Origin: Arenibacter algicola
GTDB lineage: Bacteria > Bacteroidota > Bacteroidia > Flavobacteriales > Flavobacteriaceae
NCBI RefSeq assembly: GCF_018860365.1
Contig: NZ_JAHKPO010000001.1
Location: 62,001 to 126,000 of the forward strand
Direction of reading: 5' to 3'
DNA length: 64,000 nt
The position numbers and the translations under genes were made by a program. The notes below the pieces were generated by a model, which did no database searches, was not told where the DNA came from, and saw only the letters and a program-made list of their open reading frames with translations. Shown here piece by piece: positions 1 through 64,000 of this stretch. Positions within the stretch are counted from its first letter, which is position 1. Each line of letters begins with the position of its first letter.

Positions 1-1
1 G

Positions 2-448
2 GAAAAAGAAAATAGAACTGTGTACAACAATGGTGACACCTTAGGACTTTATATTTATTTTACCGATGCAACTGCCAGCGATGACAATCCCGATGAGGAC
101 CTGGTAACCCTTGGCGCCGTTTACCGCAATACTTCTATGGTTATTTACGAAGCTACCATTAGAAATTTGGCCTCAAGGAGTTCATTGATCAGCACTTCTA
201 CCGTGGAAACAGCCACTTTAAACCACGAGGCAGGACATTTGTTTGGATTGGTAAACTTAGGTACAGAGTCTGTAAACGAACATGAAGACCCTGATGCCAA
301 AAGTCATTGTAGCGAACAGAATTGCCTTATGCGCGCAGAACTCCAATTTGGATGGGGGATGGCCAAAATGTTAACGGCCAAAAACGGGGCAATCCCAAGT
401 TTTGGTACCGAGTGCCTGATAGATCTACAAGCCAATGGAGGCAAATAA
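2..448 (+). CDS. Metalloprotease (HEXXH), C-terminal part, cut by window edge
   Basis: The open frame runs in from the left edge (E-K-E-N-R-T precede the first possible GTG at 20), so the true start lies outside the window. The visible part carries a zinc-protease motif HEAGHLFGL, with HEAGH encoded from about position 224, followed after roughly 30 residues by NCLM, which could be the Met-turn of a metzincin-like fold. The family is a predicted flavobacterial membrane or secreted metalloprotease. Substrate is unknown, and no signal peptide can be judged because the N terminus is missing. The next gene, ridA, begins 28 bases after the stop on the same strand. Confidence 0.7.
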   Translation, partial: EKENRTVYNNGDTLGLYIYFTDATASDDNPDEDLVTLGAVYRNTSMVIYEATIRNLASRSSLISTSTVETATLNHEAGHLFGLVNLGTESVNEHEDPDAKSHCSEQNCLMRAELQFGWGMAKMLTAKNGAIPSFGTECLIDLQANGGK

Positions 449-476
449 TTTTAAAACGAAAACCTATTATAAACAA

Positions 477-857
477 ATGAAAAAAATAATTACCACCACA
501 AACGCACCTGCCCCAATAGGACCATACAACCAAGCAGTACTAGCAGGAAACACCCTGTATATCTCAGGGCAAATTCCTATAGACCCAAAAACTGGGGATT
601 TGGTATCAGGAGATATTAAAAAGGAAACCGAGCAATCCATGCAAAATTTAAAAGCCATTCTTACCGAGGCAGGAATGACTTTTGAAAATGTTGTTAAATC
701 ATCGATTTTTGTAAAGGATATGCACCAGTTTTCACAAATAAATGAAGTATATGGCGCCTATTTTGATGCGGATACCGCTCCAGCAAGGGAAACTGTTGAA
801 GTTGCCAATCTTCCCAAATTTGTAAACGTTGAAATATCTATGATAGCTATTAAATAG
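477..857 (+). CDS. ridA: RidA family enamine/imine deaminase
   Basis: A 126-residue protein, the usual RidA (YjgF/YER057c/UK114) length. These small trimeric cytosolic enzymes hydrolyse reactive enamine and imine intermediates such as 2-aminoacrylate released by PLP enzymes. Family signatures are visible: TNAPAPIGPYNQAV near the N terminus, LYISGQIPIDP, and a C-terminal NLPKFVNVEISMIAI. The ATG at 477 is preferred over the upstream in-frame ATG at 435, which overlaps the preceding gene and would add 14 non-conserved residues. The stop overlaps the convergent kinase gene by 8 bases. Confidence 0.95.
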   Translation: MKKIITTTNAPAPIGPYNQAVLAGNTLYISGQIPIDPKTGDLVSGDIKKETEQSMQNLKAILTEAGMTFENVVKSSIFVKDMHQFSQINEVYGAYFDADTAPARETVEVANLPKFVNVEISMIAIK

Positions 858-1701
858 AGCTTTTGTGAAATTCAACCAGACCTTCAATGGGTCTTTGCCT
901 TATAACACCTAGGATCAGATCGTTTCTTTCTACTACTGTAGCCAGTTCTTCACGTAAGTAATATGCGATACTGCCAACAAAACTAACGGGTACCTTTGTG
1001 GCCAATTCAAACTGCATAATGTAGTTGTTCACAAACTGCTGAAAGCCTTTATCTATTACCCCTCTGCAATAGGGGTGGTTTTTATTTTCTACAATAAATC
1101 TGGCAAAAGTGGCCAAATAGGTGTTTGGATTGGGTTGTTTGTAAAGATTTTCCTTGATTACATCGGCATCCAAATTGTATTCCTTTGCAAACTTGGTAGC
1201 CAAATCCATTGGAATTTTATTAAAGTAATAGTCCCTTATCAATTTCCTTCCAAAAAAGTTACCACTACCATCATCCATAGGGATATACCCCAAAGAGGTA
1301 ACCTTTTGATGCAATTTCTCACCGTCATAATAGCTGCAATTGGAACCCGTACCTAAAATACAAACTATTCCATGCTGCCCTATTTTTGTTGTGGCAAATA
1401 TGGCCGCATAGGTATCTTCCTTTACCTCTGCCTTGGCATTGGGAAAAAAATCATTAAAAATCTCTGTTAAAAACTTCTTCATTCTATCGGTACCACAACC
1501 GGCACCGTAAAAATACAAGTGGGTAACTTCCTCCCTATTCTTGGAAAGTTCAAAATTATTGGCCAAACGGTCTTCGATCACAGGACGTGTCAATACTTCA
1601 GGACTCAATCCTAAAGTTTGGGTCATGAACAATTGGTTGCCTTTATTATCCAAAGCAATCCAATCCGATTTTGTTGCACCACTATCTACAATCAATATCA
1701 T
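850..1701 (-). CDS. BadF/BadG/BcrA/BcrD-type ATPase, N-acetylglucosamine kinase-like
   Basis: A 283-residue member of the actin-like ATPase superfamily. The phosphate-1 loop DSGATKSD is at residues 6-13, and a second glycine loop reads GTGSNCSYYDG. The group includes N-acetylglucosamine kinases, so an amino-sugar kinase role is likely but the substrate is inferred. It follows gap and pfkA on the same strand, separated from gap by a terminator-like inverted repeat, and ends convergently with ridA. Confidence 0.8.
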   Translation of the reverse strand: MILIVDSGATKSDWIALDNKGNQLFMTQTLGLSPEVLTRPVIEDRLANNFELSKNREEVTHLYFYGAGCGTDRMKKFLTEIFNDFFPNAKAEVKEDTYAAIFATTKIGQHGIVCILGTGSNCSYYDGEKLHQKVTSLGYIPMDDGSGNFFGRKLIRDYYFNKIPMDLATKFAKEYNLDADVIKENLYKQPNPNTYLATFARFIVENKNHPYCRGVIDKGFQQFVNNYIMQFELATKVPVSFVGSIAYYLREELATVVERNDLILGVIRQRPIEGLVEFHKSSI

Positions 1702-1718
1702 ATAACAAGATTATTAAT

Positions 1719-1766
1719 AAAGAATCCTGAAAATAAACAAAATATTGCTTAATCTCAGGATTCTTT
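1719..1766 (-). terminator. Terminator-like inverted repeat after gap
   Basis: Twelve-base perfect arms (AAAGAATCCTGA at 1719-1730 and its complement at 1755-1766) are separated by about 24 bases and lie between the gap stop and the downstream kinase. The T-tract is short and the loop long, so it may only attenuate read-through. Confidence 0.5.
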
Positions 1767-1785
1767 TAATTATTACCCAATAAGA

Positions 1786-2799
<1,014 letters not shown>

Positions 2800-2811
2800 T
2801 TAATGTTTAAA

Positions 2812-3798
2812 TTACGTTGTCATGATATCGGAAACCCTCATAAGTTCCTTATCAATTTTTGTATGTCCTTTTATTGCCTTACTGATCGGTGTCAGGGTAA
2901 TTGTATTATCCTGTATACCCACCATTAAGTTTGTTTTTCCTTCCAATAATGCTTCAACCGCCTTAACACCCATTCTACTTGCCAAAACACGATCAAAACA
3001 AGATGGTGCCCCACCTCTTTGCATATGTCCCAAAACGGATACACGTACATCATAAATGGGAAGATGCTCTTCTACGTACTCTTTTAGTTCGAAAACATTT
3101 TTACCTGTTTTATCGCCTTCCGCTACCACCACAATACTTGATGATTTTCCGGATTGCTTACTGCGCTTCAAAGATTCCAATAATCTTTCCAGACCCAGGT
3201 TTTCCTCTGGAATCAAAATCTCTTCCGCTCCCGCGCCAACACCTGCATTTAAAGCGATATGACCAACATCCCGGCCCATAACCTCTACAAAGAACAGTCT
3301 ATTGTGCGAACTGGCCGTATCCCTAATTTTATCGATACATTCAACAGCCGTATTTAACGCTGTGTCAAATCCCAAGGTATAGGTAGTGCCAAAAATATCG
3401 TTGTCTATAGTACCAGGGATTCCGATTACCGGAAAATCAAATTCCTTATTAAAGGTCAAAGCACCCGTAAAGCTACCATCTCCACCAATAACAACAAATG
3501 CATCTATACCTGCTTTTCTTAATTGATCGTAAGCCACTTGACGTCCTTCCTTGGTCCTAAAAGGCAAACAACGGGCAGATTTAAGGATTGTACCTCCCTT
3601 GTTTATAATGTTGTTTACACTACGTGCATCCATTACCTTAAAATCACCTTCCATCATGCCTTCATATCCTCTATAGATACCAACACATTCAACCTTTAAA
3701 TAGGCGCATGTACGCACTACTGCCCTAATAGCAGCATTCATTCCCGGTGAGTCTCCTCCTGATGTAAAAACACCAATCTTTTTTATTGCTGAAGCCAT
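2812..3798 (-). CDS. pfkA: ATP-dependent 6-phosphofructokinase
   Basis: A 328-residue PfkA that commits fructose 6-phosphate to glycolysis. Visible motifs are TSGGDSPGMNAAIRA (residues 12-26), IGGDGSFTGA (104-113) for ATP binding, and PGTIDND (128-134) containing the catalytic aspartate. It leads the pfkA-gap pair. The 196 bases upstream (3799-3994) separate it from the 3' end of the TamB-like gene and presumably carry its promoter, although no clear TAnnTTTG box stands out. Confidence 0.97.
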   Translation of the reverse strand: MASAIKKIGVFTSGGDSPGMNAAIRAVVRTCAYLKVECVGIYRGYEGMMEGDFKVMDARSVNNIINKGGTILKSARCLPFRTKEGRQVAYDQLRKAGIDAFVVIGGDGSFTGALTFNKEFDFPVIGIPGTIDNDIFGTTYTLGFDTALNTAVECIDKIRDTASSHNRLFFVEVMGRDVGHIALNAGVGAGAEEILIPEENLGLERLLESLKRSKQSGKSSSIVVVAEGDKTGKNVFELKEYVEEHLPIYDVRVSVLGHMQRGGAPSCFDRVLASRMGVKAVEALLEGKTNLMVGIQDNTITLTPISKAIKGHTKIDKELMRVSDIMTT

Positions 3799-3994
3799 AA
3801 AAATTTTAAAAAAACAAAACTAGCAAACTTATTTCAATAATTACCCGACTTTGGCTTTAATTTGATAACAACGGACCACTCCAACGTTTTCGTTGAATAA
3901 TTTCTTGGAAATTGTTAAATTCATAATCAATTCTTCAGGAAAAGTGATTATTTGGAAATTATCCAAAACAACTAAAAAGGCACTTAAAAAGATC

Positions 3995-6900
3995 CTAATT
4001 CTTCCTTAAAATTTTACGCAATAGCGCTTTAAAACTGTCGAAGTCTACTTGATAGGAAAGTCCAACACCTTGGGTATATCCCTGACGATCTGCCAGAAAT
4101 TGTTGGATTTCATTTTCCCGATTGAATATTTTGGCACTAAGGGTTCCTTCTTCGTTCAGTAAGATCTGCACTTCCACGTCTCCGGCAACTACGGTTTCCG
4201 ACACTCCCCCTACCGGTACCCCTACCCTTCCATTAAGCAAAACCCTATCGCTGATCTGGGTAGACAAGGTTACCCCTAATCTATTCTCTGTCTGTATATC
4301 TGTGGTTCTATCCAAAATACCTTGTTCATAAGACAATCCAAAATTTAATTTGTCGTTGTCGCCCGCCAATAAGGAATTGAGTATTCCCGAAGCAGATTGA
4401 AGAAGATTCCCTGTAACCGCTTGTTGATTTATACCTGTTTGTTCATTTACAAAAGAGCCTTGTGCCAGTAGAAAAAGGGCATTTTTTTCGGCAATGGTAG
4501 GATCTTGCAGTCTGTATTCCAATTCGGATTTAACAATGGAATTGGTACCTGGAAATTCTATCCTCCAATCTATAACCGGACTTTCCAACTCTCCGGTTAG
4601 CCTTACCACTACATCGGTGGGTATACGTCTGGTATATCCCGGATTATCCAAGAGTGGCGCGGGGTTTGCATTTAAGGAATAAACGGCTTCCATATTTAAT
4701 TGTGCCGCCAAGGGCTCCCTCTCCCAGGTAATATTACCTCCAGGTTTAACTTTAAAGGTCTTATCTACAATACCGCCAAACTTATAGCGAAACTGTCCTG
4801 TAACTACCACGAAATCCCCGTACATATTAAATTTACCGTTGGTATTGATCTCTATGAACAAAATTCCCGCACCTGTACCCCTTAAGGAACTGCCTGTTTT
4901 GGTATCTACAACAATTTCTACCTCGGCATCCGGGGTAACATCCAGATTAAAGGCCAACTCAAGACCCTCTACCTCCTTTAAAACCCGTTGTCCCTTTTCC
5001 GTATCCTCGACTTTCTTACCTACAAAATTGATAAATGAAAAATCCCCAACGCTGACTACATCACTAATTGGAATTTTTAAGGAAGTGCCCCTTGCCGTTT
5101 CCCCATCCACATTGATTGTAAGAGCATTGGTAGGTCCAAATATTCTACCTGTACCATTTAAATACCCAGCTCCATAGTACAATACTTCTTCCTTAAATGG
5201 TGTGTTAAGAATTAGAAAACGATCATTATTGGTGTCTACATCCAAATCCAAACTCCAATCCCTAAATAACCTATGTGTTATGGTACCATCCAAGGTTGCC
5301 TTGGTATTCATGGCCACATCGGTAAGTTTGATCTGCTGAAAATTAAAGGTCTGGTCCGATAACTTTACCCTGGAGTATGGCGCAAAACTATAATCCACAT
5401 TTAAATAGGGAATGGCAATACCGGCATCATTTAAAGACAGTACGCCGCTCCAATTAGGATTATTTATTGGCCCTTTTAAAATGGCACTACCCTGTAACAA
5501 TCCCCTTATATTGGTAATAATACCTTCTCCCAACGGACTAAAAGGCTCTAAATTAAACTTATTGAAATCTACTATGAGATTTGCCTGCGGAATCTCCTCC
5601 CTATTGGAGATATTCCCGACCACACTGAGCTTCTCGAACCCTTTATCCACCAAGGAAGTGTTCACCACAAAATCGGTTAAATCCCTATTGCCCACTATAC
5701 CAATGGCCAAATCTCCCAATGTAATATTGTTGATTCCAAAATTTTTGATATTCAAATTGGAGGAAGGCAGGTAAACATTATCCTTCTGCAAAACGTTCAA
5801 GGTACCGTTCACCTCCCCATGCAACTTAAGACTGTCTATAGCAGGTGTAATCTTCCCTAAGGTAACAATCTTAAACTGCAGCTCGATATCCTTATAGGTT
5901 GAATCTGCCAGTTGCCCCCGTAACCTAATTTGTTCCTGTTCATTATTGTTCATTACCACTTCCTCAATGGAAATGCTATCGAGCGTTTTGTTGATTATTA
6001 CCTTGTTCTTACTGTTTCCATCCTTGTTGAGTATCCATTTGTTGCCTTTAAAACTAATATCGGAAGTTTTAAGACCAATAACGGATTTGTTCTCCTTGTT
6101 AAAGGTATGGTAGAAATTGAGGTTGTAACTATCATTATATTCGCTACCCCCTTTAAATTCTGTTCTAAAGAACAGGGTATCCTTTAAGGTAGTATTGATC
6201 AGATTAAAATCTTTTACATCATAGTAGGGCGTTGCCAGATCCCCAATAGAGACGTAGGTATTGAATAAGGGGTTCTTGTTGTCTATCTTAACGTCTATAC
6301 TATCCAATTCATTACCATAAGCAACTATACTGGGCGATTTAAAGGTTAGTTTAAAATCTCCTTCATCGGCAATGATGTTTCCCCTAATAAAGGTATTGGG
6401 ATCAAACTTCACCTCTGGAAAAAACACGTCCACAATCTTGTTGTAGATTTTGAAATTAAATGCCAATCTCTGATTTGCCGATATATTGAAAGGTCTATAA
6501 TTGGTGTATATACTTCCCAAGGAATTTTGCAGCAACCTACCGAGTTCCTTGACTTTAAAATTACCCTTCAAATAACCGGTAATAATATCCGGAGAATTAA
6601 TATCGATAATTCGGGTACTGTCATTTTCAAAGGTAGAAGAGACCTTAAAATCCTCAAAGTAATAGGTTTCGTTCTTGTTCTGGTAATTGGTTTTGGTAAA
6701 TTTTATATCCCCTACAATATTGTCCAAGGAATTACCAGTAATGTCCATATTTATATCCCCCTTAAAAATGGATACGCTATCATTTATAAAATTTATTTTT
6801 TTAAGGTCGGCATAATCTACCGAGGCGATAAAATTGAAATTATTCCTGTTTTCTGCAAAATCGGCCAAGCCCTTAAAACTAAATTGAATATTTTCATCCC

Positions 6901-8323
6901 TACATAATAGGGAACCATCAAAAAGCTGCTCTTTGATTATACCAGATACGTTGATATCCTTATAGTCGTAGCCATTAAAATTTATGGAATACACTTGCCC
7001 TATTACCTCGGTGTTTAAATATTCCATAACCATCCCTTTGCCTTCCACATTAAAATCCAGGTTTGTTATGCCTACATCTTTTCTATCAATTAGATTTCCA
7101 AGGTCAAAATCGATGAGGGAGACAAAACCCTTATAGGAAGAATCGTCTATATGATCAATATCGGTAAGTTCCAGATCCACGTAGCTACTTCCAATGAGGG
7201 TATTAATATTGGCTTTTGTATTTATTGAAGATTCCGTGATAAGGGCATCACCCCTTACCGTGAACTGGCCCAATTTCTGAATCGAGGAAGGCAGGACATC
7301 CAAAATATTAGGTAGCAATGCCCTGAGTTCATAGTAACTGGAAGTGACATTCTTCATATTCGCCTCTAGCACAAAACCGGCATCCTTCGTAAAAAGATTC
7401 TTGAAATTAAAATCCCCACGAATTCCTGTATTATCTGTTGTCAAAAACAGGTCGTTTGTATTCAAATCGTTCAGCACCCCATCAACAATGGTGGAGAATG
7501 AAACAATTATATCACTTCCAAATTCATTATATAGTAAGTTCACTTCATTTAAGGCCACTGTAGACTCTACGAATTCGGCATCAATTTTCACCTTGTTCAA
7601 AAAGTCCTTAAAATCTTCCCGTTCATAATTAAATATCACCTTGCCCAATAAATGGGATTGGGGGGTCTTGATACTCAGGGAATCAAAACGCATCTGCTGT
7701 TTTGTATATTTGAATTCGGTGGCCATTTCATTTACCACCACTCCCCTTTTACTATTAAAGGACATCTTCTGAATATTGGAGGTAACGTCCGGTCCAACAA
7801 TTGTAAAATCTGAAGCGGAGATATTAAGATCCACAAAATTCAACATCTCCGTTGTCTCTCTATTTTCGTCTATGAGCTTAAATTTACTATCGCTTATTTC
7901 TACATCAGCGGAAGAAAAATAAAACGGAGGCGTACCTGGGGCACGGGGTTTTTTACTGTCCAGCTTATCAATAAACACCTCTAGATTGGTGTTCTTGTCA
8001 TCCTGATAGGTCCTAAGCTTAAAATTGAGTCGCTCAATAGCTATATCGCCAAACTCCAATTTACCGTTCACCAAATTACGTACGTTAAGGATAGAAGTAC
8101 TTAAATTGTCTATGTAGAACAGCGTATCCTGTTTGTAATCCTCAATATAAACACCCTTAAGTGAGGTATCCCAGGAGATTAGGGAAATCCTAAGCCGATC
8201 AATATTAATATTGGTGCCAAATTCCTTATTGATCTCTGTAGTTGCATACTTGGCAAAACGGGTCTGGACAAATGGCAAGGAAAGTATAACACTGCCCAAA
8301 ACGCAAATAAGAACGAGCACCAA
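3995..8323 (-). CDS. TamB-like translocation and assembly module protein (DUF490)
   Basis: A very large protein (1442 residues from the TTG at 8323) with one N-terminal transmembrane segment (VLICVLGSVILSLPFV), a long beta-rich body of asparagine/aspartate-rich repeats, and a C-terminal DUF490/TamB-type domain. TamB-family proteins span the periplasm and take part in outer-membrane protein or lipid transport. The start is uncertain. In-frame coding-like sequence (KKLRKILVRV) continues upstream to about 8365, giving the positive flank expected before the helix, but contains no ATG, GTG or TTG. The only upstream ATG (8386) is cut off by an in-frame TAA at 8366-8368. The gene diverges from tsaD, with 84 bases between the annotated starts. 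Confidence 0.85.
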   Translation of the reverse strand: MVLVLICVLGSVILSLPFVQTRFAKYATTEINKEFGTNINIDRLRISLISWDTSLKGVYIEDYKQDTLFYIDNLSTSILNVRNLVNGKLEFGDIAIERLNFKLRTYQDDKNTNLEVFIDKLDSKKPRAPGTPPFYFSSADVEISDSKFKLIDENRETTEMLNFVDLNISASDFTIVGPDVTSNIQKMSFNSKRGVVVNEMATEFKYTKQQMRFDSLSIKTPQSHLLGKVIFNYEREDFKDFLNKVKIDAEFVESTVALNEVNLLYNEFGSDIIVSFSTIVDGVLNDLNTNDLFLTTDNTGIRGDFNFKNLFTKDAGFVLEANMKNVTSSYYELRALLPNILDVLPSSIQKLGQFTVRGDALITESSINTKANINTLIGSSYVDLELTDIDHIDDSSYKGFVSLIDFDLGNLIDRKDVGITNLDFNVEGKGMVMEYLNTEVIGQVYSINFNGYDYKDINVSGIIKEQLFDGSLLCRDENIQFSFKGLADFAENRNNFNFIASVDYADLKKINFINDSVSIFKGDINMDITGNSLDNIVGDIKFTKTNYQNKNETYYFEDFKVSSTFENDSTRIIDINSPDIITGYLKGNFKVKELGRLLQNSLGSIYTNYRPFNISANQRLAFNFKIYNKIVDVFFPEVKFDPNTFIRGNIIADEGDFKLTFKSPSIVAYGNELDSIDVKIDNKNPLFNTYVSIGDLATPYYDVKDFNLINTTLKDTLFFRTEFKGGSEYNDSYNLNFYHTFNKENKSVIGLKTSDISFKGNKWILNKDGNSKNKVIINKTLDSISIEEVVMNNNEQEQIRLRGQLADSTYKDIELQFKIVTLGKITPAIDSLKLHGEVNGTLNVLQKDNVYLPSSNLNIKNFGINNITLGDLAIGIVGNRDLTDFVVNTSLVDKGFEKLSVVGNISNREEIPQANLIVDFNKFNLEPFSPLGEGIITNIRGLLQGSAILKGPINNPNWSGVLSLNDAGIAIPYLNVDYSFAPYSRVKLSDQTFNFQQIKLTDVAMNTKATLDGTITHRLFRDWSLDLDVDTNNDRFLILNTPFKEEVLYYGAGYLNGTGRIFGPTNALTINVDGETARGTSLKIPISDVVSVGDFSFINFVGKKVEDTEKGQRVLKEVEGLELAFNLDVTPDAEVEIVVDTKTGSSLRGTGAGILFIEINTNGKFNMYGDFVVVTGQFRYKFGGIVDKTFKVKPGGNITWEREPLAAQLNMEAVYSLNANPAPLLDNPGYTRRIPTDVVVRLTGELESPVIDWRIEFPGTNSIVKSELEYRLQDPTIAEKNALFLLAQGSFVNEQTGINQQAVTGNLLQSASGILNSLLAGDNDKLNFGLSYEQGILDRTTDIQTENRLGVTLSTQISDRVLLNGRVGVPVGGVSETVVAGDVEVQILLNEEGTLSAKIFNRENEIQQFLADRQGYTQGVGLSYQVDFDSFKALLRKILRKN

Positions 8324-8353
8324 AAATACTCTGACCAGAATTTTTCTTAATTT

Positions 8354-8381
8354 TTTGATAGGGCTTTATGTTTTACCTTTG
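8354..8381 (+). promoter_or_regulatory. Bacteroidota-type promoter for tsaD
   Basis: A TAnnTTTG -7 box, TACCTTTG, lies at 8374-8381, 26 bases before the tsaD start. A TTTG at 8354-8357 could be the -33 element, but the 16-base spacing is shorter than the usual 19-21. Confidence 0.5.
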
Positions 8382-8407
8382 TACATTCAAATTTTATTCC
8401 AAACAAA

Positions 8408-9433
8408 GTGGATAATAAAACTATTTATATTTTAGCCATTGAATCCTCGTGCGATGACACTTCTGCCGCCGTATTGAGCGACAATAGGACACTAAGCAAT
8501 ATTGTGGCCACGCAAAAAATACATGAGGAGTATGGCGGGGTTGTTCCCGAACTCGCCTCAAGGGCACACCAACAAAATATTGTCCCCGTGGTGCACCAAG
8601 CATTAGCCAAAGCAAATATCGATAAAAAACAGTTATCCGCCATAGCTTTTACACGCGGACCAGGACTTATGGGATCTTTATTGGTAGGAACCTCCTTTGC
8701 CAAATCCCTATCCTTGGGATTGGACATTCCTTTAATTGAGGTAAACCATATGCAAGCCCATATTTTATCGCACTTTATTGAGGAAGAAAATTACAAAATG
8801 CCTTCCTTCCCCTTTTTGGCAATGACCATTAGTGGAGGACATACGCAAATAGTACTGGTAAAGGATTACTTTGACATGGAAATTTTAGGGGAGTCCTTGG
8901 ATGACGCGGTAGGGGAAGCCTATGACAAGAGCGCAAAAATATTGGGACTTCCTTATCCAGGTGGACCCTTGGTAGACAAATATGCACAGTTGGGAAACCC
9001 CAAAGCCTTCCCTTTCCCCAAACCCAAGGTAGATGGGCTAAACTTTAGTTTTAGCGGCCTAAAGACGAGTATTCTGTACTTCATTCAGCGGGAAACAAAA
9101 AACAACCCAAATTTTATTTCTGAAAACTTGAACGATATCTGTGCTTCCATCCAATATACCATCATCAATATTTTAATGGATAAAATAAAGAAGGCCGTAA
9201 AACAGACCGGAATAACACAAATAGCTATCGGTGGTGGAGTCTCTGCAAATTCGGGCATTAGACAGGCCCTTAAAAAAGCAGAGGAAAAATGGGGATGGAC
9301 CACCTATATCCCAAAATTTGAATATTGCACGGACAATGCCGCCATGATAGGCATTGTAGGATATTTGAAATACAAAGAAACGGACTTTGTAGATCAAAGT
9401 ATTACCGCCAAGGCGAGATATGTAATCAAATAA
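8408..9433 (+). CDS. tsaD: tRNA N6-adenosine threonylcarbamoyltransferase TsaD
   Basis: A 341-residue ASKHA-fold enzyme that transfers the threonylcarbamoyl group to A37 of ANN-decoding tRNAs, working with TsaB, TsaE and TsaC. Key features are IESSCDDTSAAVL at the N terminus, the metal-binding HMQAH (H114, H118), SGGHTQIVLV, and a C-terminal CTDNAAMIG. The start is a GTG. The first residues (VDNKTIYILAIESSCDDT) fit the family closely, which supports it. Divergent from the TamB-like gene. Confidence 0.97.
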   Translation: MDNKTIYILAIESSCDDTSAAVLSDNRTLSNIVATQKIHEEYGGVVPELASRAHQQNIVPVVHQALAKANIDKKQLSAIAFTRGPGLMGSLLVGTSFAKSLSLGLDIPLIEVNHMQAHILSHFIEEENYKMPSFPFLAMTISGGHTQIVLVKDYFDMEILGESLDDAVGEAYDKSAKILGLPYPGGPLVDKYAQLGNPKAFPFPKPKVDGLNFSFSGLKTSILYFIQRETKNNPNFISENLNDICASIQYTIINILMDKIKKAVKQTGITQIAIGGGVSANSGIRQALKKAEEKWGWTTYIPKFEYCTDNAAMIGIVGYLKYKETDFVDQSITAKARYVIK

Positions 9434-9535
9434 CAAGGTGCATGATTACAGAATACTTGCTCCTCCATTCCGAGATTGTGCAGTACTTGGGTAATTCATT
9501 TTATTTGGATTCGTATCTTGAAAATTTAAAATATT

Positions 9536-9883
9536 ATGGCGTACGACGAACAATTTGCACAACGAATTAGGGCCAGTTTTGATTTGCAGCCCCAGTCCGT
9601 CCGATCGAATATTACCGAAAAAAAAATGTTTGGTGGAATTGCCTTTTTGTTTTGTGGAAAAATGACCGTAGGTATTATAAAGGAAAATCTTATGGTAAGG
9701 GTCATTTCTAGCAAAATGGATGGGGTTATGAGTTCCGAACACGTAAGGCCCATGGATTTTGCAAAACGCCCCATGAAAGAATTTGTCTATGTTTCCCAGG
9801 AAGGAATTGCCAACGAGGAACAGCTATTAAATTACATTGAATTAGGGCTGGAACACGCCAAACAAAAATTGAACAAACTATAA
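9536..9883 (+). CDS. TfoX/Sxy N-terminal domain protein
   Basis: A stand-alone TfoX N-terminal domain of 115 residues, with the family hallmark KKMFGGIAFLFCGKMTVGI in the first half and the YVSQEGI segment near the end. In gammaproteobacteria this domain belongs to competence regulators. In Bacteroidota single-domain versions are common and their role is unknown, so no competence function is claimed. It lies about 100 bases after tsaD and 16 bases before rsmE, probably as part of one forward transcription unit. Confidence 0.85.
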   Translation: MAYDEQFAQRIRASFDLQPQSVRSNITEKKMFGGIAFLFCGKMTVGIIKENLMVRVISSKMDGVMSSEHVRPMDFAKRPMKEFVYVSQEGIANEEQLLNYIELGLEHAKQKLNKL

Positions 9884-9899
9884 ACCTCACTACTAGCCC

Positions 9900-10604
9900 A
9901 TGCAACTTTTCTACCATCCCGAATTAGAAAACAACACGGACCAATTTATGTTTCCGGCTGATGAAAGTCGGCATATATCCAAAGTACTGAGAAAAAATTC
10001 GGGCGATATTTTACAGATCACCAATGGTAAGGGCATGTTTTTTGAAGCCGAAATACTTGTTCCCGACCATAAAAAATGTAAGGCAAAAATAATTTCCCGA
10101 ACCCAGATGCCGCCAAAACCGTATGAACTCCATATGGCAGTGGCGCCAACAAAACTTAACGACCGCTTCGAGTGGTTTTTGGAAAAAGCTACAGAAATTG
10201 GAGTTCATCAAATCACACCGATTATCTGTGAGCATTCCGAAAGAAAGGTCATTAAAATGGACAGAATGGAGAAGGTGATCCAAGCTGCCATGAAACAATC
10301 CTTACAGGCCTACCTACCACAATTAAATCCACCCATTTCCTTTAAAGAATTCATGACCCAACCCAAGAGTGGGGAATTGTACATAGCACATTGCGAAGAA
10401 GATAAAAAAAAGGAACTGTCCCATTGTGCCACTGCCAAAAAAAATACTACCGTATTAATTGGCCCGGAAGGCGATTTCTCTCCGGAAGAGATAAAATTGG
10501 CCTTGGACAACGAATTTAGAGCGGTTGCTTTGGGAAACACCAGGTTGCGTACAGAAACAGCAGCCATTGTGGCCTGTACCACCATTGCCCTAGTTAACTT
10601 GTAA
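9900..10604 (+). CDS. rsmE: 16S rRNA (uracil(1498)-N(3))-methyltransferase
   Basis: A 234-residue SPOUT methyltransferase that methylates U1498 of 16S rRNA with S-adenosylmethionine. It starts with the PUA-like part (MQLFYHPELENN, SRHISKVLRKNSGD). The SPOUT knot follows, with TEIGVHQITPIICEHSERK, the SAM-binding IGPEGDFSPEEI, and the C-terminal LGNTRLRTETAAIVA. All signatures are intact. It is closely spaced after the TfoX-like gene. Confidence 0.96.
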   Translation: MQLFYHPELENNTDQFMFPADESRHISKVLRKNSGDILQITNGKGMFFEAEILVPDHKKCKAKIISRTQMPPKPYELHMAVAPTKLNDRFEWFLEKATEIGVHQITPIICEHSERKVIKMDRMEKVIQAAMKQSLQAYLPQLNPPISFKEFMTQPKSGELYIAHCEEDKKKELSHCATAKKNTTVLIGPEGDFSPEEIKLALDNEFRAVALGNTRLRTETAAIVACTTIALVNL

Positions 10605-10750
10605 TGCACTATTGGGGCATACCTTGGCAAGGCATACTTTTATTTAAAATTAAATTTCTTTGCCAAACCAAAGAATGTTATACATAATCCTTTTAGTTTT
10701 TTAACCCGTTAATATTCTTAAATTTGAATACCGTAATTATCCGAGTGCAT

Positions 10751-11401
10751 ATGAAGCAGCTAGTTGTAATATTATTGATTTTCAATTTTTATTTGACCAA
10801 AAATTTACATGCCCAGGAAATTGCCATTTTAAAATATGGAGGCGGAGGTGATTGGTATGCCAACCCAACAGGACTCCCTAACCTAATCAAATTCTGCAAT
10901 CAACAACTTAGGACTACCATTGACCCCAAGCCACAAACAGTGGAAGTGGGCAGCCCCAATATTTTTCAATATCCCTTTTTGCATATGACGGGGCATGGAA
11001 ACATTTTTTTTTCCGAGGAGGAAGCAGAAAACCTAAGAACCTATTTATTGGCAGGCGGATTTTTGCATATAGATGATAATTATGGGATGGAACCCTACCT
11101 GCGCAAGGAACTCGCCAAAGTATTTCCGGACAGGGAACTCACGGAATTAGGAGCAGACCACCCTATATTTAGACAACAATTCCAATTTCCAAAAGGATTG
11201 CCCAAGATACATGAACATGATGGCAAACGGCCACAGGCGTTTGGCATATTCGAGCAAAACCGCCTGATCCTTCTTTTTACATTTGAAAGCGATCTTGGGG
11301 ACGGATGGGAAGACCCCGAGGTACATAACGACCCCCAGGAGGTACGCCTAAAGGCTTTACAGATGGGGGCCAATATAATCTCCTACGTTTTTAAAAGTTA
11401 A
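10751..11401 (+). CDS. DUF4159 domain protein, exported
   Basis: A 216-residue protein with a clear Sec signal peptide (MKQLVVILLIFNFYLTKNLHA, cleavage before QE). The mature part matches the DUF4159 pattern: IAILKYGGGGDWYANPT, a central GGFLHIDDNYG, then a glutamine-amidotransferase-like fold without an obvious catalytic triad. The function of DUF4159 is unknown. The ATG at 10751 is chosen because it starts the signal peptide, and an upstream in-frame ATG (10724) would bury it. The next gene begins 3 bases after its stop, so the two are almost certainly co-translated. Confidence 0.85.
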   Translation: MKQLVVILLIFNFYLTKNLHAQEIAILKYGGGGDWYANPTGLPNLIKFCNQQLRTTIDPKPQTVEVGSPNIFQYPFLHMTGHGNIFFSEEEAENLRTYLLAGGFLHIDDNYGMEPYLRKELAKVFPDRELTELGADHPIFRQQFQFPKGLPKIHEHDGKRPQAFGIFEQNRLILLFTFESDLGDGWEDPEVHNDPQEVRLKALQMGANIISYVFKS

Positions 11402-11404
11402 GAT

Positions 11405-12493
11405 ATGACATCGAAGACCATTGCAGAAGGTATATTAAGGGCTCTTGGAATTATTGTAGCCATTGTACTTCTATTGGCTTTCTTATATAAAATTAGCGCG
11501 GTTCTAATATACATCGCCATAGCGGCAGTAGCCAGCTTGATAGGACGGCCCATTGTTTTATTTTTTCGTCAGAAGTTAAAATTCAATAATACCGTAGCTG
11601 TTATAATAACTATGATATTCCTTGTTGGGGTCGTTGCGGGAGTTATTGCCTTATTTGTACCCCTGCTTATTCAACAGGGACAGAACCTGTCCTTACTCAA
11701 CATAGATGCCTTACAGACCAATTTGGAGGACCTCTACCGCCAGCTCCTGCAATATATTGGGGTTAAATCCGAGGATTTGGAACAAAGCATTAAGGATTCA
11801 CATTTGTTTTCTAACCTTAATTTTGGGATTCTTCCAGATTTCCTGAACTCCATAATCGGCATATTGGGGAGTTTCAGCGTAGGACTGTTTTCTGTGCTCT
11901 TTATAGCTTTCTTCTTTTTAAAGGACAGTAAGCTTTTTGAAGCATCCATACTTACCCTGATCCCTGATAACAAAGAAAATAGATTTCAACATTCCATGGA
12001 AACCATCAAAAATTTACTTTCCCGGTATTTTGTTGGCCTGGTGTTCCAAATCCTGATCCTCTTTGTTATTTATTCCATTGTCCTTTTCATTTTTGGAATC
12101 GAAAATGCCATAGTAATCGCCTTTCTCTGTGCCCTTCTCAACCTTATTCCCTATATAGGCCCTATTATTGGAGGGATATTAATGGCGGTTTTAACCATGA
12201 CCAGTAACGTGGGAGCCGATTTTAGTTCCGTTATTTTACCCAAAACCGGCTATGTAATGATTGGATTCATTATTGGCCAATTGGTAGACAACTTTTTTTC
12301 ACAACCCTTCATTTTTTCCAACAGTGTAAAGTCTCACCCCTTGGAAATTTTTCTGATCATCATCATCGGAGGCCTGCTTCTAGGGGTCACTGGAATGATC
12401 ATAGCAGTACCTGGGTATACGGCCATAAAAGTAATCTTAAAGGAATTTTTCAACGAGAATAAAATTGTAAAATCCCTTACAAAAAATTTATAA
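11405..12493 (+). CDS. AI-2E family transporter (PF01594), polytopic membrane protein
   Basis: 362 residues with about eight hydrophobic segments arranged as in the AI-2E/YdiK/PerM family: two N-terminal helices, a third helix after a short loop, a soluble segment around residues 95-150, then a dense C-terminal cluster including LLNLIPYIGPIIGGILMAVL. Members have been linked to export of autoinducer-2 or to Na+/H+ antiport, but the substrate here cannot be told from sequence. It starts 3 bases after the DUF4159 gene. Confidence 0.88.
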   Translation: MTSKTIAEGILRALGIIVAIVLLLAFLYKISAVLIYIAIAAVASLIGRPIVLFFRQKLKFNNTVAVIITMIFLVGVVAGVIALFVPLLIQQGQNLSLLNIDALQTNLEDLYRQLLQYIGVKSEDLEQSIKDSHLFSNLNFGILPDFLNSIIGILGSFSVGLFSVLFIAFFFLKDSKLFEASILTLIPDNKENRFQHSMETIKNLLSRYFVGLVFQILILFVIYSIVLFIFGIENAIVIAFLCALLNLIPYIGPIIGGILMAVLTMTSNVGADFSSVILPKTGYVMIGFIIGQLVDNFFSQPFIFSNSVKSHPLEIFLIIIIGGLLLGVTGMIIAVPGYTAIKVILKEFFNENKIVKSLTKNL

Positions 12494-12500
12494 TCCCACC

Positions 12501-13679
12501 TTGAACAAGAATATTCTAACATCTGAAATTCAGGATTTTATAATTGAAAATTTAAGGACCGAGCTTATTGCCCTTTTATTAAAACCTTTAAATATTGAAG
12601 GTGTTACCAACAAGGAAATCGCGGAACAAATTGAAGCCAAGAACAGATGCAAGGACAAGCTTCCTATTTGGTATGGCACTCGCAATATATACTACCCCAA
12701 CAAACTAAATATTGAACAGACCTCCTCCGAAACCACGGCTCAATATAAAGCTGGAGTAATAAGTGGAACAGCACTTTTGGACATGACCGGCGGCTTTGGG
12801 GTTGACAGTTATTTTTTTAGCCTTCGTATAGAACAGGTCCATCATTGCGAAATGAACCGTGACCTATCTGAAATAGCCGAATATAATTTTAAGGTTTTAG
12901 GACGGACCAACATCCATACCCATGCCATGGATGGCATAGATTTTCTAAAAAATTCAGAAATTGATTTCAATTGGGTATTTATTGATCCATCCCGTAGACA
13001 TGATGCCAAAGGAAAGGTTTTTTTGTTGTCGGATTGCATTCCGAGTGTCCCAGATAATCTAGAAACCATATTGGCCAAGGCGAGGAAAATAATGATAAAA
13101 ACCTCCCCTCTACTAGACCTGTCCGCCGGTCTTAGTGAGTTGCACTTTGTTAAGGAAATTCATATTGTGGCGGTTAAAAATGAAGTAAAGGAAATCCTTT
13201 GGATATTGGAAGAAGGCTATAAAAAAGAGGTATTGGTAAAAACGGTAAACCTAAACGGCTCGGCAATGGAACAGTTCAGCTTTTCCCATGAAAATGAAAA
13301 ATTAGCGATCTCCAACTACTCCGATCCCTTAGAGTATTTATACGAGCCCAATTCGGCCATCCTAAAGTCGGGGGCCTTTAAGACCGTTGGAGATAGATTC
13401 AATATGTATAAATTACATGATCACTCACATTTATACACTCACGATCAATTATTGGATTTTCCGGGCAGGAGGTTCAAAGTTGTAAAGACCATTCCTTTCA
13501 ATAAAAAAGAATTACAAAAACTAGAGATAAAAAAAGCAAATATTACCGTGCGGAATTTTCCGATAAGCGTGGCGGAAATAAGGAAAAAATTTAAAATTAA
13601 GGATGGCGGAGAAACGTATCTGTTTTTTACCACTAATCCTCGGGGTGAAAAGATTGTAGTGGAATGTTGCAAAATATGA
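12501..13679 (+). CDS. Class I SAM-dependent methyltransferase with THUMP-like region
   Basis: A 392-residue protein. The Rossmann methyltransferase signature LLDMTGGFGVDSYFFS lies about residues 93-108, followed by VFIDPSRRHDAKGKV as the motif IV equivalent. The C-terminal part is the THUMP-like domain found with this family in Bacteroidota (KKELQKLEIKKANITVRNFP), so an RNA substrate is inferred. The TTG start at 12501 lies 7 bases after the upstream stop, and no ATG precedes the conserved N-terminal region. Confidence 0.8.
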   Translation: MNKNILTSEIQDFIIENLRTELIALLLKPLNIEGVTNKEIAEQIEAKNRCKDKLPIWYGTRNIYYPNKLNIEQTSSETTAQYKAGVISGTALLDMTGGFGVDSYFFSLRIEQVHHCEMNRDLSEIAEYNFKVLGRTNIHTHAMDGIDFLKNSEIDFNWVFIDPSRRHDAKGKVFLLSDCIPSVPDNLETILAKARKIMIKTSPLLDLSAGLSELHFVKEIHIVAVKNEVKEILWILEEGYKKEVLVKTVNLNGSAMEQFSFSHENEKLAISNYSDPLEYLYEPNSAILKSGAFKTVGDRFNMYKLHDHSHLYTHDQLLDFPGRRFKVVKTIPFNKKELQKLEIKKANITVRNFPISVAEIRKKFKIKDGGETYLFFTTNPRGEKIVVECCKI

Positions 13680-13891
13680 GACTTCCCTCGTGATACGTAT
13701 TCGAAAGCTACAACAAAACAACTCAGTTCATAGTAACCCAAAACAGTCATTCTAAACTCACGTTTTTAAAAAATTGTCCAAAATCACTAATATAAAAGTG
13801 AGCCCGTATTTCAATGGATAGGCCTGCCTAACGGCTTGTAAGAGAGCTTTTGCGACGAATCATCCCGATGAATAGAAAGGTTTGCGTTTCT

Positions 13892-13974
13892 CACCCCTTC
13901 CGTCTTCTCCTTTGTCGAAGCCACCTTATCCTCCCGCGGAAAACGCGGGACAGGCCTAAATAGGGGAAGGAGCA
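13892..13974 (-). repeat. Palindromic intergenic repeat, copy A
   Basis: Read on the minus strand it goes GCTCCTTCCCC, then a GC-rich insert, then a motif ending GGAGAAGACGGAAGGGG. It is an inverted and somewhat diverged relative of the copy at 14015 and of the copy at 54538. It carries an extra GCGG hairpin. Confidence 0.6.
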
Positions 13975-14014
13975 GTTTTTAATATTTATTGTTGTGATAA
14001 GTTTAATAATTTTT

Positions 14015-14076
14015 GGCTCCTTCCCTTGGATAAGGGAAGGTGGATACTCGGCTATGGGCCGAGGAGACGGAAGGGA
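14015..14076 (+). repeat. Palindromic intergenic repeat, copy B
   Basis: It begins GGCTCCTTCCC, pairs with GGGAAGG a few bases later to form a stem, continues GTGGATACTCGGC/GCCGAG as a second stem, and ends GGAGACGGAAGGG. The order and conserved words match the copy at 54538-54599. Confidence 0.7.
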
Positions 14077-14193
14077 TTGGTAGCCTATTGAAGTACAGGT
14101 CAATGCATATACAAGGTTTGGATGCAAACCTCAACTCCCCTTTTTACAAAGGACATGAAATACGGAAGTAATCGAGGAATCACTTAAACAATT

Positions 14194-14940
14194 TCAATCA
14201 CAATCCCATTTAAAATTGGCCACTTTATCATTGGAGGCAGTACCCAAATTGTAATGCCACCACTCCGTTCTAATGGACCAAAATCCATATTTCTCCATGG
14301 TTTCCTTTAAAAGCAGCCTATTATCCAGGATATTCTTGGGCAAATCCAAATTATCATGGTAAGCCCTTTTTCCAAAAAAATCAAAATCGGTCCCCATATC
14401 CAACTCCTTCCCTTCCAGGGTTACCAAAGTAATGTCCACCGCGCCACCCTTGTTATGTATGGACCCCTTAACAGGATTGGCTACATACTGGGGATTGGGG
14501 ACTATGGCCCACATTTTATATTGTACATCATTTGGACGATAGCAATCGAAAAACTTTATTTTAAATCCTTTGTCCATGAATTCCTTATTGGCCAAAAGCA
14601 GTGCTCTGGCAGTTTTAACCCTAGTGTAACATTCCGCACAATCGTAGACCTTGGCCTTTAAAAAATTGTTTTCGGTAGCATAGCGCAGGTCGTACACAAA
14701 ATCATCACTATAATCGGCCAACCTTACAAACAGGGTATCGGCCAAACCTTCAAGGGATTTTAATTTGGGTATTGGCTCTTCTTCTTTCTTTCCGACATCG
14801 ATCATTAATGAATCCCCAACCTCCAATTCGGTTTCAACATCATTCTTTATATTCTTGTTTACAGCGACTTCCTTACAACCAAAAACAAGAGCCATTGCCA
14901 AAAGTGCCATTCCCTTATAAACTGTGCGTTTCCCATTCAT
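14194..14940 (-). CDS. D-alanyl-D-alanine dipeptidase-like lipoprotein (VanX/M15D family)
   Basis: About 248 residues. An N-terminal lipoprotein signal (MALLAMALVFGC) indicates an envelope location. The zinc-peptidase motifs are intact: SIHNKGGAVDITLV (SxHxxGxAxD) and a C-terminal TEWWHYN carrying the catalytic Glu and the third zinc ligand. Enzymes of this family cleave D-Ala-D-Ala and related cell-wall dipeptides; here recycling is more likely than vancomycin resistance, as no vanH or vanA neighbours are present. The ATG at 14940 is preferred to the TTG at 14955. Confidence 0.88.
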   Translation of the reverse strand: MNGKRTVYKGMALLAMALVFGCKEVAVNKNIKNDVETELEVGDSLMIDVGKKEEEPIPKLKSLEGLADTLFVRLADYSDDFVYDLRYATENNFLKAKVYDCAECYTRVKTARALLLANKEFMDKGFKIKFFDCYRPNDVQYKMWAIVPNPQYVANPVKGSIHNKGGAVDITLVTLEGKELDMGTDFDFFGKRAYHDNLDLPKNILDNRLLLKETMEKYGFWSIRTEWWHYNLGTASNDKVANFKWDCD

Positions 14941-15009
14941 ATATTCCAGAGCCAATTGTTATTCTTTTTATTCCCCAGGGTAAATATGCTTCCCCACAAC
15001 AAATAAACA

Positions 15010-15035
15010 AAAAAGCCCCGAAACAGGGGCTTTTT
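15010..15035 (-). terminator. Rho-independent terminator
   Basis: A perfect stem AAAAAGCCCC / GGGGCTTTTT with a 6-base loop, flanked by A and T tracts so that it works on either strand. It lies downstream of the subunit-3-like gene at 15096 and upstream of the dipeptidase gene. Confidence 0.9.
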
Positions 15036-15095
15036 ATATCTAATAGGAATTGCAAACAACTACTGATTCTTCCCTATTACCAATTTCTAAAGGAC

Positions 15096-15815
15096 CTATG
15101 TTAAAAGATTACCCTTTTCGTCCCATGTAGCGATTTCGTTTCTGGTACTCTGATCGATACATTTGGCGACCCATTCGGGATCATAATTCACCCCATGCTG
15201 ATCCAGCACGTCCTGCGGAACCCCATCCCACACGTTGGGTGTATTTCCTTTATAACCCAGTTCGGCAACCCCTACTTTGGAGGAATAATAGCCACAAACC
15301 GTTAATCCGCGCATCAGATAGAAAAATTGTATTTCTAGAGGTTGCACGTCCAAGGATTTATTGGGATCATGGTAACAGATAGTATCCAATATCTGCTTTT
15401 GCTGGTCCAAGGTGGCCAATTTAAATTCTGTTCCGAAATCGGCATTGCTCTTATGGTCCAACCACATTAACCCTCCTTTAAGTGTCAGCTGTAACTCAGG
15501 GATGTCCTTGCCCATGAACTCTATAAATTCTGGGACCTCTGCCTCAATAGGTCCTCCATTAGGTTCTCTGGGAGGAAGTATCACTGTGCTCAATACTGCT
15601 ATGGTTTCCATCTCATGTTCGGTAAAGAGCTGTTCTGCATTTAATTTTTCAATCAGCTCCAACTCCTCGGGGGTACGGCCAAAATAATGGGTGTTTTCTG
15701 CAGCAGCTACGGCCTCCTTTGCTGTATCGGGCCCATCTGTCTTGCAGCCATGAAAGGCCAATGCAGATGCGCCCGCACCAAGAATTATTGTCTGTATACT
15801 CTTTCTTCTATCCAT
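15096..15815 (-). CDS. Gluconate 2-dehydrogenase subunit 3-like protein (copy 1)
   Basis: 239 residues. The N terminus has a Tat-type RR signal (MDRRKSIQTIILGAGASALA) followed by a cysteine, so it is probably a Tat-exported lipoprotein. The rest matches the small-subunit family of FAD-dependent sugar dehydrogenases (PF13618): HEMETIAVLSTVILPP, GGLMWLDHKSNADFG, VCGYYSSKVGVAELGYKG. These subunits carry the signal that exports the folded FAD subunit. The gene lies 3 bases after its GMC partner and is a paralogue of the protein at 18675-19382 with the same motif order. Confidence 0.9.
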   Translation of the reverse strand: MDRRKSIQTIILGAGASALAFHGCKTDGPDTAKEAVAAAENTHYFGRTPEELELIEKLNAEQLFTEHEMETIAVLSTVILPPREPNGGPIEAEVPEFIEFMGKDIPELQLTLKGGLMWLDHKSNADFGTEFKLATLDQQKQILDTICYHDPNKSLDVQPLEIQFFYLMRGLTVCGYYSSKVGVAELGYKGNTPNVWDGVPQDVLDQHGVNYDPEWVAKCIDQSTRNEIATWDEKGNLLT

Positions 15816-15818
15816 GGT

Positions 15819-17540
15819 CTAGATATTTTGCATTTTTAATTGTTCTATAATATAATCACTGGCGCGCCAAGACAATGCCAAAATGGTCCAAGTACAGTTC
15901 TTATCCGCTTGGGAGGTAAATGGTCCCGCATCAACTATAAAGACATTCTCCACATCGTGCAATTGATTAAATTTATTTGTGACCGATGTTTTGGGATCAT
16001 TGCCCATTCTAGTGGTTCCAACTTCGTGGATAATACGACCAGGAGCTTCCAACCCATAATCGCGATCTTTGCCCGGCTTTTCCCCTAAAGGCTCTGCCCC
16101 TATATTGTGAAAAATCTCCTCAAAGGTGTCCTGCATATGCTTGGCCTGATTTTTCTCAAATTCGGACCATTTGTAATTGAACTTCAATACGGGAATACCA
16201 AATTGATCCACGGTGGTAGGGTCTATTTCACAATAGTTCTCCTTACGGGCAATACCTTCACCCCTTCCTGCAATACCTAGTACAGATCCGTAATATTTTT
16301 TTACATCGTCCCGTAAGCTATCCCCATAACCCCCTACTTTGAGCCCAAAGAATTTATTGAACTCATTGGGGTTGAAACTAAAACCATAACCAGGCATCTT
16401 CATGCCTCCACCAACTTCAATATGATAGCCTCTTGGAAAATCCAACTTGGAGTTATCCCCCCACCAAGGAGAATACACATGGTTACTACCTACTCCGTCT
16501 TCATTATAGGATACTTTTCTGTTCATCAACGCCGGTACAAAGGCAGCTCTGCTGGCCCCAGTGGAATCGTGCAAATATTTACCGACGAGGTCACTGCTAT
16601 TTCCCAATCCGTTAGGATGTTGTTTACTTTTCGAATTCAAAAGAATACGGGCAGAACTACAGGCGGAAGCCGCCAAAACCACAACCTTGCCCCTTAATTT
16701 GTACTCTTTTCTATCGTCCTTACTAATGTATGATACTCCTGTTGCCTTTCCCTCTTCATTGGTGGTTACTTCCCTCACTACACAATTGACGAATAATTTA
16801 ATTCGGCCCCCGCTTTTTTGCGCAGGGAATATAAGACAACTTCCTGATGAGAAATCGGCATAGACGGAACAGGAACGGGAACATTGTCCGCAGTAAAAAC
16901 ACACACCACGTTCCGTATTAATTCTTTTGGTAAGCATGGAAAGCCTTCCTGGAATAGTAGGTATTCCCGCCTTTTTGGCCCCATTTATATAGAAAATTTC
17001 ATGTAATCTTGGTTTTGGCGGAGGAAGAAAAAATCCATCCGGATCGTTTTCCAGGCCTTCATTGGTGCCAAACACCCCGATTAGTTTATCTACCTTATCA
17101 TAATAAGGTTTTACATCCTCATAACCTATAGGCCAGTCCTCACCATGACCGTCCCTGGTCTTCCCTTTAAAATCCTTTGGCCCAAAACGCAGGGAAATCC
17201 TCCCCCAATGGTTGGTACGCCCTCCCAACATATGCGAACGGAACCAATCGAATTCGGTACCAGGCTCACGGGTATATGGTTCTCCTTCTATTTCCCAACC
17301 GCCATAAGCAGCATCAAATTCCCCAAATGCCCTAGTGGTTCCGGCTCCTCTTCTGGGAGATTCATAATTCCATTTTAACTGATTCATGGTTTTGGGGTCG
17401 GCCGGGTCAAAAAATGGTCCAGCCTCTACGACCGCCACATTAAGGCCGGCATCGGCCAATTGCTTTGTGGCCATACCGCCACCTGCACCCGAACCAACGA
17501 TTATTACATCATAAATTTCTGAGGATTCTTTTATCTGCAT
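15819..17540 (-). CDS. GMC family FAD oxidoreductase (copy 1), sugar/glycoside dehydrogenase-like
   Basis: 573 residues. The FAD-binding motif VGSGAGGGMATKQLADAG starts at residue 15, LGGRTNHWGR follows at 105, and the GMC C-terminal motif is HEVGTTRMG. Four cysteines (C214, C217, C220, C224 in CFYCGQCSRSC) resemble the iron-sulfur site of bacterial FAD-dependent glucose dehydrogenase large subunits. It has no signal peptide and presumably crosses the membrane with the Tat-signalled subunit 3 encoded immediately downstream. Pairs of this type have been associated in Bacteroidota with oxidation of sugars or glycosides, including C3 oxidation. The exact substrate is unknown. Confidence 0.92.
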   Translation of the reverse strand: MQIKESSEIYDVIIVGSGAGGGMATKQLADAGLNVAVVEAGPFFDPADPKTMNQLKWNYESPRRGAGTTRAFGEFDAAYGGWEIEGEPYTREPGTEFDWFRSHMLGGRTNHWGRISLRFGPKDFKGKTRDGHGEDWPIGYEDVKPYYDKVDKLIGVFGTNEGLENDPDGFFLPPPKPRLHEIFYINGAKKAGIPTIPGRLSMLTKRINTERGVCFYCGQCSRSCSVYADFSSGSCLIFPAQKSGGRIKLFVNCVVREVTTNEEGKATGVSYISKDDRKEYKLRGKVVVLAASACSSARILLNSKSKQHPNGLGNSSDLVGKYLHDSTGASRAAFVPALMNRKVSYNEDGVGSNHVYSPWWGDNSKLDFPRGYHIEVGGGMKMPGYGFSFNPNEFNKFFGLKVGGYGDSLRDDVKKYYGSVLGIAGRGEGIARKENYCEIDPTTVDQFGIPVLKFNYKWSEFEKNQAKHMQDTFEEIFHNIGAEPLGEKPGKDRDYGLEAPGRIIHEVGTTRMGNDPKTSVTNKFNQLHDVENVFIVDAGPFTSQADKNCTWTILALSWRASDYIIEQLKMQNI

Positions 17541-17658
17541 ATTGGAATGAATTAATTATGAACTTCAATATAGATTTAAAACGAAATCAAATTAGAATTT
17601 TTTATCCAAACAACCTGAAAATTCATGTATTTTGATATAAAACCATCAATAATTGATA
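17541..17658 (-). promoter_or_regulatory. Conserved upstream region of GMC copy 1
   Basis: Non-coding sequence that aligns along about 110 bases with the region upstream of the second GMC gene (21106-21223). Shared blocks include ATTTTTTATCC-AACAACCT, AAAATTCATGTA and ATAATTGATAA. It probably holds the promoter and operator of the operon. A TATATTGA sequence near 17565 on the minus strand is a weak -7 candidate. Confidence 0.6.
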
Positions 17659-17797
17659 ATATGTCATTAGAAGGGACAAATCCTTGGAAGGGACATTTAA
17701 AATTACAGTCCCATTCCTTTGTTTGGAACCCTTTGGAAAATACAAAAAGGCCCCTAATGGAGGCCTTAAAGGTCAATATCAATAAATGGAATCTAGA

Positions 17798-18631
17798 TTA
17801 TTTTAAACCTTCCAAATACTTTAAACTTTTAGGAACTTGATCCACAACCCTGGAACACTCGTCCTCTATGAACATATACTTAATGCCCAACTTTTTGGCT
17901 TCGGCCACAACACCTGCTATATCTACCTCTCCTGTTCCCAAAACCACATTGGTTTCCACATCTGCATGGCCGGTATCATCTTTTTTGGTACCTTTTTCCA
18001 TATCTTTCAAATGCAATAAAATGAATTTAGAAGGATACTTTCTAAGCAATTTAAGGGGGTCCTCATCTCCATGATGCACCCAATAAACATCCATTTCAAA
18101 ATCGAAATATTTGGCATTCTGCGCCATATAATCAAATAGGGTCCCATCCTTATAGGGCCTAAATTCAAACCCATGTGCGTGATACGCCAATTTTAATCCG
18201 TTATCCCTTAAAATCTTTCCAGCTCTATTAAACACCTCAACAGCCTTTTGGGTATCCACGATACCAAAATTATTGCCATCGTGTGGGATCCATGCACACA
18301 TCACATAGGTGGCACCATAACTTTTGGCCTTTTTCACAACCTCCTCAGGCGCATTGGCCAAATCGTTGAACCCAGCGCCAATACTGACCACCTTTAATTT
18401 ATTTTTGACAAGCAGGCCTTTAAACTCCTCCTCCGGCATCCCATAGGTATCTCCTCCTTCCAAAATGGTAATACCCCAGTCATTTATCAATTTTAAGGTA
18501 CTTGGAATATCTTCCTTAAACTGATTTCTCAGGCTGTACAATTGTAACCCCACCTCTTGGGCCGTAACATTTGTAGTTCCGAAAAAAACCATGGCGATTA
18601 AAAATAACCATAGGAGCTGTAATTTCTTCAT
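17798..18631 (-). CDS. Secreted sugar phosphate isomerase/epimerase-like TIM barrel protein
   Basis: 277 residues. A signal peptide (LLWLFLIAMVFFGTTNVTAQ) precedes an AP-endonuclease-2-type TIM barrel: GLQLYSLRNQFKEDIP, then AYHAHGFEFRP, FEMDVYWVHHGDEDP and KFILLHLKDMEKG, which supply the His, Asp and Glu metal ligands of this fold. Exported members in Bacteroidota commonly accompany GMC dehydrogenases and Gfo/Idh/MocA proteins in clusters that modify oxidised sugars. Acting on the product of the neighbouring dehydrogenases is an inference. It lies 43 bases after subunit 3 copy 2. Confidence 0.85.
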   Translation of the reverse strand: MKKLQLLWLFLIAMVFFGTTNVTAQEVGLQLYSLRNQFKEDIPSTLKLINDWGITILEGGDTYGMPEEEFKGLLVKNKLKVVSIGAGFNDLANAPEEVVKKAKSYGATYVMCAWIPHDGNNFGIVDTQKAVEVFNRAGKILRDNGLKLAYHAHGFEFRPYKDGTLFDYMAQNAKYFDFEMDVYWVHHGDEDPLKLLRKYPSKFILLHLKDMEKGTKKDDTGHADVETNVVLGTGEVDIAGVVAEAKKLGIKYMFIEDECSRVVDQVPKSLKYLEGLK

Positions 18632-18674
18632 CTTTTATAAAATTACTTATATTCCTTGTGCAAATTAATAGGCT

Positions 18675-19382
18675 CTAGGTCAATAAATTACCTTCGTCAT
18701 CCCATTCTGCCATATCGTTACGCTTACTTTGGTCCACACATTTGGCGATCCATTCCGGATCATAGGATTTTCCATGCTTGGCCAGAACATCTTCCGGCAC
18801 TCCGTCCCATACATTGGGGGAATTACCTTTATACCCCAAATCCTCAATACCTTCCTTAGAGGTATAATATCCGGTAACGGTTAAATTGCGGATCAGGGAA
18901 AAGAATTGTTGCTCGTATGTTGGATTTTCCTTGTCCGGAAACGCAATAGCATCCAAAATCTCTTTCTGCTGTGCCTCGGTAGCCGTTTTAAACTCCACTC
19001 CGTAATCTTTATTGCTTTTATGATCCAACCACATTAGACCACCTTGCAGCGGAGTTTGATAAGCAGGGATATCCTTGGCCATGAATTCAATAAAATCTGG
19101 CACTCCAGCATCGGTAGCACTACCATAGGTTCCGTTGGAGGGCAAAATTAAAGCACATAAAACACCCAAAGTAGCCATTTCATGTTCATTAAAAAACTGT
19201 TCTGCGTACAGTTTTTTCAGCAACTCTTTTTCCTCCGGGGTCCTCCCGAAATGCTTTTCTTCTTGTACCAGGGCCTCTGCAGCTCCAGCCTCCCCTTCTG
19301 TTCCGGGCTTACATCCATTTATTGCCAATCCACCTGCTACACCACCAAGAATAATGGATTTTATACTTTTTCTTCTATCCAT
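18675..19382 (-). CDS. Gluconate 2-dehydrogenase subunit 3-like protein (copy 2)
   Basis: 235 residues, a paralogue of the protein at 15096-15815. It has an RR Tat-type signal with a lipobox-like cysteine (MDRRKSIKSIILGGVAGGLA, then INGC). Shared motifs include EKHFGRTPEE, NEHEMATLGVLCALILPS and the C-terminal SPNVWDGVPEDVLAKHG. It lies 4 bases after GMC copy 2 and is the likely export and assembly partner of that enzyme. Confidence 0.9.
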   Translation of the reverse strand: MDRRKSIKSIILGGVAGGLAINGCKPGTEGEAGAAEALVQEEKHFGRTPEEKELLKKLYAEQFFNEHEMATLGVLCALILPSNGTYGSATDAGVPDFIEFMAKDIPAYQTPLQGGLMWLDHKSNKDYGVEFKTATEAQQKEILDAIAFPDKENPTYEQQFFSLIRNLTVTGYYTSKEGIEDLGYKGNSPNVWDGVPEDVLAKHGKSYDPEWIAKCVDQSKRNDMAEWDDEGNLLT

Positions 19383-19386
19383 AATA

Positions 19387-21105
19387 CTAGATATTTTGTT
19401 TTTTCAATTGCTCAATTATATAATCTGAAGTCCTCCAGGCCAAGGCCAAGATGGTCCAAGTAGGGTTCTTATCCGCTTGGGAAACAAAGGGTCCTGCATC
19501 AACAATAAAAACATTATCCACATCGTGCATTTGCTCCCATTTATTGACTACAGAAGTTCTAGGATTATCTCCCATCCTGGTGGTACCTACCTCATGGATT
19601 ATTTCCCCTGGATTAAGCAAACCATAATCGCTATCTTTTCCTGCCGGTTTACCTATGACCTGTCCGCCCATATTGTGGATTATTTCCGCAAAGGTTTCTT
19701 GCATATGCTTGGCTTGTAAACGTTCGTGATCGGACCACTTATAATTAAAACGCAAAACTGGAATACCAAATTCATCAACCTTTCCTGGGTCAATTTCACA
19801 ATAGTTACTTTCCAAGGCTATAGATTCGCCACGACCGGCAAATCCGATCATTGCTCCGTAATATTTCTTTACATCCTCCCTAAGGACATTGCCATAGCCA
19901 CCAACTTTTTCACCAAAGAACTCATTCAAGGCATTTGGGTTAAATCCGAAACCGTAGCTTGGCATTCCCATTCCTCCCCATATTTCTATATGATAACCTC
20001 TGGCGAAATCTAGCTTCTTATTGTCCAACCACCAAGGAGTATAAACATGCATCCCTCCTACACCATCTTCATTGTATGTCTTTCTATTCATTAGTTCAGG
20101 AACAAATCCTGTCATTCCACCTCCTGTGGAGTCATGCAGGTACTTCCCTACCACACCGCTACTGTTGCCCAGTCCGGCCGGATGTTGCTTACTCTTTGAA
20201 TTTAACAGGATTCTTGCAGTACTACAGGCAGATGCAGCCAGGACAACAATTTTTCCTTTTAATCCATACTCCTTACGATCCTCCTTGTTTACATAAAGTA
20301 CCCCAGTGGCCTTACCTTCCTCATTGGTAGTTACCTCCCGCACCATTGCGTTAACAAAAAGGTCTATTTGGCCTCCATTCTTTTGCGCAGGGAAGATTAA
20401 GCAACTCCCTGATGAGAAATCGGCATATATCTGACAAGACCTGCTACATTGTCCGCAATAAAAACATACCCCGCGATCCTCATTTATCTTTTTTGTAACC
20501 ATGGACATCCTGGAAGGAATTACCGGAACGTTGGATTTCCTGGCTCCATCTATATAATACAGTTCATGCAATCTCGGTTTTGGAGCAGGAAGAAAAAATC
20601 CATCCGGTTCGTTTTCCAAACCTTCTTTAGATCCAAAAACACCAATTAACTTATCTACCTTATCATAGTACGGTTTTACATCTTCATAGCCTATAGGCCA
20701 GTTTTCCCCAAGACCATCAATATCCTTGTGTTTAAAATCGCGTTGGCTGAAACGCAAGGAGATACGTCCCCAGTGATTTGTTCTCCCACCCAACATACGC
20801 GATCTAAACCAATTAAATCTTGATCCATTTTTTTGGGTATAAGGTTCCCCTTCAATATCCCAACCACCATATGCAGCATCATATTCCCCAAATGCCCTAG
20901 TTGTACTTGCACCTCTACGAGGAGATTCATACGGCCATTTCAACTGTGTAATTTGTTCCGGGTTTTTGGGATCAAAAAATGGACCCGCTTCTACTACGGC
21001 CACTTTTAACCCCGCCTCGGACAATACTTTTGTGGCCATACCACCACCGGCACCGGACCCAACTATGATGACATCATAAATAGTTGATGATTCTTTTATC
21101 TGCAT
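19387..21105 (-). CDS. GMC family FAD oxidoreductase (copy 2)
   Basis: 572 residues, collinear with copy 1 throughout. It starts with the same eight residues, MQIKESST/E, then IVGSGAGGGMATKVLSEAGLK. It shares the RMLGGRTNHWGRISLRF segment, the cysteine motif CFYCGQCSRSC and the C-terminal HEVGTTRMGDNPRTSVVNKW. No signal peptide is present. Differences are spread along the length, so the copies probably have different substrate ranges rather than being a fresh duplication. It is the first gene of a three-gene minus-strand unit (GMC, subunit 3, epimerase-like). Confidence 0.92.
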   Translation of the reverse strand: MQIKESSTIYDVIIVGSGAGGGMATKVLSEAGLKVAVVEAGPFFDPKNPEQITQLKWPYESPRRGASTTRAFGEYDAAYGGWDIEGEPYTQKNGSRFNWFRSRMLGGRTNHWGRISLRFSQRDFKHKDIDGLGENWPIGYEDVKPYYDKVDKLIGVFGSKEGLENEPDGFFLPAPKPRLHELYYIDGARKSNVPVIPSRMSMVTKKINEDRGVCFYCGQCSRSCQIYADFSSGSCLIFPAQKNGGQIDLFVNAMVREVTTNEEGKATGVLYVNKEDRKEYGLKGKIVVLAASACSTARILLNSKSKQHPAGLGNSSGVVGKYLHDSTGGGMTGFVPELMNRKTYNEDGVGGMHVYTPWWLDNKKLDFARGYHIEIWGGMGMPSYGFGFNPNALNEFFGEKVGGYGNVLREDVKKYYGAMIGFAGRGESIALESNYCEIDPGKVDEFGIPVLRFNYKWSDHERLQAKHMQETFAEIIHNMGGQVIGKPAGKDSDYGLLNPGEIIHEVGTTRMGDNPRTSVVNKWEQMHDVDNVFIVDAGPFVSQADKNPTWTILALAWRTSDYIIEQLKKQNI

Positions 21106-21223
21106 ACTTTGAAGAATTAATTTTGAAGCTCAATATAAGTTTAAAACGATATTAAATTAAAATTTTTTATCCGAACAACCTTAAAATTCATGTAATTTGA
21201 CACAAAACCATGGATAATTGATA
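21106..21223 (-). promoter_or_regulatory. Conserved upstream region of GMC copy 2
   Basis: Counterpart of 17541-17658. The non-coding homology continues well past the start codon, indicating that the duplication included the control region or that a shared regulator keeps it conserved. Confidence 0.6.
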
Positions 21224-21324
21224 AAATACCATTGTCAAGGACATTAATTGAAAAACATGGAGCCAAGATTGATTTCCAGAACAGTTGTGTTAAGTCCTTC
21301 CCTTAATTAAAGTAAACCTTATCC

Positions 21325-21516
21325 TTAAAAATTCTTCAATTGCTCCAAAGCCTCCTTAGTCGTAGCTACAGGAAGCTTGCAGGTATGATCCTGACAAACA
21401 TAAATATAGGTCCCATCATCCGCATAACGCCCTTTGAACAAAGGCATTTCACTATCTTTATTGCTGCCCACAATTAAAGTATTGGGCAAATTGTTCAGTT
21501 TTGAAAAATACGACAA
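21325..21516 (-). pseudogene. Remnant of a DUF255/thioredoxin-domain (YyaL/SSP411-like) protein
   Basis: About 60 codons that match only the extreme C terminus of YyaL-type proteins: a PLFKGRYADDG segment, then TYIYVCQDHTCKLPVATTKE. The full proteins are well over 600 residues. A TGA lies three codons before the first in-frame TTG, and the esterase gene starts just beyond, so nothing upstream could supply the rest. Read as a deletion remnant. Confidence 0.6.
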
Positions 21517-21566
21517 TTGATTTCAATTATCCTAGAATTAAACAAAGTTCTATGCCTATTAAACTG

Positions 21567-22298
21567 TTAATTTTCAACTGGAACCTGCTTTTTCTGCTCC
21601 AAGAACCAATCGTAAAGTTCATTGTTTTCATAGGCCTTGTCCCAAGCATTATGACCTACACCCTTGTAAATGGTAAAATCTACATTGTAACCCATTTCCT
21701 TTAATTTAGCGACCATTTCAATGGATTCCGATATGGGGATCGACTTATCCTGATCACCATGAAATACCCTAATGGGCATATTTTTATTTATCCATGAGGC
21801 ATAGGGCACAGGAGTCATTCCACAAACCACGGCCAAAGCGGCAAATTTATCCGGATATTGGACCGCCATTTCCCAAGCTGCACCCCCACCCCTACTAAGG
21901 CCGGTAAGGTAAATCCTATTTTCGTCCACTTTATTGGTAGCAATGATACTATCCAAGAGTTGATTTACAGCCCTAGTGTTCCACCACATTTTTTCTTGGG
22001 GATTCTGCGGGGCCAAGATTAGAAAAGGAAATTTCTTGCCCCCGGAAATAAGTTTTGGGGGTCCATTTCGCTTCACGGATTTTAAATTTCCCCCGGATTC
22101 TCCCCCGCCATGTAAAAAAAGCAATAGGGGAAACTTTTCCTCTGGATTTACCTCATAATTACCTGGGTAATACAGATAATATCTCAAGGTTTCGGAGGTA
22201 ACAACCTCCATTTCGGAATTGATCAGTTCTGGAGAAGACTGGGAGGCGCAGCCTTCAAAAATAAACAGGCAGCAAAAAATTAAAACTATTGTTTTCAT
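21567..22298 (-). CDS. Alpha/beta hydrolase, lipoprotein esterase (PHB depolymerase/dienelactone hydrolase-like)
   Basis: 243 residues from the ATG at 22298, which opens a lipoprotein signal (MKTIVLIFCCLFIFEGC). The hydrolase core shows an oxyanion strand (PLLLFLHGGGESGG), nucleophile elbow GLSRGG, acid loop VFHGDQDKSIP and catalytic histidine GVGHNAW. Such envelope proteins are usually carbohydrate or feruloyl/acetyl esterases, or peptidase-like enzymes. The substrate is not evident. The longer in-frame start at 22406 would bury the signal peptide. Confidence 0.85.
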   Translation of the reverse strand: MKTIVLIFCCLFIFEGCASQSSPELINSEMEVVTSETLRYYLYYPGNYEVNPEEKFPLLLFLHGGGESGGNLKSVKRNGPPKLISGGKKFPFLILAPQNPQEKMWWNTRAVNQLLDSIIATNKVDENRIYLTGLSRGGGAAWEMAVQYPDKFAALAVVCGMTPVPYASWINKNMPIRVFHGDQDKSIPISESIEMVAKLKEMGYNVDFTIYKGVGHNAWDKAYENNELYDWFLEQKKQVPVEN

Positions 22299-22572
22299 TT
22301 GTTCTTTTATATTGTTCGACTTAGGACTCCCCATGTTTCTTAAAGGCCATATCCCGGTAATTTCTTTGTTATCAATTGGCATTCCAAATTGGTTGAAAAT
22401 CCGCAAATTGATGCATTTTTCTTTAACTTACCCCTTGTTTATACTTTTATTTAACATTCACGTTTATTCCTTAAACAAAAAATAGGATAATAGTTATAAA
22501 TGCCTAAATGTATTTTCTTTTCGGGTTTTCGTTTTACTTTGGTACATTTATCGAGCAAACAAAAAATTTAGT

Positions 22573-23595
22573 ATGAAGAAAGTCATCACTTTCGGGGAGA
22601 TCCTCCTAAGACTGTCTACTGAAAGACACCTTCGGTTTTCACAGGCCACCAATTTCAATGCTACCTATGGGGGTGGCGAGTTTAACGTAGCGGTATCCTT
22701 GGCCAATTATGGTTTTAATGCGGAATTCGTTACGCGTTTGCCAAAGAACGATATAGGCGAATGTGCCCTACAAGAAATTAGAAAGCATAATGTGGCAACC
22801 ACCAATATTCAGTTTGGGGGAGACCGTCTGGGCATTTATTTTTTGGAAACAGGTGCTGGTACCCGGGGAAGCAAGGTAGTCTATGATAGGGCCAGCAGTG
22901 CCATTGCAGAAATAGAGCCTAACAGCATAGATTGGATAGCAGTATTTAAGGATGCCGACTGGTTTCACTGGAGTGGGGTTACCCCGGCAATTTCCAGTAA
23001 GGCGGCGGCTGTATGCCTGGAGGCGGTCAAGGCTGCCCATAAATTGGGGATTACCATTTCATCGGATTTGAATTATCGTTCCAAATTGTGGAAATACGGG
23101 AAAGAGCCAAAAGATATTATGCCTGAACTCTTAAAGTACAGCAACGTTATTTTAGGGGATTTGGATACTGCATTTTTCATGACAGGTCAGGAAAAGCAAG
23201 ATCCGGATTATCAGGATATGGATTCCTTACCAGAACTGTACGACCTACTTTACAAAAGCTCTCCGGACCTAAGTTATGTGGCCACAACATTACGTTATTC
23301 CGTAAATGCTTCCCATCAAAAAATAGGAGGCATCCTATATGATGGAAAAAAGATACACTATGCAAAAATCAGAGAGGTAACTCCGGTAGTAGACCGTGTA
23401 GGAAGTGGCGATGCCTTTATGGGAGGCTTGATATATGGGCTTTTACAAGACAAAATAGATAATCAAAAAACAATCGATTTTGCCGCAGCCGCCTGTTGTA
23501 TCAAACATACCATTACAGGAGATTTCAACTTGGCCACCCTTGAAGAAATTGAGCAATTGGCAGGAGGAAATTCCTCTGGAAAAGTAAGCAGATAA
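22573..23595 (+). CDS. kdgK: 2-dehydro-3-deoxygluconokinase (PfkB family)
   Basis: A 340-residue PfkB-family sugar kinase starting ITFGEILLRLSTE and with the anion-hole/catalytic motif DRVGSGDAFMGGL near the C terminus. It phosphorylates 2-keto-3-deoxygluconate to KDPG in uronate catabolism. The assignment is supported by the KDPG aldolase gene 14 bases downstream and mannonate dehydratase just beyond. Together these three would take mannonate to pyruvate and glyceraldehyde 3-phosphate. Confidence 0.92.
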   Translation: MKKVITFGEILLRLSTERHLRFSQATNFNATYGGGEFNVAVSLANYGFNAEFVTRLPKNDIGECALQEIRKHNVATTNIQFGGDRLGIYFLETGAGTRGSKVVYDRASSAIAEIEPNSIDWIAVFKDADWFHWSGVTPAISSKAAAVCLEAVKAAHKLGITISSDLNYRSKLWKYGKEPKDIMPELLKYSNVILGDLDTAFFMTGQEKQDPDYQDMDSLPELYDLLYKSSPDLSYVATTLRYSVNASHQKIGGILYDGKKIHYAKIREVTPVVDRVGSGDAFMGGLIYGLLQDKIDNQKTIDFAAAACCIKHTITGDFNLATLEEIEQLAGGNSSGKVSR

Positions 23596-23609
23596 AACAA
23601 GTATACCTT

Positions 23610-24278
23610 ATGTCACAGTTTTCAAGAATTGAAGTAGCTGCATTAATGAAAGAAACGGGACTTGTACCCTTGTTCTATCATCCGGATGTGGAATTAGGAA
23701 AAAAAATATTAAAAGCATGCTACAATGGCGGTGCAAGATTAATAGAGTTCACCGCACGTGGGGATTTCGCCCATGAAGTCTTTGCCGAACTTAATAAATT
23801 CGTCATTAATGAATTGCCGGAAATGGCCGTAGGTGTAGGATCAATAACCGATGCAGCAGCCGCTTCCCTTTATATGCAAATGGGTGCCAATTTCATTGTA
23901 ACCCCTTCCCTGCGAGAAGATATTGCCATAGTCTGTAATAGAAGAAAAGTATTATGGAGTCCAGGATGTGGCTCCCTTACAGAAATAAACAAAGCTGAAG
24001 AATTGGGCTGCGAAATTATAAAATTATTCCCTGGCGCCAATTTTGGACCAGACTTTGTAAAAGCCATTAAAGGGCCACAACCATGGACCAGTGTTATGCC
24101 AACGGGCGGTGTAACCTTGGAAGAGTCCAATTTAAAGGGTTGGTTCAATGCAGGGGTTACCTGTGTAGGTATGGGTAGCAATCTAATTAGCAAAACGGTA
24201 GTAGAAAATAAGGATTACAATGGTTTGGAAAAATCGGTAAGGGAAACATTGGCCCTTATCAAAAGAATACGGAACTAG
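23610..24278 (+). CDS. eda: KDPG/KHG aldolase
   Basis: A 222-residue class I aldolase that splits 2-keto-3-deoxy-6-phosphogluconate into pyruvate and glyceraldehyde 3-phosphate. Family motifs are LVPLFYHPDVE (a variant of the usual VPV segment), IEFTARG with the catalytic Glu region, VGVGSITD, SPGCGSLTEI, and IIKLFPGANFGPDF with the Schiff-base lysine. It also has VMPTGGVTLEE for phosphate binding. It is in an operon with kdgK and is followed by a strong terminator. Confidence 0.95.
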   Translation: MSQFSRIEVAALMKETGLVPLFYHPDVELGKKILKACYNGGARLIEFTARGDFAHEVFAELNKFVINELPEMAVGVGSITDAAAASLYMQMGANFIVTPSLREDIAIVCNRRKVLWSPGCGSLTEINKAEELGCEIIKLFPGANFGPDFVKAIKGPQPWTSVMPTGGVTLEESNLKGWFNAGVTCVGMGSNLISKTVVENKDYNGLEKSVRETLALIKRIRN

Positions 24279-24323
24279 GAATAATACCCTTCGTTTGCCT
24301 ACCCATTTTGGTATTGAAATAGT

Positions 24324-24360
24324 AAAACCTCTGATTTTCATAAAAATCAGAGGTTTTTTT
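24324..24360 (+). terminator. Rho-independent terminator after eda
   Basis: A long A/T-flanked stem AAAACCTCTGATTTT / AAAATCAGAGGTTTT with a 4-base loop and a T run. It separates the kdgK-eda operon from the convergent uxuA and could serve both. Confidence 0.9.
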
Positions 24361-24405
24361 AGATATCTAAATAATGTTTTCCTAGGGAAGGAAAGTTGAT
24401 TTACT

Positions 24406-25593
24406 TTAAAGGGATCTCCTTATACCCAATTCCAACCCCCTTAACTCTGCAAGTCCTCTAAGCCTGCCTATGGCAGAATACCCCGGGTTGGTTTTTTTCC
24501 TAAGGTCGTCCAACATTTTATGACCGTGATCTGGCCGCATTGGCATCCTCAAATCTTTTCTTCCTGCAGCACTTCTCTTTTGCTGCTCCTCCACCAAGGC
24601 TTTTAGCACTCCGAACATATCTACATCCCCTGCCAAATGATCGGCCTCGTGAAAATTACCTTTTTCATCACGCTGTGTACTTCTCAGGTGCATGAAATGT
24701 ATACGATGCCCCAAGCGCTTTACCATACCCACCAAATCGTTGTCCGCTCTAACGCCAAAAGACCCGGTACAAAATGTTAATCCGTTATTGGGACTATCCA
24801 CCGCCTTATAGAGATCAAGAATGTCCTGCTCCGTACTTACCACCCTTGGCAACCCCAAGATTGGATAAGGTGGATCATCGGGATGTATACACATACGCAC
24901 CCCTTCTTTTTCGGCAATAGGAATTATACTCTGCAAAAAAGAGAACAGATGTTGCTTTAGTTCCTTGGCCCCAATTTGGTCATAGGTTGCCAAAATCTTA
25001 TTAAACTCCTTTAAACTATAGCCTTCTTCCGCTCCGGGAAGTCCTGCTATAATATTCTGCACCAATTTCTTTTGATCCTTCTCCGAAGTTTTTTCCAAAT
25101 ATTCCTTGGCCGCTTTCTGCTCCTCCTCAGTGTATGATTTCTCTGCACCGGGACGTTTTAACAAGAACAGTTCAAAAGCAGCAAAAGCGTCCTTTTCAAA
25201 CCTCAAAGCCGTAGACCCATCCTCCAGCTCATAATCCAAATTGGTACGTGTCCAATCCAACACCGGCATAAAATTGTAACAAATAGTATCAATCCCACAG
25301 GATCCCAAATTGGTAATGGTGGTCTTATAGTTTTCCACATACTTCTGAAAATTGCCCTGTTGCGTCTTAATACTTTCATGAATGGGAACACTTTCTACAA
25401 CAGACCAGGTCAAGCCCACAGCCTCTATCTCCGCCTTTCTCTTTTTAATTTCCTCCACTGGCCAAACTTCCCCATTGGGAATATGATGTAGGGCAGTAAC
25501 CACACCGGTAGCTCCGGACTGTTTAATATCCAGTAAAGAAACAGGATCTTTGGGCCCGTACCATCTCCAAGTATTTTCTAAAGTCAAACTCAT
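24406..25593 (-). CDS. uxuA: Mannonate dehydratase
   Basis: 395 residues from the ATG at 25593, a normal UxuA length. The enzyme dehydrates D-mannonate to 2-keto-3-deoxygluconate, the substrate of KdgK. Family motifs are [18 protein letters not shown] at the N terminus, [33 protein letters not shown], and [16 protein letters not shown] near the C terminus. These supply the metal-binding His and Asp residues. The longer frame to 25644 adds 17 non-conserved residues. It converges with eda and diverges from the NagB fusion gene. Confidence 0.96.
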
Positions 25594-25858
25594 TAATATT
25601 ATTTTTAAAAATAAAACATTACTCCATTGGCGGCATTGCGACAATATTTTTTAACCACTTGGTCTTTAAAGTAAATAATTTACCAAGATATTAATTTTAA
25701 AAGTATTGCACAGACCATTTTGTGAAAGATTAAAAAAGTATCACAAAATATAATTTATTCTTAAACTTGATTAAAATTCCTTATCTTTTTTAGGCATTTA
25801 AATACTTTGTACTACTTTTATCGATTCAACCAAAAATGAACAAAAAATCTAGCTCTCC

Positions 25859-27787
25859 ATGATTAAAAGTAAAATCGACAAGGTTACCAGTTTTGAAAAA
25901 CGGTTTGAAAAAATCAACACGGTCATCTTCGAGTCTTCCGAGGTTGCGTCCAAAGCAGCAGCAGCTGAAATTGCGACATTGATCAAGAAAAAACAAAAGA
26001 CGAATGAGATGTGTGTCCTTGGCCTTGCCACTGGTTCCACTCCAAAAAGGCTTTACGCCGAACTCGTACGTTTGCACAAGGAAGAAAACCTTAGCTTCAA
26101 AAATGTGATAGCCTTCAACCTGGATGAATATTATCCAATGGAACCGGATGCCATACAAAGTTATGTGCGTTTTATGAAGGAATTGCTCTTTAACCATGTG
26201 GACATTGAACCAGGAAATTATCATATTCCCGATGGTACATTGGAAAAAAAGGATATTGCGGATTACTGTAAGGAGTATGAAGCCAAAATAGACGCTTTGG
26301 GCGGAATAGACCTTCAAGTCTTGGGTATTGGTGGTAATGGCCATATTGGTTTCAACGAATCCGGATCCCTTCCCAATTCCAAAACCAGGCTGGTTACACT
26401 GGATCATATTACAAGAGTTGCGGCGAGTAAAGATTTCCAAGGATTGTACAACACCCCTAAAACAGCTATTACACTTGGTATAAAGCAAATAATGCAGGCC
26501 AAGCAAGTTGTCCTTATGGCTTGGGGAGAAGGGAAATCCTCTATCATTAAAGCTTCTGTAGAGGGTCCTATTACGGAACAGGTACCGGCATCCTACTTAC
26601 AGGAGCATCCAAACAGTATTTTTATCCTTGACAAAGGTTCATCTTCAAAACTTACCAGGATAAGCACCCCATGGATCGTAGAGAAGGTAGAGTGGGATGA
26701 GAAAATGATCAAAAAAGCCGTTGTTGGACTTGCGTTAAGATTGGAGAAACCGGTGTTAATGCTAACTGAGGCCGACTATATTGAAAACGGTATGAGCGAT
26801 TTGTTGACCGAAGTTGGGGACGCCTACGACATTAACATTAGAATTTTTAATAAACTACAACATACCATTACCGGTTGGCCCGGTGGTAAGCCAAATGCCG
26901 ATGACAGTAACAGACCGGAAAGGGCAAATCCGGCCAAAAAACGCGTACTTATTTTTAGTCCGCACCCAGATGATGATATCATTAGTATGGGGGGAACGTT
27001 CATGCGTCTGCAAAACCAAGGCCATGAAGTACATGTAGCTTATCAGACTTCCGGAAATATAGCTGTAGCCGATGACGAAGCCCTGCGATTCTCGGATTTC
27101 GTGATAGATTACAACCGTTCCTTTGGTCTGGACAACAGAAAATCCGTTGAGATATACAAAAAGGCAACGGAGTTCATCAAGAACAAAAAGACCAGCGAAA
27201 TTGACATTGAAGAAGTAAGAAACATAAAGGGTCTTATACGTAGAAGTGAGGCCAGGGCAACGAGTTATTACGTTGGACTTACGGACGAGCAGATACATTT
27301 TAACGACCTGCCTTTCTATGAAACCGGTACCATTGAGAAAAATCCTCCGGGAGAGGAAGATATTAAAATCACTATGGATTTGATCGAAAAAATTAAACCG
27401 CACCAAATATATGCTGCGGGCGATTTGGCGGATCCACATGGTACCCATAAGGTGTGTTTGGACATTATTTTTGAGGCCCTAAAGCGACTTAAGACTAAAT
27501 CCTACATGAAGGATTGTTGGTTATGGCTGTACCGTGGTGCATGGCAAGAATGGGATATAGAAGATATTGAAATGGCAGTACCTATGAGTCCAAGTCAGGT
27601 TTTGGCGAAGCGCTATGGAATTTTCAAACACCAATCCCAAAAAGACGGTGTAGTATTCCAAGGGTCGGATTCTAGGGAATTCTGGCAACGTGCCGAGGAC
27701 AGGAACAAGGAAACGGCTACCAAATACGATGAATTGGGATTGGCGCATTACGCCGCCATGGAAGCCTTTGTCCGTTACAAATATTAA
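25859..27787 (+). CDS. Glucosamine-6-phosphate deaminase fused to PIG-L/LmbE-type deacetylase
   Basis: 642 residues with two domains. Residues 1 to about 330 are a NagB-type isomerase/deaminase (GLATGSTPKRLY, NLDEYYPM, GIGGNGHIGFNE). Residues from about 360 are a PIG-L deacetylase-like domain with the metal motif SPHPDDDIISMGG and a distal DPHGTHKVC. This fused form is widespread in Bacteroidota. It probably converts glucosamine 6-phosphate to fructose 6-phosphate, and the second domain may first deacetylate the N-acetyl sugar, which is inference. No nagA is visible nearby. Confidence 0.92.
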   Translation: MIKSKIDKVTSFEKRFEKINTVIFESSEVASKAAAAEIATLIKKKQKTNEMCVLGLATGSTPKRLYAELVRLHKEENLSFKNVIAFNLDEYYPMEPDAIQSYVRFMKELLFNHVDIEPGNYHIPDGTLEKKDIADYCKEYEAKIDALGGIDLQVLGIGGNGHIGFNESGSLPNSKTRLVTLDHITRVAASKDFQGLYNTPKTAITLGIKQIMQAKQVVLMAWGEGKSSIIKASVEGPITEQVPASYLQEHPNSIFILDKGSSSKLTRISTPWIVEKVEWDEKMIKKAVVGLALRLEKPVLMLTEADYIENGMSDLLTEVGDAYDINIRIFNKLQHTITGWPGGKPNADDSNRPERANPAKKRVLIFSPHPDDDIISMGGTFMRLQNQGHEVHVAYQTSGNIAVADDEALRFSDFVIDYNRSFGLDNRKSVEIYKKATEFIKNKKTSEIDIEEVRNIKGLIRRSEARATSYYVGLTDEQIHFNDLPFYETGTIEKNPPGEEDIKITMDLIEKIKPHQIYAAGDLADPHGTHKVCLDIIFEALKRLKTKSYMKDCWLWLYRGAWQEWDIEDIEMAVPMSPSQVLAKRYGIFKHQSQKDGVVFQGSDSREFWQRAEDRNKETATKYDELGLAHYAAMEAFVRYKY

Positions 27788-27807
27788 CGCAAAACTAATT
27801 TACATAC

Positions 27808-27840
27808 AAAAAAAGGCTGCCCAATGGGCAGCCTTTTTTA
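27808..27840 (+). terminator. Bidirectional rho-independent terminator
   Basis: Stem AAAAAAGGCTGCCC / GGGCAGCCTTTTTT with a 4-base loop, between the convergent NagB fusion gene and the copper-type lipoprotein gene. Confidence 0.92.
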
Positions 27841-27859
27841 TATAGCATATAAATGCTGT

Positions 27860-28723
27860 CTAAAATTCCAATTCAAAGTACAAACTACTTGCTTCGTTTT
27901 CATCGGTAATATCTTCACCTTTTAATACATCTCCGGTACTGTTCAACAGTTTTAGATTAAGTTTCCAATACCCCGTCATGGTCAAGGACAGTTTTCCGTT
28001 ATACGATTTGGTGGCAGCATCATAAGTTAAATCTTCATTGTTGGGGGAACTATGGTTACCCATACTAGGCATACGTGGATCAAGTGTTACGGAATAATTT
28101 TCCACAATGGGAAAACTCATCATACTTTCCATTTTAAACAGCATGGCCTGTATATCGTTAATGGCAACTTCTGGATCCGTTGGCTCAACCATGGCCAAAA
28201 CGTACCTTACATCATCACTTCCCATAAATACAGAAACCTTTTGTTTACCATCGCTTGGCGCCGTAACATCTACGGTTTCTGTTACCGAAAATTCCTGCCC
28301 CTCTACCTCGTAAGTAAAGGTTATGTCCCAGAATTCATCCGCGTTTCCCGGCATCTGAAATACAATATACCCCTTGGCCACCGTGTCGTAATCATCCGTA
28401 ATACTTAATTCGGATGTTGGACAGGAATGGTTCATACTCATCATATGCATTACGGGCATCCATGTAATCTCAGGATTGGCATAATACGTATCATCGGCAT
28501 TATTTTTAATACGTACAAAAAGTTCGTTGTATCCGGTCGTAAAACCCGTTTTCCCCTCGGAGTACAGTTCCAGACTGTGGCCATTTGCCTCAATATTTGT
28601 TACCAAATTAAATTCGGCCAAAGGATCTACTTCATTTTTTGGTGTATCGTCCCCATCAGATGAACAGGATATCAACCCTATAGCAGCTATTAATGTTACC
28701 AAACCTAGTTTTATTGTTTTCAT
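27860..28723 (-). CDS. Met/His-rich lipoprotein, probable periplasmic copper-binding protein
   Basis: 287 residues with a lipobox cysteine at position 20 (LIAAIGLISC). Two similar beta-rich halves follow, each resembling a YtkA/FixH-type domain. Each half has a Met/His cluster: MPVMHMMSMNHSCP at 89-102 and RMPSMGNHSSPNN at 217-229. Such clusters bind Cu(I)/Cu(II). It is the last gene of a three-gene minus-strand operon behind a TonB receptor and faces a nos cluster that needs copper. I infer a copper-handling role; the exact family is not certain. Confidence 0.7.
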   Translation of the reverse strand: MKTIKLGLVTLIAAIGLISCSSDGDDTPKNEVDPLAEFNLVTNIEANGHSLELYSEGKTGFTTGYNELFVRIKNNADDTYYANPEITWMPVMHMMSMNHSCPTSELSITDDYDTVAKGYIVFQMPGNADEFWDITFTYEVEGQEFSVTETVDVTAPSDGKQKVSVFMGSDDVRYVLAMVEPTDPEVAINDIQAMLFKMESMMSFPIVENYSVTLDPRMPSMGNHSSPNNEDLTYDAATKSYNGKLSLTMTGYWKLNLKLLNSTGDVLKGEDITDENEASSLYFELEF

Positions 28724-28738
28724 ATGTTTATTTTTTTT

Positions 28739-30760
28739 TTAATTAATTGAATAAGAAAGTGTTAAGAAGAAGTTTCGCCCCATACGTGGGATGTTTTTCC
28801 AATCGGTATAGGTGGAGTAGTTTTCATCAAAAATATTCTCTACCCCGAACTTCGCATACATGGAATCGTTGTTAAATTTAAAAGTCTTGCCAAAGGTCAA
28901 GGAAAAAACCGTATAGGCCTGTGTTTGATCTTCCCCGAAAGCCGGGTTATAGTTCACTTGTTTTCCTGATCCGGTTATCCTTAAGGCCGCTGAAAATGAC
29001 CTATTGTCAAATTGAAAACCTGAGCGGTAAGAAAATGGACTTATAAAAGGTATGTTGCCACCGTTATTGTCCGTACCTAGATGATAGGAGATCAATCCGG
29101 ACCATTTCAGTTCTGGCAGAATGGCGTATTCCATATCCAAGGAAGTGTTGAACAAATTGGCGTATTCCAGGTTCTTGTAGATCTTTACTCCCTCCGCCCC
29201 TATGGTCATTACACTAAGGGAAGGATCTACTTCCCCTATGATATAATCCTTGATATGGAAAAAATTAGCCTCGGCACTGAGCTTAAACTTGGATTTTTCC
29301 CAAGAGATCTTGGTATTGGCCTCCATGGATTTTTCGTTGGCAAGTCCCGGGTCCCCAATATAATCATGGTTATCGAAGCTGTTGAACAAATAAAACCCAT
29401 AGCCTTCGGTCACGGAAGGCGCCCTATCACCATAAGAAAGTCCCGCATTAATATGCCATGGCATCCACATTTTATGCCATTGCCCAGAAATACTTTTCAG
29501 GAACCGAGTTTTGGATTTCTCCATCTCCGGATAAAAAATCTTTAGACTATTCAATCCAAACTCGTCCGCAACATTCTGGTTCTGAACGGTCATCCTGGTC
29601 GCTATTTTAAGAGAACTACCATTCAGATCCAGCTCATCCTCCGCATAGACCCCACCATTGGCGGTGCGTACATCGGGCCAGGTGAGCATAAACATGGGCA
29701 ACTCATTTGGGTCATTGGGGTACATTGTCATTTCTGCCAAGGATTTATTGTAATACCCATCTACCTTAAATAAAAATTGATGCTTTTTGGCCTGCAGTGC
29801 TGCTTGGGAGTAAAAGCCATAGGTATCGCTCCAACCCGGCATATCCATGTGGATGGGTACATCTGGCCGTTTGGTATCGTCCATGACATGGGTTACTTTA
29901 TTAAAATATAGCTTGGATTTCCAATTGCTTAAACTGCCCCATAGAGCATCCTGCTCAAAACCTACAGATGCAATGATGGCCCTTGCCAAGGAAACGTCCA
30001 TAGTCAATGCAGGATAACCTACATCCCTGGCCTCATCGTAAATAAGGCTCGCTGTCAGTGCTTGATCTTCGGCAATTTTATAGCCCCCATTGGCGGAGAA
30101 ATTATATTTCTCAAATTGGGAGAACTCAACTTCTTCATCGCCCCCGGCAAAATAATTTTCTGCCTTGCGATAAATAATATCCGTATCCAGGTAGAAATTG
30201 GAATTAGAATAATTAAGTTCGGCCCCAACAACACTCATTTGGTTGTTGCTTTCAAAACCTGTCTCCACTCCACCATATAGTCCCGTTTCCTTAAAATTCC
30301 CCCGATCGAGCTCCAAATTAATGGCCCCACCAATGGTGTTTCCGTGTTCGGTGCCCTGCTGGCCGGAAGCTATATGCGCCTGTGATAAATTGGACACATC
30401 CACATAGGAGGTTACGGGGTCCATCTTGTCTGTACATGCTCCAAAAATCCTCATTCCATCAATAGTTACAGAAAGACGTTCCGAAAACATATTGTTCAAA
30501 GTAGGTTCCCAGGCATAAGCTCCACGTTTCACCATATCTACCTTTTTAGAGGATTCCAGATACTCGTCCAAAGTAGAGAGGGGTTTGGGCTGGCGGTGGT
30601 AATCCAAAGTCTTTCTGGCCGAAATAAGAATAACTTCGTCCAAATTGATCGTTATGATCGAATCCTTTGGCAAAACCAACTCCTGTGCACCAATGTTAAT
30701 GGGAAAAATAAATATCCCCAACAACAACACCCAAATGTATATAGGTCTGCTTGTTTCCAT
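28739..30760 (-). CDS. TonB-dependent receptor, probable copper receptor
   Basis: 673 residues from the ATG at 30760, which opens a signal peptide (IYIWVLLLGIFIFPINIGAQ). A plug domain (GGAINLELDRG) and a 22-strand-type barrel follow, ending in the aromatic FFLTLSYSIN. The barrel contains Met-rich stretches such as PIHMDMPGW and MTMYPNDPNELPMFML, like NosA/OprC-type copper receptors. It lies 15 bases upstream of the Met/His lipoprotein gene. Copper as substrate is inferred from these motifs and from the nearby nosZ and cydAB. The longer frame to 30802 adds residues before the signal peptide. Confidence 0.8.
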   Translation of the reverse strand: METSRPIYIWVLLLGIFIFPINIGAQELVLPKDSIITINLDEVILISARKTLDYHRQPKPLSTLDEYLESSKKVDMVKRGAYAWEPTLNNMFSERLSVTIDGMRIFGACTDKMDPVTSYVDVSNLSQAHIASGQQGTEHGNTIGGAINLELDRGNFKETGLYGGVETGFESNNQMSVVGAELNYSNSNFYLDTDIIYRKAENYFAGGDEEVEFSQFEKYNFSANGGYKIAEDQALTASLIYDEARDVGYPALTMDVSLARAIIASVGFEQDALWGSLSNWKSKLYFNKVTHVMDDTKRPDVPIHMDMPGWSDTYGFYSQAALQAKKHQFLFKVDGYYNKSLAEMTMYPNDPNELPMFMLTWPDVRTANGGVYAEDELDLNGSSLKIATRMTVQNQNVADEFGLNSLKIFYPEMEKSKTRFLKSISGQWHKMWMPWHINAGLSYGDRAPSVTEGYGFYLFNSFDNHDYIGDPGLANEKSMEANTKISWEKSKFKLSAEANFFHIKDYIIGEVDPSLSVMTIGAEGVKIYKNLEYANLFNTSLDMEYAILPELKWSGLISYHLGTDNNGGNIPFISPFSYRSGFQFDNRSFSAALRITGSGKQVNYNPAFGEDQTQAYTVFSLTFGKTFKFNNDSMYAKFGVENIFDENYSTYTDWKNIPRMGRNFFLTLSYSIN

Positions 30761-30896
30761 AAGTATTGTACACACCTTATGGACACATTTAAAAATGTTC
30801 ATTTGATTTATTTAGATAATACAATTCCTTTAAGACGCCATAAGCCCTGTACAAGGATTAGAATAAGCACCCAATACCTTTATGACGATGATTGAA

Positions 30897-31271
30897 TTAT
30901 CCCAGCTCTGGTGGCTGTGCAATATCTGTAGTATATAGTCCGGGAATCAAAGTTTGGATTCCCTTATAATTGTTTTGAACGGTAACACCCCATTCATTGG
31001 CCGAGCCAAGAACGAATAATGGGCCGAATGAAGAAATGTACTGGATTTCCAAATTGAATCGTTTGCCCTCAAACGGATTTTTATCGCTTCCCTCCGATTC
31101 TTTGGCCAATTGTTTTGCCAGGTAACATTTACCATCGCAATGCAAGGAAGGGGTAGCCCTGTTTTCGCACAGATTCTCAACAATATAATCGTAATTTACC
31201 GCATATTCAGCTATAGGCCAAAGTGGCTTTATCAGCATAATTATAGCGACAAATAAGATTAAATGTTTCAT
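30897..31271 (-). CDS. Small exported/membrane protein with HCxGKC motif
   Basis: 124 residues starting with a hydrophobic segment (LILFVAIIMLIKPLWPIAEY) that may be a signal or an anchor. A conserved-looking cysteine/histidine motif follows: ENLCENRATPSLHCDGKCYLAKQL. I know this kind of protein only as an uncharacterised Bacteroidota family often found next to TonB receptors. First gene of the putative copper operon, divergent from cydA across a 221-base regulatory region. Confidence 0.65.
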   Translation of the reverse strand: MKHLILFVAIIMLIKPLWPIAEYAVNYDYIVENLCENRATPSLHCDGKCYLAKQLAKESEGSDKNPFEGKRFNLEIQYISSFGPLFVLGSANEWGVTVQNNYKGIQTLIPGLYTTDIAQPPELG

Positions 31272-31333
31272 TATTAATTTTCAAATTGATACAATCCCTC
31301 CTGACAAAAGACTGCAATATTTAAAATACTGCA

Positions 31334-31341
31334 CAAATATA
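31334..31341 (-). promoter_or_regulatory. -7 box of the putative copper operon
   Basis: On the minus strand it reads TATATTTG, an exact TAnnTTTG match, 63 bases before the 124-aa gene. No good -33 TTTG is found at the usual spacing, which would fit an activator-dependent promoter. Confidence 0.55.
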
Positions 31342-31365
31342 ATGCATCTTTAAAACATAAAAAGA

Positions 31366-31377
31366 TGACAATTGTCA
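31366..31377. promoter_or_regulatory. Perfect 12-bp palindrome in copper operon/cydA intergenic region
   Basis: TGACAATTGTCA, a perfect palindrome in the region between divergent genes. It is centred about 42 bases upstream of the start site predicted from the -7 box at 31334, the position of a class II activator. The cognate factor is unknown. Confidence 0.5.
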
Positions 31378-31422
31378 GGTAATGAACTAATTTGTTTTTA
31401 TTCAATTTAAATAAGCAATTAA

Positions 31423-31436
31423 GTAACCACTGTTAC
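31423..31436. promoter_or_regulatory. 5-4-5 inverted repeat upstream of cydA
   Basis: GTAAC-CACT-GTTAC, a 5-4-5 geometry like Crp/Fnr-family sites, centred 64 bases before the cydA start. It could be an oxygen- or redox-responsive site for cydAB. Confidence 0.45.
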
Positions 31437-31492
31437 CTAATTTAATTTTTTGTTATTTAATTTTAAGCCAAAATAAACCTTAAGTTTTTTTC

Positions 31493-32824
31493 ATGGAGGA
31501 TATGCTCTTTTACGATAGAATGCAATTTGCCTTTACTATCACCTTCCACTATTTGTTTCCACAACTTACCATGGGCCTCTCCCTGATCATCGTTTATTTT
31601 AAATGGAAATTTCTTAGAACCCGAATTGATCATTATAATGATGCCGCCAAATTCTGGATGCGGATCTTTGCCCTTAATTTTGCCATGGGGGTTGTTACCG
31701 GAATACCAATGGAATTTCAATTTGGGACCAATTGGGCCAAATTTTCCGAATTGACCGGGGGAATCATTGGGCAGACCTTGGCCATGGAAGGGATGTTCTC
31801 CTTTTTTCTGGAATCTTCCTTTTTGGGTCTATTTTTGTTCGGCGAGAAATTATTGGGACACAAATTGCACTTTGTAACTGGTTTCTTGGTTTTTTTAGGT
31901 TCCTGGGCCAGTGGCTTTTTAATTATAGCCACACATTCCTGGATGCAGCATCCGGTAGGATATGAAATATTAAGTAATGGCAAATTTGTCTTGAACAATT
32001 TTGGTGCCTTATTCTCTAACCCTTGGCTTTTACCCTCCTATTTGCACAATCAGTTGGCCAGTTTGGTAACCGCATCTTTTGTAATGGCTTCCATAGGGGC
32101 CTTTTATATTTTGAACAACAAGCACAGTAGTTTCGGTAAGCTTTTTGTTAAGACCGGGGTAATATTTGGACTTGTATCCTCTGTATTGGTAGCCTTCCCA
32201 ACTGGAGATTGGGCGGCAAAAAATGTGGTGGAACATCAGCCTGTTACTTTTGCGGCCATGGAAGGACTATTTGAAACCCAGGATGGCGGATCGGAAATTG
32301 TGTTGATTGGCCAGCCCAACGTGGTCGACAAAAAATTGGACAATAAAATTGCGGTTCCCAATATACTAAGTTTTTTAACCTACAAAAAATGGGATGCAGA
32401 AGTAAAAGGATTGAACGAATTTGAACCGGAAAACTATCCCACCAATATTCCTGGATTATATTATGCCTATCATATTATGGTTGGTCTGGGCACACTATTT
32501 ATAGGGATAATGGCGTTGGGGGCCTTTCAGCTATGGCGTAAAAAACTATACGGTACCAAATGGATTTTGTGGTCCCTGCTGTTCTTCCTCCCCTTTCCCT
32601 ATATTGCCAATACCACTGGTTGGTATACCGCAGAATTGGGTAGACAACCCTGGTTGGTATATAACCTACTGCGCACTTCGGAAGGAATTTCCCCAACGGT
32701 ATCCTCCGGAAATACTTTGTTCACCTTATTGGGATTTATTGGATTATATCTATTGTTGGGAATGCTATTTTTGATACTTGTAGGTAAAATTATTAATAAA
32801 GGACCTGTAACCGCTGAAGCTTAA
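31493..32824 (+). CDS. cydA: Cytochrome bd quinol oxidase subunit I
   Basis: 443 residues, a short-Q-loop type CydA with about nine transmembrane helices. The heme ligand H19 sits in FAFTITFHYLFPQLTMG, and MEFQFGTNWAKF and the central GFWASG-like LGSWASGFLI are family features. With CydB it oxidises quinol and reduces O2 at high affinity in the inner membrane, and such oxidases resist NO. This fits the adjacent NO-stress genes. cydB follows after 2 bases. Confidence 0.95.
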   Translation: MEDMLFYDRMQFAFTITFHYLFPQLTMGLSLIIVYFKWKFLRTRIDHYNDAAKFWMRIFALNFAMGVVTGIPMEFQFGTNWAKFSELTGGIIGQTLAMEGMFSFFLESSFLGLFLFGEKLLGHKLHFVTGFLVFLGSWASGFLIIATHSWMQHPVGYEILSNGKFVLNNFGALFSNPWLLPSYLHNQLASLVTASFVMASIGAFYILNNKHSSFGKLFVKTGVIFGLVSSVLVAFPTGDWAAKNVVEHQPVTFAAMEGLFETQDGGSEIVLIGQPNVVDKKLDNKIAVPNILSFLTYKKWDAEVKGLNEFEPENYPTNIPGLYYAYHIMVGLGTLFIGIMALGAFQLWRKKLYGTKWILWSLLFFLPFPYIANTTGWYTAELGRQPWLVYNLLRTSEGISPTVSSGNTLFTLLGFIGLYLLLGMLFLILVGKIINKGPVTAEA

Positions 32825-32826
32825 CT

Positions 32827-33903
32827 ATGGAATTATTCTGGTACGTTGTTTTAATGAGTATGTTGGCCATCTATGTAGTTTTGGATGGTTATGATTTTGG
32901 TGCGGGAATAGTGCATTTATTTTTCGCAAAAAAAGAAAAGGACAAGAAGGCCATTACCAATGCCATTGGCCCTTTTTGGGATGCCAATGAAGTATGGATA
33001 ATCGCTTCGGGAGGTGTTCTTTTCTTTGCCTTTCCCACCTTATACGCCTCTTCATTCAGTGGGTTTTATCTGCCGCTGATCATGATTCTATGGTTGCTGA
33101 TCTTTAGGGCTATAGGCTTGGAACTCAGAGGTCAGATCCATAACAGATTATGGGAGTCGGTGTGGGACAAAGCCTTTGGAATTGCCAGTTTTCTCTTGGC
33201 CCTTTTCTTTGGTATTGCCCTGGGCAATGTTGTTAGGGGCGTAAATTTAGGAATGGTGGAAAATGGTGTCTCCGCCCATGAAGCCCACTATTTTTTTCTC
33301 CCGTTATGGAATCCCACTTTTAGTCCAACTGCAGAACATCTAGGAATTATTGATTGGTTTACCATTTTACTGGGGCTGGTCGGAGTGGTCACCCTAACCA
33401 TCCATGGCGCAAATTGGATAATCTACAAGACCAATTCGGACCTCAACAACCAATTAAGGACCGTTATTTTTAGACTCAATTTCGTCCTACTCGCTTTGGT
33501 AATCCTCTCGCTTGTGGTTTGGCATGTAATTGCCCCCAGGCCCTTTCATAATTTTATGGAAACACCATGGCTGTGGATTTTTCCATTGTTGACCCTAATA
33601 GGCCTATTCGGACTTTTCCTAATAAAGACCTTTAAAAAGGATGGGGCAGGATTTATATTCTCCTCCCTATTTATCCTTGGAGGTTTTGCCTCCACCGCAG
33701 CATCTATTTTTCCAAAGCTCCTGCCATCTACCAATTCTGTAAATCCATCCTTGACGGTTTACAATGTAGCGGCAGATGAATACGGCCTTTCAGTAGGCAT
33801 AAATTGGTTTATAATTGCCGTTATCCTTCTAATTGCCTATATATTTATTCAATATAGGGTATTCAAAGGAAAAATGGACGATATAGGCTACGGGGAGCAT
33901 TAG
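32827..33903 (+). CDS. cydB: Cytochrome bd quinol oxidase subunit II
   Basis: 358 residues with eight or nine hydrophobic helices and the CydB start YVVLDGYDFGAGIVHLFF. The segment NAIGPFWDANEVWIIASGG is also typical. It is the partner of CydA. No CydX-like peptide is evident in the 112 bases after the stop, which instead hold the Rrf2 gene promoter. Confidence 0.95.
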   Translation: MELFWYVVLMSMLAIYVVLDGYDFGAGIVHLFFAKKEKDKKAITNAIGPFWDANEVWIIASGGVLFFAFPTLYASSFSGFYLPLIMILWLLIFRAIGLELRGQIHNRLWESVWDKAFGIASFLLALFFGIALGNVVRGVNLGMVENGVSAHEAHYFFLPLWNPTFSPTAEHLGIIDWFTILLGLVGVVTLTIHGANWIIYKTNSDLNNQLRTVIFRLNFVLLALVILSLVVWHVIAPRPFHNFMETPWLWIFPLLTLIGLFGLFLIKTFKKDGAGFIFSSLFILGGFASTAASIFPKLLPSTNSVNPSLTVYNVAADEYGLSVGINWFIIAVILLIAYIFIQYRVFKGKMDDIGYGEH

Positions 33904-33952
33904 TATTAAGAACCATATACCTCCATTAAAAACTGTAATAATTATTTATTTA

Positions 33953-33991
33953 GGATAAATTTGTCCGAAATAAGAATAAGCATTATATTTG
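33953..33991 (+). promoter_or_regulatory. Promoter and operator of the Rrf2 gene
   Basis: A textbook Bacteroidota promoter: TTTG at 33960-33963, 20-base spacer, TATATTTG at 33984-33991. A palindrome-like 14-mer, GGATAAATTTGTCC (33953-33966), covers the -33 element. The same 14-mer with one change recurs upstream of the nos operon, so it is a good candidate for the binding site of the Rrf2 protein, giving autorepression. Confidence 0.7.
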
Positions 33992-34015
33992 TAACGATTT
34001 AAATATAAAATCAAT

Positions 34016-34450
34016 ATGTTTTCAAAGGCCTGCGAGTACGGAATTAAAGCAACTATATACATAGCTGTTAAATCTATGCGGCAAGAGCGCGTAAGCCTTA
34101 AAGAGATAGCGGAAGAGGTAGATTCTCCTGTGGCATTTACCGCAAAAATATTGCAATCATTGGCAAAGAGTGGAATCATAGATTCCCATAAGGGTCCAAC
34201 TGGTGGATTTCAGATCGAGGAAACCAAAATAGATACCATTAAATTGCACGATATAGTACATGCCATAGACGGTGACAAAATATTCGTTGGCTGTGGTCTG
34301 GGTCTGGAACAATGTGATGCCAGTCAACCCTGTCCTGTCCACGATAAATTTGTGGGAATCAGGGACAATCTAAAGATTATGCTGAAAAATACAAGCCTTT
34401 ATGAATTGGCCACAGGCTTGGAAATTGGTCTAACCCATCTGAAAAGATAA
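34016..34450 (+). CDS. Rrf2 family transcriptional regulator, NsrR/IscR-like Fe-S type
   Basis: A 144-residue winged-helix regulator (ACEYGIKATIYIA, then SLKEIAEEVDSPVAFTAKILQ, GPTGGFQ as wing). Three cysteines, C93, C100 and C106, have the C-x6-C-x5-C spacing of Fe-S-binding Rrf2 proteins such as NsrR. NsrR loses DNA binding when NO attacks its cluster. The position at the head of a set of NO-resistance genes and the shared 14-mer sites support an NO-sensor role, but that is inference. Confidence 0.85.
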   Translation: MFSKACEYGIKATIYIAVKSMRQERVSLKEIAEEVDSPVAFTAKILQSLAKSGIIDSHKGPTGGFQIEETKIDTIKLHDIVHAIDGDKIFVGCGLGLEQCDASQPCPVHDKFVGIRDNLKIMLKNTSLYELATGLEIGLTHLKR

Positions 34451-34556
34451 AAATTTAAATCAATAAAAGATAAAAAGGTATTAAACTCTTTAACTAAAAT
34501 AATTACGAACAAGCCCATGTTGTCAATAATATCATTAAATCAATAACAATCCTTCC

Positions 34557-35519
34557 ATGTTGAACATCACCAATAAATTAGTCGAAAAATACCAATCCCT
34601 TGGGGAAAATCCCGAAACCTATATGGAGGGTCTACTGCACGCAAAACCAATCACCTATTGGGATTATGTAGAAGTAGAGACACTGCTTTCCCTACAAAGA
34701 CCACGGACCAATTTTAAGGATGAGTCCATTTTTATAATGTACCATCAGGTAACCGAATTATACCTAAAGATGATGCTGCATGAATTACAGCAGATAGTAG
34801 GAGAAAAAGCACCTACTACTGGCTACTTAATTAATAAAGTGGACCGATTAATACATTACACCTCCATGCTGATCAATTCCTTTGACATTATGAAGGTTGG
34901 AATGGACTACGAAGATTACAATACCTTTCGTAAAACCTTAACGCCCGCCAGTGGCTTTCAATCCGCGCAATTCCGGTTTATTGAACTGCATTGTACTTCA
35001 TTGCAAAACTTAATTAGCCATAGATATAAAAAAGAAGGTTCCCACAATCCAGATTTAAGGGAATGTTTTGAACATATTTATTGGAAAGATGCCGGAACAG
35101 ATCCAAAAACCGGCAAAAAGACCTTGACACTTCAACTTTTTGAGGAAAAATACCTCACTGTGTTGACGGAAACAGCTAAAGCGGTAATGGGCAATACCTT
35201 GGAAGACAAGTTGGCCCAACTGCCCTATGTCCCGGATGCACTCAGGAACAGACTTCGCACCTTTGACAAGCTGTACAATATTGATTGGCCCATGGTCCAT
35301 TTGAGCACTGCCGAACACTATTTGGACAAAAAAGGGGAAAACAAGCAAGCCACTGGTGGTTCGGATTGGAAAAAATACCTCCATCCAAAATATCAGCAAC
35401 GTAAATTCTTTCCAAGCTTATGGACGGAATCAGAAAAACAAAACTGGGGAATTAATCATAAAAATGAACAGTATGGAAGTATTGAACAGACCACAATTGA
35501 CACACCTACAGGTAGGTGA
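34557..35519 (+). CDS. kynA: Tryptophan 2,3-dioxygenase
   Basis: 320 residues. This heme enzyme opens the indole ring of tryptophan to N-formylkynurenine. Diagnostic segments are present: MYHQVTELYLKMMLHELQQI with the distal histidine, SGFQSAQFRFIELH for substrate binding, and WPMVHLSTAEHYL with the probable proximal histidine followed by TGGSDWKKYL. Its place between an NO-type regulator and a cupin/RIC pair is unusual, since no other kynurenine-pathway gene is near. It overlaps the next gene by 56 bases. Confidence 0.9.
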   Translation: MLNITNKLVEKYQSLGENPETYMEGLLHAKPITYWDYVEVETLLSLQRPRTNFKDESIFIMYHQVTELYLKMMLHELQQIVGEKAPTTGYLINKVDRLIHYTSMLINSFDIMKVGMDYEDYNTFRKTLTPASGFQSAQFRFIELHCTSLQNLISHRYKKEGSHNPDLRECFEHIYWKDAGTDPKTGKKTLTLQLFEEKYLTVLTETAKAVMGNTLEDKLAQLPYVPDALRNRLRTFDKLYNIDWPMVHLSTAEHYLDKKGENKQATGGSDWKKYLHPKYQQRKFFPSLWTESEKQNWGINHKNEQYGSIEQTTIDTPTGR

Positions 35520-35769
35520 AAACCTAAAAGTATTACAAATTGAGGCTTTGGCGGATATGGGCATGCCAGAACACAGTAGTTCCCATGAAGCGGTCATTGT
35601 TGTCCAAGAGGGTAAAGCCATACTTAAAACCAAGGATACTAATTACGTATTAAAGAAAGGGTCTACTATGTTGGTTCCGGCACGATTGAAACATAGTCTT
35701 ACCGTAATAAATGATTTTAAGGCAGTTGCCATTATGGCAACGGATTCAATTATAAATTTTAAAAATTAA
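35464..35769 (+). CDS. Small single-domain cupin
   Basis: About 101 residues forming one cupin barrel (HSSSHEAVIVVQEGKAILKT, then LVPARLKHSL), with histidines placed as metal ligands. The start at 35464 (or the ATG at 35473) lies inside the end of kynA, suggesting translational coupling. ric begins 5 bases downstream. Single cupins like this recur in Bacteroidota nitrogen-oxide clusters, and their function is unknown. Confidence 0.8.
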   Translation: MNSMEVLNRPQLTHLQVGENLKVLQIEALADMGMPEHSSSHEAVIVVQEGKAILKTKDTNYVLKKGSTMLVPARLKHSLTVINDFKAVAIMATDSIINFKN

Positions 35770-35774
35770 TAACT

Positions 35775-36500
35775 ATGGAAAATTTAATGACCAAGAATAT
35801 TGGCGAAATAGTAGCAGAAAACTATCGTACGGCACAAGTATTCAAAAATCATAAAATAGATTTTTGTTGTAAGGGAAACCGGAGTATTGTAGAGGTTGCC
35901 GAAAAAAGTAAGCTGGACGCCAATCTCCTTTTACAGGAAATTGAAACAGTGCAACATCAAACCAATGATGACAACATCGATTTTAAAACATGGCCTTTGG
36001 ACCTATTGGCAGATTATATTGAGAAAAAACATCATAGATATGTTGAGGCCCAAATACCGATTCTAAATCAATATCTGGCCAAACTATGCCGGGTCCATGG
36101 AGACCGGCATCCAGAGCTTTTTGAAATTACGGAGCATTTCAATAAAAGTGCAGGAGAGCTGGCGATGCACATGAAAAAAGAGGAACTCATCGTCTTCCCT
36201 GCCGTACGTAAAATGGTTCAAAACAAACAATATGGCAATGCCCTGGCAGAACAACATTTTGGCACTATTCAAAATCCCATACAAATGATGATGCAGGAAC
36301 ATGAGAACGAAGGCGACCGATTTAGGCTTATAGAGGAGTTGAGCAACAACTATAATCCACCTGCCGATGCCTGCAACACTTACAGAGTTACATTCTCACT
36401 ATTACAGGAGTTTGAAGAGGATCTACATAGGCATATACATTTGGAGAATAACATTCTCTTTCCAAAAGCAATTGCTCTGGAAAAGGAATTAAGCGCTTAA
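35775..36500 (+). CDS. ric: Iron-sulfur cluster repair di-iron protein (RIC/ScdA/YtfE)
   Basis: 241 residues. The N-terminal ScdA domain (IGEIVAENYRTAQVFKNHKI, DFCCKGN with C31-C32) is followed by a hemerythrin-like di-iron domain with several conserved histidines (KKHHRYVEAQ, HMKKEELIVFPAV, EHENEGDRF, DLHRHIHLENNILFP). RIC proteins restore Fe-S clusters damaged by NO or oxidants, with reported NO-related chemistry. The gene is tightly linked to kynA and the cupin, and fits an NO-resistance set. Confidence 0.95.
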   Translation: MENLMTKNIGEIVAENYRTAQVFKNHKIDFCCKGNRSIVEVAEKSKLDANLLLQEIETVQHQTNDDNIDFKTWPLDLLADYIEKKHHRYVEAQIPILNQYLAKLCRVHGDRHPELFEITEHFNKSAGELAMHMKKEELIVFPAVRKMVQNKQYGNALAEQHFGTIQNPIQMMMQEHENEGDRFRLIEELSNNYNPPADACNTYRVTFSLLQEFEEDLHRHIHLENNILFPKAIALEKELSA

Positions 36501-36689
36501 AGGTTACCTAACAACCTATAGCCCTATTCCCAAACTACCAATTTTGTAACCAATAAGGTGCGGCACAATACTTTAAATAGTCTCCCCCCGCCGTGCCTCA
36601 TTGGATTACCATGCCGCCAACCTATGCTGTATAAAACATTAATAGGGTGAACTTTAAAATTGGCCTTAACCATAATAAAACACGTTGAT

Positions 36690-37151
36690 ATGAAAGTTAA
36701 ACCCATAAAAAGACATAAAGCCATACAACCTTTGAGCAGGGAACACCATCAAGGTTTATTGCTATCATGGAAAATTAGGACCGGTCTTTCCAAAGGGGTA
36801 TCTACAGATAGGATAAAGACCTACGTTGATTGGTTTTACAAAACCTATTTGATCCCCCATTTTGAAGAAGAAGAAAAACACATCTTCCCCATTCTCGGAA
36901 ATGACCACATATTGATAAAAAAGGCAATTGCACAACATAGGAGGCTAGATCGCCTTTTCAAGAGGAGCTCGGAACTAACAAAGTCCCTAAACCATATAGA
37001 GGAAGAATTGGAGCAACATATCCGATTTGAGGAACGGGTACTGTTCAATGAAATTCAGAAGGAGGCAACCGAACAACAATTGCAATTCATTTTAGAACAT
37101 CATAACGAAACCAAATTTTTGGAAAATACCACAGATAAGTTTTGGGAATAA
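36690..37151 (+). CDS. Hemerythrin domain protein
   Basis: 153 residues from the ATG at 36690. A four-helix hemerythrin-like domain is indicated by QPLSREHHQGLLLSWKI, HFEEEEKHIFPIL, IAQHRRLDRLF and LEQHIRFEERVLFNEI, which carry the His and Glu ligands of a di-iron site. It probably binds O2 or NO or protects against them. It is the second di-iron protein of the block, separated from ric by 189 bases, and is followed at once by a small membrane protein and a ferredoxin. Confidence 0.85.
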   Translation: MKVKPIKRHKAIQPLSREHHQGLLLSWKIRTGLSKGVSTDRIKTYVDWFYKTYLIPHFEEEEKHIFPILGNDHILIKKAIAQHRRLDRLFKRSSELTKSLNHIEEELEQHIRFEERVLFNEIQKEATEQQLQFILEHHNETKFLENTTDKFWE

Positions 37152-37160
37152 CAATAAAAT

Positions 37161-37454
37161 ATGATGATTATGAGACTTTACAATCAACTATTAAACGAAT
37201 TTAAAAGGGAACAAACAGGGTATTCCACCATTGCCATTATTGGCCAAAGTTGTATTGGATCTGTTGCCGCTATGGTCGTCCTTATGAACCACATGCCTGC
37301 AGCAATCAAATTGACCTTGCTTTTTCTGGTAACCATTTTATGCATGGCCTATAACGGTGCCGTTTTGGCCAGATTAAACGCCAAAACCACCTTTAACCTA
37401 TTAGTTTTAAGCGTTCTATTCAGTATCTTGACCATTATAGGGAATCTTATTTAA
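37161..37454 (+). CDS. Small three-helix membrane protein, unknown function
   Basis: 97 residues with three hydrophobic segments (IAIIGQSCIGSVAAMVVLM, LTLLFLVTILCMAYNGAVL, LLVLSVLFSILTIIGNLI) after a short cytosolic N terminus. I do not recognise a family. It starts 9 bases after the hemerythrin gene and is followed 6 bases later by the ferredoxin, so it belongs to this operon and presumably shares its regulation. Confidence 0.65.
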   Translation: MMIMRLYNQLLNEFKREQTGYSTIAIIGQSCIGSVAAMVVLMNHMPAAIKLTLLFLVTILCMAYNGAVLARLNAKTTFNLLVLSVLFSILTIIGNLI

Positions 37455-37460
37455 AAATAA

Positions 37461-37802
37461 ATGAAGCAGGAACCCTACACTTTTACTTATATAGACGAAT
37501 TTGGGGACACCAATTCTGCAACTTGTAGGCCTAACGAATACCATAGCCTCATGGAACTTCTTTTTGACAAATATTTGCAGGAATGGGGAGATTGTAAAGG
37601 CAGGGCATGGTGCGGAACATGTCATATACAAATTCTTGAGGGCTCGTTAAGTTCAAAAATGCAGCACGATGAAAAACTGACTTTGTCCAAACTGGATGAT
37701 GCCTCCCCCCAAAGTAGATTGGCATGCCAAATTCCAATCAATGCGGAGCTACATAATCTGGTTTTCAAAATAATAACGGAAAATGATTTCGGACTAAAAT
37801 AA
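37461..37802 (+). CDS. [2Fe-2S] ferredoxin
   Basis: 113 residues with the plant-type ferredoxin cysteine pattern C45-x5-C51-x2-C54 (DCKGRAWCGTCHIQIL) and a fourth cysteine C89 (RLACQI). It would pass electrons at low potential to a soluble or membrane partner. Neighbours that could use electrons are the hemerythrin and the truncated hemoglobin. It is the last of the three closely packed genes starting at 36690. Confidence 0.88.
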   Translation: MKQEPYTFTYIDEFGDTNSATCRPNEYHSLMELLFDKYLQEWGDCKGRAWCGTCHIQILEGSLSSKMQHDEKLTLSKLDDASPQSRLACQIPINAELHNLVFKIITENDFGLK

Positions 37803-37948
37803 TCCGGAATCATGACAGCAAAAAATCATACGGACTTCATGTGTGGGCATTAAGTGTTCCAAACACCTATACTTAAGGGCCAATTATTATAAAATACAAA
37901 TTCAACGGACTACCTTTACAGTATTCCCTGAGCTATTAGATAAAACTT

Positions 37949-38347
37949 ATGTTATTAAAATCGGAAATTAAGGAAAGACAGGACGTAAACCTATTGGTGG
38001 TTAGCTTTTACGCCAAGATTAGGGAGCACCAAATATTGGGGCCCATTTTTAATGGTATAATCAAAGACTGGGACAGTCACTTGGAATTATTGACCGATTT
38101 TTGGGAGAGTCAATTACTCTTAAAACGAAAATATATAGGCAACCCTATTGCCGTTCACCAGGAGGTGGACAAGAAAATGAACCATACTATCACCCCGGAA
38201 CATTTTGGACTTTGGCTAAACGAATGGTTTGCCACTATTGATGAGCTTTTTGAAGGGGAAGTTGCGTGGATTGCAAAGAATAGGGCCCAGAAAATGTCCA
38301 CAATGTTATATATGAACATCTATCAACACAGAAACAAGGGCAATTAA
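37949..38347 (+). CDS. Group III truncated hemoglobin
   Basis: 132 residues of the 2/2 globin fold, group III by its features: VSFYAKIREHQILGPIF at the N terminus, LLTDFWESQLLLKRKYIGNP, and AVHQEVDKKMNHTITPEHFGLW where the proximal F8 histidine is expected. Such globins detoxify NO or bind O2 at low oxygen. The gene follows the ferredoxin after a 146-base gap with a weak TACCTTTA -7-like sequence near 37911. The last codons overlap the convergent membrane protein gene by 4 bases. Confidence 0.88.
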   Translation: MLLKSEIKERQDVNLLVVSFYAKIREHQILGPIFNGIIKDWDSHLELLTDFWESQLLLKRKYIGNPIAVHQEVDKKMNHTITPEHFGLWLNEWFATIDELFEGEVAWIAKNRAQKMSTMLYMNIYQHRNKGN

Positions 38348-39561
38348 ACCCTTGACTTTACCAAGTTCCCCTTGGATTGCCAAAAAATCAACAGCACCGC
38401 TAAAGGGATCAATATACTTCCACCTGCCAGAAAGATTGAATAATCTTCGAACAGCGGCCAACCCAACCATGCGGCCATTCCCCTATAAAATATAAGGGTT
38501 TCGGTAAGCAGAAAACCGCCCAAATACAATGTAATGGCCATTTTGGACAGTTTTATCAATCCAAAAAATTCCAAAAAGAAAAATAATCCTATGCTAATGA
38601 CCCCCAAAAAGGTCCAATGCAAATAGCCAATAGTAAAATCCAAAACCGCTGCGGCCAAATTTGCAAAGTAGGGCCAAGCGGTAAGCCATTGCAAAATCAT
38701 TTTAACCAACAATAGGAAGGCAACCAACTTTAAAACATTCAACTGAAGTTGGGAAAGGGCCGATTTCAATACCATCCTGTTTCCAAGGCAGATGTTTATC
38801 AGAATACCGAAGCCTATTAGTTGTAATACAGCGCCCAACCCCCCCAAAACGTAATATATCATTGAAGGTCCTGTCCACAGGGTAGACAGAAAAAAACTCA
38901 GAATAATTCCCAGAACCGTAGTAAGGAAAAAGTACCTAAATGTCTTAGGGGAAATATTAATTTGAAGTTGTTCCAACAAATTAAAAAAGAGCCCCATAAG
39001 TGCCAATATCATCCATCCGTTATACTGAAAGTGTAAATAGAAATAAATGGCCAGTCGGTACCATATGGATTCAGGCCCTAAAACCGTCATAATAACACCT
39101 AAACACCAAGGACCTACACTGGATCCTATCATAAACCAAAGAGCATACTTCACACAGCTATAGGCCTTTGTCCCCTTAAAGGATTGAGGAGCGTATTTGA
39201 TAAAAAAAGCGGAAAACCAATAGGAAGCCAAAAGGAATAGAGTGGAGAATATTATGGAAAACAGGGCATACCCTTGAAAGGGAAAGGATAACAGCATCCC
39301 TAGCAAACAGATCTGCGTAAACCAGAAAATCCTGCGGTACTTCCTCTCCAAACCCTGCTTGTCCAAAAAAAGATGGTACAACAAGCTGGCCAGTGCAATA
39401 TAAACCCAGCCCAAAAGTGCTATATGGGAATGTGTATGCACTATAAACCGGTAATTGATGGGCATTGGGGCAACTACAAACGTCCGCAACAACACACCAA
39501 GTAAGGCAGCCAATAAAAAATAGCCTAGGGATACTTTAATATGGGTTCTGGTAGCAATCAC
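38344..39561 (-). CDS. Polytopic membrane protein, possibly heme-copper oxidase subunit I/NnrS-like
   Basis: 405 residues with about twelve hydrophobic helices. The N-terminal half carries a histidine-rich helix, FIVHTHSHIALLGWVYIALA, and later FYLHFQYNGWMILAL. These recall the heme-binding histidine helices of NorB/CcoN-type subunits and NnrS, but I cannot confirm a full ligand set. It lies 31 bases after nosY at the end of the nos operon and probably serves nitrogen-oxide metabolism or heme-copper protein assembly. Function not assigned. Confidence 0.65.
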   Translation of the reverse strand: MIATRTHIKVSLGYFLLAALLGVLLRTFVVAPMPINYRFIVHTHSHIALLGWVYIALASLLYHLFLDKQGLERKYRRIFWFTQICLLGMLLSFPFQGYALFSIIFSTLFLLASYWFSAFFIKYAPQSFKGTKAYSCVKYALWFMIGSSVGPWCLGVIMTVLGPESIWYRLAIYFYLHFQYNGWMILALMGLFFNLLEQLQINISPKTFRYFFLTTVLGIILSFFLSTLWTGPSMIYYVLGGLGAVLQLIGFGILINICLGNRMVLKSALSQLQLNVLKLVAFLLLVKMILQWLTAWPYFANLAAAVLDFTIGYLHWTFLGVISIGLFFFLEFFGLIKLSKMAITLYLGGFLLTETLIFYRGMAAWLGWPLFEDYSIFLAGGSILIPLAVLLIFWQSKGNLVKSRV

Positions 39562-39592
39562 GCAATATCATGTAATTCGGCTAAAGGTACTA

Positions 39593-40375
39593 CTAAAAAT
39601 CTTTTCTTTTGGCTACATATGACAAGCGCCAAACCGGGATTACCGTCCATAGGAACAACATAATAATAGACACAAAAAGTCCTAGGTTGGTCCCAAAAAA
39701 TTGCTTAAAAATAGCTCCTGTGTACCCCAATAAAGCCGAAATATCCAGTTTTAGTAAAATTAAGGTCCTGGATAGGTCTATTGGATTAAACATGGTGGCA
39801 AGCAAGGAAAGGTTATCCAAGGGGTATTCCTCAAAAACGATCAATGACATTAGAAAGAGTCCGTCATAAATTACGGCCAAAAACAACCAGGCCAAGACAG
39901 CATACCCAAAACCTTTTATCTTATTTTCATTGGACAGGGCAATATTAAAGGCAATAGCAGTAAAGATCAGTGTTAAAAATGCACCCGTAATCAATAATAG
40001 CGAAAAATCCCATATGGCCTTGCTTTGGAACAGTCCGTATAATGTAAAAGGAATACCCAGACCCAATACCAAGCTCACCGTCAACGAACCGGCAACCCCA
40101 AAATATTGGCCCAGAAAAATAGACGATCTTTTAATGGGCTGTGCCAAAAGGAGTTCTGTAAATTCCTTGGAGTTGTAGAAATACATTACGCCAAATATGG
40201 TCCCTATAAGGGGTACCAGAACAATAATAACGTTCATTAGGGTAATAACGGCCTTGGAGAGCTCATTGTTCAAAAACAACAGTACAAAGCCCAACAACAG
40301 ATAGAACAGAAAATAAACGTAACTCCAACGGCTACGCATAAGGTCGTAAAAACTATATTTTAATATCTTAATCAT
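39593..40375 (-). CDS. nosY: Nos-type ABC transporter permease
   Basis: 260 residues with six hydrophobic helices and the ABC-2 style N terminus MIKILKYSFYDLMRSRW. The middle FYNSKEFTELLLAQPIKRS matches the NosY pattern. NosD, NosF and NosY together help mature the copper site of nitrous oxide reductase, probably by transporting a sulfur species. The ATG at 40375 overlaps nosF by 8 bases, and the longer frame to 40414 is not needed. Confidence 0.9.
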   Translation of the reverse strand: MIKILKYSFYDLMRSRWSYVYFLFYLLLGFVLLFLNNELSKAVITLMNVIIVLVPLIGTIFGVMYFYNSKEFTELLLAQPIKRSSIFLGQYFGVAGSLTVSLVLGLGIPFTLYGLFQSKAIWDFSLLLITGAFLTLIFTAIAFNIALSNENKIKGFGYAVLAWLFLAVIYDGLFLMSLIVFEEYPLDNLSLLATMFNPIDLSRTLILLKLDISALLGYTGAIFKQFFGTNLGLFVSIIMLFLWTVIPVWRLSYVAKRKDF

Positions 40376-41078
40376 GGTTGCTGTGGGTTGATATTGCCGC
40401 AATGGCGTGTTCAAAATTGCTTTGTCCGGTTTTGGTCTTTAATTCCGCAATGCTGCCCTTAAAGTAAATTTTACCTTCTAACAGATATACGATATGGTCG
40501 GAAACCTCTTCTACAAACTGCATAATATGGGAGGTGATCAAAATAGTCTTTCCTTTTGCCTTTTCTTCAGAAATAAGTTCCTTGAGACGGATCATTGATA
40601 AGGGATCCAGGCCATTGGTAGGTTCGTCCAAAATAATCAAGGGACTGTCGAACATAAAGGTCAATACAATATTTACCTTTTGTTTGGTACCTCCGGATAG
40701 GTTGCTCAATTTTTTATCCAAGAATGGCTCCAATCCAAATAGGCCGATCAACTTTTGTTCGTCGCTCGGTTTTTGCCTAATATCCTTTATCATTGCTATT
40801 AATTCCTTGACCTTTAGGTTTCCTGGGAAATTGGCAATTTGGGGAAGGTAATTTATGTCTTGGCGATACTTCCACTTATTTCTAACAGGTGAATCCATTA
40901 CAGTTATAGCCCCTTTATTGGGAATTACCATCCCTAGCACTGTTTTGATCAAGGTTGTTTTACCGGAACCATTGGGTCCCAGGATAGCAAAAATACCGCC
41001 CTGGTCAATATTGAGTTCCAATCCGGCCAATACCACATTCTTACCAAATTTCTTATGAAGGCTTTCAACGTGTATCAT
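40368..41078 (-). CDS. nosF: Nos-type ABC transporter ATPase
   Basis: A 236-residue ABC ATPase with Walker A GPNGSGKTTLIK near residue 35, signature LSGGTKQK, Walker B plus D-loop LIILDEPTNGLDP and the switch histidine ITSHIMQF. It overlaps nosD by 4 bases and nosY by 8, so the three are translationally coupled. Role as for NosY. Confidence 0.95.
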   Translation of the reverse strand: MIHVESLHKKFGKNVVLAGLELNIDQGGIFAILGPNGSGKTTLIKTVLGMVIPNKGAITVMDSPVRNKWKYRQDINYLPQIANFPGNLKVKELIAMIKDIRQKPSDEQKLIGLFGLEPFLDKKLSNLSGGTKQKVNIVLTFMFDSPLIILDEPTNGLDPLSMIRLKELISEEKAKGKTILITSHIMQFVEEVSDHIVYLLEGKIYFKGSIAELKTKTGQSNFEHAIAAISTHSNHD

Positions 41079-42313
41079 TTAATTTTTTTCATTAAGGGTT
41101 TTGCATCAACTAATTCATCCGGGGTGAAAACAGGGGAAACTTTTTCCGAAAAATCGATAATATCCATAAATAAACTGCGAAGTAGAATAATAGTTTCGGG
41201 GGTTCTGTTTACGATATAGGAAAATAATTTTACCGGTCTGTAGGGAATATCGCCAGTGCCGTTCTTATCCAGATCGTAACCTGTATAGTCGCTCCAAAAG
41301 TTTTCCTCAAAAATATTATCGTTCAAATTGCTGTTGTAGGCCAGATCAAAGGAGTTGTACATAAAGTTATTATGGATAAAGGTATTGGAATAACAGGCTC
41401 CACGTACTTTTATGGCCCATCCATTTTTTATGAAATTATTTTTTGAATAATTTATCCTATTGGAGCCTTCAATACTAATACCCACTGTATTTTCCTCAAA
41501 GGTATTACCTGTAATTTCCGCATCATTGATCTCTTTTAACAACACACCAAAGGAAGTGGTTCCCCAATTCTTTTTAAAGGTATTTCCCAACATTTTTATC
41601 CTTTTGGAAAACATGACCGCTACCCCTGCCCCGTTGTTCTCAAAGGTATTGTCCTTATAAATGTCATCATTGGAGAACATAAAGTGCAGCCCATAACGAA
41701 GGTTGTCCGAACTAATGTTGTTTTCAATGGTGATATTGTCCGAGAACTCCAGGTAGATACCATCCCTTACATGTTGAACAATATTGCGCTCCACAACTAT
41801 ATTCTGTGAATACCATAATTGTATGCCATTCCCTGAATTATACTCGTCCACGGCATCCCCGATGATCTTATTATGATATACCCTGCCGTTTTTGCTCTTC
41901 TCCAAATAAATACCGAAAAATAGCTTTTCCAGCACCACATTCTGTATTAAAAAGTTTTCGCTCTGCACCACCCTGATAGCGGCATAATCTGCCGTATAAC
42001 TGGTACCAACATTTATGATGAACAGGCCATCTATGGTTACATTGTCCGAAACTATGGTTATGATCTCCCCATTATCTTCGCCATCAATTACGGGATAGTT
42101 CTCTCCAATAATGGTCAAGGGTTTGGTTACTTGGATATTGAATTCCTTGTACGTTCCTTTTTTGATCAAAAGTGTATCAAAATCGGCAGCTACGGCTATG
42201 CCTTTCTTTATGGTTTTCACCTCACAGGATCCGCAGACCGTGATGGTCCCAGCCCGTAAATGATTAGCAAAAAGCAATAATAGAAAGCAGTAAAGTACTC
42301 CTATCCTTCCCAT
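41075..42313 (-). CDS. nosD: Nitrous oxide reductase maturation protein NosD
   Basis: 412 residues with a Sec signal peptide (LYCFLLLLFANHLRAG) and a right-handed beta-helix of CASH repeats (NGIQLWYSQNIVVERN, DGIYLEFSDNITIENN, GVGISIEGS-type turns). NosD works in the periplasm with the NosFY transporter in assembling the CuZ site. It overlaps the cupin gene upstream by 1 base and nosF downstream by 4. Confidence 0.95.
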   Translation of the reverse strand: MGRIGVLYCFLLLLFANHLRAGTITVCGSCEVKTIKKGIAVAADFDTLLIKKGTYKEFNIQVTKPLTIIGENYPVIDGEDNGEIITIVSDNVTIDGLFIINVGTSYTADYAAIRVVQSENFLIQNVVLEKLFFGIYLEKSKNGRVYHNKIIGDAVDEYNSGNGIQLWYSQNIVVERNIVQHVRDGIYLEFSDNITIENNISSDNLRYGLHFMFSNDDIYKDNTFENNGAGVAVMFSKRIKMLGNTFKKNWGTTSFGVLLKEINDAEITGNTFEENTVGISIEGSNRINYSKNNFIKNGWAIKVRGACYSNTFIHNNFMYNSFDLAYNSNLNDNIFEENFWSDYTGYDLDKNGTGDIPYRPVKLFSYIVNRTPETIILLRSLFMDIIDFSEKVSPVFTPDELVDAKPLMKKIK

Positions 42314-42612
42314 TATCTAATAATCAGAAATTTTGAATTTTCTTCGGCCGATACCCAATGCGGCACGTTTTTGGGAAAACTAAAATGTTGATGCCCACTT
42401 ATGAAATAGGATTTGCCATTGATATGAAAGATTATCCTTCCTTCCAAAACAATCAATTGGGCATCCGTAGGGGCGGTGTGTTCCGGGAAAATGGCATCCT
42501 TTTCCAAGCTAATATTCAAAATCTCCAAAGCATCTGTTTTCACCAATTTATTTACCTGAAGTTTATTGTATTCCTGATTTTTTATCTCATCACTAATGGT
42601 GTACATAGTCAT
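42313..42612 (-). CDS. Small cupin in the nos operon
   Basis: 99 residues with a single cupin barrel (FPEHTAPTDAQLIVLEGRI, HQHFSFPKNVPHWV) holding the histidines needed for one metal. It sits between nosL and nosD and is translationally joined to nosD. It is similar in size and type to the cupin near ric at 35464. Its role in N2O reductase assembly is unknown. Confidence 0.8.
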   Translation of the reverse strand: MTMYTISDEIKNQEYNKLQVNKLVKTDALEILNISLEKDAIFPEHTAPTDAQLIVLEGRIIFHINGKSYFISGHQHFSFPKNVPHWVSAEENSKFLIIR

Positions 42613-42720
42613 TATTTTTTTAGGCCAATTATTTCCCTACACCTATAAATGGCAGAAGAAAAATATAAGCCTGTTCTTATTTAGCTTCCAAAGCAAACCC
42701 TTGGGCTGCTTTTTGGATGT

Positions 42721-43155
42721 CTATAATTGAAATCTTAGTTTTAACTGTTCCCAGGTCAATAGGTCCCCCTCATAAGTCATTAGTGCATCCACTGCTGCTT
42801 GTTCCGTTTTAAAGGCCGTTAAAAATTCGCCCATGGGACTGGGAATGCGATCGCTGATCAGATAGGTAGCTTTTGTTGCATTTATCAATTCCCCAGGCTG
42901 ATTGTAATCATTAACCAAATAAAGGGCTACTTGCTCCTGGTCTATGTCCTTAAGGTGATTCATCATACATTCACTGGAATCGAACTTAAAGGCCTTACCC
43001 TTATCCGTAACAATTTCAGCTGCATGTTGCCGGTCTACAATGGTCATACTACAAAAATGACATCCATCAGATCCATAGGCAATGGGTTTAGGACCAACAT
43101 TGCAGGAAACTGCCAACAATAAAAACAAAAACACAACTATTCTGTAGTTCGCCAT
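42721..43155 (-). CDS. nosL: Nitrous oxide reductase accessory protein NosL
   Basis: 144-residue lipoprotein (lipobox FLLLAVSC) of the NosL family, a copper chaperone for NosZ. The Cu-binding segment is GCHFCSMTIVDRQHAAEIV, with Cys, Cys and Met side chains, followed by SSECMMNHL. Located between the four-helix membrane protein and the cupin, in the usual nos context. Confidence 0.93.
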   Translation of the reverse strand: MANYRIVVFLFLLLAVSCNVGPKPIAYGSDGCHFCSMTIVDRQHAAEIVTDKGKAFKFDSSECMMNHLKDIDQEQVALYLVNDYNQPGELINATKATYLISDRIPSPMGEFLTAFKTEQAAVDALMTYEGDLLTWEQLKLRFQL

Positions 43156-43172
43156 ATATTAAGTACTAAAAA

Positions 43173-43817
43173 TTATGCAGCTACCGCTTTTTTTAATTGC
43201 TGTTTTGCCCCTGATTTCTTGCTCTTCCAACCAATATAGGCCGCTACCAATGTAAGTGACATTCCAACAAACATCATATAGGCACCAATACTTGGAAGGG
43301 ATGTAACATCAAAATTCAACATTTTTTGATATCCCAACAAGGGTGGTTTATAAGTCATAGGGGTTCCATCCTCATTGATAACCTTTATAATGGCATGTGG
43401 ATCCAAGTTGGAACCGTAATCCGTAAGCCATTCATTAAAGTCGTACATACCCAGAACGCCCAAAACGGACATCAAGACAAACCAACCCAAAAACCATTTA
43501 AAATCCACTTTTCCAAAGAATCCCAATAGTCCTATAAGCACTCCAAGTACCACCATTCCAATGATAACCTTGGGAAAAACACCAAATTCCCACATTTCCC
43601 CGGATTTTGGAATAGTCTTCATACCAATATAGTGATTTAATCCGTCTATATTCTGTAAATCAAATTCAGAGACACCCTCTATTCCCGAAATATGAATATT
43701 CATGCCCAATGGTTCTGGATATTGCGGTGCCCCCAGCATAATATTCCATAGAGGAAAGGCAAACAATCCCAATAAAAATAATGGGCCAATGATCATTATT
43801 ATACTTGCATTTTTCAT
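43173..43817 (-). CDS. Four-helix membrane protein of the nos cluster, unknown function
   Basis: 214 residues with four hydrophobic helices (first IIMIIGPLFLLGLFAFPLW, last SIGAYMMFVGMSLTLVAAYIGW) and a large hydrophilic loop between helices 1 and 2 containing SGIEGVSEFDLQNIDGLNHY. It lies between nosZ and nosL, 17 bases before nosL. I do not know a described function; a role in electron delivery or copper delivery to NosZ would be guesswork. Confidence 0.75.
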   Translation of the reverse strand: MKNASIIMIIGPLFLLGLFAFPLWNIMLGAPQYPEPLGMNIHISGIEGVSEFDLQNIDGLNHYIGMKTIPKSGEMWEFGVFPKVIIGMVVLGVLIGLLGFFGKVDFKWFLGWFVLMSVLGVLGMYDFNEWLTDYGSNLDPHAIIKVINEDGTPMTYKPPLLGYQKMLNFDVTSLPSIGAYMMFVGMSLTLVAAYIGWKSKKSGAKQQLKKAVAA

Positions 43818-43951
43818 TTCTTATCGTCATTTTATTATTTACAAATCGAAAAATGTATTGGATGGTTGTCCCCTTCTTCAACTTGTTAAAAAAGCGGGCA
43901 GTTTCTTAAACCAGACCCGCTTTTCATCTTAAAAACTAATAATAAGTAATC

Positions 43952-45913
43952 TTATTCACCTAGGGACCAAGATAGCTCTATGTTGGAATTTGCTGGTGAA
44001 ACCCTAACATATCCCTGCATCTCTTGGTGAAGTGCAGAACAGAAATCGGTACAATAGAACGGCCATACCCCAACTTGCTTAGGTTCCCAAATTATTGTCT
44101 TTGTCTGACCCGGCATAACCAACAATTCGGAGGTGTTGGCACCTATTACGGCAAAACCGTGTGGTACATCAAAATCCTGTTCTTGATTGGTAATATGGAA
44201 ATATACTTTGTCGCCTACCTTGACACCTTCAATGTTATCAGGGGTGAAATGACTTCGTATGGTGGACATGTAAATATGTACATCCTTTCCATCACGAACA
44301 ACCTTGGCATCAGCTGGCCCTAAGGTAGCATATGGGTGTTTGTTTTCTGCCAGCTTATAGATCTTTTGCGATTTTGGCGCTAGGATCTCAGCAGGGATTC
44401 CTGCCGCATAATGTGGCTCTCCATGAGTAGGGAAATCATAGATAAGTTCCATTTTATCCCCTGAAATATCGTACAATTGGGCAGAATGCTCCAATTCCGG
44501 ACCTGTAGGCAGGTATCTATCCTTGGTAATCTTGTTCATAGCTACCACATATTTACCAAAGGGCTTTCTGGAGTTGCCACCAGGTATCATCAAGTGGCCA
44601 ACGGAATAGTAGGTAGGTTTTCTGTCGATGACCTCCCAAGTTCCCAATTTCCACATCACCACCTCTGAGGAGATAAAGAAGGTAGTATAGGCATTACCCT
44701 CACCGTCAAATTCGGTATGTAATGGCCCAAGACCACCACTTTTTACAGTTCCGGCAAGTACGTCCTCAAATTTTAGGATAGGAATGCCATAGGCTTCCCC
44801 ATCAAACTTTTTACCTTCAATGGCAGCAATCATTTTATCAAAAGAGTGTACTGTTAAATCTGCCGACAGCTTTCCGTTACCAATAATATATTCGCCAGAA
44901 GGATCTACATCACAACCGTGAGGTGATTTTGGAGTGGGTAAGAAAAATACCGCTCCAGGTATTTTGGTAGGATCTACGGTCAACACCTCTTTTTTCATAG
45001 TTGAAGTGGCTGTATGTGTAGACTCATCATATACGTTATGAGCGTAATTTGCAGGCATTTTTGTACCTCCTCCATTGTTTACGTATTCTTCGATTTTTTT
45101 CCAGTTTATAGCTGCAATAAAATCCTTGTCATTTTGAGATGCGTTAACCTCTAAAAGCGAGTTAGCTTCTTCAGTATTATAAGTGGTAAAGAAGAACCAA
45201 CCATGAGATTTTCCACGTCCAGGATGTGATAGATCATAGTTAAACCCAGGCATCAATATTTGGAATTTAATATCCATATGACCATGTTCCGGATCTACAC
45301 TAATAAAGGATAAGGCGCCCTTAAAATTGCCCTTGTATTCCTTAATTGGCATATCGGCCTGAGGAACGGGTACTGAAAAACGGGTTCCTGCAACGACATA
45401 TTCAGTGTTTTCGGTAATGAAAGACGAACTGTGGTTACCGGCACTATTGGGTACCTCAATGATTTCCTCTGTTTCAAAGGTTGTAAGGCTTATCCTTGCA
45501 ATCCTTGGCGTGTTGTTGCCGTTTATGAATATCCATCTTCCATCCAATTCACCATTGGTTTGGCTAATATCCGGGTGGTGGGAGTCATCCCATGGCACAA
45601 AACCAAAAGAGGTATTCAACATTGGCTTGGTCTCCTCTGAATAGCCGTAGCCTGAGGTGGCAAACTGAGAGAACACGGGGATTTCCTTGAACATACGTCC
45701 AGATGGCAGGCCATAAACTGTTAGGTTGCCACTATATCCCCCGGACATAAAAGCGTAAAACTCGTCATGTTCCCCAGGGGCTACATAGACTTTTTCGGCA
45801 TTGCTCGAATTCAATGCTCCGGAAGAACCTTTGCCCTGGTTGCCGTTACCGCAACTAGTCAATAGGGCGGCAAAGCCCAGGAGTCCCAATACTAAATAGG
45901 TATGCTTTTTCAT
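43952..45913 (-). CDS. nosZ: Nitrous oxide reductase, Sec-dependent (clade II-like)
   Basis: 653 residues. The N terminus is a Sec/lipoprotein-type signal (LVLGLLGFAALLTSC) rather than a Tat signal, the hallmark of clade II NosZ. A seven-bladed propeller with CuZ histidines (DDSHHPDI, SPHGCDVDP, GPLHTEFDG) precedes a C-terminal cupredoxin domain. Its CuA ligands are H585 (PHGFAV), C621, C625, H629 and M632 in CTDFCSALHQEM. The enzyme reduces N2O to N2. It leads the nosZ-membrane protein-nosL-cupin-nosDFY series. Confidence 0.97.
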   Translation of the reverse strand: MKKHTYLVLGLLGFAALLTSCGNGNQGKGSSGALNSSNAEKVYVAPGEHDEFYAFMSGGYSGNLTVYGLPSGRMFKEIPVFSQFATSGYGYSEETKPMLNTSFGFVPWDDSHHPDISQTNGELDGRWIFINGNNTPRIARISLTTFETEEIIEVPNSAGNHSSSFITENTEYVVAGTRFSVPVPQADMPIKEYKGNFKGALSFISVDPEHGHMDIKFQILMPGFNYDLSHPGRGKSHGWFFFTTYNTEEANSLLEVNASQNDKDFIAAINWKKIEEYVNNGGGTKMPANYAHNVYDESTHTATSTMKKEVLTVDPTKIPGAVFFLPTPKSPHGCDVDPSGEYIIGNGKLSADLTVHSFDKMIAAIEGKKFDGEAYGIPILKFEDVLAGTVKSGGLGPLHTEFDGEGNAYTTFFISSEVVMWKLGTWEVIDRKPTYYSVGHLMIPGGNSRKPFGKYVVAMNKITKDRYLPTGPELEHSAQLYDISGDKMELIYDFPTHGEPHYAAGIPAEILAPKSQKIYKLAENKHPYATLGPADAKVVRDGKDVHIYMSTIRSHFTPDNIEGVKVGDKVYFHITNQEQDFDVPHGFAVIGANTSELLVMPGQTKTIIWEPKQVGVWPFYCTDFCSALHQEMQGYVRVSPANSNIELSWSLGE

Positions 45914-45947
45914 TGTTTTTGATTTAATTGATTATTGAGTTCTATAA

Positions 45948-46529
45948 TTATTCTGTTGGGGGCAACATTACTTTGTCTACCACATGTACAATTCCGTTGC
46001 CCGCAGGTACACTGGCCAAAATTTTGGCACCACCGACCAACACATCGTCTCCTACTACCTCAACCGTGGCGTTCTGATCATTGGCCTGCCCCAATTTTTT
46101 AAACTTCATTAAGAATTCCTTGCTGTAATTACCAGCGGTAACATGATATTTTAGAATATTGGCCAAAGCATCTTTGTTCTCCTGTTTTAAAAGATCCTCC
46201 ACAGTACCTGCAGGTAGTGCGGCAAAAGCCTCATTGGTAGGGGCAAATACCATTAGGGGACCTGCATTTACCAAGGCGTTTTCCAATCCTGCGGCCTGGA
46301 CCGCTGCCACCAAAGTAGTATGGTCGGGGGAACCTATGGCAATCTGCAGAACATTGGGTGTGGAACCATCATCGTCGATAAAGGCCTGGCCCTGTTTTTC
46401 AACTTCCTCCGTCCCAGCTTTATCCTGAGTAGGGGACGTTGCCGTCTTGGGTTCGTTTTTACAACTGAACAAAACGCTCAACATAAGAAACGATAACATA
46501 AATGATTTTAAATTGGTTGTCGGGAACAT
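45948..46529 (-). CDS. Fasciclin (FAS1) domain lipoprotein
   Basis: 193 residues. A lipoprotein signal (LSFLMLSVLFSC) precedes one FAS1 domain of about 135 residues (TTLVAAVQAAGLENALVNAG, LMVFAPTNEAFAALPAG, ILKYHVTAG, GNGIVHVVDKVML). FAS1 proteins mediate adhesion or scaffold interactions. Here the gene lies between the cytochrome c and nosZ, as in other Bacteroidota nos operons, suggesting a structural or electron-transfer docking role that is inferred. Confidence 0.88.
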   Translation of the reverse strand: MFPTTNLKSFMLSFLMLSVLFSCKNEPKTATSPTQDKAGTEEVEKQGQAFIDDDGSTPNVLQIAIGSPDHTTLVAAVQAAGLENALVNAGPLMVFAPTNEAFAALPAGTVEDLLKQENKDALANILKYHVTAGNYSKEFLMKFKKLGQANDQNATVEVVGDDVLVGGAKILASVPAGNGIVHVVDKVMLPPTE

Positions 46530-46544
46530 AATACTATGTATTTA

Positions 46545-47054
46545 TTATAAGGTTCTAAAGTATTCCAATACTGCTCTGGCCTGTTCTTCGGTAAGACCTT
46601 GATTGGCCATAGGAGCACCGTTAAATTCGGCCAACAAAGCTTTTGCCAATGGATCTTCCTTAACCATACCTTCAGGATTCAGGATCATGTTCATGACCCA
46701 TTCAGGGCTACGTCTTTCCAAAACACCTTTTGGGGCCGGCCCTATGAATTTTTTATCCACCCTATGACAGGCCAAACACATTTGGTTGTAAATTTCTTCA
46801 CCTTTTTTAGCCATCTCTTGATCTACTTCGGCCGCCAAGCTTATCGAGGTAATTGGCCCCACTCCTTTGTTTGTTAAATCTACGGTCTCAGAGGGTTTTG
46901 TATCTGTTGCCGCAGGCGCTGGTGCAGGTTGTTCTGTTGTGGTTTTTGCCCTGTCCACACTAAAGCCTTCTTTTTTCTTTTCTTCCTTACCTCCACAGCT
47001 CATCATTAAAACTGAAAAAAGAACTGCGCTACTTTTTAAAATTATTTTCATCAC
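46545..47054 (-). CDS. Cytochrome c lipoprotein, electron donor candidate for NosZ
   Basis: 169 residues with a lipobox cysteine at about position 20 (VLFSVLMMSC), a proline/alanine linker, and a class I cytochrome c domain. The heme motif CLACH is at C93, C96, H97, with an axial-Met candidate M149 (NGAPMANQG). It is the first gene of the nos operon and probably passes electrons to NosZ. Its promoter region carries the FNR-like and Rrf2-like sites. Confidence 0.9.
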   Translation of the reverse strand: MMKIILKSSAVLFSVLMMSCGGKEEKKKEGFSVDRAKTTTEQPAPAPAATDTKPSETVDLTNKGVGPITSISLAAEVDQEMAKKGEEIYNQMCLACHRVDKKFIGPAPKGVLERRSPEWVMNMILNPEGMVKEDPLAKALLAEFNGAPMANQGLTEEQARAVLEYFRTL

Positions 47055-47168
47055 TTTATTTTTATTTGTTGTTTATAGGTCGTTTTTAAATATTCGTAAT
47101 ATTGATATTGATCGTTGTTGCTTAGAAAGATTTATACATAATTTGCGATTTTTAACAATTTATTGGGA

Positions 47169-47176
47169 CAAAATTA
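47169..47176 (-). promoter_or_regulatory. -7 box of the nos operon
   Basis: On the minus strand it reads TAATTTTG, an exact TAnnTTTG match, 115 bases upstream of the cytochrome c start. The only TTTG upstream is 14 bases away, so the promoter probably depends on the FNR-type activator site at 47199. Confidence 0.5.
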
Positions 47177-47198
47177 GGTTGCCATTGAAACAAAAAAC

Positions 47199-47212
47199 AT
47201 GATAAAAATCAT
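47199..47212. promoter_or_regulatory. FNR/CRP-type box upstream of nos
   Basis: ATGAT-AAAA-ATCAT has the 5-4-5 geometry and TGAT/ATCA cores of FNR boxes. It is centred about 42 bases upstream of the start predicted from the -7 box at 47169, the typical place for an activator contacting polymerase. Confidence 0.6.
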
Positions 47213-47217
47213 ATTAA

Positions 47218-47231
47218 GGATAAAATTGTCC
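47218..47231. promoter_or_regulatory. Rrf2-like palindrome upstream of nos
   Basis: GGATAAAATTGTCC differs at one base from the 14-mer at 33953-33966 over the -33 element of the Rrf2 gene. It lies 5 bases beyond the FNR-type box. Inferred binding site of the local Rrf2 regulator. Confidence 0.6.
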
Positions 47232-47660
47232 TTTTTTTTACCTTTTTATCGGAATGAAACCTATAACAGCGTTCTTATTTTATAATAACTCCCTGAGTTA
47301 AACCCTAAACAATTGTTTTTCAAAACAATGCCCCTTCAACCCCAGGGATAAAATAATTCTCGGAAACCGGGAATTGGCTCGGCAGTATCTGTCTTTTAAA
47401 TCTTTTACATATCTTAGTAAAAGCAGTTAAACAGAAACATTGGTGCTATTGGTCACTAAAATTTTTAGGGCCATTTCAATTTACTTTCAATCTTAAAATT
47501 GAAGGTCCAAGTTTGGGATAAATAAGGTTTGGAACAATATGGAAGGGTTTATTGCCATTTTACATTTAACCAGAACTTTTTAATCCTCTATTATTTTATT
47601 ATTAATCGCGGCCATGGTCTTAACAAAATAAGCTTGGGCCAAATTGTGAACCCGTTTTTT

Positions 47661-48140
47661 ATGGCCAACTACGATATTAGTATCGATAAGGAAAAATTCA
47701 TTTTAAGTCCCGAGGATATTGCTTCCTTGGATATTGTTCCTATAGGCAATCAGCAATTTCATGCCCTAAGGCACAACCGCTCTTATAAGATCAAAATCTT
47801 GAATACCGATTATGCCAACAAAACTATGACCATAGAGGTAAATGGGGATAGTTATGCAATGGTCCTAGCAGATGAATATGATCAAATGGTAGACAAAATG
47901 GGATTGTTATCTACCAAAACCCATAAAATAAATAATATTAAAGCCCCCATGCCCGGACTCATTATAGATGTTATGGCCAAGGCAGGACAAAAGGTAGAAG
48001 CGGGCACCCCGCTGATCGTGCTATCGGCCATGAAAATGGAAAATATCATCACTTCCCCGGGAGAAGGCGTTGTAAAGAAAATTGAAGTCAATGTTAATGA
48101 TGCAGTTGACAAAGGACAGCTAATTATTGAAATGGAATAG
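47661..48140 (+). CDS. Biotin carboxyl carrier protein of acyl-CoA carboxylase
   Basis: 159 residues from the ATG at 47661. The C-terminal biotinyl domain has IKAPMPGLIIDVMAKAGQKV and the biotin site SAMKMEN, with K125 as the likely modified lysine. The N-terminal 80 residues are a carrier-specific domain. It carries CO2 between the biotin carboxylase and carboxyltransferase encoded next. The longer frame from 47529 lacks family resemblance before this start. Confidence 0.93.
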   Translation: MANYDISIDKEKFILSPEDIASLDIVPIGNQQFHALRHNRSYKIKILNTDYANKTMTIEVNGDSYAMVLADEYDQMVDKMGLLSTKTHKINNIKAPMPGLIIDVMAKAGQKVEAGTPLIVLSAMKMENIITSPGEGVVKKIEVNVNDAVDKGQLIIEME

Positions 48141-48147
48141 CCTTAGT

Positions 48148-49632
48148 ATGGAGATAAAAAAAATATTGGTAGCTAACCGTGGAGAAATAGCTTTACGCAT
48201 CATGCGGACGGCGCAAAATATGGGAATAAAAACAGTAGCGGTCTATTCTGATGCCGATCGGGAGTCGCCCCATGTAAGATTTGCCGATGAAGCAGTGCAT
48301 TTGGGAAATTCACCTTCTTCAGAATCTTACTTGAATATGGACAAAATTGTGGAGGCAGCCTTACAGACCAAGGCCCAAGCTATCCATCCAGGTTATGGGT
48401 TTTTAAGTGAGAACGCCGTTTTTGCCCAACTGGTAGCCGATAACGGAATTACCTTTATAGGCCCTAAACCCCATGCCATAAAGGTTATGGGCAATAAATT
48501 GGCAGCCAAGGAGGCTGTAAAGGCCTACAATATTCCCATGGTACCTGGAATTGAGGAATCCATTACCGATATTACCCTGGCCCGGAAAGTTTCCGAAGAG
48601 ATCGGGTTCCCCATTTTAATAAAAGCCTCCGCCGGTGGTGGCGGTAAAGGAATGAGGGTGGTGCAACAGCCATCGGAATTAGAGGAGCAAATGGAACGTG
48701 CCATTAGCGAGGCCAAGGCGGCCTTTGGAGACGGTGCCGTCTTTTTGGAGAAATACATTGAATCTCCCAGACATATAGAAATCCAGATATTGGCCGATAA
48801 TTTTGGCCATATTATACATCTTTTTGAAAGGGAATGCAGTATACAAAGAAGACATCAAAAGGTAGTGGAAGAAGCTCCATCGGCCATATTGACCCCAAAA
48901 ATAAGAGCCGCCATGGGAGAAGCTGCCATAAAAGTAGCCAAGGCCTGCGACTATGTAGGGGCCGGAACGGTGGAATTCCTCTTGGACAGTGATAAAAATT
49001 TCTATTTTTTGGAAATGAATACCCGCCTACAGGTAGAACATCCTGTAACAGAACTAATTACCGGCATAGATTTGGTGGAACAACAGATAAGAATTGCCAG
49101 AAATGAAAAACTGGCATTTTCACAGGAAAATTTAAGTATAAAGGGACATGCCCTGGAAGTTAGGGTCTATGCCGAAGATCCATTGGACAATTTTCTACCC
49201 AGCATAGGTACTTTGGAAACCTATAAGCGTCCGGAGGGCAAAGGAATAAGATTGGATGACGGTTTTGAGGAAGGTATGACCATACCCATTTATTACGACC
49301 CCATGTTGGCCAAATTAATTACCTATGGCAAAGACAGGGAAGAAGCCATTCAACTAATGATCAATGCCATATCGGAATATAAGATAAAGGGAATATCCAC
49401 TACCCTAACCTTTGGGAAGTTTGTCTGTGAACATGAGGCCTTTACTTCAGGGAATTTCGACACCCATTTTGTTAGGAATTTCTATACTCCGGAACTGCTG
49501 CACCAGCAATATACAGAGGAGCGTGAAATTGCGGCTATAGTAGGGTTAAAACTGCTCTTAGAGCACCAGGAGCAACTAAAGCTTCCCGCCTATAAAAACT
49601 CCAATTGGTCCTTTAAAAGAACCAAGAGATAA
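48148..49632 (+). CDS. accC: Biotin carboxylase subunit of acyl-CoA carboxylase
   Basis: 494 residues from the ATG at 48148. ATP-grasp enzyme that carboxylates the carrier's biotin. Signatures are KKILVANRGEIALRIMRTA, AIHPGYGFLSENA, KASAGGGGKGMRVV, the biotin-carboxylase RRHQKVVEEAPS and MNTRLQVEHPVTE. It lies 7 bases after the carrier gene. Given the PccB-like third gene, the complex is more likely a propionyl-CoA or broad acyl-CoA carboxylase than the acetyl-CoA enzyme of fatty acid synthesis. Confidence 0.94.
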   Translation: MEIKKILVANRGEIALRIMRTAQNMGIKTVAVYSDADRESPHVRFADEAVHLGNSPSSESYLNMDKIVEAALQTKAQAIHPGYGFLSENAVFAQLVADNGITFIGPKPHAIKVMGNKLAAKEAVKAYNIPMVPGIEESITDITLARKVSEEIGFPILIKASAGGGGKGMRVVQQPSELEEQMERAISEAKAAFGDGAVFLEKYIESPRHIEIQILADNFGHIIHLFERECSIQRRHQKVVEEAPSAILTPKIRAAMGEAAIKVAKACDYVGAGTVEFLLDSDKNFYFLEMNTRLQVEHPVTELITGIDLVEQQIRIARNEKLAFSQENLSIKGHALEVRVYAEDPLDNFLPSIGTLETYKRPEGKGIRLDDGFEEGMTIPIYYDPMLAKLITYGKDREEAIQLMINAISEYKIKGISTTLTFGKFVCEHEAFTSGNFDTHFVRNFYTPELLHQQYTEEREIAAIVGLKLLLEHQEQLKLPAYKNSNWSFKRTKR

Positions 49633-49677
49633 ACGCCACATGGACCAAAATTTTTAAATGGCAAAAAGTATTACCTA

Positions 49678-51219
49678 ATGAAGGAAAACATAAAAACACT
49701 GGAAGATAAAATTGCCAAGGCAAAATTGGGTGGCGGCCAAAAACGTATTGAAACCCAACATTCGAAAGGCAAGCTTACTGCACGTGAACGAATTCATTTT
49801 CTGTTGGACGAAGGTTCGTTTGAAGAATTGGGTACCCTGGTAACCCATAGGACCAAAGACTTTGGTATGGGCAAACAAATATTTTATGGAGATGGGGTAG
49901 TCACGGGTTATGGAACAATTGCTGGTAGACAGGTCTGTGTTTTTGCCCAGGATTTTACCGTATTTGGAGGTTCTCTTTCCGAGACCCATGCCGAAAAAAT
50001 ATGCAAGGTAATGGATATGGCCATGAAAATAGGAGTGCCCATTATTGGATTGAACGATAGCGGCGGCGCAAGAATACAGGAAGGGGTAAGATCGCTTGGC
50101 GGCTATGCCGATATCTTTCACCGGAATGTAATGGCCTCCGGGGTTATTCCGCAAATATCCGCCATTATGGGCCCTTGTGCCGGGGGAGCAGTCTACTCCC
50201 CGGCTATGACCGACTTTACCCTGATGGTGGAAAATTCCAGCTATATGTTCGTCACCGGACCCAATGTGGTTAAAACCGTGACCAATGAAGCCGTTAGTTC
50301 CGAAGAATTGGGCGGGGCAATGACCCATGCCACCAAATCCGGGGTCACCCATTTTACAGCGGAAAACGACTTGGAGTGCATTGCGCAGATTAAGGAACTC
50401 ATTGGTTTCTTGCCCCAAAATTGTGAGGAAGTGCCACAGCCACTCCCCTATTCCCTAAATACCGAGATCCGGGAAAAGCTGGAAACCATTATACCGGAAA
50501 ATGCCAATCAGCCCTATGATATGAGGCATATCATCAATGAAATCATAGACGATTCCCCATTCTTTGAGGTCCATAAGCATTATGCCGAAAATATAGTCGT
50601 GGGCTTTGCCAGATTGGCGGGAAAAAGTATCGGGATCGTTGCCAATCAGCCCATGAGTCTGGCCGGGGTCTTGGATGTAAACAGTTCCAAAAAAGCGGCG
50701 CGATTTACCCGTTTTTGTGATTGTTTCAATATTCCCCTTTTGGTATTGGTAGATGTTCCCGGATTCCTGCCAGGTACCGATCAGGAATGGAACGGCATAA
50801 TAACCAATGGTGCCAAGCTGCTCTATGCCCTTAGTGAGGCCACGGTTCCCAAAGTAACCGTTATTACCCGAAAGGCCTACGGTGGCGCCTATGATGTGAT
50901 GAACTCCAAACATATTGGGGCCGACCTTAACTATGCATGGCCCGGTGCCGAAATTGCGGTAATGGGTGCCAAAGGAGCTAGTGAGATCATCTTTAGGAAA
51001 GAAATAGATTCTGCAGAGGATCCAGAGGCCAAACTAAAGGAAAAAGAGGAGGAATATGCCGATAAGTTTGCCAATCCGTATAGCGCAGCGGAAAGAGGGT
51101 TTATAGATGAAGTAATCCTTCCCAAGGATACCCGCAGGAAATTAATAAGAGCCTTTGCGCTGCTGGAAAATAAAGTGGTGCATCTGCCAAAGAAAAAACA
51201 CGGTAATATACCTTTGTAA
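49678..51219 (+). CDS. Acyl-CoA carboxylase carboxyltransferase (PccB-like)
   Basis: 513 residues of the crotonase-like carboxyltransferase family (MaoC-free, single chain). Motifs include [46 protein letters not shown] for the acyl-CoA pocket, [13 protein letters not shown], and [12 protein letters not shown]. It transfers the carboxyl group to propionyl-CoA or a related acyl-CoA. Third gene of the operon, 45 bases after accC. Confidence 0.95.
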
Positions 51220-51263
51220 TTTATTGCTGATCACTTAGCGTAATTTTGAATCGATAACAGAAC

Positions 51264-52130
51264 ATGAGCAACTTAGAAGAACTAATACAATTATTAACGT
51301 TGGAAAGAATCAATGACAATACCTTTGTGGGACAAAACTATCAGGCCCCCTGGGGCAGGGTTTTTGGGGGACAGGTTTTGGGTCAGTCATTGCACGCCGC
51401 CTACCAAACAGTCTCCGATGATAAGATGGCCCATTCCATGCACGGCTATTTTATTCTGGGGGGAGACCTGAGCATTCCCATTACCTATGAAGTAGATTGT
51501 CTGAGGGACGGACGTAGTTTTACCACACGTAGAGTGGTAGCAAAACAAAACGGCAAGGCCATATTTAATATGGCAGCATCCTTTCAGGTCAAGGAAGATG
51601 GTGTGGAGCACCAGATCACCATGCCCAATTTAATTACCCCCAAAAAGTTGATGAACAGCTTGGAGCAAATTGAGGAAATGAAAAAAACGGATCCGGACTC
51701 CTATAATCTTATAAAGCTTACCCATCCCAAAGTATTTGAATTTAAGCCCGTTGAACGGTTAACCGCCCTACTTGCCAAAGACGGCCCGCCATTCAACCAT
51801 ATGTGGATGCGCGCTACGGAAAAGGTAAATGCCGATTTGCCCCTACAGCAACAATTATTGGCCTATGCCTCCGATTACAACATTCTTACCACCGCCTCCC
51901 TCCCCCATCGCGAAGAACTTAGAAAGGGAAAGACCTTTTATGCCAGTATAGACCATGCTATTTGGTTCCACAGGAATTTTAAAATAGACGAATGGCTTTT
52001 ATACACTATGGACAGTCCCAGTGCCTGTAATTCCAGAGGTTTTTCCAGGGGCAGTATTTTTGACAGAAATGGTGTTCTGGTAGCCTCTGTGGCACAGGAA
52101 GGGTTAATGCGCAACACTCAGATAGGTTAA
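51264..52130 (+). CDS. tesB: Acyl-CoA thioesterase II
   Basis: 288 residues with two tandem hot-dog folds. TesB signatures are visible: GRVFGGQVLGQSLHAAYQTV, MHGYFILGGD, DGRSFTTRRV, and in the second fold ASLPHREE, SIDHAIWFHR and SPSACNSRGFSRGS. It hydrolyses medium- and long-chain acyl-CoA. Together with the preceding carboxylase it suggests an acyl-CoA disposal unit. A terminator follows. Confidence 0.95.
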   Translation: MSNLEELIQLLTLERINDNTFVGQNYQAPWGRVFGGQVLGQSLHAAYQTVSDDKMAHSMHGYFILGGDLSIPITYEVDCLRDGRSFTTRRVVAKQNGKAIFNMAASFQVKEDGVEHQITMPNLITPKKLMNSLEQIEEMKKTDPDSYNLIKLTHPKVFEFKPVERLTALLAKDGPPFNHMWMRATEKVNADLPLQQQLLAYASDYNILTTASLPHREELRKGKTFYASIDHAIWFHRNFKIDEWLLYTMDSPSACNSRGFSRGSIFDRNGVLVASVAQEGLMRNTQIG

Positions 52131-52514
52131 CACTATTAATAGGCTCCTGTAATTAACAAAGCACTTTTCACCTATTTGGAAAGTGCTTTGTTGTATTAAA
52201 TTCTTAGGACTGCCCAGTACCGGACAAATCAATACCCTTACTTTCTCCATGAGTTGGATCTTGGACCAATCTTGCTTGGGCCAATTATTTTCGGACTAAG
52301 ATAGACCAATTGCAATCTGCCAAACTACCATTAACATCCTTGAAATACTATTTGCGTTTAGGATGCCAACTGCTGTTTATCCTTGGTAAATAACCATTCA
52401 TCCGAACAAAAATTCCCTATTCGTTTTTTAACCATTTTTTTCCCCTTTTAACCACTAAATTTCTGTTTAGGGCAAGGCTGGTCGAATTTTGCCCTATAAC
52501 ATTAAATAAAAGAT
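52131..52514. other. Intergenic region with terminator and 5' hairpin
   Basis: About 380 bases without a recognised gene. The first part contains the tesB terminator. A hairpin TAGGGCAA / TTGCCCTA with a 13-base loop (52468-52496) lies 18 bases before the first short membrane-protein gene and could act in its leader. I see no other structure. Confidence 0.6.
52158..52189 (+). terminator. Terminator after tesB
   Basis: Stem AAAGCACTTT / AAAGTGCTTT with a 12-base loop, followed by a short T-rich tract. Confidence 0.7.
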
Positions 52515-52685
52515 ATGAAGACATTATTACTCGTTAAAGAAATTTATGCCGAAGGATTCAAAAACCTAGGAAGCATTATTGTCAGAAATTATTTCAAAGC
52601 TTTCTTATGGTTCAGTGTAGCTATGTTTGCCGTAGTATTGTACGCTTTCATTTTTAGACTGGTAACCGGATTTGCTTGGGACTAA
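52515..52685 (+). CDS. 56-aa single-helix membrane protein (DUF6747-like)
   Basis: It encodes 56 residues: a basic amphipathic start (MKTLLLVKEIYAEGFKNLGS) and then a single hydrophobic helix (AFLWFSVAMFAVVLYAFIF) ending RLVTGFAWD. I recall similar small proteins in flavobacteria under the name DUF6747, but I cannot verify the match here. A second short membrane gene follows after 24 bases, so the two may form an operon. The start is supported by the preserved open frame and typical N terminus; function unknown. Confidence 0.7.
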   Translation: MKTLLLVKEIYAEGFKNLGSIIVRNYFKAFLWFSVAMFAVVLYAFIFRLVTGFAWD

Positions 52686-52709
52686 TTAAGAAGAAATGCA
52701 TTAATTAAT

Positions 52710-52856
52710 ATGAAAGGCATGCAGTATTTAAGGGAATTATTGGTAGGAAAAAGTGATGGAATCGAGGTTCCAATGACACTAAAATTGTTATTGATCTTGG
52801 TCTTCCTTTGCTTTTTCCTTGCCTTGTTCTCGATCCTGCTATATACCTTTGAATAG
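52710..52856 (+). CDS. 48-aa single-helix membrane protein
   Basis: 48 residues: a short cytosolic region (MKGMQYLRELLVGKSDGIEV) followed by one strongly hydrophobic C-terminal helix (LLLILVFLCFFLALFSILLY) and TFE. It could be a small tail-anchored type protein. No family recognised. It follows the 56-aa gene by 24 bases on the same strand. Confidence rests on the open frame, plausible start and typical membrane composition. Confidence 0.5.
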   Translation: MKGMQYLRELLVGKSDGIEVPMTLKLLLILVFLCFFLALFSILLYTFE

Positions 52857-53005
52857 TATTTTTTTGTTGCAAAAACATTAGGTTCTGCAAACTTTCAATT
52901 TTACACTATTTTTTTTGATGTTATGTAGTTCCCCCACTTGAACAATATAACCTTGACAGATGTTTTTTTTGATGTTGATCCAATGATAAGTTGCTTTTAA
53001 ATAAA

Positions 53006-53043
53006 TTATGGATATTATCCAAAATATTGGAAATATTCCATAA
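53006..53043. promoter_or_regulatory. Imperfect palindrome upstream of dinB
   Basis: TTATGGATATT at 53006-53016 and AATATTCCATAA at 53032-53043 are inverted relatives with a one-base shift. A smaller near-palindrome, CCAAAATATTGG, lies between them. It ends 27 bases before dinB, so it is a likely operator for damage or other control. Confidence 0.45.
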
Positions 53044-53069
53044 TTTAGCATACCTTTTTTTGGTGTGCA

Positions 53070-54284
53070 ATGAACAAGACAATACTTCATTTGGATTTGG
53101 ATACCTTTTTTGTATCCGTAGAGCGACTTCAGGACAGTAAATTGGAGCATAGGCCCATACTCGTTGGTGGCGTTAGCGACAGAGGCGTGGTGGCCGCCTG
53201 CAGCTACGAGACCAGAGGTTTTGGGGTGCATTCCGGCATGCCTATGAAAATGGCCAAAGAACTCTGTCCGGAAGCCATTATCATAAAAGGGAATGCGGGA
53301 ACCTATAGCAAACATTCGGATATCGTAACCGATATTATCAAAGAGCAGGTACCAGTCTTCGAAAAATCAAGCATAGATGAATTTTATGCAGATCTTACGG
53401 GAATGGACCGGTTTTATGGTTGCCACCAATATTCTACCGAGCTACGCCATAAGATTATCAAGGAAACCGGACTTCCCATTTCCTTTGGCCTGTCGGTAAA
53501 CAAGGTAGTATCCAAAGTAGCCACCAATGAGGCCAAACCCAACAATGAACTGAAGATAGATATAGGCCACGAGAAACCTTTTTTAGCGCCCTTATCCATT
53601 AAAAAAATACCTATGGTAGGTGACAAGACCTATCAGACCCTAAGAAATTTGGGGTTGCGGCAAATAAAAACCATCCAGGAAATGCCCATGGATATGATGC
53701 AGCGGGTATTGGGTGCCAATGGGGGCGTAATATGGAAACGGGCCAATGGTATAGACAACACCCCTGTTATCCCCTTTTCCGAACGTAAATCCATTTCCAC
53801 CGAACGTACTTTTGAGAGGGATACCATAGATGTCATTAAACTACGGGGAATCCTTATTGCCATGACCGAGAATCTGGCCTATCAGCTGCGGAGGGGAAAA
53901 AAACTTACGGCCTGCATTGCGGTAAAAATTCGCTATTCGGATTTTAATACCTATTCCAAACAATTAAAGATTCCGTATACCAGTGCGGACCATATTCTGA
54001 TTCCCAAGATTTTGGACCTGTTCAATACACTTTACAACAAAAGGCTGTTGATTAGGCTTATCGGTATTCGTTTCAGTCACTTGGTTCAGGGCAACTACCA
54101 GATAGATCTATTTGATGATACCGAGGAAATATTAAACCTATACAACGCCTTGGACAAGATTAGGGAACGCTATGGGGACAAGAGCGTTATAAGGGCCTCT
54201 GGTATGGATGCCAAGACCATTGGCAGAATGCAGAATCCGTTCAACGGCCAGCCCCCTATTGTATTGGCACATAGGAAACAGTGA
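53070..54284 (+). CDS. dinB: DNA polymerase IV (Y-family)
   Basis: 404 residues. Translesion polymerase with the catalytic DLDTFFVSVE motif at residues 9-18 and SIDEFYADLTG (D103, E104). A little-finger domain follows with the GIRFSHL-type C-terminal segment. It lacks an obvious C-terminal clamp motif of the canonical QL-x-LF form, although QIDLF appears at about residue 345 and may serve. Full length and intact, apparently monocistronic. Confidence 0.95.
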   Translation: MNKTILHLDLDTFFVSVERLQDSKLEHRPILVGGVSDRGVVAACSYETRGFGVHSGMPMKMAKELCPEAIIIKGNAGTYSKHSDIVTDIIKEQVPVFEKSSIDEFYADLTGMDRFYGCHQYSTELRHKIIKETGLPISFGLSVNKVVSKVATNEAKPNNELKIDIGHEKPFLAPLSIKKIPMVGDKTYQTLRNLGLRQIKTIQEMPMDMMQRVLGANGGVIWKRANGIDNTPVIPFSERKSISTERTFERDTIDVIKLRGILIAMTENLAYQLRRGKKLTACIAVKIRYSDFNTYSKQLKIPYTSADHILIPKILDLFNTLYNKRLLIRLIGIRFSHLVQGNYQIDLFDDTEEILNLYNALDKIRERYGDKSVIRASGMDAKTIGRMQNPFNGQPPIVLAHRKQ

Positions 54285-54385
54285 GACTGTTTTTAAAGTT
54301 CAAAGTTGGAAAGTTTAAAGTTTAAAAAACGATTCGACAGTTGTAGGGAATCGGTGTGGAGTAGTGAGAAAAAAGAAACTAGAAT

Positions 54386-54413
54386 CTAGAGACTAGAGAC
54401 TAGAGACTAGAGG
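54386..54413 (+). repeat. Tandem 7-mer repeat
   Basis: Four adjacent units of CTAGAGA, the last being CTAGAGG, inside the inverted-repeat-bounded element. Confidence 0.85.
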
Positions 54414-54537
54414 ATATAAATCGAAAGTCATTTAGGGGATTCGGCCTACATAACTGCAGGCAGGCCTGTCTACCGGCCTCTAGGTAGACGTAATAGAAAT
54501 CGTAGTAGACAGCAAAAATTGCAATCACGCTAAAAAA

Positions 54538-54599
54538 GGCTCCTTCCCCTAGTTAGGGGAAGGTGGGTCCTCAACTATCAGGAGAGGAGACGGAAGGGG
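54538..54599 (+). repeat. Palindromic intergenic repeat, copy C
   Basis: GGCTCCTTCCCC, stem partner GGGGAAGG, then GTGGGTCCTC and GGAGACGGAAGGGG. It matches copy B (14015-14076) along its length, with the variable part in the second stem-loop. Confidence 0.7.
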
Positions 54600-54704
54600 T
54601 GCCAGCTTATGGTTTAGGAAATAGGTTTATTAAGTAGTAGTGAGCATCCTGTATTCCAAGATCTTTAACTTTAAACTTTCCAACTTTGAACATTCAACTT
54701 ACGT

Positions 54705-55337
54705 TTAGGGAATATTCAAATACTTATGGGTCTGCAGGGACACTTTCCACTTGGGGTTTTGCATTACATACTCCACGATCCAGGGAACTACCTTGTCCCT
54801 TACGCTCCATTCCGGCTGTAGGTACAAAATACAATCCTTATTGGTCTTGGCCGCCTGTTCCTCGGCAAAAATAAAGTCGTGCTTATTGTACACGATCATC
54901 TTTAGTTCGTGCGCCTTGTCATAGATAATCCCTTCTGGCAACTTGTTCTTTTTAGGGGACAGACAGATCCAGTCCCAGGTTCCGGAAAGCGGATAGGCTC
55001 CGGAAGTCTCTATATGGGTCTTTAGGTTTTTAGCCTTTAGAGCTTTCGTTAGGGGCCCCATATCCCAGGTAAGGGGTTCTCCCCCGGTAATGACTATGGT
55101 ATCGGAATATTTGGCCGCATTGGATACAATATGGTCTATCCCTGTTGGAGGGTGGGTTTCCGCATTCCAACTTTCCTTTACATCGCACCAATGGCACCCC
55201 ACATCGCAGCCGCCCACACGAATAAAATAAGCCGCGGTCCCCTTATGGAAACCTTCTCCCTGAATAGTGTAAAACTCCTCCATTAGAGGCAGCATAAGGC
55301 CTTGATCTACCAACGCTAAAACATCTTCTTTTACCAT
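54705..55337 (-). CDS. queE: 7-carboxy-7-deazaguanine synthase
   Basis: 210 residues from the ATG at 55337. A short radical SAM enzyme of queuosine/7-deazaguanine synthesis that turns 6-carboxytetrahydropterin into CDG. Cysteines C44, C48 and C51 (GGCDVGCHWCDVK) bind the 4Fe-4S cluster, and the FYTIQGEGFHKGTAAYFIRV start and TGGEPL motif are typical. Other que genes are not in the window. The frame to 55370 adds 11 residues without support. Confidence 0.95.
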   Translation of the reverse strand: MVKEDVLALVDQGLMLPLMEEFYTIQGEGFHKGTAAYFIRVGGCDVGCHWCDVKESWNAETHPPTGIDHIVSNAAKYSDTIVITGGEPLTWDMGPLTKALKAKNLKTHIETSGAYPLSGTWDWICLSPKKNKLPEGIIYDKAHELKMIVYNKHDFIFAEEQAAKTNKDCILYLQPEWSVRDKVVPWIVEYVMQNPKWKVSLQTHKYLNIP

Positions 55338-55557
55338 GGCGCAAAGATAGAAAATACCCCGCTCTGGCACTACTAATTAAGAAAAAGATATTTTGGCAAT
55401 CCCTAACCCCTGCTTTTCAATTAAAATTGTAAATTAAATTTTTATTGCAGCCTTAAGAATACACTTATAACATACGTTTGTATATGGGTATGCCTATAGT
55501 TACTGATACAGTTGTGTTATCATTCAGTACAATCCAAAATAAACAAGAGAATATTTT

Positions 55558-57525
55558 ATGAAGCGAGCCTATTACTCCAATAACATCCAAGACTTTTTAC
55601 TAGAACCTGATTCAAGTGTATTAGGTGAATTAACTGCTAATCATAGTAATAGAACACTTGAAGAATTGCAAGTAAAGGCATGGCGTAAACAAATCACCAT
55701 TCTAAAAAACCAACTTCATGGATTTGAAGGTCAAATTTATTTTGAATTTGCAATTCCAAGAATGGGCAAACGAGTTGATAATATTGTGATCATTAATAAT
55801 GTTGCCTTTATAATAGAATTTAAAGTTGGTGATAGCGGCTATGAAAAACATTCAATCGAACAAGTGATTGATTACACGATTGACCTAAAAAACTTCCATG
55901 AAGGAAGTCATAAAATCAACCTCATCCCAGTTTTAGTTGCAACAAATGCTACAAGTGTTGAAGAGCAGAATGTTCATATTATCGATCATAAAACTGCTGC
56001 GAAGTCCAATCAATATGATTTAGCAAAAACACTCGAGAAATTTTTAAACCTTGATAACGAACCAATAAATATTGAGTATTGGGAAAATTCAATCTACAAA
56101 CCAACACCAACAATTGTAGAGGCTGCTCAAGCTCTATACAAAGGGCATAATGTTCAGGAAATAACAAGATCGGATTCTGGAACTATCAATCTCTCTAAAA
56201 CCGCAGATTGTATTAATTCAGTCATTGATAAGTCAAAAGCAAAGGGAATTAAATCAATATGTTTTGTGACCGGTGTTCCCGGAGCTGGAAAAACCTTAGC
56301 GGGATTGAATATAGCAGTAGAAAGAATGAAAGCAGATGAAGATGAACATGCAGTATTTTTATCTGGGAATGGACCTTTAGTAGATGTGCTACGAGAAGCA
56401 CTAACCAGAGACGAAGTATTGACAGCAAAAGAAAATCATGAAAAACTGAGCAAGAAGCAGGCTGGGATTAAAGCGAATGCTTTTATTCAAAACATCCATC
56501 ACTTTCGAGATGATAATTTACTTTCAAATAAAGCTCCAATTGAAAAGGTAGTAATTTTCGATGAAGCTCAAAGAGCTTGGACAAATGATCAAGTTAGCTC
56601 ATTCATGAAAAGAAAAAAGGGAATTGAAGAATTTAACAAATCCGAACCTGAATTCCTGATTGATGTAATGAATAGACATACTGATTGGTGCACTATTATT
56701 TGTTTAATAGGTGGTGGACAGGAAATTAACACTGGGGAGGCAGGATTGGAAGAATGGATTAATTCACTTAAAAATCATTTTCCTGACTGGGAAATTCATT
56801 ATTCTAGTTCAATATTAGATAGTGATAATTACCTAAAATCTGACGAATCAAAAAAATGGTTAGTTAGAAAAGGTATCAGTAAAATCGGATTACACCTCGC
56901 AGTATCTGTAAGGTCGTTTAGATCAGAACAATTATCCAATTTTATCCACGAGTTACTAGATATTAAAATTGAAAATTCACAACGTATTTACTCTGAAATT
57001 AAAAATTCATATCCTATTGTTCTATCTAGAAATCTTGAAAAAGCAAAACAATGGCTTCGGTTTAAAGCCAAAGGAAGTGAAAGAATCGGATTAATAGGTT
57101 CCTCTGGTGCAAGACGACTTAGACCATTGGGCATTGATGTAAAGAATGAAATATCTGCGCCAAGTTGGTTTTTAAATAACAGCCAGGATATTCGATCTTC
57201 TTATTTCTTAGAAGAAGTAGCTACAGAATTTGATATTCAAGGACTAGAAATAGATTGGGCTTGTATCGCTTGGGGTGGTAATTTTCATATGAATAACACT
57301 GATTGGAAATATCAAAACTTTAAAGGAACTAAGTGGCAAAATATTAACAAGGAAATAGACAAAGAATATTTAAAGAACACGTACCGAGTTCTTCTTACTA
57401 GGGCTAGACAAGGAATGGTCATTTATGTTCCAGAAGGTAATGACCTCGATCACACTAGACCAAAAGAATTTTATGACAAGACTTATGAATATTTAAGGGA
57501 AATTGGAATCAATGAAATTGAATAA
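55558..57525 (+). CDS. PD-(D/E)XK-like nuclease fused to DUF2075 (Schlafen group 3-type) helicase
   Basis: 655 residues. The N-terminal part (about 40-135) resembles a PD-(D/E)XK nuclease: RVDNIVIINNVAFIIEFKVG gives D74 and E87-x-K89, with Q102 downstream. A P-loop ATPase of the DUF2075 family follows: Walker A GVPGAGKT (239-246), Walker B VVIFDEAQRAW and the superfamily 1 motif LLTRARQG (612-619). Pfam groups this helicase with the C-terminal part of Schlafen group 3 proteins. The gene is visibly A+T-richer than queE and stands alone. A nucleic-acid-targeting, possibly antiviral, role is inferred; RNA or DNA substrate unknown. Confidence 0.75.
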   Translation: MKRAYYSNNIQDFLLEPDSSVLGELTANHSNRTLEELQVKAWRKQITILKNQLHGFEGQIYFEFAIPRMGKRVDNIVIINNVAFIIEFKVGDSGYEKHSIEQVIDYTIDLKNFHEGSHKINLIPVLVATNATSVEEQNVHIIDHKTAAKSNQYDLAKTLEKFLNLDNEPINIEYWENSIYKPTPTIVEAAQALYKGHNVQEITRSDSGTINLSKTADCINSVIDKSKAKGIKSICFVTGVPGAGKTLAGLNIAVERMKADEDEHAVFLSGNGPLVDVLREALTRDEVLTAKENHEKLSKKQAGIKANAFIQNIHHFRDDNLLSNKAPIEKVVIFDEAQRAWTNDQVSSFMKRKKGIEEFNKSEPEFLIDVMNRHTDWCTIICLIGGGQEINTGEAGLEEWINSLKNHFPDWEIHYSSSILDSDNYLKSDESKKWLVRKGISKIGLHLAVSVRSFRSEQLSNFIHELLDIKIENSQRIYSEIKNSYPIVLSRNLEKAKQWLRFKAKGSERIGLIGSSGARRLRPLGIDVKNEISAPSWFLNNSQDIRSSYFLEEVATEFDIQGLEIDWACIAWGGNFHMNNTDWKYQNFKGTKWQNINKEIDKEYLKNTYRVLLTRARQGMVIYVPEGNDLDHTRPKEFYDKTYEYLREIGINEIE

Positions 57526-57542
57526 ATAAAACCCCGCTAGCT

Positions 57543-57600
57543 CGAGCCTGCCTAAATCGGCATACAGGCTTCACGTCTACCTGACCCATAGGCAGGCTCG
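57543..57600. repeat. 12-bp inverted repeat after the nuclease-helicase gene
   Basis: CGAGCCTGCCTA at 57543-57554 and its exact inverted complement at 57589-57600, 17 bases after the stop. It shares words (GCCTGCC, GTCTACC) with the 54.46 kb region. It may serve as terminator or mark an insertion boundary. Confidence 0.7.
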
Positions 57601-57722
57601 TGCCAAAAACAACTTTTTTTTAAAACTAAAAGCTTCTTACATTATTAAAGAAAAATTGTTGAATTTAGTGATGTCCAAAAATGGGTAGGTCTACATACCC
57701 CTCTAAAAAGTAAGCAAACCCA

Positions 57723-58238
57723 ATGATTAAAATAACACAGGCAAATAGGGAGCACTCCCAAATAATTGCCGAAATAGGAAAACAGGCCTTTTGGGAATCT
57801 CACGGGCACAGCGCTTCAAAAGAAGACATCAACAGCTTTATTGCTAAAACCTATAACAAGGCGGCCATTAATAAGGAATTTGAGAATACAAATATCCTAT
57901 ACCATCTGGTCTATTTCAATGATAAAATTGCAGGGTTTTCAAAAATAGAATTAAACACTTCCAACAAAAACATTAACGATCTACCCATAACAAAACTGGA
58001 CAGGCTGTATCTTTTAAAGGAGTTTTATGGGAAAAATTTAGGTGCAAAACTATTCGACTTTAATATTGAATTATCAAAACAAAACCATGAGAAAGGTATT
58101 TGGTTGGCTGTTTGGAAAGAGAACCAAAAAGCTCTGAACTTTTACTTAAAAGCTGGATTTAAGATTGTTGGGGAGTTTAATTTTAAAATATCGGAAACAC
58201 ACTCCAACCCCAATCACATCATGTATCTGAAATATTAA
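57723..58238 (+). CDS. GNAT family N-acetyltransferase
   Basis: 171 residues of the GNAT fold. The acetyl-CoA loop motif lies in RLYLLKEFYGKNLGAKLFDFNIE (R-x-x-G-x-G/A-like), followed by GIWLAVWKENQKALNFYLKAGFKIVGE. The acceptor cannot be predicted. It stands apart from neighbours, with about 200 bases upstream. Confidence 0.88.
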   Translation: MIKITQANREHSQIIAEIGKQAFWESHGHSASKEDINSFIAKTYNKAAINKEFENTNILYHLVYFNDKIAGFSKIELNTSNKNINDLPITKLDRLYLLKEFYGKNLGAKLFDFNIELSKQNHEKGIWLAVWKENQKALNFYLKAGFKIVGEFNFKISETHSNPNHIMYLKY

Positions 58239-58321
58239 TATTATTTGCCGAAAATTTATAAATTGCGGCGAATTACTGCAATTAAGTACCTGGTTATAGA
58301 ATACTTACAAACTTATACATT

Positions 58322-58906
58322 ATGAACCCTAAAGTTGTGGATAGATTTTTAGACAGGGCCAAAAAATGGAAACCGGAAATGACTTTGTTGAGGGAAATCT
58401 GCCTGGATTTCGGCCTCACAGAGGAATTTAAATGGATGCACCCCTGCTATACGTTCCAAGACAAAAATGTGGTCTTAATCCATGGTTTTAAAGAATATTG
58501 CGCCCTTCTTTTTCATAAAGGAGTCCTGTTAAAGGACACCAACAATATGTTAATCCAACAAACCGAGAACGTACAAGCCGCCCGTCAACTAAGATTTACA
58601 AGCCTAAAGGAAATCATAGATTTAAAACCTACTATCAAAGCCTATATTTTTGAGGCCATTGAGGTAGAAAAAGCCGGCTTGGAAGTGACATTGAAAAAGA
58701 CCTCCGAATTTAATATGCCTACTGAATTTAAAAAGGCCTTGGATAATGATCCCGATTTAAAAGCTGCCTTCCAAGGCTTAACACCAGGAAGACAAAGGGG
58801 GTATTTGCTGTATTTCTCACAAGCCAAGCAATCCGCCACAAGAGCCAACAGAGTGGAAAAATATACCCCTAAAATTCTTCAGGGCAAGGGGTTAAACGAC
58901 CAATAG
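58322..58906 (+). CDS. YdeI/OmpD-associated family protein
   Basis: 194 residues. An N-terminal DUF1801-type domain (LREICLDFGLTEEFKWMHPCYTF-like region at 28-50, AYIFEAIEVEKAGLE further on) is followed by the YdeI C-terminal segment (FKKALDNDPDLKAAFQGLTP, GRQRGYLLYFSQAKQSATRA, EKYTPKILQGKGLND). Function is unknown, with a stress-related role reported for relatives. Not obviously part of an operon. Confidence 0.88.
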   Translation: MNPKVVDRFLDRAKKWKPEMTLLREICLDFGLTEEFKWMHPCYTFQDKNVVLIHGFKEYCALLFHKGVLLKDTNNMLIQQTENVQAARQLRFTSLKEIIDLKPTIKAYIFEAIEVEKAGLEVTLKKTSEFNMPTEFKKALDNDPDLKAAFQGLTPGRQRGYLLYFSQAKQSATRANRVEKYTPKILQGKGLNDQ

Positions 58907-58958
58907 CAATGAGGGACATTAACATATCCCAACAGTCCAAAACTTATTATAAATAAAC

Positions 58959-58987
58959 AATGCCCAGGATTCAAGACCCTGGGCATT
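58959..58987 (+). terminator. Hairpin after the YdeI-like gene
   Basis: A perfect stem AATGCCCAGG / CCTGGGCATT with a 9-base loop between convergent genes. There is no T-run, so termination is plausible but not certain. Confidence 0.5.
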
Positions 58988-59132
58988 GCCATTACTCCAA
59001 CGAACCATTTGGTTACAATGGTTATTATCTGGAGCTACCTTCTATTATACATGAATTCCACATAAAAAAGAATTACAAAACATTCATTTAGTGTCAATTA
59101 AAGTCAATTAAATATAAATCGAAATAAAGTTA

Positions 59133-60470
59133 TTAAACATTTTCGGGAACTTCAAATCCTTCCCTATAATCTCGTCTTAACATTTTATCCGCTTCAGGGT
59201 CGTTTATGAACGACTCGGATTTTGGATTGAATGTAAGGACACGGTCCAATCTATAGGCTATGTTGCCCAAATGTGCCAAGCCAGAGGATAGATGGGCTGT
59301 TTCTACAGGCCCGTTCAAGATAGTTTTATCGCGCTTGCGCACCGCCTCTATAAAATTGGCAAAATGTCCGTCGGTTCCACCGGCACCACGGTCCATTCCA
59401 CTTCCAGATTCTCCACCGTCCTCGCCAGATTTACCTGGTGTCCTATCCTGTCCTAGATATGTTTTATACTTGTCATAACCATCTACGACCAATATACCCT
59501 TATCGCCATAGAAAATGTTACCTACGGTAGCACCTTCTTCGGTATTGGTACACCAAGGGCGCACTTCAAACTGTATGATCTTTCTTTCTTCAGGGTAGTT
59601 ATACACAGAGGTAAGCACTTCTGGCACCTCCTTGCAATCGTCCCAAAGATACTTTCCGCCCATAGAGGTAATCTTTGTAGGAAGCCCTACATCCAAGCCC
59701 CACATACATAGATCGGTTTCATGAATACCTTGGTTTCCTACATCCCCATTGCCATAATCCCAGTGCCAGTGCCAATTGTAGTGCACCAAATTTCTGGTAA
59801 ATGGCCTTTTTGGAGCTGGTCCTGTCCATAGGTCATAGTCTATTCCTGCCGGAACGGGAGAGAAACCTTTGTCCCCGATATCGCCCCTCCAACGAAAAAC
59901 AATACCTCTGGCCATATAAACCCTTCCTATATATCCGTCTCGCATTAAATTAATAGCCTCGTTCACGGCAGGGGAACTCCTTAACTGAACCCCATGCTGT
60001 ACAATACGATCATATTTTGCCGCTGCCTCTACCATTTTACGGCCTTCCCAAATATTGTGGGAGCCGGGTTTTTCAACATAGACATCCTTCCCGGCCTGAC
60101 AGGCCCAAATTACAGAAAGGGCATGCCAGTGGTTTGGCGATGCAATACTTACCACGTCTATATCCTTATTATCCATTACCCTACGAAGATCTTGCTCCAA
60201 AGCAACATCTTTCTTATAGGTTTCTTTAAACGTTTTTTGGCGTTCCCTTAAAAGGTTCATATCCGGATCGCACAAGGTGATAACCTGCACATTCTTTTGT
60301 GCCATGAGGCCCTGGATATGGCTTTTTCCACGGCCATTGACCCCCAAAACTGCCGCATTGATACGGTCGTTGGCCCCAAAAACAGTCGATGAGATGATGG
60401 TAGGTGCCGCAATAACGGCAGAACTTGCCACAGCCGTTCTTTTAATAAATGATCTTCTCGTAGATTTCAT
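59133..60470 (-). CDS. Tat-exported Gfo/Idh/MocA family oxidoreductase
   Basis: 445 residues from the ATG at 60470. A twin-arginine signal (STRRSFIKRTAVASSAV) precedes an NAD(P)-binding Rossmann fold (AAVLGVNGRGKSHIQGL) and the catalytic domain. The EKP motif is VEKPGSHNIWEGR. The histidines of WHYNWHW-like and DVGNQGIHETDLCMWGLD are typical of exported members. Such periplasmic enzymes in Bacteroidota act on sugars or glycosides, often by redox-assisted hydrolysis. A LacI-type operator-like palindrome lies upstream, suggesting sugar control. Confidence 0.88.
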   Translation of the reverse strand: MKSTRRSFIKRTAVASSAVIAAPTIISSTVFGANDRINAAVLGVNGRGKSHIQGLMAQKNVQVITLCDPDMNLLRERQKTFKETYKKDVALEQDLRRVMDNKDIDVVSIASPNHWHALSVIWACQAGKDVYVEKPGSHNIWEGRKMVEAAAKYDRIVQHGVQLRSSPAVNEAINLMRDGYIGRVYMARGIVFRWRGDIGDKGFSPVPAGIDYDLWTGPAPKRPFTRNLVHYNWHWHWDYGNGDVGNQGIHETDLCMWGLDVGLPTKITSMGGKYLWDDCKEVPEVLTSVYNYPEERKIIQFEVRPWCTNTEEGATVGNIFYGDKGILVVDGYDKYKTYLGQDRTPGKSGEDGGESGSGMDRGAGGTDGHFANFIEAVRKRDKTILNGPVETAHLSSGLAHLGNIAYRLDRVLTFNPKSESFINDPEADKMLRRDYREGFEVPENV

Positions 60471-60664
60471 TTGCAATTATATTTACGTTAACTATTAATT
60501 TTATTGACATTATACAAAGGCCCGACCTAAAATCCAAAACCGTTTAATCCTTTAAGCAGCCCAGCGCCCATTCGGCATTTTTGCGTTGGAGACCAACATT
60601 TACAATTCATATAAAAGATACCTTGTCCCCTTTTGCAATGAAAGTTAGCATTATTTTTTTATTC

Positions 60665-60676
60665 GTTAACGTTAAC
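60665..60676. promoter_or_regulatory. LacI-like palindrome upstream of the Gfo/Idh/MocA gene
   Basis: GTTAACGTTAAC, a perfect 12-mer palindrome containing CGTTAACG. A second ACGTTAAC lies at 60485-60492, 15 bases before the start codon. Spacing and content recall LacI-family operators in Bacteroidota. Confidence 0.45.
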
Positions 60677-61004
60677 AGGGGTAGTTTTTTGTTAATTTTT
60701 CAACTTTAGTTGTTGTTTATAATATATATCATACTTTTTTTTCGATAAATTTCATTTATCCATTAGCGGTCTTTATCCAAATTATGGCTTAGGACCAGTT
60801 TACGGCTACCTTCAAACCGAAATTATATCCCTCAACCTGTTTATGAGGCCCCGCCGCGCATTAGCAATTATTGGCAGCAATGGACCAAGAAATCGTACCC
60901 ATTATCAATAATCAATAAGGGGATAAAGCCCAAAAAGCCAACAGATTTGTTCTTCCAAACGATTTAAAACACCCCTTTACCATTGGAAATCAGCTATTAG
61001 CATT

Positions 61005-61099
61005 TTCTTATTTAGATTTAATATAAATAATTTGCTCAATTCAATTCTAGAAGATATTTTTGTCGCCGAACAATTATTTATTATTAGTCTAAATAAGAA
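61005..61099. promoter_or_regulatory. Inverted TTATTTAGA-type sites flanking the TonB receptor promoter
   Basis: TTCTTATTTAGA at 61005-61016 and its exact inverted complement at 61088-61099. TTATTTA at 61008-61014 also pairs with TAAATAA at 61024-61030. Resembles Fur-type A/T-rich sites, and the gene encodes a siderophore-type receptor, so iron repression is inferred. Confidence 0.5.
61031..61062 (+). promoter_or_regulatory. Bacteroidota-type promoter of the TonB receptor gene
   Basis: TTTG at 61031-61034, 20-base spacer, TATTTTTG at 61055-61062, 41 bases before the start codon. Both elements match the consensus exactly. Confidence 0.75.
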
Positions 61100-61102
61100 T
61101 AG

Positions 61103-63526
61103 ATGAAAAACCAACTAACATTACTACTTCTCCTTTGCCTAAATTCCATAGCATTTTCACAAGGCCCAACCGTTAGCGGAACCATAAAGGACAACACCGA
61201 AACACCTCTATTTGGGGTAAATATTCTGGTAAAGAATTCCCAAACAGGGACCCAGACCGATGAAAAAGGACACTTTGAAATCGCCAATCTTAACGACGGC
61301 GCACACACCTTATCCATTTCATATCTTGGGTTTAGAACCAGGGATGTCCCATTTACCGTTACCAACGGAAAAACACTAGATCTTGGGGACCTAATCTTAT
61401 ATGAAGGAAACGAGATACTCACCGAAGTAATCGTTGAAGGGGAGCGCATCAATAAATTTTCAAGAAAGAAAACGGCCTATGTATCCAAACTCCCACTGAA
61501 GGACATCGAAAATACCCAGGTGTACAACACTATTACCACCGATCTTTTGGAATCACAGATAGTGACCAACTTTGACGATGCCCTTAAAAATGCCGCCGGA
61601 GTGGAAAACCTATGGACCTCCACAGGTAGGGGCGGCGATGGGGCCGGATACTATTCCATGCGCGGATTCTCCGTACAACCACAATTGGTAAACGGCCTAC
61701 CAGGTTTAACCAACGGTACTATAAATCCGGCAAATATAGAACGGATAGAAGTCTTAAAAGGACCTTCCGCAACCTTGTTCGGCAATGCGGTAAGCTCCTA
61801 TGGCGGTCTAATAAATGTGGTTACCAAAAAACCCTATGCCGGTAGCGGTGGCGAACTTTCCTTTACTTCCGGTACTTACGGACTAAACCAGATTACCGGC
61901 GATTTCAATACGGCACTCAATAAAAGTGAAAACTTATATTTTAGGCTAAACACCTCCTACTCCACAGAACAAAGTTTTCAGGATGCCGGCTTTAGAAAAT
62001 CCTTTTTCGTAGCCCCTTCCCTATCCTACAAGGTAAACAACAAATTATCCTTCTCCTTCTATGGTGAAATTACACAGGCGGAACAGACCAACCCTACCTT
62101 CTTGTTTCTAAATAGAGGGGCTCCTACAGAATCCAAAAACCTGGAGGAGTTGAACTATAACAACAAACTGTCCTTTACAAGCAATGACCTTAGCTTGGAA
62201 AATCCGACGCAGAATTATAGGATTGAAATGGACTATAAATTGTCCGATACCTGGCAATCACAGACCTTACTTTCCAAAAGTTCCACTTCTACAAAGGGCT
62301 ACTATTCCTATCTGTACGATTATGGCATCTTAGGGAACGATACCTTTACAAGGTTCATCAACAAACAAAACGCCAATACCCAAACCACGGATATACAGCA
62401 AAATTTTATCGGCGATTTTAAGATCGCCTCCCTTAGAAACCGAGTCGTAATTGGTCTGGATTATTTCAACGCCACGGAAATCAATAATAGTACCGGCTAT
62501 GCCTTCTATGGGAATGTAACTCCAGAAGGTGGGTCCAATGGGGACAATCCTTTTACTGCCGATGTGGAAACCGATACATATGCCCTATCTACGGCAGCAG
62601 TAGATGCCGTGTTGGCCTCACAGGCCGTAGGGAACCTTAAATCCAAATATCAGATTTATAGTCTTTATGCCTCGGATGTCCTAAATATCAGCAATAACCT
62701 ATCGGCCATGCTGGGACTGCGGGTAGATCGTTTTGACAATGAAGGCAACTTGGCCAGTGTGGATGATGATTATGACCAAACCACTTTATCACCCAAATTT
62801 GGATTGCTTTACCAACCAATTTTGGATCAACTTTCTATCTTCGCCAATTACCAAAACGGGTTTACCAACGTTGCCCCCCAATTGGTAGGGGATCCGGACG
62901 CGGGACCGCAGACTCTGGAAACCTTTGATCCGGAACAGGCCAATCAATTGGAATTTGGAGTTAAGACCAATCTGTTCAATAATAGATTAAATGCAACCAT
63001 TAGTTACTACAACATTAAGGTAAAAGACCGTGTAATCACCGATCCCTCCTCACCTTTTAACAAAATTCAAGGCGGGGAAGTGGAAAGCAAAGGTTTTGAA
63101 ATTGAAATCAACGCCAACCCCGTTAAAGGTTTGAACCTAAGGGCCGGCTTCAGCAATAACGATAGTGAAACCACCAAATCTGACAATACCGAGATTTTGA
63201 ATCGCAGACCCCTGGAGGCCGGTCCCGAAACACAGTATAATTTTTGGGCCAACTATGAATTACAGGAGGGTATGTTGGACGGTTTTGGAATGGGACTAGG
63301 GTTTAACGGGGCAAGTGAACGCTTTGCCATAAACTATGCCTCCACAGGAGAATTTATCCTGCCAAGTTATACCATAGCCAACGCCTCTCTTTATTACCAA
63401 GCCAACAAATATCGCATTGGCCTAAAGCTAAATAATGCCTTTAACAAAGAATATTACAAAGGCTGGTCCACTATAAATCCACAGGCCCCAAGGGTGTTAT
63501 TGGCCAATTTCACTTACAAGTTTTAA
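61103..63526 (+). CDS. TonB-dependent siderophore receptor
   Basis: 807 residues. A signal peptide (LTLLLLLCLNSIAFSQ) leads to a carboxypeptidase-like regulatory domain (SGTIKDNTETPLFGVNI). A plug domain follows (INPANIERIEVLKGPSATLF, GGLINVVTKKPY) and then a 22-strand barrel ending in the aromatic VLLANFTYKF. The NVVTKKP segment and overall layout match ferric-siderophore receptors (FhuA/FoxA type). The PepSY-type gene 32 bases downstream, a frequent partner for reductive iron release, supports iron uptake. Confidence 0.92.
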   Translation: MKNQLTLLLLLCLNSIAFSQGPTVSGTIKDNTETPLFGVNILVKNSQTGTQTDEKGHFEIANLNDGAHTLSISYLGFRTRDVPFTVTNGKTLDLGDLILYEGNEILTEVIVEGERINKFSRKKTAYVSKLPLKDIENTQVYNTITTDLLESQIVTNFDDALKNAAGVENLWTSTGRGGDGAGYYSMRGFSVQPQLVNGLPGLTNGTINPANIERIEVLKGPSATLFGNAVSSYGGLINVVTKKPYAGSGGELSFTSGTYGLNQITGDFNTALNKSENLYFRLNTSYSTEQSFQDAGFRKSFFVAPSLSYKVNNKLSFSFYGEITQAEQTNPTFLFLNRGAPTESKNLEELNYNNKLSFTSNDLSLENPTQNYRIEMDYKLSDTWQSQTLLSKSSTSTKGYYSYLYDYGILGNDTFTRFINKQNANTQTTDIQQNFIGDFKIASLRNRVVIGLDYFNATEINNSTGYAFYGNVTPEGGSNGDNPFTADVETDTYALSTAAVDAVLASQAVGNLKSKYQIYSLYASDVLNISNNLSAMLGLRVDRFDNEGNLASVDDDYDQTTLSPKFGLLYQPILDQLSIFANYQNGFTNVAPQLVGDPDAGPQTLETFDPEQANQLEFGVKTNLFNNRLNATISYYNIKVKDRVITDPSSPFNKIQGGEVESKGFEIEINANPVKGLNLRAGFSNNDSETTKSDNTEILNRRPLEAGPETQYNFWANYELQEGMLDGFGMGLGFNGASERFAINYASTGEFILPSYTIANASLYYQANKYRIGLKLNNAFNKEYYKGWSTINPQAPRVLLANFTYKF

Positions 63527-63558
63527 GCAAAAAAATATAGATTTTCAACCTTGCACAA

Positions 63559-64000
63559 ATGAACCTCAGAAAAATTATCTTCGAACTTCATAAAATTTTA
63601 GGCCTTACCACTGGTATCGTTGTATTTATTGTTGCGATTACCGGCTGTTGCTGGGCCTTTAGGGATGAGATTGAAAGTCTATATGACGACTATAAAAAGG
63701 TAAGCCCCCAAAACGAACCCATTCTTACCCCTACTGAGGCCAAAATGTATGCCAAGGAGGTTTTCCCCGATAACCATATACATGGCACCCTATTTAAAAA
63801 GGCGGATGATGCCATTGAGGTTATTTTTTACGACCCGCAACCAGAATTTTACCAAAGTGTTTTTCTAAATCCATATACTGGCAAGGTGATACAGGTGGAT
63901 GACCATTTATCCGGATTTTTTGCCTTTATCCTAAAAGGGCATATGCGGCTATGGTTGCCAAAAGAAATTGGGGAACAGGTGGTAGGAGCGTCCATCCTTA
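63559..64000 (+). CDS. PepSY-associated TM domain protein, N-terminal part, cut by window edge
   Basis: 147 complete codons are visible. The N terminus is MNLRKIIFELHKILGLTTG, followed by a transmembrane helix (IVVFIVAITGCCWAFRD) and a periplasmic PepSY-like region (TPTEAKMYAKEVFPDN, then VFLNPYTGKVIQVD). The segment FFAFILKGHMRLWLP carries the heme-type histidine expected in this family. Relatives are proposed ferric reductases of siderophore uptake. The gene runs off the right edge. Confidence 0.88.
   Translation, partial: MNLRKIIFELHKILGLTTGIVVFIVAITGCCWAFRDEIESLYDDYKKVSPQNEPILTPTEAKMYAKEVFPDNHIHGTLFKKADDAIEVIFYDPQPEFYQSVFLNPYTGKVIQVDDHLSGFFAFILKGHMRLWLPKEIGEQVVGASIL

Follow-up and report, generated by a model that had tools for sequence, protein, structure and literature searches.

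A Candidate Promoter-Operator with FNR-Type and Rrf2-Type Sites Upstream of the Clade II nos Operon in Arenibacter and Other Flavobacteriaceae

Introduction

Bacteria carrying clade II nosZ are regarded as important sinks of the greenhouse gas N2O. What Rrf2 proteins do in clade II clusters is, according to the accessible part of one report, hard to predict, there being no cultured model (PMC6264515). The DNA studied, referred to below as the window, is a stretch of 64,000 nucleotides from the marine bacterium Arenibacter algicola, in which a sequence-only reading had placed three motifs upstream of the nos operon: an FNR-type box, an Rrf2-type palindrome (the R site) and a TAnnTTTG box (the -7 box). 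The comparisons reported here make it probable that the region 47169-47231 is the promoter-operator of nos, in which anaerobic activation of the FNR type would be gated by an Fe-S repressor of the Rrf2 family. A short conserved region thus appears to join, before N2O-destroying genes, an anaerobiosis-type "on" site and a site for an Fe-S regulator linked to Fe-S repair.

The nos Operon and Its Control Region

The nos genes lie on the minus strand (Table 1). In the script-made list, in which open reading frames were called mechanically, the cytochrome c gene that opens the operon starts with GTG at 47054, whereas ATG at 47051 agrees better with relatives. NosZ belongs to clade II, its score with the model of Sec-dependent NosZ being above the cut-off. 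All 98 loci compared have a cytochrome c homologue before nosZ, and the fasciclin-domain lipoprotein was seen alongside both in 95 of them (absent from L041, L074 and L081).

The three motifs were found where they had been read, including the gap of 5 bases between the R site and the FNR-type box. The earlier placing of this box about 42 bases before the predicted start also agrees with the distance from its centre to the +1 predicted near 47163, which is a class II position. Runs of A and T flank the R palindrome and extend its symmetry to roughly 22 bp. The distance from the -7 box to the ATG of the nos operon is 117 bp in the window (47052-47168), compared with 24-27 bp in 53 of 79 loci.

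Table 1. Sites and genes of the window considered in this work, with the evidence for each name.
Feature	Position	Strand	Evidence or remark
Second exact R palindrome GGATAAATTTGTCC, upstream of rrf2	33953-33966	.	Kept in relatives
Likely rrf2 -7 box TATATTTG	33984-33991	+	17 bp after the rrf2 R site, read directly
rrf2, candidate regulator	34016-34450	+	PF02082 89.1 bits (cut-off 30); TIGR00738 88.6 bits (cut-off 73.3)
RIC (YtfE/ScdA), di-iron Fe-S repair protein, downstream of rrf2	35775-36500	+	TIGR03652 243.7 bits (cut-off 204.7)
ORF in nosY (ABC permease) position	39593-40414	-	Name from position and reading only
ABC ATPase in nosF position	40368-41078	-	nosF name from position
nosD	41075-42313	-	TIGR04247 439 bits
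nosL	42721-43155	-	PF05573 58.6 bits
nos-operon membrane protein (by eye)	43173-43817	-	Without NCBIfam or Pfam match
nosZ, clade II (Sec-dependent) nitrous oxide reductase	43952-45913	-	TIGR04246 941 bits (cut-off 625)
Fasciclin-domain lipoprotein	45948-46529	-	PF02469
Cytochrome c lipoprotein, operon gene 1	46545-47054	-	PF00034
nos operon transcription start (predicted)	47163	-	Inferred from the -7 box
-7 box CAAAATTA, on the minus strand TAATTTTG (TAnnTTTG)	47169-47176	-	22 bp after the FNR-type box
FNR-type box ATGATAAAAATCAT (ATGAT-N4-ATCAT)	47199-47212	.	Centre 47205.5
Candidate Rrf2-type operator palindrome (R site) GGATAAAATTGTCC	47218-47231	.	Centre about -61.5 of the predicted nos start

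The strict R pattern GGAYAAWWTTRTCC, which was written around the site at 47218-47231 itself, matches exactly twice in the 5.75-Mb genome, at this site and at the one before the local rrf2; at one mismatch it is mildly enriched, with 52 places compared with 32 for the reversed pattern. The FNR-type box alone, allowing one mismatch, occurs 24 times in the window against 17.0 +/- 4.0 expected, a number reached by 4 of 100 shuffles. Its significance comes from its pairing with TAnnTTTG at 22 bp, because the module ATGAY-N4-RTCAT-N22-TAnnTTTG has 34 matches in the genome at up to one mismatch (8 of them exact) and its reversed control has one.

Conservation of the Sites

Absence or scrambling of both sites in close relatives would have refuted the first reading; comparison of nos upstream regions gave the opposite result, both sites being kept and unscrambled. 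The arrangement [RGAY-N6-RTCC]-5/6 bp-[ATGAY-N4-RTCAT]-22 bp-[TAnnTTTG] is present upstream of nos in all 18 Arenibacter genomes, with an R-to-FNR spacing of 5 bp in 16 and 6 bp in two, and with TAATTTTG as the -7 box in 17 and TACTTTTG in one. Per column, R carries a mean information of 1.38 bits, the FNR box 1.85 and the -7 box 1.96, compared with 0.36 at -100 to -41, 0.71 at -40 to -20, 1.06 in the spacer and 1.11 in the 27 bp downstream. The contrast between R and the spacer or downstream segment is weaker inside Arenibacter alone, these 18 genomes being close relatives.

A second set, which overlaps the first, comprised 80 named nos loci, mostly of Flavobacteriaceae, among which L090 and a few MAGs may fall outside the family. 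An FNR-type box lies upstream of the cytochrome c gene in 79 of these; the operon of L113, the locus scored without it, starts with another gene, and a box and R were seen beside its rrf2. Exactly 22 bp after the box there follows TAnnTTTG in 73 and TAnnTTTA in six of the 79 loci, which gives every one of them the fixed geometry of a class II FNR-type promoter. In 75 of the 79, the pattern RGAYN6RTCY starts at offset -18 to -20 relative to the FNR box (70 at -19), and its other matches in these loci number 8 in 30,352 positions. Mean information was 1.22 bits for R, 1.55 for the FNR box and 1.62 for the -7 box, and in the surroundings 0.21 (-100 to -41), 0.70 (-40 to -20), 0.47 (spacer, 14-35) and 0.44 (downstream), so that this wider set separates the sites from their surroundings better than do the 18 Arenibacter genomes. 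Four loci lack a matching upstream R, since none was found in L054 and L057, the site of L076 is one base off and L108 has R on the nos side only; the upstream R site is therefore not indispensable.

Specificity of the Composite Among Genomes

The exact composite R-5-FNR-22-TAnnTTT was found at 86 places in 82 of 299 genomes of the family, and the reversed pattern at none. Among the nosZ matches listed, at least 82 of these composites have a nosZ downstream on their own strand (78 within 1.33 kb and four at 4.2-5.2 kb), and they sit in at least 80 of the 137 genomes listed with nosZ. The other four composites precede nirK (two), nosL (one, at 27 bp) and a TonB-like gene identified by eye (one). 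Those before nirK and nosL are L221 (G132), L241 (G261) and L251 (G099), nirK being concerned in two of these genomes and nosL in the third.

In a class-wide draw the exact composite occurred in 0 of 381 genomes of other families, 130 of which have some nosZ match, in part weak or partial, and in 4 of 10 genomes of the same family with nosZ. Three genomes of one genus (G414, G505 and G532) have a more distant nosZ and no composite. The composite is mainly a Flavobacteriaceae trait, though not universal in the family, and part of the misses are probably variants in spacing or in one base which the exact pattern does not detect, as is seen among the 80 named loci. When 20 upstream stretches were scanned, 18 of them from outside the family, R together with the FNR box was found in one, L252 (taken as the same record as L090), with a 6-bp spacer, and the FNR box with TAnnTTTG at 22 bp in three, L252 included. 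Near nosZ of L264 and L265, both outside the family, Rrf2-like reading frames (short motif) were observed without the R plus FNR composite, and a different operator may be used there.

The Rrf2 Regulator and Its Candidate Operator

The palindrome had been attributed to an Rrf2 protein, and its position before rrf2 genes upholds it as a candidate Rrf2 operator. Of 107 related rrf2 genes, 106 have RGAYN6RTCY at most 130 bp before them; a separate count gave 86 of 88, compared with a mean of 1.4 in shuffled sequence. Divergent genes that have the nos region in common enter both counts, and the former leaves out L044, L060 and L076, whose translations are short, and L036, which is truncated at the end of its stretch. 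Before rrf2 genes situated away from nos the site was present in 32 of 32 cases, plus 18 of 18 of the genus, these sets overlapping.

The local candidate regulator scores above the curated cut-offs of the Rrf2 superfamily (Table 1) and contains the motif C-x6-C-x5-C-P-V-H. Three conserved cysteines, such as serve as Fe-S ligands in NsrR, occur as C-x(4-8)-C-x5-C-x2-H in 107 of 107 related Rrf2 proteins; this is not decisive for NsrR, because IscR has such cysteines too. The protein reaches neither the NsrR equivalog cut-off (NF008240, 28.9 bits; cut-off 182) nor that of IscR (TIGR02010, 55.2 bits; cut-off 207.55). The R consensus, compared by eye, does not fit the published NsrR consensus gATGyAT-N5-ATrCATc (PMC1274295), and NsrR operators are described as differing among known bacteria (PMC4432287). 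Assignment of R to the second Rrf2 protein of the genome was rejected, this protein having 31% identity and lying beside a sulfur-amino-acid gene (by eye).

The rrf2 genes fall into two types, that of the window ('MFSK', at least 50% identity) and another ('MLSN'). In the 2.5 kb that follow rrf2, RIC is encoded in 36 of 41 cases of the window's type and in 0 of 52 of the 'MLSN' type. NO is proposed as the signal mainly because of this linkage of RIC to rrf2, which suggests NO without proving it. The strict pattern revealed no wider Rrf2 regulon in the A. algicola genome. Of the 52 near-matches counted, 50 were examined: predicted ORFs contain 43 of these, two are the exact copies already named, and the remaining five, intergenic with one mismatch each, adjoin no NO-linked gene by eye.

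Divergent rrf2 Genes and Their Loss

An rrf2 gene reads away from nos in 58 of the 79 loci and has the control region in common with it, as called by tblastn within 1.5 kb, a procedure that strongly diverged or cut-off genes could escape. The FNR box of divergent loci tends to be symmetric in its surroundings: on the rrf2 side WAnnTTTR stands at 22 bp in 39 of the 58 loci, compared with one of the 21 without detected rrf2, and R, in the rrf2 arm, takes an autorepression position. The divergent rrf2 appears as a remnant in L077 and short when translated in L044, L060 and L076, where the FNR box and R or a near-R persist.

R is kept at the same place in 19 of the 21 loci without detected divergent rrf2, which are not independent, since they include 8 Arenibacter loci, L077 with its remnant and L075, for which no more than 179 bp upstream are available. 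A biotin-carrier-like gene (read by sequence) takes the place of the divergent rrf2 in seven of the eight Arenibacter loci of the 80. Because the operator has been kept although its divergent rrf2 neighbour is absent, R probably serves nos in Arenibacter, and no other observation speaks as strongly for a role of R at nos as this retention after the loss of the gene that would be autoregulated. Moreover, R stands on both sides of the FNR box in L070 and L086 and, as noted, on the nos side in L108; a site between the FNR box and the nos -7 box, that is, in the core promoter of nos, would be in a repressor position.

A more speculative picture can be drawn from these arrangements. One FNR-type dimer site might be common to two back-to-back class II promoters, those of nos and rrf2, in most of the Flavobacteriaceae loci examined, and Rrf2, through R in the rrf2 arm, might act as a toggle that chooses the promoter served by the single activator. 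In Arenibacter the nos-side rrf2 would have been lost, a paralogue with the same operator would remain 13 kb away, and the leftover operator would act on nos alone. We put this scenario forward tentatively and with some doubt.

The FNR Module and Candidate Activators

FNR-type control of nos, as first suspected from the box, gains in standing as a candidate by the occurrence of the same box-to-promoter module before other genes. The 30 modules inspected include those of the fnr-like gene itself, of nirK and hemN, whose identities models confirmed (TIGR02376 and TIGR00538, respectively), and of several genes that read by eye as universal stress proteins. The set resembles an anaerobic Crp/Fnr regulon, and R adjoins the FNR box only at nos among these 30. 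The NirK of the genome has a C-terminal cytochrome c domain (L154, 2-1441), and its gene carries the FNR module. A NorB-type NO reductase was not found in this genome with PF00115, whose two matches both read as cytochrome oxidases.

Four Crp-type HTH proteins of the genome score above the family cut-off. Three Crp/Fnr-type proteins have similar recognition helices (by eye), two of them being fused to receiver domains. The L145 protein is FNR-like, with an N-terminal Cys-x2-Cys; its score with NF008365 (Fnr), 102.5 bits, is below the cut-off of 228, and this is still the best-scoring NCBIfam model. The promoter of its gene contains an FNR module with one mismatch (L167). In L144 and L146 a receiver domain is fused to a Crp-type protein (REC-cNMP-HTH) with an E-x2-IR recognition helix (by eye), and these two fusions might feed a two-component signal into the anaerobic regulon. 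Both (661-1734 and 1489-2541, respectively) adjoin histidine-kinase-like ORFs on contig C27, amid universal-stress-type genes (by eye) with the FNR-type module, and C27 is the contig with most matches to this module.

Proposed Mechanism and Alternatives

In the mechanism that we favour, an FNR-type activator would bind ATGAT-N4-ATCAT at about -42 and recruit RNA polymerase to the -7 box by class II activation. Bacteroidota promoters have a -33 element, and at the nos promoter the activator would stand in for it. The palindrome near -61 would be bound by an Fe-S Rrf2 protein, most likely the one encoded at 34016-34450, which would restrain nos; damage to its cluster, most likely by NO, would release nos, and the same protein would repress its own promoter via 33953-33966. 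Expression of nos would on this scheme require both the absence of oxygen and ongoing reduction of nitrogen oxides. DNA binding by the Streptomyces NsrR is, for comparison, abolished by NO (PMC4432287). The weakest step is the sign of the Rrf2 effect at -61, which is no obvious position for repression in the window genome and counts against this mechanism.

The main rival concerns this very step, since Rrf2 at about -61 might co-activate together with the FNR-type activator or, in relatives, favour nos by blocking a competing rrf2 promoter. The near-invariant spacing of 5 bp, with one offset in 70 of 79 loci, suggests contact between the two proteins, and mirror promoters with one FNR box in common would allow competition; yet R lies in the nos core promoter of L070, L086 and L108, where a bound protein should block, and cluster-bearing NO-responsive Rrf2 proteins usually act as repressors. 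Even with the report that NsrR activates LEE promoters of E. coli O157:H7 by recruitment of RNA polymerase (PMC4432287), co-activation seems rather unlikely. It could also be held that R is an autoregulatory operator of rrf2 only, inherited from an ancestor with a divergent rrf2 and without a role for nos. The 58 divergent loci, in which R lies between the FNR box and the mirror rrf2 -7 box, are what such an origin would leave, as is the near confinement of that mirror box to loci with rrf2. Such a view is made improbable by the persistence of R in nearly all of the (not independent) loci without detected divergent rrf2 and in every Arenibacter genome, by its place on the nos side in L070, L086 and L108, and by the two composites that precede nirK.

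As to the activator, ATGAT-N4-ATCAT might be served by a receiver-Crp fusion of a two-component system or by an NO-sensing protein like DNR in place of an oxygen-sensing FNR. The two fusions beside histidine-kinase-like ORFs, with their E-x2-IR helices, and the richness of C27 in FNR modules make this a real, if lesser, possibility, against which stand the Cys-x2-Cys of the L145 protein, its best score to Fnr (below cut-off) and the module in the promoter of its gene. Chance resemblance in AT-rich intergenic DNA could appeal to the weak enrichment of the FNR-like box alone in the window and the mild enrichment of one-mismatch R in the genome. It is refuted by conservation at near-fixed spacing, by the composite count against its empty control and by the linkage to nosZ, and its probability is negligible.

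Comparison with Known Systems

The signature, with at least 82 of 86 composites before nosZ and a control of zero, is nearly free of background and supplies exact, testable sites, and the loci that have lost the divergent rrf2 and kept its operator form a natural experiment on the wiring of the two inputs. We know of no Rrf2 operator at the nos promoters of the DNR, FixK2 or Nitrosophilus systems. These resemble the present one in that a Crp/Fnr-type protein acts on nos (PMC1274295, PMC5582078, PMC11539149).

The wiring had been put forward as one not known to have been described, which holds in part. No description of this operator architecture was found in the available portions of the open-licence PMC literature on Rrf2/NsrR with nosZ, Bacteroidetes/Flavobacteria, operators or promoters; the association of rrf2 with nos, and promoters combining FNR and NsrR, have already been published. 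An rrf2 gene is recorded beside clade II nos clusters on Flavobacteriia scaffolds (PMC6264515), and Rrf2 control of nos has been suggested for Melioribacter (PMC3534657). The likeness to these cases is the association of rrf2 with clade II nos, and in the accessible parts of both reports neither an operator nor an FNR box nor a promoter architecture is described.

In the enterobacterial hcp promoter an FNR-like site and a site for the NO/nitrite-responsive Rrf2 protein NsrR have been proposed within one conserved promoter (PMC1274295), the differences being that the NsrR motif is downstream of the FNR site and that the target gene and the motif are others. In Neisseria, aniA is activated by FNR and repressed by NsrR at one promoter (PMC10187123), and the aniA/norB system is similar to the present one as a case of a denitrification gene under FNR activation and repression by an NO-responsive Rrf2 protein in one control region. 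It differs in phylum and enzyme, in the additional action of NarQP and Fur and, for norB, in having no FNR site near the promoter, as far as the accessible part of that report goes (PMC10187123). The published NsrR motif (PMC1274295) is also unlike GGAY-N6-RTCC found here; the comparison with Neisseria concerns the regulatory inputs.
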